Below, piece by piece: positions 1-39,490 of a DNA stretch of 39,490 nucleotides. The first letter of the stretch is position 1; each line of letters starts with the position of its first letter. The notes below the pieces were generated by a model. It did no database searches and had not been told where the DNA came from. It saw nothing but the letters and a program-made list of their open reading frames with translations. The DNA comes from a virus, in the IMG/VR virus record IMGVR_UViG_3300023184_000270, positions 1-39,490 of that record, one strand, 5' to 3'. The translations under genes were made by a program, and so were the position numbers.

Positions 1-6
1 TACTGA

Positions 7-15
7 TTATATATC
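7..15 (-). promoter_or_regulatory. Late-promoter-like box for a gene beyond the left edge
   Basis: Read on the minus strand this is GATATATAA, matching the box seen before many genes in this window. The stop of the last complete gene is at 69, so the box would serve a gene starting outside the window. No start codon is visible. Confidence 0.4.
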
Positions 16-39
16 CGTGCTGTGACAAGAAACTTTCTA

Positions 40-48
40 CTATATATT
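40..48 (-). promoter_or_regulatory. Second TATATA box in the left-edge gap
   Basis: Minus-strand AATATATAG between the last stop and the left edge. It resembles the recurring late box but lacks the leading G, so it is a weaker match than the one at 7-15. Either or both could serve the next gene, which is not in the window. Confidence 0.3.
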
Positions 49-68
49 TATTTCTTTTTACAGTTTTA

Positions 69-554
69 TTACCTTCCTATCAATATTTCCATCCTTACAC
101 TAAAATCCGGATGCGGATTACTAAATATTATACCTCCTCCACTGAAAAATTCACTAGGATTGGACAAATCCCATCCCTCTTCAGCTGAATTAATTGATGA
201 TGTTCTCTTGCCAGATAAGACCATTAACTCACCAAGATAGTTTACGTTACCGCCATATTCCCATTGTATGTATTTTTGAGATTCTACCGTTGTTGCTTTA
301 TAATCAACCCTTACAGCTATAAAAGAAACATATCCGTAATTGTCTGCTATGTCAGTTTGACTAAGTAGAACTGATTTACCTGGTCCAAGATTTATTCTAT
401 TTCTTGAATATGATTTTACTTCCAATTCGAGATCTTTCATTAATAGATAGCTTGGAGGATTTATGTGGGTGCCGTCATCCAAAACTAGATTTCCTCTATT
501 GAATAAAAATCCTTCCTGTCCTTCACCCGGACAAATTACTGGTCTTGTTGCCAT
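69..554 (-). CDS. Hypothetical virion-like protein, paralogue of the upstream gene
   Basis: 161 residues, no recognised domain. Its second half aligns by eye with the second half of the preceding 222-residue protein: both have a Tyr-rich strand, a W-x-Y motif, GxxMVL(S/T)G, a GWD motif, then GGxIF(T/S)NP and a final strand. The two are therefore paralogues from a tandem duplication. The start is one base after the upstream stop, so they are co-transcribed. Beta-rich composition without signal peptide or membrane segment fits a virion or fibre-associated protein, but this is inference. No catalytic motif is visible. The N-terminal third (ICPGEGQEGF onward) is not shared with the paralogue. Confidence 0.7.
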   Translation of the reverse strand: MATRPVICPGEGQEGFLFNRGNLVLDDGTHINPPSYLLMKDLELEVKSYSRNRINLGPGKSVLLSQTDIADNYGYVSFIAVRVDYKATTVESQKYIQWEYGGNVNYLGELMVLSGKRTSSINSAEEGWDLSNPSEFFSGGGIIFSNPHPDFSVRMEILIGR

Positions 555-555
555 T

Positions 556-1224
556 TTAGTTTGCTGTTATTATTGTTAGCTTCACCTCAAATTTAGTTGG
601 ATTAGTGAATATAAATCCTCCTAAAGAACTATAAGGTTGACCGTTATCAAAAGGATTAGCGTCCCAACCTTTCCAAGATGATCCATTTTTAATAGCACCA
701 GTCAATACCATAAATTTTCCCATTATGTTTCTTTGGCTAGCTTTATAGTCCCAAAAAAGTATCTGGTCATCAGAAACAGTCTCCGGCAAATAATATGCTC
801 TTGCTATTAACATTGATATTTCACCATTTGTACTATAAAATGAAGAAGGATCCAGGTTGAATGATGTGTTAGGAGCTATTAAAACAGTTTGTTTTTGATA
901 GTCAGAAAAACTTTGGAGCGGATGGAAAAAATTGGTTAGATCCAAAAAATCCATAGTTTTTGATTGATTGACGACATCAAGAGATTCTTTTATGAATCTT
1001 ATTTTGGTCGGTTCGTTAAATCTAGTAAATGTGGCTTGTATACCATCGATTAATGATTTTCTATCCCTTGCTATGTTTATGTAAGTGGTAGTGAAATCAC
1101 CAGTTGCACCATTCGCCGGGTCAAGAGCAAATAAGCCGCTACCTCCAATTAATGGTGTTAATCCAGGTAAGCTTGCCGAACCACCTTCGAAATTGTTTAT
1201 ATTTTGGTCTTCTTGATCTGCCAC
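556..1224 (-). CDS. Hypothetical virion-like protein (paralogue pair)
   Basis: 222 residues with a Gly-rich N terminus and a beta-rich remainder. The C-terminal about 85 residues share the W-x-Y, MVLTG, GWD and GGFIFTNP landmarks with the downstream 161-residue protein. It follows the membrane protein gene by 15 bases and precedes its paralogue by one base, so all belong to one transcript. No signal peptide or transmembrane helix is apparent. I do not recognise the family; a structural or adhesion role is a guess from the composition and location in a phage late region. Confidence 0.7.
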   Translation of the reverse strand: MADQEDQNINNFEGGSASLPGLTPLIGGSGLFALDPANGATGDFTTTYINIARDRKSLIDGIQATFTRFNEPTKIRFIKESLDVVNQSKTMDFLDLTNFFHPLQSFSDYQKQTVLIAPNTSFNLDPSSFYSTNGEISMLIARAYYLPETVSDDQILFWDYKASQRNIMGKFMVLTGAIKNGSSWKGWDANPFDNGQPYSSLGGFIFTNPTKFEVKLTIITAN

Positions 1225-1239
1225 TTCTTATTATTATTT

Positions 1240-1836
1240 TTATTTAATGCTGGTTGGATCGGTGTGGAATGTATAGTTCCTGTTCTCGAAAGAACCGGAT
1301 TGCGAATCACTATCCACGACATCCGATATTTCATCATGAGGTGTTTCAATTGCATCCAATACATCATGAGGTGTTTCACTTTCAGTCAATTTGATTTCAT
1401 CCTTTTCTGGTCTTATGTAATCAACTAAAGATTTTATAAAACCTAGTGAAACAAGAGGCAATATAGCTCCACTTATTAGTGAAAGCATTCTTTTCTGATA
1501 AATGATGTCATCATCAACAAGGCCAAATAATTCGACCCATGAATTAAAGCTAGTAAGGTGAGTGTATGCATAATAAGTATTTCCCATTGCTTGCATTAGA
1601 GTTAAGACTATAAAAAGAGTCCAAATCATAAATTTATTCATCTTATCCAATACGATTAGAGAAGCTAAAGAAGCAGCAGCGCCAACCTCAAATGCAAGAG
1701 CTAATGATATAGCCAGCCAATCAGGATTTGATAATTTAAAAAAATCTATGACATGTATAGTTGATATTACTGATACTATCAAATACAAACTAACAAAAGT
1801 CGATATTATAAATATTTTTAAAACCTTGTTATTCAT
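1240..1836 (-). CDS. Multi-pass membrane protein, unknown function
   Basis: 198 residues. Four hydrophobic segments are visible at about residues 7-29, 42-62, 68-90 and 117-137, followed by a charged tail of about 60 residues. The tail has a repeated ETPHD motif; the coding DNA shows a 16-nt direct repeat near 1332-1347 and 1363-1378. The start ATG overlaps the stop of the upstream gene as TAATG, indicating translational coupling with the small membrane protein before it. The topology (four helices, cytoplasmic acidic tail) does not match a holin of the common types well, and I assign no function. A role at the host membrane during infection or lysis is possible. Confidence 0.65.
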   Translation of the reverse strand: MNNKVLKIFIISTFVSLYLIVSVISTIHVIDFFKLSNPDWLAISLALAFEVGAAASLASLIVLDKMNKFMIWTLFIVLTLMQAMGNTYYAYTHLTSFNSWVELFGLVDDDIIYQKRMLSLISGAILPLVSLGFIKSLVDYIRPEKDEIKLTESETPHDVLDAIETPHDEISDVVDSDSQSGSFENRNYTFHTDPTSIK

Positions 1837-2114
1837 TACTTTTTACTTAATATCTTTATGTCTCTCTCTATTTCGGTCTGTCTCTGAACATCTAGCATCT
1901 TTCTATCAGTTGCTTGTATCATTCTTTTCTCTGAATTCAATCCCTCTATCTTAACGTCATTTCTGTTAGGCAGGCTATCTAGCAAAGATTTTTGTGATTT
2001 TAACTCCTTTTTAATACTACTAAGATCCGAACTAGCTCCGCATTGTCTTAATGAAATTAAAATTAAAAGAAAAATTATTATCAGGTTAGCTCTTTTTTCA
2101 ATTATATCAATCAT
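1836..2114 (-). CDS. Small single-pass membrane protein with coiled coil
   Basis: 92 residues from the chosen ATG at 2114. A longer reading frame extends to 2180, but that part runs through the terminator and promoter-like box lying between the genes, so the start at 2114 (MIDIIEK) is preferred. Residues about 9-22 form one hydrophobic helix (LIIIFLLILIS), followed by Cys25 and a charged, heptad-like helical region. Single N-terminal helix plus coiled coil is the general look of phage inner-membrane spanins, but nothing specific confirms that. Coupled by TAATG to the following multi-pass membrane protein, so the two probably work together. Confidence 0.6.
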   Translation of the reverse strand: MIDIIEKRANLIIIFLLILISLRQCGASSDLSSIKKELKSQKSLLDSLPNRNDVKIEGLNSEKRMIQATDRKMLDVQRQTEIERDIKILSKK

Positions 2115-2140
2115 ATTGTTTTTATTAGATTTATTGTTAT

Positions 2141-2149
2141 CTATATATC
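2141..2149 (-). promoter_or_regulatory. Late-promoter-like box
   Basis: Minus-strand GATATATAG, 27-35 nt before the ATG at 2114 and directly after a strong hairpin terminator. It fits the recurring terminator-box-gene arrangement in this window. Confidence 0.55.
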
Positions 2150-2166
2150 TAAAAAATATTTGCACA

Positions 2167-2195
2167 AAAAAAGCTAGCACAAAGCTAGCTTTTTT
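2167..2195 (-). terminator. Rho-independent terminator
   Basis: Perfect stem of six A/T pairs plus GCTAGC on both sides with loop ACAAA; the A and T runs make it bidirectional. It lies 16 nt after the stop of the 177-residue gene and before the next promoter box. Confidence 0.85.
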
Positions 2196-2211
2196 AATGC
2201 TTGGTGTCAGA

Positions 2212-2745
2212 TTAACCTAGAGAAATTCCTTGCATAGCTGCATTCAATTGCTGTTCAAGATCTTTTATGACAGAAGCGTCTTGTTTGGTATCAGTAAGAG
2301 CCTGATCAAAAGCCTTGTACAGCGAAACAAAGTTACGAGCACTATCAACACCCTTACCCTTTGCTTTAGAAATAAAATAGTGACTTGCCTCCAAAGGTAA
2401 TGCACCCATATAGATTACACCATCCTTGATTCCGTCTTTTTTTATTTTCTGAATTTGTCTATTGATTTCCAAAACACCTAAGGCTTCCGTTGAATTCCAT
2501 TCAGCTTCCTCGGTCATATATTTTTCATAGAGATCCATAACATTAGAATCACAAGAAATTGCATATACCTTGGATCTTATCTCATCTTTCTTTTTTGATA
2601 TTTCAGCCTCTAGCGAATCAACTAATTTTTGATCGATATTTAAGCTAAATTCCTGGCTCGGATCACTAGCGTTAAAGTCAACCACTTTTGATGCACCAGG
2701 TCCATTAGATTCCTGCATGCTTTCTGATTTTTTATTCTTTGTCAT
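2212..2745 (-). CDS. Hypothetical protein, charged and helical
   Basis: 177 residues, no recognised domain. The N-terminal about 35 residues are polar and probably disordered; residues 40-75 and 145-175 look helical and heptad-like (SLEAEISKKKDEIR; IKDLEQQLNAA). No membrane segment, signal peptide or metal-binding motif. It is the last gene before a strong terminator. A possible weak box (CGATATAAG) lies near 2790-2800 in the end of the upstream nuclease gene. Function unknown. Confidence 0.6.
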   Translation of the reverse strand: MTKNKKSESMQESNGPGASKVVDFNASDPSQEFSLNIDQKLVDSLEAEISKKKDEIRSKVYAISCDSNVMDLYEKYMTEEAEWNSTEALGVLEINRQIQKIKKDGIKDGVIYMGALPLEASHYFISKAKGKGVDSARNFVSLYKAFDQALTDTKQDASVIKDLEQQLNAAMQGISLG

Positions 2746-2787
2746 AATTATGTTTTTTATTCTTAGTGTTTTTTTTAATTTTGTTTC

Positions 2788-3597
2788 TTATCTTATATCG
2801 AAAACATCGAAATTATTTCGGTTTTCATCAAGATAAACTCTAAGTAATTCAGTAAGATCCTTAGCTGGGTATATTTTAGGATCGCCATCCGGTCCGATGT
2901 GACATAGGAATCCTCCTTCAGTTTCTATACCCAATTCATCCTCAAGTATCAGCCTATACATACTTATCTGAATGGAATATTCATTATGGTGATTCTCGTA
3001 GAGATGATTGAAAGGTCTAAGTAGCTTCTTATATTTTCCCTTCGGATGACTGTCGTCCTTAAATTCACCATTAGTTTTCCAGTCCCCAATAATCAGAAAA
3101 ACTTTTTCCCTAACGGAATCCCAGAATAAAAATGGCTGATCTATCGTTCCTGCTAATCTCCACTTACGAGAAAATATTCTAAGCTCAGGTTTAAGCGGAA
3201 CCAATGTAGTAAATTTTCTTGAATATAAATCAAGAAATTTATTAACTCTCCTAGTATATTCGCTATCGTCATCAGCTGGGAATTCTCTTATCCCACACCA
3301 AAAGTCTTCAATGTATTTATGTACCCTGCTTCCTAGATCCGTTGCGGTGTCAGCCTTTACCTTCCATTCATTTAATATAACTGATGTGTCTACACCTCTT
3401 TCGACTGCTTTCTTTTTTGACCAAAATTCCTTATTGAATGGCTCTTTGAAAGTTTTAAGAAGAGTTGTAACGGAATCATATTTTACTCCTCCGTATCGAT
3501 AAACGTGACTTTCCTCATGAAATGTAAATCTACCGTCCTTGAAGAATTCAAGTTTTCTTTCTATTTCAATTTTCTTTTTATCTAATATTTCCTGCAT
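2788..3597 (-). CDS. PD-(D/E)XK superfamily nuclease
   Basis: 269 residues. The core motif set of RecB/Cas4-type PD-(D/E)XK nucleases is visible: a helix GSRVHKYIE (about residues 89-97, with the conserved His), Glu138 in the PELRIFS strand, GTID (Asp153), the catalytic strand GDWKT (Asp172, Lys174), and a late QISMY helix (about 210-214) in the position of the usual QxxxY motif. Such enzymes cut or degrade DNA; in phages they act in recombination, host DNA breakdown or genome processing. The order of the motifs and the length fit a stand-alone nuclease. The specific role here is not known. It follows the 144-residue gene by one base, so the two are in one operon. Confidence 0.8.
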   Translation of the reverse strand: MQEILDKKKIEIERKLEFFKDGRFTFHEESHVYRYGGVKYDSVTTLLKTFKEPFNKEFWSKKKAVERGVDTSVILNEWKVKADTATDLGSRVHKYIEDFWCGIREFPADDDSEYTRRVNKFLDLYSRKFTTLVPLKPELRIFSRKWRLAGTIDQPFLFWDSVREKVFLIIGDWKTNGEFKDDSHPKGKYKKLLRPFNHLYENHHNEYSIQISMYRLILEDELGIETEGGFLCHIGPDGDPKIYPAKDLTELLRVYLDENRNNFDVFDIR

Positions 3598-3598
3598 A

Positions 3599-4033
3599 TT
3601 AGAATAAGCTGATTATAGAATTCCATTTTACCATTATGGTTATTATAGCCGCTATTTCAGCAATAAATCTAAGTATCCACAGTACACTTATATGTCTGAA
3701 CAAGAACTGATAAACAACCAGATATGCCTCCTCATTAGTTCCGGCAACAGGTTCTATTCCCATCGTTATTAATTCCTCTAAATTTAGAGATTGGAGGTAG
3801 GTGTTTATTGGCTTAACTTCATTTATCACAAAAGAAGGTCTAGATTCCTTTGGCAAGTCGGTTGCAAGTAAAACTTCGAGTGGTAAATTAATGACAGTGT
3901 AAATTCTGTTTATTTTATCAATTCTCAAATTTTTAGCTCTCCAGATTGGACTTAATCCCTCCTCCGCCTTTATTGTTCTAACATACTCCTTATATAAGGA
4001 AATCTCTTTGATTACTTTAAATATTCTAAACAT
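3599..4033 (-). CDS. Hypothetical protein with C-terminal membrane segment
   Basis: 144 residues, family not recognised. The C-terminal about 25 residues (ILRFIAEIAAIITIMVKW) form a likely transmembrane helix, so the protein would be tail-anchored with its body in the cytoplasm. The first 110 residues are mixed and contain no motif I can name. The gene sits between the sigma factor and the nuclease in the early-looking block, with 33 non-coding bases before its start. Confidence 0.55.
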   Translation of the reverse strand: MFRIFKVIKEISLYKEYVRTIKAEEGLSPIWRAKNLRIDKINRIYTVINLPLEVLLATDLPKESRPSFVINEVKPINTYLQSLNLEELITMGIEPVAGTNEEAYLVVYQFLFRHISVLWILRFIAEIAAIITIMVKWNSIISLF

Positions 4034-4066
4034 AATAATACTTTATTTATTATAGAAGAAAACAAA

Positions 4067-4675
4067 TCAATGTTTCCCTTCCATTATTTTCTTTATTTTA
4101 TTTCTTGCCCTTCTTATTCTTGTAGCAATAGATCTTTTCTTTATACCGTACTTCTCTGCTATGTCCTTATATTTCATATTATTGATTTCTCTGTCTATCA
4201 TAATATCTCTATAAAGATCAGGAAGTTCCCTTATTTCGCTAAGTACTGATTCGTAGATGGCATCCATATCATTTTCCTCACTCATAAAAGCATAATTGAA
4301 GTCATCCTCCATATTATATACACCACCCATGTCACCTATTGTATTTTTCTCGGAAAGAAACTCAATTTCAATATCGGTTCGGTTATTATACTTTTTTCTT
4401 GACTTTAAAAGAAGCAGGGACTCGTTTCTAGCTATGTTATAACACCATGTGGAAAAATTTCCTCTGTCATCATTATATTGCTCTATCTTCGTCCATATTT
4501 TTGCCATTGTATTAAGAAATGCATCCTCCGCTAATTCTTGTTCCTTAAGAATAAGGTAACAGTGATTTAGTACACCTGGTCTTAATCTATCAAATAAATT
4601 TTTAAATGACTTGTCAGTCTTTTGTGTGATGAAATCCTCTGCTAACCTCTGAATGTTCTTCTCTTTTCCTTCCAT
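4067..4675 (-). CDS. ECF-like RNA polymerase sigma factor, candidate late sigma
   Basis: 202 residues with the two-domain layout of an extracytoplasmic-function sigma factor. Region 2 spans about residues 25-95 (ELAEDAFLNTMAKIW, then the core helix NFSTWCYNIARNE). Region 4 spans about 145-195, with a helix-turn-helix (YKDIAEKYGIKKRSIATRIRRARNKI). Between them is an acidic linker. It would direct host RNA polymerase to phage promoters, filling the role that gp55 has in T4, although gp55 lacks a clear region 4. It lies directly after dCMP deaminase, two bases apart. Its likely target is the GATATATA-like box before structural genes (inference). Another possibility is a middle or early switch factor. 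Confidence 0.8.
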   Translation of the reverse strand: MEGKEKNIQRLAEDFITQKTDKSFKNLFDRLRPGVLNHCYLILKEQELAEDAFLNTMAKIWTKIEQYNDDRGNFSTWCYNIARNESLLLLKSRKKYNNRTDIEIEFLSEKNTIGDMGGVYNMEDDFNYAFMSEENDMDAIYESVLSEIRELPDLYRDIMIDREINNMKYKDIAEKYGIKKRSIATRIRRARNKIKKIMEGKH

Positions 4676-4677
4676 AT

Positions 4678-5247
4678 TTATTTGATGTTTGATTTTACTA
4701 TTTCAATTCCCGCTTCTGCTAAAAATGCTATAGATTCAGGTTTTCTATAAACTTCAGAAAATACCACTCTCTTTATATCAGATTGTATTATTAGCTTGGA
4801 GCATTCGTAACACGGGGACAATGTTACATAAAGGGTAGAATCTACCGAACTCTGAGTTCCTTTTGCTAATTTCGTTATTGCATTTGCTTCCGCGTGCAGG
4901 ACCGAACTTAATGTGGTATCTGGGTCACTTTCACAAACATTAGGGAATCCTTTTGGTGTTCCGTTATATCCGTCAGATATTATTGATCTGTCCTTAACTA
5001 TTAGACAACCAACCTGCATTCTTTTGCAATATGAATTTTTAGACCACACTGTTGCCATTTCAAGATATATAGAATCTCTTCTTGATTGCGCAGGATCCTT
5101 ATCTATGGGTGACTCACAACAGGAATATACCTCGTATCTTCCTGCAGATATAGGTGTTATTGACCAGTAAGGTATTGATAGAAATTCGGCATCGACAAAG
5201 TCCAAATTTGTGTAGATATTCTTTGTTATTACTCTTTGCATTTTCAT
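4678..5247 (-). CDS. Deoxycytidylate (dCMP) deaminase
   Basis: 189 residues. The zinc-dependent cytidine/dCMP deaminase signature is complete: HAEAN at 118-122 (zinc ligand His118, proton-shuttling Glu120) and PCYEC with Cys146 and Cys149. The YNGTPKG segment (94-100) is the typical dCMP-deaminase substrate loop. It converts dCMP to dUMP, feeding dTMP synthesis for phage DNA. Residues 1-55 precede the catalytic domain and are an extension compared with typical enzymes; I do not recognise it. There are two in-frame ATGs (codons 1 and 3); the first is used here. It heads an operon with the sigma factor. Confidence 0.88.
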   Translation of the reverse strand: MKMQRVITKNIYTNLDFVDAEFLSIPYWSITPISAGRYEVYSCCESPIDKDPAQSRRDSIYLEMATVWSKNSYCKRMQVGCLIVKDRSIISDGYNGTPKGFPNVCESDPDTTLSSVLHAEANAITKLAKGTQSSVDSTLYVTLSPCYECSKLIIQSDIKRVVFSEVYRKPESIAFLAEAGIEIVKSNIK

Positions 5248-5265
5248 CGATTATATATTATGATG

Positions 5266-5273
5266 CAAATATA
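5266..5273 (-). promoter_or_regulatory. Bacteroidetes-type -7 box (early promoter candidate)
   Basis: Minus-strand TATATTTG matches the TAnnTTTG element used by the primary sigma factor of Bacteroidetes. It is 19-26 nt before the ATG of dCMP deaminase. Only a degenerate -33 element (TTTA) is seen upstream. It would allow host polymerase to transcribe the deaminase-sigma operon early. Confidence 0.4.
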
Positions 5274-5323
5274 AGAAAGTTTCCCGGTAAATAAAAATTT
5301 TTTATTAAAAAGAAGTAAAATAA

Positions 5324-6973
5324 TTAAATTCTTTTGGAATTTGGTCTAAATGGTGAGTCCATAGGTGAAACGCTCAGAGGACCATTTAGAGCATTTAATA
5401 TCTTAGATAGAACATCAACAACCTCGCTCATGTCTACCTGACCGCCACCACTACTTGGTTCACCCGATCCACCAATTCCAGCAATTCCCTTAGCCACATC
5501 ACCAATGGCAGATTTTGCGCTATCACCAATTCCAGATATAGCGCTTCCTATACCAGATTTTGAAGTTATATCAGAAATACCTTCCATTACGTTACTACTA
5601 CCCGGGTTTGCATTCTCCTGTTCAGTAGATTTGGGTTGTGACATTTTTTTGGAAAGAGATGGTATTGAATTTTTTATTTCAGGAGCATTAGCAGGTCCCA
5701 TTAATTTTGGCATTTCTGTTTTACCAATAGCACCCAATATACCGGAAGCAGCACTAACACCAGCCCCAGCGTTACCCATTAATTGAGGGGGTACAGAACT
5801 AAGCAAGCTTGCTCCCTTATTTACCATACTGCCTACATCAATTGGGCTCTTTTCTTTTGGAGCTTCTTTTTCTGCTTTTTCTTTTTTTTCGCCCTTACCA
5901 AATATTTTGGAAAATAAACCTTGCTTTTTATTCACAGCTTCAGGTTTTTCAACGTCTGCTTTTTTTGCTGCGGATGCAGGTGCTGTAGCAGGCGGTGCAG
6001 CGGGGGAGGCTTCATTCTTAGTAGCTGGTTTACCTAGCTTCTGTATATCCTCCATAGTGAATGTATCGGATTCCTTAGCACCCTTATAATTATCAATGAA
6101 GTACTCAAGCTCATCATTAAGCTCAGCTGGATCTGAATAAAATTCAGGATCTTCTTTTAAAAGCTCGCTTCTCTTTGCATCGATTTCCTCCTTGGAAGGA
6201 TATTTAGCACCTTTTTTTTCTTTAACTTTGGATTTAATTGATGAAGGGTTGCCTGATAATATGGCCTCGGTTTTATCATTTGGTATTACTGTGGTATCTT
6301 TCGGAAGATTAGCAATTTCCGGTCCTTTTTCTCCCACCAGGTAAGCACCAGGATTTTTAACCACACCACCACTTTCGAATGCACCAAGTAGCCCCTTGCC
6401 CATCTTACCAATGGATCCAGAAACAATATCCTTTATTCCTCCTCCTTTTGTTAAACTCGAAACGTCCAAATTTTTAAGATCACCTAATCCGCCTTTCATG
6501 TCTGCTAGTCCCTTAAGATCTATTCCCTTTATACTTTGAGTTAAATCTTTAAAATCTAGTTTCTTTAAATCGGTGCTAAGTCCCTTTATATCAAGATTCT
6601 TTAATCCGTCACCAAGACCTTTGAAATCGAGTCCCTTTAAATTCTTCGAAAGACCATCAAAATCCAATCCCTTTAGGTCCTTTGAGAGACCTTTGAAATC
6701 CAGACCCTTGATGCCATCAGTTAGTCCCTTTATATCAAATCCAGTAAATCCTTTAGCTACTGAAGATAGTTCATCCTTCAGTCCCTTAAAATCAAGTCCC
6801 TTTAGGCTATCTAATATTTTGGCCTGATCCTTTGCTCCCTCCTTATTTTCCGATTCATTTTTTTCAGTAAGCTCGGAGGTTACAGTTGTATTCTTTTTCA
6901 TCTCGCCGGAAAGTTTCTCAACATTCCTGCTAAGATCCATTATTTGAGAAAGTAATTTTTGATCAGTTGCCAT
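5324..6973 (-). CDS. Repeat-rich tape-measure-like tail protein
   Basis: 549 residues. Residues 58-172 contain a 12-residue repeat of the form KGLDFKGLSKDL; its Asp recurs at 80, 92, 104, 116, 128, 140 and 152 with exact spacing. Residues about 200-232 (SGGVVKNPGAYLVGEKGPEI..LP..TTVIPN) match the segment commonly found near the C terminus of phage tape-measure and related tail proteins. The middle (310-380) is Ala/Pro/Lys rich and disordered; the rest is Gly/Ser rich. It would sit in the tail tube lumen or baseplate, after the gp26-like gene. It is short for a phage with a T4-length tail, so it may be a partner of a separate tape measure encoded elsewhere. Family assignment rests on one motif and context. 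Confidence 0.6.
   Translation of the reverse strand: MATDQKLLSQIMDLSRNVEKLSGEMKKNTTVTSELTEKNESENKEGAKDQAKILDSLKGLDFKGLKDELSSVAKGFTGFDIKGLTDGIKGLDFKGLSKDLKGLDFDGLSKNLKGLDFKGLGDGLKNLDIKGLSTDLKKLDFKDLTQSIKGIDLKGLADMKGGLGDLKNLDVSSLTKGGGIKDIVSGSIGKMGKGLLGAFESGGVVKNPGAYLVGEKGPEIANLPKDTTVIPNDKTEAILSGNPSSIKSKVKEKKGAKYPSKEEIDAKRSELLKEDPEFYSDPAELNDELEYFIDNYKGAKESDTFTMEDIQKLGKPATKNEASPAAPPATAPASAAKKADVEKPEAVNKKQGLFSKIFGKGEKKEKAEKEAPKEKSPIDVGSMVNKGASLLSSVPPQLMGNAGAGVSAASGILGAIGKTEMPKLMGPANAPEIKNSIPSLSKKMSQPKSTEQENANPGSSNVMEGISDITSKSGIGSAISGIGDSAKSAIGDVAKGIAGIGGSGEPSSGGGQVDMSEVVDVLSKILNALNGPLSVSPMDSPFRPNSKRI
6458..6802 (-). repeat. Tandem 36-nt (12-residue) coding repeats
   Basis: DNA coding for the KGLDFKGLSKDL-type repeats of the tape-measure-like protein. 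At least seven units keep an exact 12-codon period, with one longer 19-residue spacer near the start. Units differ by scattered substitutions. Confidence 0.8.
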
Positions 6974-6987
6974 AGTATACTATATAT

Positions 6988-7176
6988 TTATTTCGTGAAG
7001 CTAAATAACTGTTTAACCCCATCTCCAGCTTGTATTTCCGCATTTTCAAGTTCTATTGCGGAATTAAGTTTATCCAGGAATATTTGATATTCGTAGAATG
7101 GTATACTCTCCAACCATAACATATCGACCGAATGTTCGTTATGCAATCTAAACTTTATTTCAAAGTAGTTCTCCAA
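6988..7176 (-). CDS. Small protein following the gp26-like gene (possibly gp51-like)
   Basis: About 62 residues from a TTG at 7176 (reading ENYFEIKFRLHNEH). The open frame reaches back to a GTG at 7248, which would overlap the upstream gene by 89 bases; the TTG overlaps it by only 17 and is preferred. The pattern of a short helical protein ending in a Glu-rich helix (LDKLNSAIELENAEIQ) resembles small baseplate-hub assembly proteins that follow gp26 homologues in other T4-type phages, but that is a weak, by-eye similarity. No other motif. Confidence 0.45.
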   Translation of the reverse strand: MENYFEIKFRLHNEHSVDMLWLESIPFYEYQIFLDKLNSAIELENAEIQAGDGVKQLFSFTK

Positions 7177-8386
7177 AGATATCTGAAATAACGAAAAGAG
7201 ATCTGAGTCCGGAGGGAAAGGCGATGTCTGCAATGGCCTCCTCACCACAGGCTGGACAATTCACCTTAACTTCAAGGATAGTTCCAATCTTTATTTTTTC
7301 AGACAATTCGAAATATAAACTATATTCCTCTTTGGTCCAATAATCGGATTCTCTCATCCTTAGATATATTGACTCGTTTGTTAAATCTCTCCATTCACCG
7401 AATATGAAAGGAGCAATTTTAAGAAATCCGTCATCGATAGGTCTTTTTTTGTTAGCGCAATCGGTTATGAATTCACTTATTTTCTGATTGACACCTATAC
7501 TAGGAACAAACATTTCTATTCTTTTGTTTATTTTTTTGATGTCAAAAGTAAAGCCTTTAGTTTCCTGATTATAATAACTAATTATTCTATCGTCCAGTTC
7601 ATAGGAACTTAAAACACCGGTTCTTAATTCTATACCTTCACCTATCGTGCATTCCTTAGTTTCCTTACATTTTTTCTTTGGCTTAAGTAAAATTGAATTT
7701 TCTCCTCTAGTAAATGTTAAATCTCTTATTGCGAGAATCAGAAAAAATCTATCCTCCTGTTTTAAATCCCTATATGACACCACGCCTTCACCAGGAAAAT
7801 CAATTCTAAGGCATCTTTCGAGCACGTAGCTTAACTTTTCTTCTATATCCAATCTATCATCTTCGTCGATCATTGAAAAGTGTCTTATCTCCTTTACTTC
7901 AGCCGATCTGATTGCCATCTTTGTTCCGTTGGGATAGAATAATCCGCTTGAAGGTAATATGGAAACCGGTACGTTTTTCCATCCGGTATCAAATGCAGGA
8001 GCTTGTGATATACTCTGAGCCTTACCAAAAGAATTGGTCTCACTTATTTTTCTAGAATCTATATGATTTTGCTCAATGTATGATTGCTCTCTATTTGTGT
8101 TAATTTGTTCGTGATTAGCTGGGCGATCTTGTGGCTCGATTTTCTGATCCTGATAGATAGGTTTGATTATAGATGGATCCGGTTTTATTTCAGGTTCGTA
8201 TTCTATAGAAGGCTGCTCCATAACGACAGGTTCCTCCGTTTCAGATTCGGTTTCTAACGAATCTTGATTAGGTGTTAGGTAATTTGAAATTAAATGATCC
8301 GAATATTGATCAACGGGATCATCATACACAAATTCACTAGCATCCTCTCTTCTTCTGAGTATTTCTTCAGGTGACATATTATCCAT
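7160..8386 (-). CDS. gp26-like baseplate hub protein (T4_baseplate family)
   Basis: 408 residues. Residues 1-130 are acidic, low-complexity and Gln/Glu/Asn rich. The conserved part starts at about 135: VPVSILPSSGLFYPNG, then a helical region with KEIRHFSMID and a DLKQEDRFFLILAIRDLTF segment, as in the gp26-type baseplate proteins of T4-like phages. Near the C terminus is a CPAC pair (single zinc-knuckle half). T4 gp26 is about half this size; the N-terminal extension is the main difference. It acts in assembling the central hub of the baseplate. A late-type box lies at 8403-8411, behind a terminator, so it heads a new transcript running through the tape-measure-like gene. Confidence 0.7.
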   Translation of the reverse strand: MDNMSPEEILRRREDASEFVYDDPVDQYSDHLISNYLTPNQDSLETESETEEPVVMEQPSIEYEPEIKPDPSIIKPIYQDQKIEPQDRPANHEQINTNREQSYIEQNHIDSRKISETNSFGKAQSISQAPAFDTGWKNVPVSILPSSGLFYPNGTKMAIRSAEVKEIRHFSMIDEDDRLDIEEKLSYVLERCLRIDFPGEGVVSYRDLKQEDRFFLILAIRDLTFTRGENSILLKPKKKCKETKECTIGEGIELRTGVLSSYELDDRIISYYNQETKGFTFDIKKINKRIEMFVPSIGVNQKISEFITDCANKKRPIDDGFLKIAPFIFGEWRDLTNESIYLRMRESDYWTKEEYSLYFELSEKIKIGTILEVKVNCPACGEEAIADIAFPSGLRSLFVISDIFGELL

Positions 8387-8402
8387 AAGGGTTGTTTTTT
8401 AT

Positions 8403-8411
8403 CTATATAAC
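8403..8411 (-). promoter_or_regulatory. Late-promoter-like box
   Basis: Minus-strand GTTATATAG, 17-25 nt before the ATG at 8386, squeezed directly behind the terminator at 8419-8451. It has one mismatch to the GATATATAG form. Confidence 0.5.
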
Positions 8412-8418
8412 TAACAAC

Positions 8419-8451
8419 AAAAAAAGAGACCAATTTTTGATCTCTTTTTTT
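8419..8451 (-). terminator. Rho-independent terminator after the tail tube genes
   Basis: Stem of AAAAAAAGAGA against TCTCTTTTTTT, continuing after one C-A mismatch into CAA/TTG with a TTT loop. It lies 16 nt after the stop of the second tube gene. Confidence 0.85.
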
Positions 8452-8466
8452 ATATGTGCAATTTTA

Positions 8467-9042
8467 TTATATAAATAAATCTTCCCAATAATCACAAACC
8501 CAAGATGTAGTAATGGTGTATATTGATGGATTCTCATAATCAAGTTCCATAGAATTTATTGCTTCAGAAATGAAGCATGAAGGGATTCTAATTCTTCTAA
8601 ATACATCACCATGTTTATTAAAGATTGATATAGAAATAGAACCAACGTAATCGTTCTTTATACCCATTGCTCCAGTAAGAGGATTATATATTAAATCCGA
8701 CCATTGTCTAAGTATCTTATAAACAGTCATGGAATTAGAATCATTTAGATTCACCTCAAATTCCATAGTTAATGTCATGTCACTGGTTGAAGGCTCGCCA
8801 CCAGCATATCTTCTGGTTGCAAATTTATAATGCTGATCTACGGCTGCATTAGGAGCAATATCAACATTAAGTCCAGTTATTGATTTAACCTGTTGGGCTA
8901 ATATACTTTCACCATGGAAAGAAGTATTTGCAGCAACTATTGCAGAAGGAGGATTTATAATAACCTCAAACTGATTAAGATAAACAGGTTCAAAGTTTTT
9001 TATACCTGCTCTAGAGTTTGTAAAATGTGGTAATCCAGCCAT
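8467..9042 (-). CDS. Tail tube protein, second copy (gp19-like)
   Basis: 191 residues against 163 for T4 gp19. It is a clear paralogue of the preceding 184-residue protein: same start (MAGL.H..NS), the same FEPVYLNQFEV strand, RRYAGG/KRNYAGA region, the shared block RQWSDLIYNPLTGAMG, then GDVFRRI and the ending DYWEDLFI. Tube proteins polymerise as hexameric rings inside the contractile sheath. It differs most in the middle and near the C terminus, where it lacks the Cys pair of the first copy. Two non-identical tube proteins could mean a mixed tube or a specialised ring at one end. It ends the operon at a strong terminator. Confidence 0.85.
   Translation of the reverse strand: MAGLPHFTNSRAGIKNFEPVYLNQFEVIINPPSAIVAANTSFHGESILAQQVKSITGLNVDIAPNAAVDQHYKFATRRYAGGEPSTSDMTLTMEFEVNLNDSNSMTVYKILRQWSDLIYNPLTGAMGIKNDYVGSISISIFNKHGDVFRRIRIPSCFISEAINSMELDYENPSIYTITTSWVCDYWEDLFI
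8641..8709. repeat. Near-identical block shared by the two tube genes, copy 2
   Basis: 69 bp that differ from 9234-9302 at only three positions, much closer than the rest of the two genes. It codes for the RQWSDLIYNPL...DYVG segment. Confidence 0.8.
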
Positions 9043-9056
9043 TTATAATAATTATT

Positions 9057-9611
9057 TTATATGAATAAATCTTCCCAGTAATCAACCGCCCAAGGGAAAG
9101 CATCTATTTTATAGATCTCGGTAGATGTATAGTTTAAATTCATTGGGCTCAAAGCTTTAAGAGGAAAACAATCTTTACATGTTATTCTTCTGAAAACATC
9201 ACCATGTTTATTAAAAATAGAAACCACTATTGTACCAACATAATCATTCTTTATACCCATCGCTCCAGTAAGAGGATTATATATTAAATCCGACCATTGT
9301 CTCAATGTTTTGAAGACATACATAGAATTTTGATCATTAAGATTGACACTAAAACTAAGACTAAGGTCCATATAGGTTTGCTCAGGTTTAGCTCCTGCAT
9401 AATTCCTTTTAGCGAATTTAAACTTCTGGCTTACTGTGCCTGGATTTTTATCAAGTGCAAGTCCACCAACCTTAGTAACATGCTGCAATAATATTGGTCC
9501 ACCAGCAATAGCGGATGGAGGTATAATAGTAACTTCAAACTGGTTTAGATAAACTGGTTCAAATTTATTTATAGATGATAGCGAATTCTGATAATGTGAT
9601 AAGCCGGCCAT
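9057..9611 (-). CDS. Tail tube protein, first copy (gp19-like)
   Basis: 184 residues. It follows the sheath gene, the classic gp18-gp19 order. Family features: FEPVYLNQFEV near residue 17, the YAGAKPEQ loop, RQWSDLIYNPLTG and a final DYWEDLFI. It forms the inner tube of the tail through which DNA passes. It is separated from its paralogue by 14 bases and from the sheath gene by 33, so all three are probably made together. No Shine-Dalgarno sequence; the leader is AATAAATATAATTAACT. Compared with copy two it has a short loop around residue 40 and two extra cysteines near residues 148-151. Confidence 0.88.
   Translation of the reverse strand: MAGLSHYQNSLSSINKFEPVYLNQFEVTIIPPSAIAGGPILLQHVTKVGGLALDKNPGTVSQKFKFAKRNYAGAKPEQTYMDLSLSFSVNLNDQNSMYVFKTLRQWSDLIYNPLTGAMGIKNDYVGTIVVSIFNKHGDVFRRITCKDCFPLKALSPMNLNYTSTEIYKIDAFPWAVDYWEDLFI
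9234..9302. repeat. Near-identical block shared by the two tube genes, copy 1
   Basis: Partner of 8641-8709: 66 of 69 bases identical by direct comparison. Confidence 0.8.
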
Positions 9612-9644
9612 AGTTAATTATATTTATTTATTGAACTGGCGGAT

Positions 9645-12600
9645 TTACACAAACTGTATAAATCCTCCAGAAGCGATTCCACCTGTTCTAGTAACAGTAA
9701 TTCTATTAATGAATTTTTGTATACCTCTAGCTGGTTCTACTATTATATCTATTATACCCATGTTCATATCAATTATCGCAGGGGTATTATTCGATGAATC
9801 CATTATGGTTTGGTATGCATAGATACCACCACCAGCTCTAACACCATCAAGGTAATTATCAACAAGAGTTTTAATTTCTAATCTTATTGAATCCTCGTTG
9901 AAATCAAATAAGTAATTTGCTAATATTTCTTGTACGTCATTTTCTACACTAATAAGTAGATCTCTAACGTGTACCAAGTTGAAAGCAGAATTAACTTGTT
10001 GGTAAGCAGTTTGGTTACCCATTATAACAACACCAATACCTCTTCTTTTAACGATTGGATTGATACCAAACGGTTCAAGATTTGCTCTATCCTCATCAGT
10101 AAAATCATATTCAACACCAACGATATTACCACCGCTTAGTATACCTCTTTTTTGTCCAGCTACAATTGCATAAGGTTCACCATTAGCAAATTTTCTAATG
10201 AAATTATTAGATACAAGAGCTGCAGGAGGTACATTTATATTTCTATTCGAATCTCTCATTGTTATGAAAGGAGAATAGAATGCACAAAACTTAGCTCCAT
10301 CAGCCTCCTTAGGTAATCCAAAGGTATAGCTAGGATTAAGAGATAAGTTACCACCATCCACTATATACGAAGTATTTAAACTTGGATATGGATTTGGAGC
10401 GGTAGGTGCATTAGTAAATCTAGGATCCGTGCTTTCTCTAAATTGTGCCATCGAAGGGGCATTTATTATAGCTAAAGCTTGTTGCCTTAACATTGCAAGT
10501 CTACTAAATTGATATTTGGATTCAGGCAAGATTTGTCCGCTAAATGTGTCAACGATGTATCTAAAAGATATTATATCTTTAGCAGCTAATGTTTTAGCTA
10601 TATTTGTTTCATATAGAACATCAAGTATATCAGTTAATCTAGCATCGCTTCCATTTGGTCTATGTCTTTCGTTCATAGTAAACCCTTTAAGATATGTGAA
10701 ATCGAAAGATTTTGTGAATTGAGGTATAGATTTGAATTTCTGTACTCTGACACCAACACCGGAAGTATAGTAAAGTATAGGTCTAGTTGAAATTACTTTA
10801 TACACACCAAATGTAGCAGTTGATGCAACAGTTTTAATTTTAGCCAATCTGCTCTGTCTGTTACCAGCCAAAGGTTCGCATATATCTAAGTCCGTTGAAA
10901 CTATAAGATCACCTACAGAGAATGGCACATTTCCTTGTGAATCCTGAGGAACTAAAAATGTCGTAACATCAACTCTTGTAACGTCAACGTAATCATTTAT
11001 AGATCCAACTTGTGAAACTATATCTACTTTTTGTGCGCTTACTGGTAAACCAACATTATTTGAAGCATAGCTAGTACCAAAGTCAGCTATATTTACTATT
11101 GAATTTTCTGGTCTAGCTGGTTGGCTGTATGCTCTAACATAGGTTAAACTAAATTGATCCTTATCAATAGTATTTTCAAAAGCTAATGCTTGTTCAGGAT
11201 TTCCTGTTGAACTAGTCCATATCGAATCGTCGTTCTCTATTTCTGCAAATTTATAAGATTGGTATAGTGGAGAAGCGTTATATGCGATAAGTGTTTTAGC
11301 TATTCCTAAAGGTGCACCTGGGCCAGTTACGCCATTGATGTTTGTAACATCAATTCTATCAAAGTAATCGGAATTACCGAATTGATAAGACTGTGTGTAT
11401 AATGGTTGGTTACTTCCGGAAGCTCCAGTATTATAAGAAATCACCTTGTATACAGGACTAACCGTTACACCCTGCGAAACATAGGCATCAGTATCCAGAG
11501 GATGACTAAATAATATTCTAAGCTCGCTGCCAGCATCAACAGTACCAGTAATTTTAAGTTTGATAAAATCTGCTTCATTAAATTGATTAATTAAAGCTCC
11601 AGTTAAACCAGATGCTGTATAATGAACCACACCCAGTATGAATTTCTGATCGTCAGAAGAATTGACAGACACAAAATCCTTTAATGCAAGTTTCTGTGCA
11701 GCAGTATTGAAATACCCAGCAGCTCCTGTTAATCCAGATGTTTGCAGATAATGTAATCCCCCATATTTTAAGGAAGGATCATACGGAGCAAAAGCACCAG
11801 TTGCCACACCAGCAGTAGCACCTATAACTACTCCACCACTTGGACCGGGTGCAGTTAATTTATATAGTGTTCCGACACTCATACCAGATGTATAAGCCGT
11901 TGCTCCAGTAGCATCAAAGAAAGGTCCAGATCCAGTTAAACCTACAACCTTTTGAGTGTACAGATAATCATTCTGAAGTGCTTGGTCGTAACTTAAAAAG
12001 TTTATTCTAGGATTTGGTAAATCTCTATCCCCAGTTAATTCATCGATAAGGTGATTACCAACAAGATCTATTCTAGATGTATTTTCGCATAAAGCATCAA
12101 AAGCTTTAGCATCGATAGCACAGAATAACCCGCTTGAAGGCGTATTATTATTTATTAAAGTTTGTATGTACTGATTGACACCATTAAGATCCACGAAATT
12201 TGGAATTATTGAACCTGTTATGGATTCAACTATTGAAACGTTAGGATTAGCAAGGAAAGAATCTATTCTGCTCTTGATAAATCCATTGTTTGTAAAATAT
12301 GTACTCCAAAGAGGATCTAAAGAAAGAGCCGTGTAATTTGTCCAGTTTCCATAAACTGCAATAACGTCCACAAAATAGTCAGACATGTAATCATATGGAT
12401 GCATAAAGCTAGGAACATTATTAGCACCGTACCAATCTATTGCAAATATATTATATCCAAGTAATGGTGCAGTTGAATCGGTAGATTTCCTAACAATTAT
12501 ACTCATCGGAGATTTTCCAAGATTGGTTAAACTAAAAAGTTTACCCTGGTCAGCTACACTTAATGTTGCTAAGAAATACTGAGGATCTGCAAACCAGAAT

Positions 12601-13016
12601 CTCTCTTTGTTATAGTATGAAGAGTACAGTCTGTTTGTTACTACACCGTTATATTCCTCAGTGTCTACTGAGAACGCACGATACGTAACTTGATCGGGAT
12701 CAGCACTTTCTAAATCATCATTCAATTTTAAAAGATTCAATGCGAAAACTGGTCCAGCGTTCAAACAAGTTAAGATGGATCTTTGGAAGAATGATCCTCT
12801 ATTTTCTAGAGAACCGTCGATATCTCCAAATATTGATATCATTGTTGTTGCGTCTGGTATATAAACCGGCGTATTGAATGGGCCCTTATTAGAGAAACCC
12901 ACAACTAATCTAATAGTTTGAGATGTTAGGATCACGTTTTGTGACGCGTCAAATTCAAGTGTATAAACTCCAGATGCTCTAAACTGAGAGTAGTCTATTT
13001 TTACCTTATTTGCCAT
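9645..13016 (-). CDS. Tail sheath protein (gp18-like), unusually long
   Basis: 1123 residues, against about 660 in T4. The N terminus (GVYTLEFDASQNV, then RLVVGFSNKGPFNTPVYI) and the C-terminal about 250 residues (AFNLVHVRDLLISVENDVQEIL, then a final strand DIIVEPARGIQKFINRITV) carry the conserved sheath core, which makes the contractile mesh. The extra length is in the middle: Gly/Thr/Ala-rich beta-type segments around 360-560 (SGLTGAAG, GATGATAYTSG) and 560-760, which should form domains on the outside of the sheath. Its position between terminase and tail tube is as in T4. A late-type box 28 nt upstream suggests its own late transcript. Confidence 0.9.
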   Translation of the reverse strand: MANKVKIDYSQFRASGVYTLEFDASQNVILTSQTIRLVVGFSNKGPFNTPVYIPDATTMISIFGDIDGSLENRGSFFQRSILTCLNAGPVFALNLLKLNDDLESADPDQVTYRAFSVDTEEYNGVVTNRLYSSYYNKERFWFADPQYFLATLSVADQGKLFSLTNLGKSPMSIIVRKSTDSTAPLLGYNIFAIDWYGANNVPSFMHPYDYMSDYFVDVIAVYGNWTNYTALSLDPLWSTYFTNNGFIKSRIDSFLANPNVSIVESITGSIIPNFVDLNGVNQYIQTLINNNTPSSGLFCAIDAKAFDALCENTSRIDLVGNHLIDELTGDRDLPNPRINFLSYDQALQNDYLYTQKVVGLTGSGPFFDATGATAYTSGMSVGTLYKLTAPGPSGGVVIGATAGVATGAFAPYDPSLKYGGLHYLQTSGLTGAAGYFNTAAQKLALKDFVSVNSSDDQKFILGVVHYTASGLTGALINQFNEADFIKLKITGTVDAGSELRILFSHPLDTDAYVSQGVTVSPVYKVISYNTGASGSNQPLYTQSYQFGNSDYFDRIDVTNINGVTGPGAPLGIAKTLIAYNASPLYQSYKFAEIENDDSIWTSSTGNPEQALAFENTIDKDQFSLTYVRAYSQPARPENSIVNIADFGTSYASNNVGLPVSAQKVDIVSQVGSINDYVDVTRVDVTTFLVPQDSQGNVPFSVGDLIVSTDLDICEPLAGNRQSRLAKIKTVASTATFGVYKVISTRPILYYTSGVGVRVQKFKSIPQFTKSFDFTYLKGFTMNERHRPNGSDARLTDILDVLYETNIAKTLAAKDIISFRYIVDTFSGQILPESKYQFSRLAMLRQQALAIINAPSMAQFRESTDPRFTNAPTAPNPYPSLNTSYIVDGGNLSLNPSYTFGLPKEADGAKFCAFYSPFITMRDSNRNINVPPAALVSNNFIRKFANGEPYAIVAGQKRGILSGGNIVGVEYDFTDEDRANLEPFGINPIVKRRGIGVVIMGNQTAYQQVNSAFNLVHVRDLLISVENDVQEILANYLFDFNEDSIRLEIKTLVDNYLDGVRAGGGIYAYQTIMDSSNNTPAIIDMNMGIIDIIVEPARGIQKFINRITVTRTGGIASGGFIQFV

Positions 13017-13044
13017 TATTATTAAAGATATTTTTGCTTCTGAT

Positions 13045-13053
13045 CTATATATC
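13045..13053 (-). promoter_or_regulatory. Late-promoter-like box for the sheath gene
   Basis: Minus-strand GATATATAG, 29-37 nt before the ATG at 13016, in the 83-bp gap after the terminase. It sits in a partly palindromic context. Confidence 0.55.
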
Positions 13054-13099
13054 GAAAAGAAAATTGGAATTATTGGGAGACTTCTGTTTTGATTTTAAA

Positions 13100-14926
13100 T
13101 TAAAGCAAATTATTGAAGTCACTGTAACCTCTACCCTCCTTGGTCTTAGGTCCTTTTGTAGTTTCCTCTTCGGACATCATATCGCCCTCAAGTTTTCTGA
13201 GAATCATATTTTTATATGGATTATCATTCTCAAGTTCGTCAAACATTTCTCCGACCATCTGATTGAATTCATAGCCCTCAAATATTCCTGATAGATTAAC
13301 AAGAGTCATCGCTACATCGTCGTGTCCGCTCTGACTGGAATATGTTCCTCTATTATTTAAACCAAAAGTAAAAAGCTCAGGTACAGTCCATTTCTTTTCG
13401 TTTATCATTATCTTTCCCTCTTTGATTGTGCTTCTCAGTAATTCACAATACTTCATTTTATTCTTCTCGTTATACTTTATGCCGACCTTCATAACCCTTG
13501 CTGCTTCGGTATGCTTAGTAAAAAGAAACATTTCATCGAAGAAATCGTCCTTAGCAATCATCTTATCATAAAGCAATTCACCTTTAAAGTTCATCTCTAA
13601 AGCTATCTTAACTCTATCAACACCTATTATATTTAAGCAAAGTATCTGTAATATTTTGAGGGTGTCTTCCAATTTTATTTCATTGTCTCTGAAGATGCCA
13701 ACTTGTATAAGCCCAAAAAAATCGGATTCGTCCTCGTATTCAACAAGGGATTCTATAACTGATTTAGGTAGTGGTGTCACTTTAAATATACTCATAACAG
13801 TATAATCACCACTTCCCCCTCCGCTAAGATCTATCGAAATAACAAACTTCTTTCCTGGTTCGTCACAAGTGTCAGTATCAAATTTAGGATGCCAAACTAG
13901 ATTTTCGTAATTCACACCGGAGTAATGTAACTCGGAAAGTTCCCTCCATGCGTATTCAATCTCGTTGGTTCTGATCTTTCTCAATTCCTCCGATCCTAGT
14001 AATAAACTTGAGGAGCTAAGAAATTGATTACCATATTCCTGATTGAAAAGTTCCTGGCTACCTAAGTTACCTATCTCCCTTTGTCTCCATGCTTCATCCC
14101 TTCCTGGTACTTGCCACCAGTCTACTCTAATTGGGTTGAAAGTATTATCACCAGTTAAAGCATCACGATAAATCTCATAAAACTTATTCATACCATTCGG
14201 TGTGGACGTTATAATGATACGGGAAACCGCAGATGATGAAACAGTCGGATATGTTGATCTAAAGAATGCATCCATAAAATTATCATTAATGTGTGCAAAC
14301 TCATCCATATAAAGGAAGTGAATAGTAAATCCAATACCGGAAGATTTAGTGGTTGTTTTAGCTAATACTCTACATCCGTTATCAAAACGCATTGTCATAA
14401 CGTTATTGACTATCATACCAGGTTTAAGAAAAAATGGCAGGCCTTTAACGATTGATTTTATTTTATCCATTAACTCCTCCGCGGTATCACCAACATTGGC
14501 AAGTATCATGGCATTTTTGTCGTGATTAAAAAGAAGATACCAAACAAGTATTATGGAGGATGTTATTGACTTACCAACCTGTCTTGGTGCCAAAAATATA
14601 TTAAATCTATTGTTCTGATATTCTCTAAGTACCGATCCCTGATAGTCCCTAAGTCTTATGTAGTCAAGTCCATTATCAGTCATTACTTTACAATACTTAG
14701 CAAAATATGTGACATCCTCCGCACATTTCTTCATCTCCAATAATTCATCTTTGGTATATTCCCACAGAACATTGGCTCTTTTCAATTCCGGATCGTTGTC
14801 ATGGAAAGGATTGGGTACACTTTTATAATCAAGTCCCTCCTCATCAACCTTTCTCATTAATTCATCAACCCTCTCAGTTGACCAGTTGGTACCCTCGTGT
14901 TTTTTATCTATTGATGGTAAAGCCAT
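13100..14926 (-). CDS. Terminase large subunit (gp17)
   Basis: 608 residues, almost the same as T4 gp17 (610). The N-terminal ATPase has an adenine-binding-type Q region (RDYQ, about 94-97), Walker A APRQVGKS (113-120) and Walker B LYMDE (205-209), with the coupling segment TSTPNG at 240-245. The C-terminal RNase-H-like nuclease begins with FVISIDLSGGGSGDY (catalytic Asp366). It drives ATP-powered DNA packaging through the portal and cuts concatemers. The gene follows the small terminase by 9 bases. The C-terminal 30 residues are charged and Glu/Lys rich. Confidence 0.95.
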   Translation of the reverse strand: MALPSIDKKHEGTNWSTERVDELMRKVDEEGLDYKSVPNPFHDNDPELKRANVLWEYTKDELLEMKKCAEDVTYFAKYCKVMTDNGLDYIRLRDYQGSVLREYQNNRFNIFLAPRQVGKSITSSIILVWYLLFNHDKNAMILANVGDTAEELMDKIKSIVKGLPFFLKPGMIVNNVMTMRFDNGCRVLAKTTTKSSGIGFTIHFLYMDEFAHINDNFMDAFFRSTYPTVSSSAVSRIIITSTPNGMNKFYEIYRDALTGDNTFNPIRVDWWQVPGRDEAWRQREIGNLGSQELFNQEYGNQFLSSSSLLLGSEELRKIRTNEIEYAWRELSELHYSGVNYENLVWHPKFDTDTCDEPGKKFVISIDLSGGGSGDYTVMSIFKVTPLPKSVIESLVEYEDESDFFGLIQVGIFRDNEIKLEDTLKILQILCLNIIGVDRVKIALEMNFKGELLYDKMIAKDDFFDEMFLFTKHTEAARVMKVGIKYNEKNKMKYCELLRSTIKEGKIMINEKKWTVPELFTFGLNNRGTYSSQSGHDDVAMTLVNLSGIFEGYEFNQMVGEMFDELENDNPYKNMILRKLEGDMMSEEETTKGPKTKEGRGYSDFNNLL

Positions 14927-14935
14927 ATATTTTTA

Positions 14936-15721
14936 TTATAGCAAATCATCCTCTATGTAATAATCATCGGGATTTCCACCCTCGTCATTGTTTATCATAT
15001 TTGGATTATTTGCATCTATTATTTTTTTATCCCTTGCGTTAACCACGGCATTAGTGTCAACTATTACTGGTTTTACGTCAATGACCTCGCTGGATATTAT
15101 TTCTCTAAGTCCTTCCATTATACCTCGAGTACCTCTTGATTTTATTCCGCCATCGCTGGTTAGTGCTGATGTTGAATATCCATCATTCTCATTATATCTG
15201 TCCATACTTAATCTACCAGCCTGAGACTTCTCATCAATCTCTATTCTGGTTTTCTTGTAATTAGCCTCCATCTTTTCAAGATACGTTTGGTAATCCTTAG
15301 GCATCTGCATTATTTGTGATTGCAATTGGGCAAGAACTTCATATAATCTAGGGTGGGAATTACCCATGTCTATTTCCTCTATTATCTTTGTAATTGCATG
15401 CTGAGCAGCTTTAAGTTGAAACATCATGGACGATATGTTTATGGCATCAGCTTTTCTTTTTCTATCCACGTGAGAAGCCTCCTTGGATGATTCAAGATCA
15501 ACATAGAAATCAGTTATTGCATCAAGCAATTCTGTCGCGTCAGCGTATGCGGACGACTTCTCGCCGGCAACATCCATCATATCAGACGATCTCATTCTCG
15601 GTAGCTCGTCAGTATTAGGCATGAGTACATCCTCCAAAGATTCCTCCATTATTATGGAGTCTAAACTCTGTTTGATTCTTTCCTCGACAACCTTCTCCGG
15701 CTTTGGTTTTCTTCTTGGCAT
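14936..15721 (-). CDS. Terminase small subunit (gp16-like)
   Basis: 261 residues against 164 in T4. The central helical core at about residues 100-165 has the family landmark SHPRLYEVLAQLQSQI (T4-type: HPRAYEV.GQL), followed by a basic helix (YLEKMEANYKKTRIE). This part forms the oligomeric ring that recognises DNA and stimulates the large subunit. The N-terminal 90 and C-terminal 90 residues are acidic and probably disordered extensions. Position directly before gp17 supports the call. The start follows the neck-fusion gene by only three bases. Confidence 0.8.
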   Translation of the reverse strand: MPRRKPKPEKVVEERIKQSLDSIIMEESLEDVLMPNTDELPRMRSSDMMDVAGEKSSAYADATELLDAITDFYVDLESSKEASHVDRKRKADAINISSMMFQLKAAQHAITKIIEEIDMGNSHPRLYEVLAQLQSQIMQMPKDYQTYLEKMEANYKKTRIEIDEKSQAGRLSMDRYNENDGYSTSALTSDGGIKSRGTRGIMEGLREIISSEVIDVKPVIVDTNAVVNARDKKIIDANNPNMINNDEGGNPDDYYIEDDLL

Positions 15722-15724
15722 AAT

Positions 15725-18214
15725 TTATTTATTTCTTGCGAATTTAGGCGATGTTAATAAAGGTTTAGCGTTATCTATTATGTGTGCTAGCTGTGCATCT
15801 CTCACAATATTCTGATTTAATACCGTTGATTGATTGTCTATATCTATCATATTCTTAAATAATCTCACATTACTAAGGTATATTGGACCAGTATAAATCT
15901 TGTAAGAATTATTATCAGTCAAGTAATAAGCACTTAATTTATTAGTTTCAATATCTGAAGGGGCAGAGAATACTATATGTGATGTGAACATTCTTGAATC
16001 TTCATGAACAATTGCTAGCTTACTTGATTGCTCGTTAGGATTAAGTGGATCATAAGTCATTTTCCATATATTGGAAGCTATCTGTTTGTATACATTAGAG
16101 AAGTTTATTACAATGCCGTACCATTCGCCATATTCAGGTTTAAACTGGAGAGGTGTATTTATGATGGTGTCATTAAATCTTACAACTAAGCTTCCCTCAC
16201 CCAGGAATTGATTTCCGTCCTCGTCAGCAACTCCGGAATGTATGATGTCAGCTCTAAATCCCTTTATGACAGTTTCAGTTTCGGCATAAAGTCCGCTTAT
16301 TAAATTTCTGCTTTGTGCTTTCTGCATTTTCCATGCTATTGGGGCATTAGCAAAATCGGTGGAAAGATTCTCAACAGTAAATGTGTATTCATCAGCCACA
16401 TCAATAACTTTATATCCACCGCTGTGTTGTAAATCACCCTTTATTGCAACGTAGCCTTCAGGATTCGTGTCATAAGAAAGCCAAGGCTCCAGCTTATGTT
16501 TTCTAGGATGGCTACTAAAAACTAGAGTGTCAGAGCTGCTGCTGATTAGATTTATATTGATGATGGAATTTGGCCTCTTTAACATCTGCTGGTTATCATA
16601 AAAATCTCTAAGATTAAACCATGCACTATATGATAGCTCCTCACTTGCTTCCAATTTAGGTAGCATTTTATACCTTACTGCATTCCTGTACATCGATGGT
16701 GCGGAATCAAATTCATAATCATCAACGAATGCTCCCAATAAATCATAATAATTATTAAGAACTATAGTCCAGTTATTATTTAGATCGTATCCAACTATTG
16801 GTAAATTCTTATAGATGTAAGATCTGATAGGATCCTGTGTCAGTTGATTGTTTGTTGTTGCGTATTGTTGAGGTTTAGATAATTTCAATTCCTCGTCTCT
16901 AACTTCCTCGCCAAATAACGATTCCGTTGTTAGCGATATACCATCAAGTTCCTCTTTGTGTGCAGGATCAAGGAAATACGTATTACTTTTCGGATTATAT
17001 TTTTTAAGCTCCATTTTAAAATAAACAGGTGCTTGCATGAAATCTCTAAAAAGGTATGTTGAATTTATCTCGTAGATTCTATTGGTCAAAGGGAAGTATA
17101 TTATGTCCCTCTTTCTTGGCTGCGAGCCCCTACCGAAGATGGATTCGAAATATCTTTTGTCCATCTGAACCTCGAATACATCCTCAAACTGTAATCCAAA
17201 AGGATCAAAGTTAATCTTGTTATCTGGGAATTGATTCTGATTCACCATTATCTTAACACACTTCTCGGAAACAACATTAAATAATGTGTATTCCTTTAAA
17301 ACAACATCCTTACCTCTCGCCTGTGGTTGAACTGAATAGTAATTCGCATCAAGACCAAATAACTTATTTACCATCAGACTCAAATCCTTGTAGATATTCA
17401 GTGCCTTGTTGACAGCGTATGGATTAAATGTAAATTTGCAATCTGAGAAAACAACTGGTCTATCTGATATTTCATTAGAACAAGTTGGTGCAGGTTTTCT
17501 TATTGGAATTTCCGGTGTTTCCGCATAATCAACATCGATAAGAAAAGATATTATTATTATGGATGGATCTATCGGCTCGTCGCTGTGATAAATTACTGTT
17601 CCGTCGTCATTATGTAAAACTGAGGTGAATCTAAATTCAGGATAGAATTTATTATTCGGATCGAGCTCGATTGCAAATATATCAGAAAAGTTATTTGTTA
17701 ATCCCCTTAATGCAGTCCCGACGTTTGCCCACAAAGACCACGTTTTACCATCTATGCTATATCTAAAATCTATCGAAATGTCATCAGCATCTATTGTTGG
17801 TTCAGTATTATTACTTTGGATAGCGTCTATTATCCATCCTTTATATCTTATAACATTCTCGAATGGTTTATCCCATGACAATACCCTGTAATTACCTATA
17901 TACGTGAAGTTTAAGGCACTATCGAGTTGTTCCATTCTCAAATCATAATAGGAAGGGCTTTCACATGGCATATACATCGTATTGCCGTCGATAACGACCT
18001 CATGAAATCCGCTGCATCCAATTTGTTGGGCTCTAGCTAGGGCTGCTCCTGATGTGCTGTAGATGTTACCTGTGGATGAATCAATTATCTTGTCAGTGTT
18101 CTGTAGCCCGTCATGATAAGCATATCTTGGATCGGATATGTTATACTGCTCACCGTTACCGTTATATACTGGCTCGCCTTTCTTCGGAAATCTATTTTCA
18201 GGATAAAAACTCAT
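15725..18214 (-). CDS. Neck protein gp14-like domain in a large fusion protein
   Basis: 829 residues against about 256 for T4 gp14. Residues about 283-415 look like gp14 of T4-type phages: an N-terminal Val/Leu-rich strand set, DPFGLQFEDVFEVQMDKRYF, then the signature RKRDIIYFPLTNRIYEIN followed by PVYFKMELKKYNP. Before it are about 280 residues including a discoidin-like stretch (YSIDGKTWSLW). After it, about 515-800 is beta-rich with SAWFNLRDF, WYGIVINFSN and IYLSNVRLF, as in LamG/concanavalin-like lectin domains. The neck joins head to tail; the added domains would decorate it or anchor whiskers. A late-type box lies 19-27 nt upstream, behind a terminator. Confidence 0.65.
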   Translation of the reverse strand: MSFYPENRFPKKGEPVYNGNGEQYNISDPRYAYHDGLQNTDKIIDSSTGNIYSTSGAALARAQQIGCSGFHEVVIDGNTMYMPCESPSYYDLRMEQLDSALNFTYIGNYRVLSWDKPFENVIRYKGWIIDAIQSNNTEPTIDADDISIDFRYSIDGKTWSLWANVGTALRGLTNNFSDIFAIELDPNNKFYPEFRFTSVLHNDDGTVIYHSDEPIDPSIIIISFLIDVDYAETPEIPIRKPAPTCSNEISDRPVVFSDCKFTFNPYAVNKALNIYKDLSLMVNKLFGLDANYYSVQPQARGKDVVLKEYTLFNVVSEKCVKIMVNQNQFPDNKINFDPFGLQFEDVFEVQMDKRYFESIFGRGSQPRKRDIIYFPLTNRIYEINSTYLFRDFMQAPVYFKMELKKYNPKSNTYFLDPAHKEELDGISLTTESLFGEEVRDEELKLSKPQQYATTNNQLTQDPIRSYIYKNLPIVGYDLNNNWTIVLNNYYDLLGAFVDDYEFDSAPSMYRNAVRYKMLPKLEASEELSYSAWFNLRDFYDNQQMLKRPNSIININLISSSSDTLVFSSHPRKHKLEPWLSYDTNPEGYVAIKGDLQHSGGYKVIDVADEYTFTVENLSTDFANAPIAWKMQKAQSRNLISGLYAETETVIKGFRADIIHSGVADEDGNQFLGEGSLVVRFNDTIINTPLQFKPEYGEWYGIVINFSNVYKQIASNIWKMTYDPLNPNEQSSKLAIVHEDSRMFTSHIVFSAPSDIETNKLSAYYLTDNNSYKIYTGPIYLSNVRLFKNMIDIDNQSTVLNQNIVRDAQLAHIIDNAKPLLTSPKFARNK

Positions 18215-18232
18215 TTTGATCTAATCTTTCCC

Positions 18233-18241
18233 TTATATATC
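18233..18241 (-). promoter_or_regulatory. Late-promoter-like box for the neck-terminase transcript
   Basis: Minus-strand GATATATAA, 19-27 nt before the ATG at 18214. Confidence 0.55.
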
Positions 18242-18272
18242 AAAATAATAAAATACGTAACCACTAAATACT

Positions 18273-18296
18273 AAAAAAGGACCCGATAGGTCCTTT
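18273..18296 (-). terminator. Rho-independent terminator
   Basis: Stem AAAGGACC/GGTCCTTT with a CGATA loop, followed in the minus sense by a T6 run. It is 21 nt after the stop of the 95-residue coiled-coil gene. Confidence 0.85.
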
Positions 18297-18317
18297 AATG
18301 TAAACTGATGTGTTCAA

Positions 18318-18605
18318 TTACTGCTTTACGAAAACACCAGAGGCAAGATCCAATCTGCCAGCTCCATACTGCGTGGTTATTCTGATCTCCATTTCCTCCT
18401 CTTTTTTAGATATGATTGCTGATTGCTCATATAGCTCAGCAAGCTCCTCATTAAGCATTTTGAAATCTCTCTCATAGAAAGATTTCTGAACATTTAATCT
18501 GCCAACTTTAACAACATTTTCAGTTAAGCTGTCTTTTAGAGATTGTATTTCCAAAAGCAGGTCTTCTGGCAATTTAATTTCCTCGTTCTTATTTTCTTCG
18601 TTCAT
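18318..18605 (-). CDS. Small coiled-coil protein
   Basis: 95 residues, nearly all predicted helix with heptad-like Leu/Ile spacing (LLLEIQSLKDSL, LNEELAELYEQSAII) from about residue 15 to 75 and an acidic N terminus. The last 20 residues (YGAGRLDLASGVFVKQ) are different and may be a binding tail. No known family recognised. It ends the fibre gene cluster just before a terminator, so it might be a chaperone or trimerisation partner of fibres, but that is speculation. Confidence 0.65.
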   Translation of the reverse strand: MNEENKNEEIKLPEDLLLEIQSLKDSLTENVVKVGRLNVQKSFYERDFKMLNEELAELYEQSAIISKKEEEMEIRITTQYGAGRLDLASGVFVKQ

Positions 18606-18665
18606 ATAATTTATATTTACTATTTATATTGGTCAATTGGTAATTGTTTCAATTAAGATTAAAAA

Positions 18666-20369
18666 TTAACATCCAAGTCCAAGAAGTTCTAAGCGTAAAG
18701 AAGTAGAAGTAACAATTGTACACGGGAGACCACATATAATTACACTATTATCGGGGCTAACAAGGGCAGTAACTGTTTGTCCGTTACAATTCGTATATGT
18801 GCAAGATGATTCTATAGTGGGAGAAGGATTTGTTAATCGAACTGTGTAACACTGAGATAGATTAGTGGTACATTGTGTTGCTATCAGAGACTTTCTACCA
18901 AATGGTCCCAAGTCAATTGACTGCTCCTCGACACAATACTCAGCAGATGCCCCACCTGGTCCAACGTTAATATAAAATGTCTGATCACAGCCGCATAATT
19001 TGAATGATATTGTACTTTTACCACCTATAGTACTAAATGTGTATGAGTTACATACAATTGGGCAAGGTCCTTCAGTAAATGTAAATGAATCATAATCGGA
19101 TTCTGGATCAACCGACCATGTTAAAGAATACGGTGGAGTAGTACACGAGGCTGTTGCGGTGGCTTGTGTTTGCCATTGACCTGGTGTGAACCATTTTTGT
19201 ATGGACCAAACCCCCGCATCGCAAAGAATTTGCCATTCTGGTGGGCTAAACGGATAGCCATAATTAAAGTATCCCGCTGTATTTTCCTGAAGGTATAGAG
19301 TTGTTGTTGTTTCACCACCGGTTGTTGCAATTAAACAACCTTCAGTATTTGTAACTGTTGTGCTACCGCAAAGAATAGTAAATTCTTTATCCCAGTATCC
19401 AAGTAGATCCCCATTGTGTGAGAAAGCTAAGACACCATTAATCCAAAGATTCCACTCGAGGTCAGCTCCATCATATTCAATGTATATACTACCGTCAAAA
19501 TTTTCAAATTGACCCGCTATTGTATTCCAGGTTAATGGGACATACGTTGTTAACCCATCTGCTGTATACGTTAATATAATACCAGATAAATATTGATTAC
19601 ATGGATTACAATGACCCAAAGTAGTTGAAAAATATGGGTATTTCTCATTGAATGCGGAAGTATCACCAATGGTCCAATCACCTACAGGAGCTGATGTTAT
19701 TGGAAGACCAATCGTAAAAAGTGGTGTCGCTCCACCTAAAGGAACTGCACCATAGTAATATAGCTCCCACTCAGAATTTGCAGTATTATAATAAATATAG
19801 TATTTCCTTGGAGCATCAATGTATCCTATGGTATCGCCAGAAATTCCTGTTGAACTTACTGGAAAAAATGAAATGTTTAAACCACATGCTTCACCGGGAT
19901 CCCCTTTTGCGCATCCACAAATAGCTGGTGGACAGCCGCATATGGTTTCTGCTTTTTGGTTTTTCTCATTCCATTTCCAATTTCCAATAGGTTCTGTTGA
20001 GACCAATGTACCTAGTGTGCCCACTACCACCCCGAGGCTCATTATATTTAGATCCCATTCACCTGGATATAATATAGGTTCAATCATTTGATAGTAATCT
20101 CCGGAATCATTTAGTGGTTCAGAATTCCATACTCCTGTTTGGGCATCATAAGAAAAACATATTTTAGTTGTTATCGATGTTTTTAAACCATCCGGTCCCC
20201 ATGGAATATCTTCAGTAATTCCTAATATTATTCCAGTGTTGAAAATGCTACATCCACCAGGGCAACACGTTGCAATCCATGCACATCCGTTAAATTCCCA
20301 AAACTTTCCATTAACGGAATATTGGTCTCCAGTGATTGGGCCTATGGGCCATGAGATTAAATCAGCCAT
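18666..20369 (-). CDS. Cys-rich fibre-like protein with repeated domains
   Basis: 567 residues with about 27 Cys. The N-terminal module (WPIGPITGDQYSVNGKFWEF, then GCAWIATCCPG, residues 6-39) is the phage-fibre motif of the form GDxYxxNGxxWxxNGxxWV and is shared with the neighbouring 467-residue protein. After it, units of roughly 80-110 residues recur, each starting GIxLxYT-like, having an LTW strand, a W-x-L-x-ING strand and ending at a Cys cluster (CGCPPAICGC, GHCNPCN, ILCGS). No signal peptide. Probably a tail fibre or adhesin exposed on the virion. Overlaps the previous gene by 8 bases. The receptor is unknown. Confidence 0.6.
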   Translation of the reverse strand: MADLISWPIGPITGDQYSVNGKFWEFNGCAWIATCCPGGCSIFNTGIILGITEDIPWGPDGLKTSITTKICFSYDAQTGVWNSEPLNDSGDYYQMIEPILYPGEWDLNIMSLGVVVGTLGTLVSTEPIGNWKWNEKNQKAETICGCPPAICGCAKGDPGEACGLNISFFPVSSTGISGDTIGYIDAPRKYYIYYNTANSEWELYYYGAVPLGGATPLFTIGLPITSAPVGDWTIGDTSAFNEKYPYFSTTLGHCNPCNQYLSGIILTYTADGLTTYVPLTWNTIAGQFENFDGSIYIEYDGADLEWNLWINGVLAFSHNGDLLGYWDKEFTILCGSTTVTNTEGCLIATTGGETTTTLYLQENTAGYFNYGYPFSPPEWQILCDAGVWSIQKWFTPGQWQTQATATASCTTPPYSLTWSVDPESDYDSFTFTEGPCPIVCNSYTFSTIGGKSTISFKLCGCDQTFYINVGPGGASAEYCVEEQSIDLGPFGRKSLIATQCTTNLSQCYTVRLTNPSPTIESSCTYTNCNGQTVTALVSPDNSVIICGLPCTIVTSTSLRLELLGLGC

Positions 20370-20559
20370 TGTTATTGTTATTTTGTTCAGGTTGTGAAGG
20401 CTCTACAGGATGGGATGCTGTTTGTTGCCATATTCTTTTGGCTTCTATCAATAAGCTCATACCAGATTTAAACACACCTTTTGTGGTTCCGCCTGATGGT
20501 GATTCTTTTGCTGATTTATTTTTATTTCCACTGGAATCTTTACATGAAGTGCATGCCAT
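20362..20559 (-). CDS. Small polar protein with N-terminal CxxC
   Basis: 65 residues. It starts MACTSCKDSSG (a CxxC pair), is Lys/Ser rich, has one short helix (SLLIEAKRIWQQT) and ends in an Asn run. Overlaps the start of the following fibre-like gene by 8 bases, which indicates translational coupling. The next gene upstream ends 3 bases before it. It is not recognised. The tight packing between two genes of the fibre cluster and the clean ATG support it as real. Confidence 0.55.
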   Translation of the reverse strand: MACTSCKDSSGNKNKSAKESPSGGTTKGVFKSGMSLLIEAKRIWQQTASHPVEPSQPEQNNNNNG

Positions 20560-20562
20560 ATT

Positions 20563-20763
20563 CTACCATTTATTTTTAGGACAACTCTCTGTTGAAAGTC
20601 GAGTTTTTTGTTTTATATAGCACGTACAAATGGTGCATCTTTTGCCCATTCTAAATGGACATGCTTCGCACACCTCTCTTCTGCTTTTTAATATATATCC
20701 ATCGACTATTTTACCCCAGCGGATAAAAACGATCATGGCTTTTATAAATCTTAGAATTCTCAT
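20563..20763 (-). CDS. Small Cys-rich, probably zinc-binding protein
   Basis: 66 residues from the ATG at 20763; an earlier in-frame TTG (20769) is less likely because the ATG forms a TAATG stop-start overlap with the upstream gene. Eight Cys/His-type positions: CEACP, CTICTCY and a final ESCPKNKW. This spacing (C-x2-C...C-x2-C-x-C...C) is that of small zinc-ribbon-like proteins common near phage structural genes, whose role is not known. N terminus is hydrophobic/basic (ILRFIKAMIVFIRW), possibly a membrane-associated helix. Confidence 0.65.
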   Translation of the reverse strand: MRILRFIKAMIVFIRWGKIVDGYILKSRREVCEACPFRMGKRCTICTCYIKQKTRLSTESCPKNKW

Positions 20764-22166
20764 TAGCAATCACCAGATGTTAGAGTTAATGTGCCTACTA
20801 GTCCACCTTGGTCATATGCATATGGTGAATTAGCAATTAGAGCAGCAGAAGTGTAAGAAGTAACACCAGCTAACTGGTTTCCGTATCCATCGATATCTAT
20901 AAAATATTGATATCCCTCCCAATTCAAACGTATCACCTCGTTGACCCCATTCCATCCAACCCAACCTTTAAATTTATCCGTGCAATTAATTAAGTCCCCA
21001 ATGGTATCATAATAAACAGGCACCATTGTGGCTGAGTTACCTTTAAAAGTTGCACACATTCTCGAGCATCCAACATCACCACAATAGATATCAAAAGCAT
21101 CACCCTCTCTTACAGGAACCCAATCATGATTAAATAATCTCTCTCTAAAACTTCCTGGGTGAATATTAAAACCGATGACTTCCAGACCAGCACCAAGATC
21201 TGCGGAAATAGTTACATTAGTCCCATCAAATTTAACAGCAACTGAATACCATCCCCATTCTGATCTAATGTACGGGTTGGCAGAATAGTAACGATCATTA
21301 ACAGGATCCCATGTTAAATAAATCGGAGACCATTGAATATCCAGAGAGTACATCAACGTGATGCCGTCCCTATTTGGATAGCATTCAGTTGCACATTCTC
21401 CCAGGGTAAATGTTGCACCAACCTGCTCGTTGGTTGAAAGCCATTCGCTACCCGATATTAGGGCATTTTGATTTGGCGCTGCATTAATTTCCCAACCAGT
21501 GTTATTGATGGCAGCTTCATACATGTCCCATACAGGAATTGGAATGTTATTCGATTTATAGATTAGTGATACCTCGTTACTGTTTGAATCCCATCCGTTA
21601 TATCTGACAGCTTGTGAGCCATTAATAATATCTGCTATTGAATCATATTCACTTGGATACAGAGTATACGGTCCTATCTCAGAAATTCCCACAGGCACAA
21701 TTCCAAGATTCCTAGTGTCTACGCATAATTGACTATATACTAAACCACATTCTATTTGCACTATAGAAAATTCACTGGCCCATTCCGGAGATGAACTCAC
21801 GAATATTGCTTCCAATATATTTGCTGTCGAAGATGTTGCAACAATGAGACCATTACGGGATATTATAAATTTCCATTGGGATCCTGTCCATTCAATCACC
21901 ATTGGCTCCATGATGAACCCATCATATCTATTAAGATTACTGTTCCACGTAAAATATGAAACACCGTACCCGTAAATCAAACTGCCTTTCTTCTGAGAAT
22001 AAATCACAGATATTCCGGAAATCTCAGGGTCGCATATGACTGCGGGTGGACAACAGGTTGAAACCCATCCACATCCATCAAACACCCAGGTATTTCCTAA
22101 TTCGGAAGTAAAAATAGCATTTGGTAGAGGATCTAAAGGCCATTGCATATATCTATTAACTGGCAT
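20763..22166 (-). CDS. Cys-rich fibre-like protein, paralogue of the 567-residue protein
   Basis: 467 residues. Residues 8-43 (MQWPLDPLPNA, then NTWVFDGCGWVSTCCPP) match the N-terminal module of the 567-residue protein. Several repeat units follow, each with a GIxxxYS start, a (F/L)TW strand, a W-x-(F/I) strand and a Cys cluster (IECG, GECATECY, YCGDVGCS), about 90-130 residues apart. Only Trp, Cys and Gly landmarks are conserved, so the copies are old. A virion adhesin or fibre is likely. The start has an A/T-only leader; the stop overlaps the next start as TAATG. Confidence 0.6.
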   Translation of the reverse strand: MPVNRYMQWPLDPLPNAIFTSELGNTWVFDGCGWVSTCCPPAVICDPEISGISVIYSQKKGSLIYGYGVSYFTWNSNLNRYDGFIMEPMVIEWTGSQWKFIISRNGLIVATSSTANILEAIFVSSSPEWASEFSIVQIECGLVYSQLCVDTRNLGIVPVGISEIGPYTLYPSEYDSIADIINGSQAVRYNGWDSNSNEVSLIYKSNNIPIPVWDMYEAAINNTGWEINAAPNQNALISGSEWLSTNEQVGATFTLGECATECYPNRDGITLMYSLDIQWSPIYLTWDPVNDRYYSANPYIRSEWGWYSVAVKFDGTNVTISADLGAGLEVIGFNIHPGSFRERLFNHDWVPVREGDAFDIYCGDVGCSRMCATFKGNSATMVPVYYDTIGDLINCTDKFKGWVGWNGVNEVIRLNWEGYQYFIDIDGYGNQLAGVTSYTSAALIANSPYAYDQGGLVGTLTLTSGDC

Positions 22167-22193
22167 AATTTATATTATTTTTATATGTTATAG

Positions 22194-24863
22194 TTATTCG
22201 CATCTAAACACCATTATATATTCTGATGTTGAATTTCCTAAACTGTCAACGACAACTACTTTAAGCATAGTAAATGGTGGATTTGCATGAATAGTTTCAT
22301 CTAGTGTTAATCCAACCTCAGATAACGAAGTCTCTCCATTAATAAAGCTCCAATTTATTGAATTAGTGCTAGCAAAGGACCATGCATATGAAAAAGGACC
22401 CACACCATTTACTGGAGCTGCAGTGAATCCCATAACATAAGTGCTATCAATATTAATTTTACAAAAATTCCGTGTAATATCCACTCTAAAATTTGCTGGA
22501 CAGCAGGTATGCGTTGGTGTTACCCAAACGTATTGTTTTGAAACATTATCGTATGCATAAACTGCAAGTTCACCAGTTGTATTATTATACCATAGGGAAC
22601 CTGGCAGCGTAGTTGCAGTTGTTACAGGACATGTTGGCTGATAATAAAAAGTTGCAGTCGGACAACAATCTTGCGATGGAGTTGCCCATGTTCCAATTTC
22701 GGTAACTGGGTCAATAACATAAATATATGTTACCCCAGTGTAACTATTGTACCAAATAGAACCCCCAGCCGGTTTTACAGGATCTGGAAATTTACCCGGA
22801 CAGATTTCTTGATAATAGAATCCTGCACCTCCAGAACCAGTAGGTCCGGTTACTCCAGAGTCACCCTTGCTTCCCATCGGTCCAAAAACAACATCCTTTA
22901 TTCCAGCACTACCAGGAGTGGCAAATAGTGTATATAGACTTAGGGCAGATGATTTTGGTCTATCTACTTCATGAAGCTGTTCCGATCCATTTCGGTAATA
23001 TCTAACTTTGTATCCATCATATGTTATACCGTAAACATCATCTACACTTCCGATAGGATATGAGCTAATAGAATTAGTCTCCCAGATATAAAAAGTACCA
23101 GAACCATCGAAATAAAATCCGTACTGGAGAATAGTGGGATCGAAAGATCCAGTGGAGCTAGTTATTCCGTAAAATACTACCAAACTTGTGTCAGTTATAC
23201 TCATCGAAGTAAATACACCATCAATATATCCCTCTTTGGATCTAACTTGGCTGTCGTATGAATTTGGACCAATTAGTTTACGAAATGCAGATGCTGAATT
23301 AAAATACTCAGCATACCCACTTAAAACCGGTGTCCATAGAGATGCTCCAGTTAAACCTAAACTACCGGTTGGACCCGAACTACCGGTTGGACCAGTAACA
23401 CCATTAGATCCGTTGCTACCTGTTGGACCAGTAACACCATTAGATCCGTTGCTACCTGTTGGACCAGTAACACCATTAGATCCGTTGCTACCTGTTGGTC
23501 CGGTTGGACCGGTGAGTCCATGCAGACCAATCAGACTATAACTGACATAAAACTTAGTATTATTTAACGGGGAAATGTTGCTTATGGAAACCACAGATAT
23601 ATCATATCTTCTACCACCTGTTATTGTAAATTTACTACCTGTTTTTATTTTATAAACTATCAAATCACCACCATTGTTGGACGAAGTGACGTAACTAGAA
23701 TAACCAGTACCGGTAAATGTGGAATCCAGAGAGTTTAATAAATAACTGTTGTCGTTACCATACAGATCAAAATCAGAAATATAAAGATAATTATCGGAGC
23801 CAACCGTAAGTGCACCCCAAATAGAATTAAAGCCAAATAGCCCACTTGCTATTGTGGTTGGCGAGATACCGCTGCTTATGTATTCATAAGGCAGACCGCC
23901 AGGATTGCCAGAATCACCCGTTGCTCCTGTTGCTCCGTTTGATCCAGTAGCTCCGGTAGCTCCTTTTACTACACCGCCACCAGACCCGCCACTTCCTGCC
24001 ATTAAAATAGCACTATTGTTAGTTATCTTTATGTAAATAGGTTTAACCGGTCCAATGTTGGGTTTAATATTTGTTAAATTATTTACACCGGTTGCTGTAT
24101 CAAGATATAATATGTCACCGGTAGCACCAGGTAAATCAGGTAGATTAATAACATATCTTCCAGAAGGCATAACTGTTAAATTACCAGGGGTTGGTAAATT
24201 TATACCGGAAACAAAACCGAATATTTTATCAACATCCGACTGAATACCCGAATCAACCTTTATAAATTCAGATTTATCATTCACATAAACCGGATCACCA
24301 CCAGTTAATCCGTTCGGATTATTATTTGGATCTATATAAAAAAAGTTCTGATAATAATTTCTAAATCTAAATCTGGATTCTATATCATTTACCCAATATG
24401 AATAATCAGGTAATATACTGCTTTGGCTCTGTATCGGATCTAATATAGGTGCTCCTTCCGAATCAAGGTCAAATATTATCGAAGGCGAAACGTTTAGTGG
24501 TGAATTTGTACCTATCTGATCGGAAGAAGATATAAGATTTATGAAATCTGTATCCTCAACAATTAAAACTACCACATCATCATCCAATATTTGATCAATC
24601 GCTATAATTCTGAATGTATATCCATTAATTTGTCCCAACCACATTCCAACAGTAATATCACCAGAATTATAAACGTATGGGGTTGGAGTATTTGGATTGG
24701 AATGTTGTTGAGTATTAATTTTCATACTAATCTTCCAGCTATAAGGAAATCCATCATACGGATTTCCTGGATCGTTGTAAGTAGAATAAACAGAAGTCCC
24801 ATCGGAAGTTATGATTCCACTAAGTAACTTCGGTGGAAATATTAATGATCTATTGAAATCCAT
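22194..24863 (-). CDS. Tail fibre-like protein with collagen-like repeats
   Basis: 889 residues. Residues about 285-325 and 450-510 have Gly-x-y triplets ([21 protein letters not shown]), which form trimeric collagen-like rods in phage fibres. Between and after are beta-rich globular parts, including a LamG-like stretch around 515-650. Two units of a short module, GS(I/L)WYN...GxxxxY, ending in W(A/V)TPxxxCCP, occur at about 690-790, and an Ig/PKD-like domain (PFSYAWSF) ends the protein. The CCP modules resemble those at the N termini of the next two proteins. Host-binding fibre is the best call. Confidence 0.7.
23389..23496 (-). repeat. Three perfect 36-nt repeats in the collagen-like region
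   Basis: Units at 23389-23424, 23425-23460 and 23461-23496 are identical and code for 12 residues of Gly-x-y triplets ([12 protein letters not shown]). Perfect identity suggests recent expansion or conversion. Confidence 0.9.
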
Positions 24864-24875
24864 ATTTTAATTTTT

Positions 24876-25670
24876 TTATGATGTAGCTCCGAATGTCCAT
24901 ATTAATTCAACTGTACTCGACGAATCCGCCCCAGTATTTGCACTATTAACACCATACACAGTGAAGCTACTCATTGTTGAATTAGATGCTAAAGTAAATT
25001 GTGATGTTGAAGTACCAACTGGACTTTTTATAAACACATTATAACCGTTAGTTGCATTGGAAGTAAATGTAATAGGTTTAACTGAAGAGTTGTGAGTGAC
25101 TGTTAAATTATTTCCAGAATTGCTTAAAGTATAGTTCCATGGTGCACCAGTTAAAGGAAGACCATCCGGACCTTTACTATCAATAAATGAGCTAAAGTTT
25201 CCGCCATTAAGTGCAGCAGTCACTGAAAAGAAAGGTTGGTAAGCATTTGTTACTGTCGCAAATTTACCATTTGATGAAATTATGGATCCAGCAAAATAAA
25301 TTCCAGTAGCACCAGTAACACCCGTTCCACCAGCACCAAATACACCTATACCTGATGATCCAGCACCGCCACCCCCGGCAGCAAGACTAACACTCACAGA
25401 AGAAGAATCTGTTGCATTAACTATAAAATCGCTAGAGAAATCAACAGTGTTGGTTGGATACAGAACAGTTGTACTATTACTTTTAACCCTTAGACCAGCA
25501 CCAGTTATACCTCCACTCCAATATTCCAGATCATTCCAGAATGTGTTACCGTCACCTATTTTTATATAAGTTGTGTCTGTTTCATATCCTATTTCGCCAT
25601 CTAATAATATTGGATTATTAACTTGCCATTTCCCAGAAATGTCTCTTCTTAATTGTAATCTAAATGCCAT
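24876..25670 (-). CDS. Fibre protein with Mtd-like N-terminal domain
   Basis: 264 residues. The N terminus (LQLRRDISGKW, then NPILLDGEIGYETDT, IKIGDGNTFWNDL) is the domain seen at the N terminus of the Bordetella phage major tropism determinant and many tail fibres, where it attaches the fibre to the virion. Residues 100-130 are Gly-rich (AGGGGAGSSG). The C-terminal part is Ser/Thr/Asn-rich beta structure (SNSTMSSFTVYG) and is not a C-type lectin, so the Mtd receptor domain is not present. Located within the fibre cluster, 12 bases before the collagen-like gene. Confidence 0.75.
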   Translation of the reverse strand: MAFRLQLRRDISGKWQVNNPILLDGEIGYETDTTYIKIGDGNTFWNDLEYWSGGITGAGLRVKSNSTTVLYPTNTVDFSSDFIVNATDSSSVSVSLAAGGGGAGSSGIGVFGAGGTGVTGATGIYFAGSIISSNGKFATVTNAYQPFFSVTAALNGGNFSSFIDSKGPDGLPLTGAPWNYTLSNSGNNLTVTHNSSVKPITFTSNATNGYNVFIKSPVGTSTSQFTLASNSTMSSFTVYGVNSANTGADSSSTVELIWTFGATS

Positions 25671-25684
25671 CTTTTTGTATTTTT

Positions 25685-25972
25685 TTATATTCCGCTAGCT
25701 CCAACAGGAAATACCCCTCCTATTATTGGAGCAACGAATTGTGAATTAGCACCAGAATCGCCACCATCCAATATATCGCTAAATTTTTTACCTAGTGGAT
25801 TCGTGTTGGTACGAAAATTACCGGAACCGTCCTCAATAGACGTTTCCAATGTTCCTGATTTTTTTATATAATTATTGCCAGTACCAACAAAAACAAGTTG
25901 ATCATTGGTTGAGCTATGCTCGCCATCAATTATATTGGAACTAAATTTAAGTAAGGTATTATCCGCTCCCAT
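25685..25972 (-). CDS. Small Gly/Asn-rich virion-like protein
   Basis: 95 residues, Gly/Ser/Asn rich, with FSSNIIDGEHS and a terminal GGVFPVGASGI. No domain recognised; composition suggests an extended beta or fibre-attachment piece. It is the first gene behind a late-type box (25991-26000) and is followed closely by the Mtd-like fibre gene, so it is probably a small fibre-cluster component. Confidence 0.6.
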   Translation of the reverse strand: MGADNTLLKFSSNIIDGEHSSTNDQLVFVGTGNNYIKKSGTLETSIEDGSGNFRTNTNPLGKKFSDILDGGDSGANSQFVAPIIGGVFPVGASGI

Positions 25973-25990
25973 TCTGTTAATTATTTATTA

Positions 25991-26000
25991 CTATATATTC
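25991..26000 (-). promoter_or_regulatory. Late-promoter-like box for the fibre cluster
   Basis: Minus-strand GAATATATAG, 19-28 nt before the ATG at 25972. One extra A compared with the usual box. Confidence 0.45.
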
Positions 26001-26033
26001 AAAAAATAAATAACTATCAAGAGCTTTTTGAAA

Positions 26034-26783
26034 TTAAAGTATTATATCGTTTGGTCGCTTTAATGTATGCTGACTAAGTACCTGATTGAACTTAATTCCT
26101 GCTTGCATAAGATTACCTCTAAACCTTTCAGTGGTGAGATCCTTATCGGGAAGATATGTTTCTATATTTACTGAGAAATTAAATTCAACAAACTGAGGAG
26201 TTGATCCGTATGTAAATTCGCTAATCTTAACCATCTCGTATGAATCGGGGAATCCTACCTGGCACGGCACTCTAATACCTTCGTGATCAAAACTAAAAGT
26301 ATACGTCTTATAAAATGTCTGTATGACCGATTGGTACATTTTAAATGCATCTAACAGGGTATCTGTTTTTATGGAAATACTTAAATTTATTTCAAGTGGT
26401 ATTGAATTAACATACGATGAATGTGCTTTCATTTCACCCTTGCTATCCTCCTTAGTGTATGTCATTCTGGTGTATTTATTGGTCAGAGCAGCAATATTTA
26501 TTTCGGAGGATGTAAAATTAACTATTCCTCTTGGTATAACATCATAGTTACCTTCCGCATGTATTTCATCGGTTAAACAGTTTTTATATTCGATATAAAA
26601 ATCCTGCAAAAATGATTCTCCACCACCAAGAGAAAAGAAGAAAGGAACATACACCTCTAAAACTTGCTGCTGATCATTAACCTGAAGATAGGTTAGTTTT
26701 TCATTAAGTGATCTAATGAATGAAATTAATACTCCTCTAAGGAATACGTCGTCCGTGTTAAATTTTTCTAAAAATCCTGACAT
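26034..26783 (-). CDS. Tail completion/sheath stabiliser (gp15-like)
   Basis: 249 residues against 272 for T4 gp15. By-eye comparison follows gp15 through its length: an N-terminal helix (FLRGVLISFIRSL), VPFFFSLGGGESFLQD in the place of the T4 VPITYASKEHFM segment, IPRGIVNFTSSEI, then IPLEINLSISIKTDTLLDAFKMYQSV in the place of SPIKMIYELSIFTRYEDDMFQIVEQ, and VEFNFSVNIETYLP near the end. gp15 caps the tail and joins it to the neck. No catalytic motif. Assignment is by remembered pattern rather than a search, hence moderate confidence. Confidence 0.6.
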   Translation of the reverse strand: MSGFLEKFNTDDVFLRGVLISFIRSLNEKLTYLQVNDQQQVLEVYVPFFFSLGGGESFLQDFYIEYKNCLTDEIHAEGNYDVIPRGIVNFTSSEINIAALTNKYTRMTYTKEDSKGEMKAHSSYVNSIPLEINLSISIKTDTLLDAFKMYQSVIQTFYKTYTFSFDHEGIRVPCQVGFPDSYEMVKISEFTYGSTPQFVEFNFSVNIETYLPDKDLTTERFRGNLMQAGIKFNQVLSQHTLKRPNDIIL

Positions 26784-26785
26784 AA

Positions 26786-27958
26786 TTAATACGTTACTAT
26801 AACGAAGTTTGTTTTTGTTTTTGTTGTGGATCCGCTTGCATTAGATGCAGTTAACGTAACTGTATAAGATCCGGTTGTTCCATAAGCAACGATAGGATTT
26901 CTAATTGTGCTGCCTGTCGGAGAAGCTGATGGACCAAAGTTCCAAACCCATCCAGTGGGTGCAAATTGCCAAGGATTAGCTACACTAGTATCGATAAATG
27001 CTACTGTTCCACCAGGAACTATAGCAGCTGGCAATGTACCAGTAATCACGTTATTCGTTCCACTTAATGGCACAATGGGAGATGGCGATACAGTGAATTG
27101 CTTAATACCTCCTATGCTAATAACCTTAGTATTCGGAGACAATGTTCCAATCCCCTGAATTCCTATAGAAATGTACATTCCATTAAATAATCCCGTTGTT
27201 GTAGTAACATATATCGTAGAACCAGCACTGGTTGCACCAGGTTTAGATGTATACCCAGCGGTAGAACCAGCATATGAAAAATCAGTATATGGTGCAGTTG
27301 GTACCGGACCTACCCTGGTAGTTATCCCATCAGGTGTGGAATCAAAATCAGGATAACCAAGAGGTATATTATCCAGTCTACCTGGGGTTTTCTGTTTAAT
27401 TATAGGAATCTCCGCGTATCTTATTGAAAGAGGAAGATTACTATCATTGAGATATTTAGGATGGCTGAAAGAATCATTATCGTACTGGGTTTTTGTTATA
27501 GCAATTACATTTGTGTAATGTAATCTAAGCATTTCCGAACAATCCTTAACAGTAACACTGCTAAGTGTTTTTATAACAGCAAATGATTTAAGTATACCCT
27601 CAACACTAGCTGCTATACCTGGGTTATTATATTGAATGAAGAAATAATCAGAAACACTAGGTGAAATGAATAATGGGTAATTTTTTACAGTAGTTGATGT
27701 TTCCGGATAAGCTTGAGGAATTTCTACTCTGGGTGCTATGTAACCAGCATTGAATATTCCACCAGTAGTTCCGGGCACAAAACTAGTGGAAGGAACATTT
27801 CTTAATTCGGGAATAGTGTCCTTTAGGGCAATAAGCTGATTGTTTAGCTGTCTTGGTGTTTTTGTTATTTTTGGAGCTTTTATTTCCACCGCATCATCTA
27901 CAATTTGAGCAGATTGTCTAATTCTAATCGGGGTTCCGTTTGTTCTACCTTCTCTCAA
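26786..27958 (-). CDS. Structural protein with C-terminal PKD domain
   Basis: 390 residues from a TTG start, the only initiator that fits the box 19-27 nt upstream; no ATG is available nearby. The C-terminal about 75 residues show a PKD/Ig-like pattern: VAFIDTS, GWVWNFGPSASPTGS, IVAYGTTGSYTVTLTASNASGS. Residues 230-300 are Ser/Thr/Gly-rich with STIYVTTTTGLFNGM, an insertion-like beta unit. The N-terminal 150 residues resemble no family I know; FISPSVSDYFFIQYN and a helical segment lie there. It could be a neck or head-surface protein with a decoration domain. It directly precedes the gp15-like gene by two bases. Confidence 0.6.
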   Translation of the reverse strand: MREGRTNGTPIRIRQSAQIVDDAVEIKAPKITKTPRQLNNQLIALKDTIPELRNVPSTSFVPGTTGGIFNAGYIAPRVEIPQAYPETSTTVKNYPLFISPSVSDYFFIQYNNPGIAASVEGILKSFAVIKTLSSVTVKDCSEMLRLHYTNVIAITKTQYDNDSFSHPKYLNDSNLPLSIRYAEIPIIKQKTPGRLDNIPLGYPDFDSTPDGITTRVGPVPTAPYTDFSYAGSTAGYTSKPGATSAGSTIYVTTTTGLFNGMYISIGIQGIGTLSPNTKVISIGGIKQFTVSPSPIVPLSGTNNVITGTLPAAIVPGGTVAFIDTSVANPWQFAPTGWVWNFGPSASPTGSTIRNPIVAYGTTGSYTVTLTASNASGSTTKTKTNFVIVTY

Positions 27959-27976
27959 TTCTTTGTGTTATTTTCT

Positions 27977-27985
27977 CTATATATC
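27977..27985 (-). promoter_or_regulatory. Late-promoter-like box
   Basis: Minus-strand GATATATAG, 19-27 nt before the TTG at 27958, in the 42-base gap after gp46. It is inside a 6-bp TTCTCT/AGAGAA inverted repeat. It marks the change from replication genes to structural genes. Confidence 0.55.
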
Positions 27986-28000
27986 AGAGAATGACACACT

Positions 28001-29665
28001 TTAAAACTGTTCCCTATTTATGGTAGAAAAATTATTGGTTTTTTTGATATCCAATTTCCAATCGAATATTTCATGTGGCATTGGAGCATGGTTAACAACA
28101 AATATATTTAGCCCCATGTCTCTCGAATTTTTCTGGAGTATTCTAAGTATAGATCCAACACCATCAGGATCAACCGAACTAAATAGCTCGTCCAAAAAAA
28201 GAAGATTTATAGAACTAAATTTTAATTTCATCAATTTCATTATTGCTATTAGAACAACAAAATCAACCTTCTTCATTTCACCGGTACTTAATGTTGGAAT
28301 TGGAATTTCCATTCCCATATGATAAACCGTTGCTTTGAATTCCTCGTCGAATATTACCTGATAATCAAGATGTAAAAGCTCCAATAAATCCATTATCTCA
28401 GAATTTAGCGAAGGAAGAATTGTTTTTATCGCCATTTGCTTTACCCCTCTTTCGCCAAGTATATCATCTAATGTTTTTATCCAATTGTTCTTTTCAGCTG
28501 TTTTAAAAACTTCAGAATCAAAATTCTCCTTATCGTCCTCTAGTCCTTTTATTATTCTTTCAAGTGACGTTACCTGGGACTTGTTATTTTTACTTTCAAG
28601 ATGCTTAATACTAAATAATATTTCCCTTATTTTATTTTCTATCTTTGAACCTTTCTCGGTAATTTCTTTTTTCTTGGCAATGAGTGAAGCCTCGCTATTT
28701 CTTAGATCTATGAGAAGAGCCTCTGTTTCTTCCAATTTGGATTTTTTTTCATCCTTGTCTAATGTTATAGATTCTTTTAAACTCTCGTGAAATTCACCAG
28801 CCAATGAACTCTCACACGTTGGACATTTATCAGATTCGTATAATTTTAATCTTCTAGTAAGCTCATCGTGGGATGCTCTAACCTCTATTAAATTCTTTGT
28901 AGCATTGCTAACTAAACTTTTAAGGTTCGTTTCATCAACTTTAAATTCATCAACTTTTATGGAGTGTAAGGTCTGCAATTTTTTAAGTGAATCCAGAGTT
29001 TCTTTAAGCTTTGCACTCTCCTCGCCAGACTCCTTTTCAACCTCAACCGATAAATCCTCCATCTCCTTATTTGATCTTTCCAGTCCCTTAACTGTAGCTG
29101 CTATATTTCCGGATAAATTATCCAATCTCTCCTTTATTCTTTTCGTTTCGCTCTTAAGAGTTTCTCTCATTTGATTAAGAATATGGAATCCAAATATCTT
29201 ATCAACTATTGCTCTTTTATCTTGCGGACTCATTTTTATAAATGACTTGAAATCATTTATAGAAAGGGAAATGGTATTATTAAAAACATAATAAGGTATC
29301 CCAATAAGATCATCGGCAAGGTAATCCTGTATATTTTTATTACCTGCCTGATCATACTTAACCCCATCTATATGCAGTTCAAATAACGAAGGTTCAAGCC
29401 CTCTTTGTACGCTTATTACCCTACCATTGTTCTCAAATTCGATACCAACCCACGCATGTCCATTTATACGGTTTGGTATTTCGCCAAGTTTTTTTCCATC
29501 CACCTTACCATACAAAGCAAATCCAATTACCTGCGATATCGTACTTTTACCAGCACCATTCTCACCAACTATCTGAACCAGGGATGCAGTTTCATCAAAC
29601 TCTAGAATTTGTTTTTTGTTTCCGTACGAGGAGAAGTTTCTCCATTCTATTTTGCGAATCTTCAT
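28001..29665 (-). CDS. Recombination endonuclease subunit gp46 (Rad50/SbcC-like)
   Basis: 554 residues (T4 gp46: 560). Walker A GENGAGKST at 34-42; a long coiled coil from about 170 to 400; a zinc hook CPTC at about 282-285; ABC signature LSTGEMKK near 457; Walker B LLFLDELFSS near 487, then the D-loop VDPDG. With gp47 it resects double-strand ends, which drives recombination-dependent replication and host DNA degradation. The gene begins one base after gp47. This block has the same order as T4 (47 then 46). Confidence 0.93.
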   Translation of the reverse strand: MKIRKIEWRNFSSYGNKKQILEFDETASLVQIVGENGAGKSTISQVIGFALYGKVDGKKLGEIPNRINGHAWVGIEFENNGRVISVQRGLEPSLFELHIDGVKYDQAGNKNIQDYLADDLIGIPYYVFNNTISLSINDFKSFIKMSPQDKRAIVDKIFGFHILNQMRETLKSETKRIKERLDNLSGNIAATVKGLERSNKEMEDLSVEVEKESGEESAKLKETLDSLKKLQTLHSIKVDEFKVDETNLKSLVSNATKNLIEVRASHDELTRRLKLYESDKCPTCESSLAGEFHESLKESITLDKDEKKSKLEETEALLIDLRNSEASLIAKKKEITEKGSKIENKIREILFSIKHLESKNNKSQVTSLERIIKGLEDDKENFDSEVFKTAEKNNWIKTLDDILGERGVKQMAIKTILPSLNSEIMDLLELLHLDYQVIFDEEFKATVYHMGMEIPIPTLSTGEMKKVDFVVLIAIMKLMKLKFSSINLLFLDELFSSVDPDGVGSILRILQKNSRDMGLNIFVVNHAPMPHEIFDWKLDIKKTNNFSTINREQF

Positions 29666-29666
29666 A

Positions 29667-30785
29667 TTAAAGTTTTTGGTCCTGTTCCTGCATAGAAACT
29701 ATATTATGTAGCTTCGATAAACTTGTTATTATTCTATCTCTTGTTTCCTGCTCAACATCCATACATTTAACATATTCGTGTATGAAATCCATAACATTAA
29801 ATTGCTTGCCCTCCTCGGCATCAATTATATGTTGAGAAAGATTTGCTGCTTTCCCTGCATCATAAGGATGGAATTTTAATGATCTCTGTGATGATATCAT
29901 ATCAGTTAATATGCCGATTGGTGCTTTTAGAGCAATCGTTGGATCTATCATGACGTCAACAAAATTGTTTCTAAATTTTGGTTCAAGATCACCCGGTGTT
30001 AATTCAAGTATGTCATCAAAAAAGAACTTTTTAAATTTAGGTGAAAAATTATTATCGAATATCGTTTCTGACATATCAGATAAATGAAGTAAGGTTACAG
30101 ACTTCTGATTATCCATATCGGATCTTGTTATTTCATACGGTGATCCAAGCATTACTATATTTTCAGTTCTTTGAGCATAGTGAATGTGACCAGAGTACAC
30201 ACGACTAAATTTTTTAAATTTATCGCGTGCGGACCCGGACTCGACATTAACATATCTATTAAACTTAAGTCCTCTTATATCAGCATGGCAGCAAAGAACA
30301 TCATGAGGTTCGGAAAAATCCAATGTTTCCTCCTCAGTCTTATGATCCTTCCGCCATGGCATGAAAAGAAAGCTTCTATCAGAAAAATTTGCGGATACTG
30401 GCTCATCAAATACAGTTATACCAGGGATCCATTTTATTGATCTGAGTGAATTTATATCATTTGTGTCTTTTGCCCAGATGTCATGATTGCCTAATATAAA
30501 ATAAACACCATCACTAAATATAGCAGAAAATTCTTCAGCTATTGACATTCCGAGATTAAGAACTTTTAAATTTATACTCTGTCTCGAGTCGAAGAAATCA
30601 CCAAGATGCACAAGTATGTCACCCGGTTGATAGTTTTCTCTAACCAAAGGAAAAAACCAGTCAAAGAAATATTCTCTGATTTGGTCTATCCATTCATTTG
30701 AGTTATTTCTAACTCCCAGGTGAGTATCAGTTATAAACCAAACTCTTTTAGCTTTGTTATTGCTGATCCTTAAATGTTCATTCAT
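29667..30785 (-). CDS. Recombination endonuclease subunit gp47 (Mre11/SbcD-like)
   Basis: 372 residues (T4 gp47: 339). Calcineurin-type phosphoesterase motifs are complete: DTHLG (Asp20, His22), GDFFDSR (62-68), GNHD (99-102), CCHAD (His167) and GHIH (199-202). These bind two metal ions for 3'-5' exonuclease and endonuclease activity. It works with gp46. The start overlaps the stop of the acidic 168-residue gene as TAATG, indicating coupled translation. Confidence 0.93.
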   Translation of the reverse strand: MNEHLRISNNKAKRVWFITDTHLGVRNNSNEWIDQIREYFFDWFFPLVRENYQPGDILVHLGDFFDSRQSINLKVLNLGMSIAEEFSAIFSDGVYFILGNHDIWAKDTNDINSLRSIKWIPGITVFDEPVSANFSDRSFLFMPWRKDHKTEEETLDFSEPHDVLCCHADIRGLKFNRYVNVESGSARDKFKKFSRVYSGHIHYAQRTENIVMLGSPYEITRSDMDNQKSVTLLHLSDMSETIFDNNFSPKFKKFFFDDILELTPGDLEPKFRNNFVDVMIDPTIALKAPIGILTDMISSQRSLKFHPYDAGKAANLSQHIIDAEEGKQFNVMDFIHEYVKCMDVEQETRDRIITSLSKLHNIVSMQEQDQKL

Positions 30786-31291
30786 TAAAATAATTTTTTT
30801 ATCTTCTTCTTAGTTAATATGCTATATTTAACCTCTAGCTCATTTATGATTATCTCCTTATATTTTATGGGAGTTATTTCATATGCTTTTGCATAAGGTA
30901 TCTGGACATAGTCACAAATTGAAACAAATTTTTCAGAAAATGAATATTCTGTTTCTTCCAATTTCTCAAGTACTTCCTGAAATAAATGAGGAACCAAATC
31001 CTTAGGTATTTTCTTCTTGTAACTTAATGGAAACCATCTGGATTCCTGGAATGCCTCATAAACAAGTTCTTCCAATCTTTTTTTATGATTGTAATCCTCC
31101 TCGTCATACGATTCGCTAAGTATTGTGTGTGATTGATCTAGATCAAAACTATCGTTATAATCATTGTCTTTCGTTGGATTGTTATGTGCTCCGAATATTT
31201 TATCGCCCAATTGTTTTTTTACTTCTGGCTTAATATCTTGGTCATCGTCTTCCTCTTCTTCGTCGTGGGTTTCCCCTGTTAATTCCAACAT
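30785..31291 (-). CDS. Acidic hypothetical protein in the replication block
   Basis: 168 residues. Residues 5-70 are strongly acidic (HDEEEEDDDQDI; SYDEEDYN), probably disordered; residues 70-168 are helical and basic toward the end (LTKKKIKKLF). Acidic-tail plus helical body is common in proteins that bind DNA-mimicking partners or basic replication proteins. It lies between the helicase and gp47 genes, coupled to gp47 by TAATG. Family not recognised; a helicase-loading or recombination accessory role is possible but unproven. Confidence 0.6.
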   Translation of the reverse strand: MLELTGETHDEEEEDDDQDIKPEVKKQLGDKIFGAHNNPTKDNDYNDSFDLDQSHTILSESYDEEDYNHKKRLEELVYEAFQESRWFPLSYKKKIPKDLVPHLFQEVLEKLEETEYSFSEKFVSICDYVQIPYAKAYEITPIKYKEIIINELEVKYSILTKKKIKKLF

Positions 31292-31307
31292 CTTTTATTG
31301 GTTATTT

Positions 31308-32609
31308 TTACTCAACATGCATTGGCACATTTAGGTCTTCCGTTATTCTCATGTAACGGTAATCAACATTAAATACCTTATATGCATTTTTATAACCATC
31401 ATCTCTATTTGCTAATATTTTCAATTTATATTGTTTATTAGCGTGCATAATAGGATCTTGGATGATACCAAACATACCATCAACAGTAGCAACAAGACCA
31501 GAAGATTCAGCAGCTGAGTTTATACTTAAATCTGTAGAATCAAAATCAGTAGCTTTAGTTTGTGTTGCAGTTATAATTGACCAAGTATTGGCCATTGCAA
31601 CACCTCTTAAATCCTCAGCAATCTGTTTGATTTTCATGTAGGTATTCTCAGTATTTGGATTCCTCCAGTTTTTCATAATGTTAATATAATCTACTACAAC
31701 TATCTTAAATTTTATTCCTCTTTTTTCCTCAACTTTTCTTAAATATCTCTCTATGTCATTAACTGATGCTTGCGATGTTGGAAATTCCTTAATCAGTAAA
31801 TGACCAGGAACCTTCAGATTATCATAAGTAACAGATTCTAATTTCTTTTTAATCAGGATTTCGTCGTTTGCAGTATCATTATATTCAGCAACATTAATAC
31901 CTAACATATTCGATCCCATTCTCTTTACATATTTTCTATCACCCATCTCCAAGGATATCACAGCAACGTTATGACCTCCCTTAACAGCCTGCGCTGCCAA
32001 ATTACCTAACCACAACGATTTACCAACCTTAGGCATACCCATAAAAACATAAAGAGCTTTAGCAGAAAATCCTCCACCTAATACCGTATCTATGAAAGGA
32101 TATCCACTCGTGAAGGTATTGTGTGTTAGCTGCTTGTGATTTTCAGGACTGAAGAAATCTAATCCCTCATCAAAAGAAAAATCTATATTATTTCTCTCAA
32201 CAATTATATTTTTGAAGTTGTCAATAACAGATTTTATATTTTCCGATGTTACTGGGGTTGATTGTATGTACTTAAGAGCGTCAACAGCAGAATTTGTTAA
32301 GTTTTTATACTCAACAAAAAATTCAGTGGTTTCTCTAAGCCATTCATCCTCGTATTGGGTAAGATCAATCTCATAAATAGATCTGATCTCATTCATATCA
32401 ACGTTATCCGGATTGCCTTTCAACTTAAAAGCTTCAACCAGCTGATCAGCAGTTGGCATCTCGTGATACTTGTCCCAGAATTCTTTAGCGCTGTTAAAGA
32501 TTGACCCTAGCGACTCGTTCTTAAAGAATCCTCTTTTACAGGTTTCCAGATAATTCGGGGTATCTAAGACATATCTTAGAATTACATTTTCGGAATGTGA
32601 TAAATCCAT
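31308..32609 (-). CDS. Replicative DNA helicase (DnaB family, gp41-like)
   Basis: 433 residues (T4 gp41: 475). The N-terminal helical domain (HSENVILRYVLDTPNYLE) is followed by a RecA-fold with Walker A GMPKVGKS (191-198), the GHNVAVISLEM strand, a Walker-B-like KIVVVDYINIM, and a later ITATQTKATDF with the DnaB motif-4-type Gln. It unwinds DNA at the fork as a hexamer. Its position two genes after uvsX is the T4 order (uvsX, 40, 41). Confidence 0.9.
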   Translation of the reverse strand: MDLSHSENVILRYVLDTPNYLETCKRGFFKNESLGSIFNSAKEFWDKYHEMPTADQLVEAFKLKGNPDNVDMNEIRSIYEIDLTQYEDEWLRETTEFFVEYKNLTNSAVDALKYIQSTPVTSENIKSVIDNFKNIIVERNNIDFSFDEGLDFFSPENHKQLTHNTFTSGYPFIDTVLGGGFSAKALYVFMGMPKVGKSLWLGNLAAQAVKGGHNVAVISLEMGDRKYVKRMGSNMLGINVAEYNDTANDEILIKKKLESVTYDNLKVPGHLLIKEFPTSQASVNDIERYLRKVEEKRGIKFKIVVVDYINIMKNWRNPNTENTYMKIKQIAEDLRGVAMANTWSIITATQTKATDFDSTDLSINSAAESSGLVATVDGMFGIIQDPIMHANKQYKLKILANRDDGYKNAYKVFNVDYRYMRITEDLNVPMHVE

Positions 32610-32619
32610 ATATGGTTTA

Positions 32620-32910
32620 TTAATAAGGGTTATTTTTTATTTTATACCATTTTTTACTGGCGGTGCTCTTTTTTGTTTCCGTAAATTCTCCGGATTCAAC
32701 CATTTGTTTCACCAAATCACCGTGTTTTGTGGTTTCCCATGAGGATCCAAACACGGAATTGAAAGTTTGGTGTGAAAATTCACCATTAGGTCTTTTATCT
32801 TTAAAAAGAAATAAACTTAGCTCATATATGATATCCTCCTTCGTTGGATACGCAGGCATAGTTTTCCAAAGACCTAATATGTATTTGAATTTTATCTTGT
32901 CCTTATTCAT
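32620..32910 (-). CDS. Small hypothetical protein between uvsX and helicase
   Basis: 96 residues, starting inside the last codons of uvsX (8-base overlap) and ending 10 bases before the helicase gene. It looks like a compact helical domain with a basic C terminus (KKSTASKKWYKIKNNPY) and a KHGDLVKQMVESGEF segment, possibly a winged-helix-like fold. It occupies the position of T4 gene 40 (114 residues), but no sequence similarity is evident. Function unknown. Confidence 0.6.
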   Translation of the reverse strand: MNKDKIKFKYILGLWKTMPAYPTKEDIIYELSLFLFKDKRPNGEFSHQTFNSVFGSSWETTKHGDLVKQMVESGEFTETKKSTASKKWYKIKNNPY

Positions 32911-34108
32911 CGTCCTCTTCAGAGTCAGTGTCCAATACTACACCCTCCTCGTCAAGTGTACTAAGTAACTCGTCATGATCGGGTAGATCAGGAAATTTGA
33001 ATTTGTCCTGAATTACATTCTTATCAAGTTGTTCAAGAACCTCTTGGGTAAAAACTTTATCAGTAAATAACTCGGTAGAAGCAACAGTTTTACCAAGGTG
33101 TCTAACACCCCATCTTGTTGATGATGCAGACGGCTTGAATACAGATTCTTTCTTACCCTCAGCATTTTTAACTTCCTCAAATTTACCTCTCTCCACACCA
33201 CAAGATTCCCAAGAAACGTAGTCTTGTAAACCAACATATGGATTCATACCATTTGCAAATGAGATGTGAAATTTAACAGGCTCAGGAATTGTGAATCTGC
33301 TTTTCTTAAGCGTTGATGTAACAACTATACCAGTTTTTGTACCTGCACCATCCTTTAATTGAGCCTTAGACAAGAATGCAACAACTGACATAGCAAATAT
33401 AGGTCCGTCACCACCAGAACTTTCTTTGGTTGGAATATAAGCTCCACCACCAGCATAAACGTGATTTGTACAAATTAAAGGGATTTTAGCAGCGGTAAGA
33501 TCCAATGTTATAACTCTGAATAACTTTCTAAGCTCTTTTGCTTTAGCACCCATATCGGAAGCGTTATGTCCTTTAAGAGCATCAGCAAGCTCCTTGTCAG
33601 TGCTTAACATACCGAGTGAATCAAGGACTATAAGTATTTTTGGTTGCTGTCCAGCAGATTTAGCTTTATTGACAAGTTCCATAAGATTGGAAACAAATGT
33701 TTGGAATTGTGAAACTGTCTTTATTGGTTGATATCTGATCTTATCTGTATCTATACCAAATTTCAATGCCCCTGATTTATCAATAGCACCCTCGCTGTCG
33801 CAATAAATAACATCATAACCAATTTTTTGAGCTTCTCTAACGACATTAAGACAGAAGAAAGATTTACCTGTACCTGGATCTCCCATCACGCCAAATGATC
33901 TATTATTAGGTACTCCACCAAATAGAGTTCCGGATATTTGTGCATTTAATAAAAAGTTCCCAGTAGGAATCCATTCATCAACTTCACTGAATGTGTTTGT
34001 TGTAAGTATCGAACCTGTTTCAAATCCACTTATCTTGGAAAGTGATTTATCAAGATCCAAGAATGAGAATCCTGAGGTTGATTTTGTTGCTGTTGTTGTT
34101 TTAGCCAT
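32903..34108 (-). CDS. uvsX: UvsX-type recombinase (RecA family)
   Basis: 401 residues (T4 UvsX: 391). RecA core with Walker A GDPGTGKS (76-83), a YDVIYCDSEGAID segment, Walker-B-like ILIVLDSLG, and a TNHVYAGGG loop; the acidic tail ends DTDSEEDDE as in UvsX. It assembles on single-stranded DNA for strand exchange and recombination-dependent replication. A late-type box is 14-22 nt upstream. A 317-base gap before it contains one copy of the large repeat. Confidence 0.93.
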   Translation of the reverse strand: MAKTTTATKSTSGFSFLDLDKSLSKISGFETGSILTTNTFSEVDEWIPTGNFLLNAQISGTLFGGVPNNRSFGVMGDPGTGKSFFCLNVVREAQKIGYDVIYCDSEGAIDKSGALKFGIDTDKIRYQPIKTVSQFQTFVSNLMELVNKAKSAGQQPKILIVLDSLGMLSTDKELADALKGHNASDMGAKAKELRKLFRVITLDLTAAKIPLICTNHVYAGGGAYIPTKESSGGDGPIFAMSVVAFLSKAQLKDGAGTKTGIVVTSTLKKSRFTIPEPVKFHISFANGMNPYVGLQDYVSWESCGVERGKFEEVKNAEGKKESVFKPSASSTRWGVRHLGKTVASTELFTDKVFTQEVLEQLDKNVIQDKFKFPDLPDHDELLSTLDEEGVVLDTDSEEDDE

Positions 34109-34121
34109 ATTGAAATGTAAT

Positions 34122-34130
34122 TTTATATCT
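34122..34130 (-). promoter_or_regulatory. Promoter-like box before uvsX
   Basis: Minus-strand AGATATAAA, 14-22 nt before the ATG at 34108. It resembles both the local GATATATA box and the T4 late TATAAATA sequence, but is close to the start codon. Confidence 0.4.
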
Positions 34131-34234
34131 TTAATAATATGAAATTAATCCAATTATGTTTCGGGATTTGTTCTATAATATAATTTTATTAAACATTCGA
34201 ATTGCTTATTGTATTATATTGATTTAAAACTTTG

Positions 34235-34401
34235 GCGGGTGTCTATCTAATTTAAAGATTGGGATAAGATAAGACTAGATAATTAAGTAAGGGCTCTTAG
34301 AGCTATAGTATAGTATAGATTCTTGACTTTTCTGGTAAATTAGATAATTATTTTAGCAGGTATTTTTCGATTTGTTCCATATTTTCTATATTATTTTCTT
34401 A
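34235..34401 (-). repeat. Large direct repeat, copy A (non-coding)
   Basis: About 167 bp that match 38695-38854 with about 90% identity, including a run of about 57 identical bases around GGGCTCTTAGAGC. Differences: a 5-bp ATAAG duplication here, a few single substitutions and a variable 6-base stretch near the right end. Flanking arms TATCTAATTTA (34244-34254) and TAAATTAGATA (34336-34346) are perfectly complementary in both copies. On the minus strand, a conserved stop-bounded peptide ending QIEKYLLK is seen at its start, possibly the remnant of a gene end. It sits before uvsX. Confidence 0.9.
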
Positions 34402-34425
34402 TAGAATAATAAAAAACAATAAGAT

Positions 34426-35334
34426 TTATTTATTGAGGATCATTTTCTTTATTTCTTCCCTGTGTATATTTATCTTTCCTGCATCGTTATAAAGATCACG
34501 CATGGCATCATTCGAGTTACCATATGTTTTACCCGTTACTGCACCAATAGTTTGTATTGCCTTCATTGTTGGTGCTTCGTCTTCCTTGCCGTATTCGCCA
34601 GTAGCTTTGGTTTCAATTCCAATTTTATTCAATCTTGCTCTAAATTCTTTAACTGACTCAGCTTTGCTAATAAATTCTTCCCTTTCCTGTTCAGATTCAC
34701 CTTCAGCTGGTGTAGAAAATGCACCTTTGAATCTTTTTATTTGGCTGTCTATTTCTGTAGATTCGATTTTCCCTTTGAGTTTGCTTAGATCAGTTAGCTC
34801 GGAAATTACCTTATCACCCTGAGCTACTAATTCCAATCCTCTGCTGAGATACTCTGAGTTTGTCGCCATTTCTCTGTTAGCTCCAAGATACTCATCCTTC
34901 CATTTGTTTAATGCACCATCAGGTCTGATGATTATATTATATTGCTTCTGTATGTCCTCTAGATTTTGTTGTCTAGTTTTACTGGTCATATCTCCATTTA
35001 CACCATTTTCTATGATTAGCTTAAGTCTGGAATATGCATTCTTTATGAAATCAACAATTTCGCTTGCAGAGCTTCTGCATTCTGTCGCATCTTTTGGATC
35101 CGCACCATTTATCACATTATCAACTTCCGATGCTAGCCCTATTATAACGTCCATAAGCATTTCTGCGGTGTGTAATTCAGCTGGAACATCCGGATCTGCC
35201 TTTTCTTTTCCAGCCAATATTGTGCCATCCAGAGCTCCGTCTCCTATTCCGGAAACAAACTCCTTTGCTCTTCTAGTCCATCCCCAAAATCCGCTTACTT
35301 TAGGTTCGTTCTTTTTACCTTCTTGTTCAGGCAT
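34426..35334 (-). CDS. Hypothetical helical protein of the candidate internal-protein operon
   Basis: 302 residues, mostly helical and charged. It begins MPEQEGKKNEPKVSGFWGW and lacks the N-terminal module of the two genes before it. Residues 45-210 are heptad-like. The C-terminal about 60 residues (MKAIQTIGAVTGKTYGNSNDAM) vaguely recall the peptidoglycan-binding-like part of the first operon gene, but the match is weak. The start is one base after the previous stop. Function unknown. Confidence 0.6.
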   Translation of the reverse strand: MPEQEGKKNEPKVSGFWGWTRRAKEFVSGIGDGALDGTILAGKEKADPDVPAELHTAEMLMDVIIGLASEVDNVINGADPKDATECRSSASEIVDFIKNAYSRLKLIIENGVNGDMTSKTRQQNLEDIQKQYNIIIRPDGALNKWKDEYLGANREMATNSEYLSRGLELVAQGDKVISELTDLSKLKGKIESTEIDSQIKRFKGAFSTPAEGESEQEREEFISKAESVKEFRARLNKIGIETKATGEYGKEDEAPTMKAIQTIGAVTGKTYGNSNDAMRDLYNDAGKINIHREEIKKMILNK

Positions 35335-35335
35335 C

Positions 35336-36118
35336 TTATCTTATGTTTTTTAATGATTGTGTTAATGCTTTTAGATAGCTTCTATTTTTATCAGCAGCAT
35401 CCTCCTCAGTATCCATATGCTCAAGTTCTATCATAGCTCCCTGTGTGAATGCGTTAACTGCAGCTTGAAAATATTTAGCAGCCTTCATTTTTTCGTTATA
35501 CACAAGAATATTTGATTTGTCCAATTGATCCTCGTATGCCTGTTTAAGCAAGCTTCTCTGTTTTGTGTAATATTCATCATCAGGATACTCTGAGCCTTCG
35601 CCGAAGCTACTTCTTTTAATTTCGTCATGCGATATTGTTTTCGTTATATCTCCCCTAGATTTTGCTCCGTTTTTCCTCTCTTCTGCCTCTTGTCTAAGTG
35701 CATCTAATTGACCTATGTATGCATCCAGTATATTTTTACCGTCAGCATCAGTTATCTCGTGACTTTTTCCCTCCGTGTAAATTTGATTAGCAAGATCTCT
35801 TAGTCCTTCCCAATATTTTTTATTATTTGCGAATGATGGATTTTCTGCGTCTAGTGCATCTCTCAGACTTTTAAGTCCGCTGTTTGAAATATTTATCGAA
35901 TTACAATAAGCTCCTAAATAAAGACCCATTTTTGTTATTACGCTAACAGCTTCTTTACCGAATTTAATGCAATTGCTAGCTGCTGTTTTACCAGTATCTT
36001 TTGTTTTAATCTCCATATTATCCTTGTATTTAATACCTGACTTGGATGGAGTATTTTGCTCCTCCCCGTCATACTCGAATATAGCAGAATTAAATTTATC
36101 GAAGTTTAATACTTTCAT
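35336..36118 (-). CDS. Candidate internal head protein with capsid-targeting-like N terminus
   Basis: 260 residues. It begins MKVLNFDKFNSAIFE, matching the form of the next gene upstream (VLKFSDFNKLFE), and ends in I-F-E, the (I/L)xE cleavage consensus of the T4 prohead protease gp21. T4 internal proteins have such a short targeting sequence that is removed in the prohead, after which they are injected with the DNA. The remainder is helical and charged with no recognised domain. Two bases separate it from the preceding gene. Confidence 0.6.
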   Translation of the reverse strand: MKVLNFDKFNSAIFEYDGEEQNTPSKSGIKYKDNMEIKTKDTGKTAASNCIKFGKEAVSVITKMGLYLGAYCNSINISNSGLKSLRDALDAENPSFANNKKYWEGLRDLANQIYTEGKSHEITDADGKNILDAYIGQLDALRQEAEERKNGAKSRGDITKTISHDEIKRSSFGEGSEYPDDEYYTKQRSLLKQAYEDQLDKSNILVYNEKMKAAKYFQAAVNAFTQGAMIELEHMDTEEDAADKNRSYLKALTQSLKNIR

Positions 36119-36120
36119 GA

Positions 36121-37551
36121 TTATTTAGATACGATCAGATCTTTTAATTTGTCTTTGTTTGCTTTGAAGTTAACTACTGCTTTTCTTAATTCAGGAGTTA
36201 ATTTTTTACCATCCTCTGTTGCTTTTATTAAATCAACACCTGTTAATCTAGTTAGCATAACTGCAAGTTCCTTAACAGCTTTTTCTGTATTGGCCCCGTA
36301 TCCCCCGTCTGCTTTTACAGCAGCACTTGGGAATATGTCATTATATTGTGTTTGGAATTCCTGAATAGCTTTGTAATTTTCTCCGCTCTTTTTAAGATTT
36401 TGCTCATTACCTTTAACTGTACCAGAAACGATTTCTTTGAAATCTGTGCTGTCCTTAGCAGCTTTGTCCTTATCGGCTTTTTCTTTATCCTCTTTTTCTT
36501 TGTCAGCTTTAGCTTTTTCTTCTGCAGCTTTTTTCAATGCAGCTTCCTGTGCCTTTGCATCATCAGCTTTTATTTTATCATTAAGTGCTTGTATGCTTTT
36601 TGCTGCATCATCCATTGCATTCTTAACATTCTGATCAATCTCAAGTTTTTTAGTACCAGATGTCACAGCTGCCATAAGTTTATTTTTTAAATCCTCTATT
36701 TTTGCTGGGTATCCTGCAAGCTCTTCCTTTCTTTCCTTTCTCTTCATATCTTCCCATTCCTTAGTGTTTTTAAGGTGCTCGATTTCTTTAGTGGCTTCTG
36801 CAGAAATTTTAGATGTTTCGGATTTAAGGAAATCTGATGTGCTGTCCTTGAATTGATCCGCTGTAGCTACCACACCATTCTGTAATTGATTAGCGTAATC
36901 TGTTCTTTGTTCAACCCAAGTTTGTTTATCAAATAAACCCTCGTTAAGAGCAGCTAGATTGTCACCATATTTAAGAGAAGTACTTACATTTTCAACTTTA
37001 GGCTTAGCAGCTTCAACCTTAGCAGCATCAGCTTTAGCGGCTGTTGCATTAGCAATTAATTGTTTGATGAATCCAGTAACTTGTAATTGAACAGCAGATT
37101 TTATACCGTCCTCTGATTTTTTACCGTCAGGAGTTGCTATTAATGTATTATAAGCCTTCTGTAAACTTGCTGCTGCTGATTTACCATCCGCAGAAATATC
37201 AGAATACTCAGGTTTTAATTTACTACCAAGTACTTTATTTATCAGTTCATTAAGTTTATCACCTATCTTTGTAACATCCTTTTCGTTATTGATGCTTTGT
37301 AAATCATCTATACCGTCTTTGTATCCTCCGTCAACCTTATTAGCAATTGTTGTGAACAATTGGAAGAAAGTAACCACAATTACATCTGCTGTTTGTGTTG
37401 ATTTATTTGGTTTAAGATCAGCAGGTTCTGCTGGTTTTGCATCCGCTGCTGGTGCTGCTGGAGTTCCCGCTGCTGGTGCTGCTGCCGGAGCTGGTGTATC
37501 AACTTCGAATAATTTGTTAAAGTCTGAAAACTTTAGTACTCTATCTTTCAT
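36121..37551 (-). CDS. Candidate internal head protein with peptidoglycan-binding-like domain
   Basis: 476 residues. N terminus MKDRVLKFSDFNKLFE followed by VDTPAPAAAP: the LFE tripeptide is a possible gp21-type cleavage site at residue 16. An Ala/Pro linker (17-50) follows, then helices, a Lys/Ala/Glu-rich coiled coil around 320-370, and a C-terminal domain near 390-430 with AIQEFQTQYND, then VKADGGYGANTEKAVKEL, which matches the PG_binding_1 pattern. The protein could be packaged in the head and meet the host wall on injection. It heads a three-gene operon behind a terminator and a late-type box. Confidence 0.6.
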   Translation of the reverse strand: MKDRVLKFSDFNKLFEVDTPAPAAAPAAGTPAAPAADAKPAEPADLKPNKSTQTADVIVVTFFQLFTTIANKVDGGYKDGIDDLQSINNEKDVTKIGDKLNELINKVLGSKLKPEYSDISADGKSAAASLQKAYNTLIATPDGKKSEDGIKSAVQLQVTGFIKQLIANATAAKADAAKVEAAKPKVENVSTSLKYGDNLAALNEGLFDKQTWVEQRTDYANQLQNGVVATADQFKDSTSDFLKSETSKISAEATKEIEHLKNTKEWEDMKRKERKEELAGYPAKIEDLKNKLMAAVTSGTKKLEIDQNVKNAMDDAAKSIQALNDKIKADDAKAQEAALKKAAEEKAKADKEKEDKEKADKDKAAKDSTDFKEIVSGTVKGNEQNLKKSGENYKAIQEFQTQYNDIFPSAAVKADGGYGANTEKAVKELAVMLTRLTGVDLIKATEDGKKLTPELRKAVVNFKANKDKLKDLIVSK

Positions 37552-37571
37552 AATAAATTTTTTTTTGTACT

Positions 37572-37580
37572 GTATATATC
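37572..37580 (-). promoter_or_regulatory. Late-promoter-like box for the internal-protein operon
   Basis: Minus-strand GATATATAC, 21-29 nt before the ATG at 37551, four bases after the terminator hairpin. Confidence 0.55.
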
Positions 37581-37583
37581 AAT

Positions 37584-37618
37584 AAAAAAAACCATAACGG
37601 AATACGTTATGGTTTTTT
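37584..37618 (-). terminator. Strong Rho-independent terminator
   Basis: Perfect 14-bp stem AAAAAACCATAACG/CGTTATGGTTTTTT with a GAATA loop; usable in both directions. It lies 60 bases after the gmd stop. Confidence 0.9.
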
Positions 37619-37622
37619 GTGT

Positions 37623-37687
37623 TAACGAGTAGTAAACTGCTCATTAACGCGGATTTAGTGAGATAGTGAGTAGTTTACTACTCGTTA
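37623..37687. repeat. Long hairpin at the end of gmd
   Basis: Arms 37623-37646 and 37664-37687 pair over 24 positions: 16 perfect bp (TAACGAGTAGTAAACT with its complement), then eight more with two G-T pairs, around a 17-base loop. In the plus-sense RNA the two odd positions are G-U pairs; in the minus-sense RNA they are C-A mismatches. It covers the last codons and TAG stop of gmd and lies next to the terminator. Confidence 0.8.
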
Positions 37688-38670
37688 CTAGAATAATATT
37701 CTATCCAATGTGAAATCATCTCATCCAGCATAGTTTCAAAAGTGTATTTAGGTGTCCATCCTGTTTCATTTCTCAACTTTGACGAATCCCCCTTAAGATC
37801 TTCAAGTTCCTCGGGTCTCATAAATTTTTCATCACTCGAAACATACTGTGTCCAATCCATTCCAAGCTTACCAAATACATACTGAATCAATTCAAGTACT
37901 GAATGTGAGACACCAGTAGAACAAACATAATCACCAGATTCTTCTTTCTGTAGCATCATCCACATTGCTTCAATGTAATCTTTTGCGTGGCCCCAGTCTC
38001 TCGTCGCATTTAGATTGCCTAAGACGAGTTCTTTCTCCATACCTAGCTTAATCCTTACCGCTGACTTTACGACCTTGTTAGTGACAAAATTTGTGCCTCT
38101 ACGGGGTGATTCGTGATTGAATAAGATACCGTTGCTTATGAACATACCATATGAGTTGCGATAGTTCCTGCATATGTTATACGAGAAAACTTTAGCGCAT
38201 CCATATGGACTAACTGGATTAAGTGGGGTTGTCTCTCTTTGGTAACCGTCAGGATCAATTGAATTACCGAACATTTCCGATGATGATGCCTGGTACATCT
38301 TTATTGATGGATCATATATTCTTATTGCTTCCAGAAGATTCAAAGTTCCCATCCCAGTTGCTTGTGCTGTGTATACCGGTTGATCGAATGATATTCTTAC
38401 GTGTGATTGTGCTGCAAGATTATAAACTTCGGATGGGTTTGATTTTTTTAGAGCATGTAACAACGAAGGCACATCGAGTAGATCAGCATAGATTAGGTTA
38501 TCTTTAATCTTATCATAGATTGAATCCAATCTAGCGGTTTGATTTTCTGATACTGAATTTCTTTTTATCGTTCCATATACTTCATATCCCTTATTGATTA
38601 GAAACTCTGCAAGATAACTTCCGTCCTGTCCATTTATGCCTGTTATCAATGCTCTTTTAACTTCTTTCAT
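37678..38670 (-). CDS. gmd: GDP-mannose 4,6-dehydratase
   Basis: 330 residues, typical length. Short-chain dehydrogenase fold: NADP-binding GINGQDG (11-17), YNLAAQSHV (83-91), the SSSE catalytic region (129-132), and YGCAK (Tyr156, Lys160). Substrate-loop segments NHESPRRGTNFVT and ATRDWGHAKDY are those of GMD. It converts GDP-D-mannose to GDP-4-keto-6-deoxy-D-mannose, the substrate of the fucose synthase upstream. A GTATATC box about 30 nt before its start lies in the edge of repeat copy B. The product may be used for a glycan on virion, host surface or DNA; the acceptor is unknown. Confidence 0.93.
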   Translation of the reverse strand: MKEVKRALITGINGQDGSYLAEFLINKGYEVYGTIKRNSVSENQTARLDSIYDKIKDNLIYADLLDVPSLLHALKKSNPSEVYNLAAQSHVRISFDQPVYTAQATGMGTLNLLEAIRIYDPSIKMYQASSSEMFGNSIDPDGYQRETTPLNPVSPYGCAKVFSYNICRNYRNSYGMFISNGILFNHESPRRGTNFVTNKVVKSAVRIKLGMEKELVLGNLNATRDWGHAKDYIEAMWMMLQKEESGDYVCSTGVSHSVLELIQYVFGKLGMDWTQYVSSDEKFMRPEELEDLKGDSSKLRNETGWTPKYTFETMLDEMISHWIEYYSSNE

Positions 38671-38694
38671 TTGTTTATTAATTTAAAAACCTGG

Positions 38695-38854
38695 GGGTGT
38701 ATATCTAATTTAAAGATTTGGATAAGACTAGATAATTAAGTAAGGGCTCTTAGAGCTATAGTATAGTATAGATTCTTGACTTTCTTGGTAAATTAGATAA
38801 TTATTTTAGCAGGTATTTTTCGATTTGTTTCTTAATTTCTATATTATTTTCTTA
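38695..38854 (-). repeat. Large direct repeat, copy B (non-coding)
   Basis: Partner of 34235-34401, 4.46 kb away in the same orientation. Arms TATCTAATTTA (38702-38712) and TAAATTAGATA (38789-38799) frame an inner GCTCTTAGAGC palindrome at 38746-38756. It occupies most of the 212-base gap between the fucose synthase and gmd. In both copies the element lies before a gene (uvsX, gmd) and after another. Confidence 0.9.
38699..38705 (-). promoter_or_regulatory. Possible box before gmd, at the repeat edge
   Basis: Minus-strand GATATAC, 29-35 nt before the ATG at 38670. Copy A has GATAGAC at the same place, so the box is not shared by both copies. Confidence 0.3.
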
Positions 38855-38882
38855 TTGCTTATTAATTACCTATAAGATTTTC

Positions 38883-39490
38883 TTATTGTCTTATTTTTGG
38901 ATAGCTTTCGTTGAACCATTCTATTGATTTTTTGAGTCCATCCCTTATTGGTGTGAATTCAAAATCCTTGAACATTTCAGTTATTACAGAGTTATCGCTG
39001 GGCTTTCTAAACTGTCCATCAGGTTTGGTTTTATCAAATGTTATATTACCCTCATATTCCATAAGTTCTGCAATTATCTCAACTACAGCTCCTATAGATA
39101 TTTCCTCCGATGTTGATAGTATTACTGGATCGTCCCCTTCGTAATTATCATAAAGAAGTCTAGTTAGTTTTGCAACATCCTCTGAAAATATAAATTCTCT
39201 TAATGGCTTACCTGAACCCCAAACTTTAAATTCTGTGTTATTCTTTTTTGCCAGATACATCTTATGTATTAGCATAGGTATAACGTGTCCTGATTCTAGA
39301 TTATAATTATCATTAGGTCCGTAAATATTACACGGTATAACGCTAAAGTAATTAACACCGTACTGTTCTCTATATGATTTTATTTGTATATCCGCCATTC
39401 TCTTCGCGTACGCATACCCGTAATTTGATTGATGTGGCGGTCCAAGATGTATTTTTTCTGGAGATAATGGATACTGGACGTCATCCGGAA
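38883..39490 (-). CDS. fcl: GDP-L-fucose synthase, partial (start beyond the right edge)
   Basis: About 202 residues are visible; the N terminus with the NADP-binding site is cut off by the window edge. The frame is open to 39490, reading PPHQSNYGYAYAKRMADI, with the catalytic Tyr-x-x-x-Lys (YAYAK) directly before the in-frame Met at 39398, so that Met is not the real start. Downstream landmarks: YGPNDNYNLESGHVIPMLI and VWGSGKPLREFIFSEDVA, characteristic of GDP-fucose synthase. It epimerises and reduces GDP-4-keto-6-deoxymannose to GDP-L-fucose and completes the pathway begun by gmd. Confidence 0.9.
   Translation of the reverse strand, partial: PDDVQYPLSPEKIHLGPPHQSNYGYAYAKRMADIQIKSYREQYGVNYFSVIPCNIYGPNDNYNLESGHVIPMLIHKMYLAKKNNTEFKVWGSGKPLREFIFSEDVAKLTRLLYDNYEGDDPVILSTSEEISIGAVVEIIAELMEYEGNITFDKTKPDGQFRKPSDNSVITEMFKDFEFTPIRDGLKKSIEWFNESYPKIRQ

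What the first reader, a model, noticed from the sequence alone, without database searches (positions are those of the whole stretch)
35336..37551. Two adjacent proteins share a capsid-targeting-like N terminus with a protease site
Seen: VLKFSDFNKLFE and VLNFDKFNSAIFE begin two otherwise dissimilar proteins, each ending in (I/L)FE within 16 residues. Established: T4 internal proteins and Alt carry a short N-terminal targeting sequence cut by gp21 at (I/L)xE, and are then injected into the host. Inference: these are internal head proteins, that is, injected effectors encoded in a transferable cassette next to nucleotide-sugar genes.
Basis: partly seen in the sequence, partly recalled or inferred. 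Interest (0 to 1): 0.75.

Follow-up and report, generated by a model that had tools for sequence, protein, structure and literature searches.

The report
Phage head-packaging tags on internal proteins
Two neighbouring phage proteins carry the same short removable "pack me into the head" tag that phage T4 uses on proteins it injects, and related giant phages appear to put this tag on dozens of different proteins, using a motif that is also repeated in tandem in their head scaffold-protease.

Summary
A (36121-37551, -, 476 aa) and B (35336-36118, -, 260 aa) begin with FxxF, a spacer and (L/I)FE; they are the two top-scoring of 37 window proteins. B's own match is weak, but its orthologs' are strong.

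In relatives (UvsX 75-89% identical) the A-B(-C)-uvsX order is conserved. Across 16 A homologs the only invariant residue is the Glu before the predicted cut.

A motif model trained only on giant-phage N termini ranks T4 IpII, IpIII and IpI 1st, 2nd and 4th of 267 T4 ORFs. Its key columns match T4 capsid-targeting-sequence (CTS) positions 4, 7, 8 and 10 mapped by mutagenesis (PMC9026906). Relatives encode a gp21-family protease and capsid proteins with YCHYHSLNE|S sites.

Beyond the finding: 26-50 N termini per giant genome carry the tag against 2-4 expected. The protease ORF also holds 10-13 tandem 14-residue repeats of the same motif (YSEYLAE).

So T4-type CTS processing is well supported. 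"Injected effectors" is untested, and A and B look more like conserved core proteins. "Transferable cassette" is contradicted. No virion data exist.

The parts
36121..37551 (-). Protein A (476 aa): predicted tagged internal head protein; tag, disordered Ala/Pro-rich linker, all-helical body, PG-binding-like C-terminal domain
   Evidence: ORF; 15 homologs aligned; AF2 pLDDT 75, residues 1-42 disordered; viral fold hits to PG-binding proteins A0A8S5PXV9 (prob 0.99, rmsd 2.7 over 88 columns, but E 1.2) and A0A6J5MXS7 (prob 0.94)
37504..37551 (-). Capsid-targeting-like tag of A, residues 1-16 (F8, F11 = targeting positions; L14-F15-E16 = cut site; predicted cut E16|V17)
   Evidence: Rank 1 of 37 in window, 10/20000 shuffles; E16 the only invariant column in 16 homologs, F8 over 90%
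36940..36948 (-). Second conserved (I/L/F)xE site in A (L202-N203-E204, predicted cut before G205)
   Evidence: An [ILVFM]xE lies at this place in 15 of 16 homologs vs 20% of random 13-mers of the same proteins; homologs are not independent
36142..36384 (-). Peptidoglycan-binding-like C-terminal domain of A (approximate bounds, residues 390-470)
   Evidence: Pfam PG_binding_1 weak in L007 homolog (E 0.077), significant in L018 homolog (2.9e-8); shared with C (blastp 3e-4); fold hits
35336..36118 (-). Protein B (260 aa): predicted tagged internal head protein, all-helical
   Evidence: ORF; 13 homologs or positional counterparts aligned; AF2 pLDDT 69, residues 1-40 disordered; no PDB fold match
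36074..36118 (-). Capsid-targeting-like tag of B, residues 1-15 (F6, F9; I13-F14-E15; predicted cut E15|Y16)
   Evidence: Rank 2 of 37 in window; weak alone (811/20000 shuffles); strong in most orthologs
34426..35334 (-). Protein C (302 aa), third member of the conserved A-B-C-uvsX block; fused to B in L011, L012 and L013 with RILE|DFGGFL / RLVE|DFGGFL junctions in two of them
   Evidence: Alignment; fusion blastp 6.7e-46 to 1e-7 and junction sequences; the window copy itself lacks the (I/L)xE site
32903..34108 (-). UvsX recombinase, anchor of the syntenic block
   Evidence: phrog_97 E 1.5e-57; relatives
37678..38670 (-). Nucleotide-sugar epimerase/dehydratase upstream of A, also next to the block in most relatives
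   Evidence: phrog_540 E 7.7e-80; synteny

Best explanation
A and B are head-core proteins made as precursors with a T4-type capsid targeting sequence. While the prohead assembles, the aromatic pair FxxF (F8/F11 in A, F6/F9 in B) docks the precursor into the scaffold core. The core of these phages is inferred to contain a gp21-family protease fused to 10-13 tandem copies of the same motif (YSEYLAE). The protease is then activated and cuts after the Glu of (L/I)FE (E16|V17 in A, E15|Y16 in B; A probably also at E204|G205). The mature proteins stay in the head with the DNA, and most likely leave with it on infection. SHOWN (sequence level): tag, position, conservation, match to T4 IPs, protease and matching capsid cut sites in relatives. 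INFERRED: docking, cleavage, packaging in this phage. SPECULATIVE: ejection; action of A and C at peptidoglycan; effector function.
For: T4 IpII, IpIII and IpI rank 1, 2 and 4 of 267 T4 ORFs under a model that never saw T4, repeated with split training. Conserved columns = T4 CTS residues 4 and 7 (targeting) and 8 and 10 (processing). Tag counts vs internal-start control: 32 vs 3.0 and 26 vs 2.2, 50 vs 4.1 and 20 vs 1.7; MaF61 negative, 1 vs 1.4. Information falls from 2-4 bits to about 0.3 just after the Glu; among identical residues the same codon is used about as often in tag (0.50) as in body (0.45). P1 Glu invariant in 16 A homologs. S77 protease over cut-off in 8/10 relatives, best PDB match T4 gp21 5jbl though weak, E 0.016. 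MCP site YCHYHSLNE|S in 8 relatives; T4 gp23 cut site FGSFLTE|A fits the same core. Scaffold repeats. B-C fusion with (I/V)xE at the junction. Exact tag DNA pattern: 33 stretches in viral contigs, 0 in 84,980 cellular genomes.
Against: The window is a 39-kb fragment and does not itself contain the protease, scaffold or major capsid protein. B's own tag is weak alone. C in the window lacks the cut site. G009 has tags but no S77 protease or scaffold repeats in the sequence held. T4 Alt, also gp21-processed, does not match the model (rank 166). Training N termini were chosen by a regex, so the fixed columns are partly circular (the T4, MaF61 and split-training tests are not). No virion proteomics exist for these phages.
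Confidence: 0.85

Rival explanations
1. A and B are dedicated host-takeover or anti-defence effectors (like T4 IPI and Alt), packaged by the tag and injected.
For: Same tag type as T4 IPI-III, and IPs are injected (PMC9391042; PMC9026906). Other tagged proteins in relatives look like enzymes: adenylate kinase, RimK ATP-grasp, SLT transglycosylases, L,D-transpeptidase/Tlde1-like.
Against: A and B have no enzymatic domain or fold match, are kept at one locus in the close relatives, are long all-alpha proteins, and A has an internal processing site; T4 IPs are variable and dispensable.
Confidence: 0.3
2. A, B and C are prohead core/scaffold proteins, or ejection (pilot) proteins needed for assembly or DNA delivery; the FxxF...(I/L)xE element is their core-docking and removal signal and they have no takeover role.
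For: Conserved synteny, helical bodies, extra cut sites in A, B-C fusion with a cut-site junction; the same motif fills the scaffold part of the protease ORF; PG-binding-like C-terminal domains in A and C would suit a periplasmic role in DNA delivery.
Against: Not found among the head genes near protease and MCP but about 50 kb away next to uvsX (G001 coordinates); scaffold proteins are usually fully degraded, whereas A and B have few sites.
Confidence: 0.5
3. The N-terminal motif is a sorting or stability signal unrelated to heads (membrane helix, phage-nucleus import, degron), or a by-product of AT-rich translation starts.
For: N-terminal and short; no direct virion evidence.
Against: Synonymous codons vary freely and information stops at the Glu; MaF61 shows no excess; T4 IPs recovered; the same core in the T4 gp23 site and giant-phage protease-scaffold.
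Confidence: 0.07
4. Chance resemblance of two N termini in one operon.
For: B alone is reached by 4% of shuffles.
Against: Orthologs conserve the motif in nearly every genome.
Confidence: 0.02

Closest known systems
T4 internal head proteins IPI, IPII, IPIII and their capsid targeting sequence (Mullaney and Black 1996; reviewed in PMC9026906)
   Same: Short N-terminal tag with aromatics at the two targeting positions, (I/L)xE cut site, unrelated bodies; IPI has a spacer between FxxF and ITE as A and B do.
   Different: Spacer of 2-3 residues in A and B (0 in IPIII, 9 in IPI); larger all-helical bodies kept in relatives; tens of tagged proteins per giant relative instead of three or four; bodies unrelated to T4 IPs.
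T4 gp21 prohead protease (Pfam Peptidase_S77, PDB 5jbl)
   Same: Same family in 8 of 10 relatives; matching capsid cut sites.
   Different: In the relatives it is a roughly 650-720 aa ORF with 10-13 tandem 14-residue YSEYLAE-type repeats after the protease domain; T4 gp21 has 212 residues and no such array.
phiKZ/SPN3US giant-phage head maturation (PMC5694885, PMC10052503)
   Same: Many inner-head or ejection proteins with protease-removed N-terminal propeptides.
   Different: Most SPN3US propeptides are over 100 residues; here they are 10-20 residues with a T4-like motif.

Membership tests
T4-type CTS internal head proteins | N-terminal tag with aromatic residues at the two targeting positions (T4 residues 4 and 7) | tested here: met
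   F8/F11 in A, F6/F9 in B; columns at 3.4 and 3.7 bits in the giant-phage set; T4 mutagenesis PMC9026906
T4-type CTS internal head proteins | (I/L)xE processing site within the first 10-20 residues | tested here: met
   LFE16 in A, IFE15 in B; Glu invariant in 16 A homologs
T4-type CTS internal head proteins | Model of the tag recovers known T4 IPs | tested here: met
   Ranks 1, 2 and 4 of 267, repeated with split training; Alt does not match (rank 166)
T4-type CTS internal head proteins | Tag shared by proteins with unrelated bodies | tested here: met
   106 tagged proteins: only M1 and the Glu nearly invariant
T4-type CTS internal head proteins | gp21-family protease in the same genome | tested here: inconclusive
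   Present in 8/10 relatives; the window is a fragment that does not reach that locus
T4-type CTS internal head proteins | Protein present in the virion with N terminus just after the Glu | not testable with these tools
   Needs virion mass spectrometry
T4-type CTS internal head proteins | Ejected into the host with DNA | not testable with these tools
   Needs an infection assay
Variable effector cassette | Accessory genes at a mobile or hypervariable place | tested here: not met
   Conserved A-B(-C)-uvsX order in close relatives, with variants in L018 and L021
phiKZ/SPN3US head propeptide proteins | Long propeptides (mostly over 100 residues) | tested here: not met
   Predicted propeptides of 16 and 15 residues; SPN3US lengths from PMC5694885

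The most novel reading that the evidence does not exclude
In a broad group of giant T4-like phages, including the 735-kb uncultured phage LR756501, the capsid-targeting tag is one copy of the repeat unit of the phage's own protease-scaffold. Dozens of unrelated proteins, among them cell-wall enzymes and metabolic or modifying enzymes, are packed into the head by mimicking the scaffold, cut free by the same protease, and delivered into the host. This would also explain how the T4 CTS works.
Probability: 0.45. Interest if true: 0.85.

Novelty: new variant of a known kind. Interest (0 to 1): 0.68.

Why it matters
Most proteins of giant phages have no known function. A readable packaging tag would predict, from sequence alone, which of them enter the virion and probably the host: roughly 25-50 per genome by the strict motif here. 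The identity between tag and scaffold repeat offers a testable answer to how a 10-residue T4 capsid targeting sequence finds the prohead, and could supply new tags for loading proteins into phage heads.

Tried and rejected
Direct homology: no tblastn match of A or B in 50,697 phage records and none in IMG/VR with A or B as query; relatives were reached through UvsX. A single 14-column ungapped PSSM failed on T4 IPs because it required four residues before the first aromatic; a two-block model with spacer fixed this, so the T4 test used the second model design tried. Fold searches of A and B in PDB gave nothing at E <= 1e-3; F-BAR and alpha-pore-toxin resemblances (TM at most 0.26) were dismissed as generic helical matches. 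A weak Ntox50 hit in B (E 0.018) is below the Pfam cut-off and was rejected. An ADP-ribosyltransferase-like reading of LYHGN/LYHTS proteins (L056, L084, L102) got no Pfam support. A 27-aa tag query against phages found only two records, the 735-kb genomes. A tandem-repeat-scaffold literature search returned nothing relevant.

Full report
OBSERVATION. Proteins A (36121-37551, -) and B (35336-36118, -) exist as described: MKDRVLKFSDFNKLFE|VDTPAP and MKVLNFDKFNSAIFE|YDGEEQ. Neither matches PHROGs, Pfam above cut-off, or any phage record. The window is a 39,490-base fragment of a T4-like contractile-tailed phage with UvsX, DnaB-type helicase, gp46/47-like nuclease, terminase and an 1123-aa sheath. 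Its sheath is closest to Flavobacterium phage MaF61 and uncultured or Lak megaphages.

HOMOLOGS. UvsX led to relatives, several 348-482 kb long. In the close ones the order epimerase - A - B - (C) - uvsX is retained, with variants: C separate, fused to B, or missing, extra genes in L018 and an extra tagged gene in L021. In the alignment of 16 A homologs (17-36% identity to the window's A) the only invariant column is E16, and F8 is over 90%. B homologs also keep a tag, with L012 the exception; some have the spacer-free form, e.g. MEIINFSDFLFE. C has I(I/V)NE|SFGSWL in three relatives. In L011, L012 and L013 B and C are one protein (blastp 6.7e-46 to 1e-7), with RILE|DFGGFL or RLVE|DFGGFL at the junction in two of them. 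An [ILVFM]xE lies at the same mid-protein place in 15 of 16 A homologs versus 20% of random 13-mers; homologs are not independent, so this is suggestive only.

A GENOME-WIDE TAG. A regex for the motif hits ORF N termini 32 times in the 430-kb relative (3.0 expected from internal start codons), 26 vs 2.2 in the 373-kb one, 50 vs 4.1 in the 482-kb one and 20 vs 1.7 in a 262-kb one. MaF61, with a different scaffold, shows 1 vs 1.4. In the 482-kb genome the commonest form is MKHIKLFExFLNE. Information per position is about 2-4 bits up to the Glu (several of those columns not fixed by the regex), 0.8 just after it and about 0.3 beyond; codons for identical residues are shared about equally in tag and body, so the signal is at protein level. 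The exact degenerate DNA pattern occurs in 33 stretches of IMG/VR and in none of 84,980 cellular genomes.

LINK TO T4. A two-block model trained only on these giant-phage N termini ranks T4 IpII and IpIII first and second and IpI fourth of 267 T4 ORFs. Split training gives the same picture: with G005+G009 only, or with G001+G002 only, IpII and IpIII are top and IpI is fourth. It was the second model design tried; the first could not place T4 tags for a geometric reason. The best columns (aromatic, aromatic, I/L, E) are the T4 CTS residues 4 and 7, needed for targeting, and 8 and 10, needed for processing (PMC9026906). T4 Alt does not fit (rank 166).

PROTEASE AND CAPSID. Pfam Peptidase_S77 (gp21 family) is over cut-off in 8 of 10 relatives; the best PDB match is T4 gp21 (5jbl, weak, E 0.016). 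Gp23-type capsid proteins of eight relatives share YCHYHSLNE|S at the end of the N-terminal region, and the T4 gp23 cut site FGSFLTE|A (position of the T4 cut from general knowledge and the 65-residue propeptide in PMC5694885) fits the same core. The protease ORF continues into 10-13 repeats of 14 residues, each with the core motif (YSEYLAE); in the 430-kb relative this is the only ORF with three or more internal copies. The 735-kb and 635-kb uncultured phages LR756501 and LR745206 have the same array; LR756501 also has tags above control (11 vs 1.4 in 150 kb), LR745206 only marginally (3 vs 1.4 in 50 kb). MaF61 has a protease-scaffold with LNE-type sites but no FxxF, and no tag excess. I therefore propose that the tag is a single scaffold-repeat unit; an extended protease recognition motif is the alternative, though the N termini of T4 gp22, gp24, gp67 and gp68 lack FxxF.

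WHAT A AND B DO. Predicted models have disordered first 40 residues and helical bodies without PDB matches. The C-terminal part of A resembles PG-binding domains: Pfam 2.9e-8 in the L018 homolog, weak in L007, fold hits with probability 0.99 and 0.94 but E above 1. C shares this domain. Other tagged proteins include SLT transglycosylases, an L,D-transpeptidase/Tlde1-like protein, a PG_binding_1 protein, adenylate kinase and RimK. Structural core or ejection proteins seem somewhat more likely than dedicated effectors for A and B; neither is shown.

LIMITS. The window does not reach the protease locus. G009 has tags but no detected S77 protease or scaffold array. Gene calls were simple longest-ORF calls, so tag counts include some false positives (the internal-start control estimates them). 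The literature held is open-access only; within it I found no description of this genome-wide tag or scaffold identity, which does not prove novelty.

Noticed in passing
L041-L048 (protease ORFs of eight relatives); L181:23913-26336; L184:18546-20669: gp21-family protease fused to an array of 10-14 tandem 14-residue repeats containing [FY]xx[FY][ILV]xE, the same core as the cargo tag.
   Followed up: partly
T4 AF158101 18966-19130 (gene 61.1), in locus L129: T4 gp61.1 begins MKTFKEFIKED and ranks third in T4 under the tag model; a candidate unrecognised T4 tagged protein.
   Followed up: no
L181:11904-16169 (735-kb phage LR756501): Four tandem genes of about 350 aa with tag-like N termini and similar following sequence, close to the protease-scaffold and other predicted head genes.
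   Followed up: no
L011:7776-9800, L012:8095-9798, L013:7457-9256: B and C fused into one protein, with (I/V)xE before the DFGGFL start of C in two of the three.
   Followed up: yes
L078:2406-3035; L068:8163-9641; L059:9604-10410; L049:18779-19501: Tagged proteins with recognisable enzymatic domains: adenylate kinase, RimK ATP-grasp, L,D-transpeptidase/Tlde1-like, SLT transglycosylase.
   Followed up: partly
G009 (L114-L126): Tag excess but no S77 protease or scaffold array, and the only MCP-like match is short with a TAA inside; fragment or different code possible.
   Followed up: no
window 34426-35334: The window's C lacks the (I/L)xE found in its relatives (MPEQEGKKNEPKVSGFWGW).
   Followed up: no
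window 8467-9042 and 9057-9611: Two adjacent related tail-tube-like proteins.
   Followed up: no
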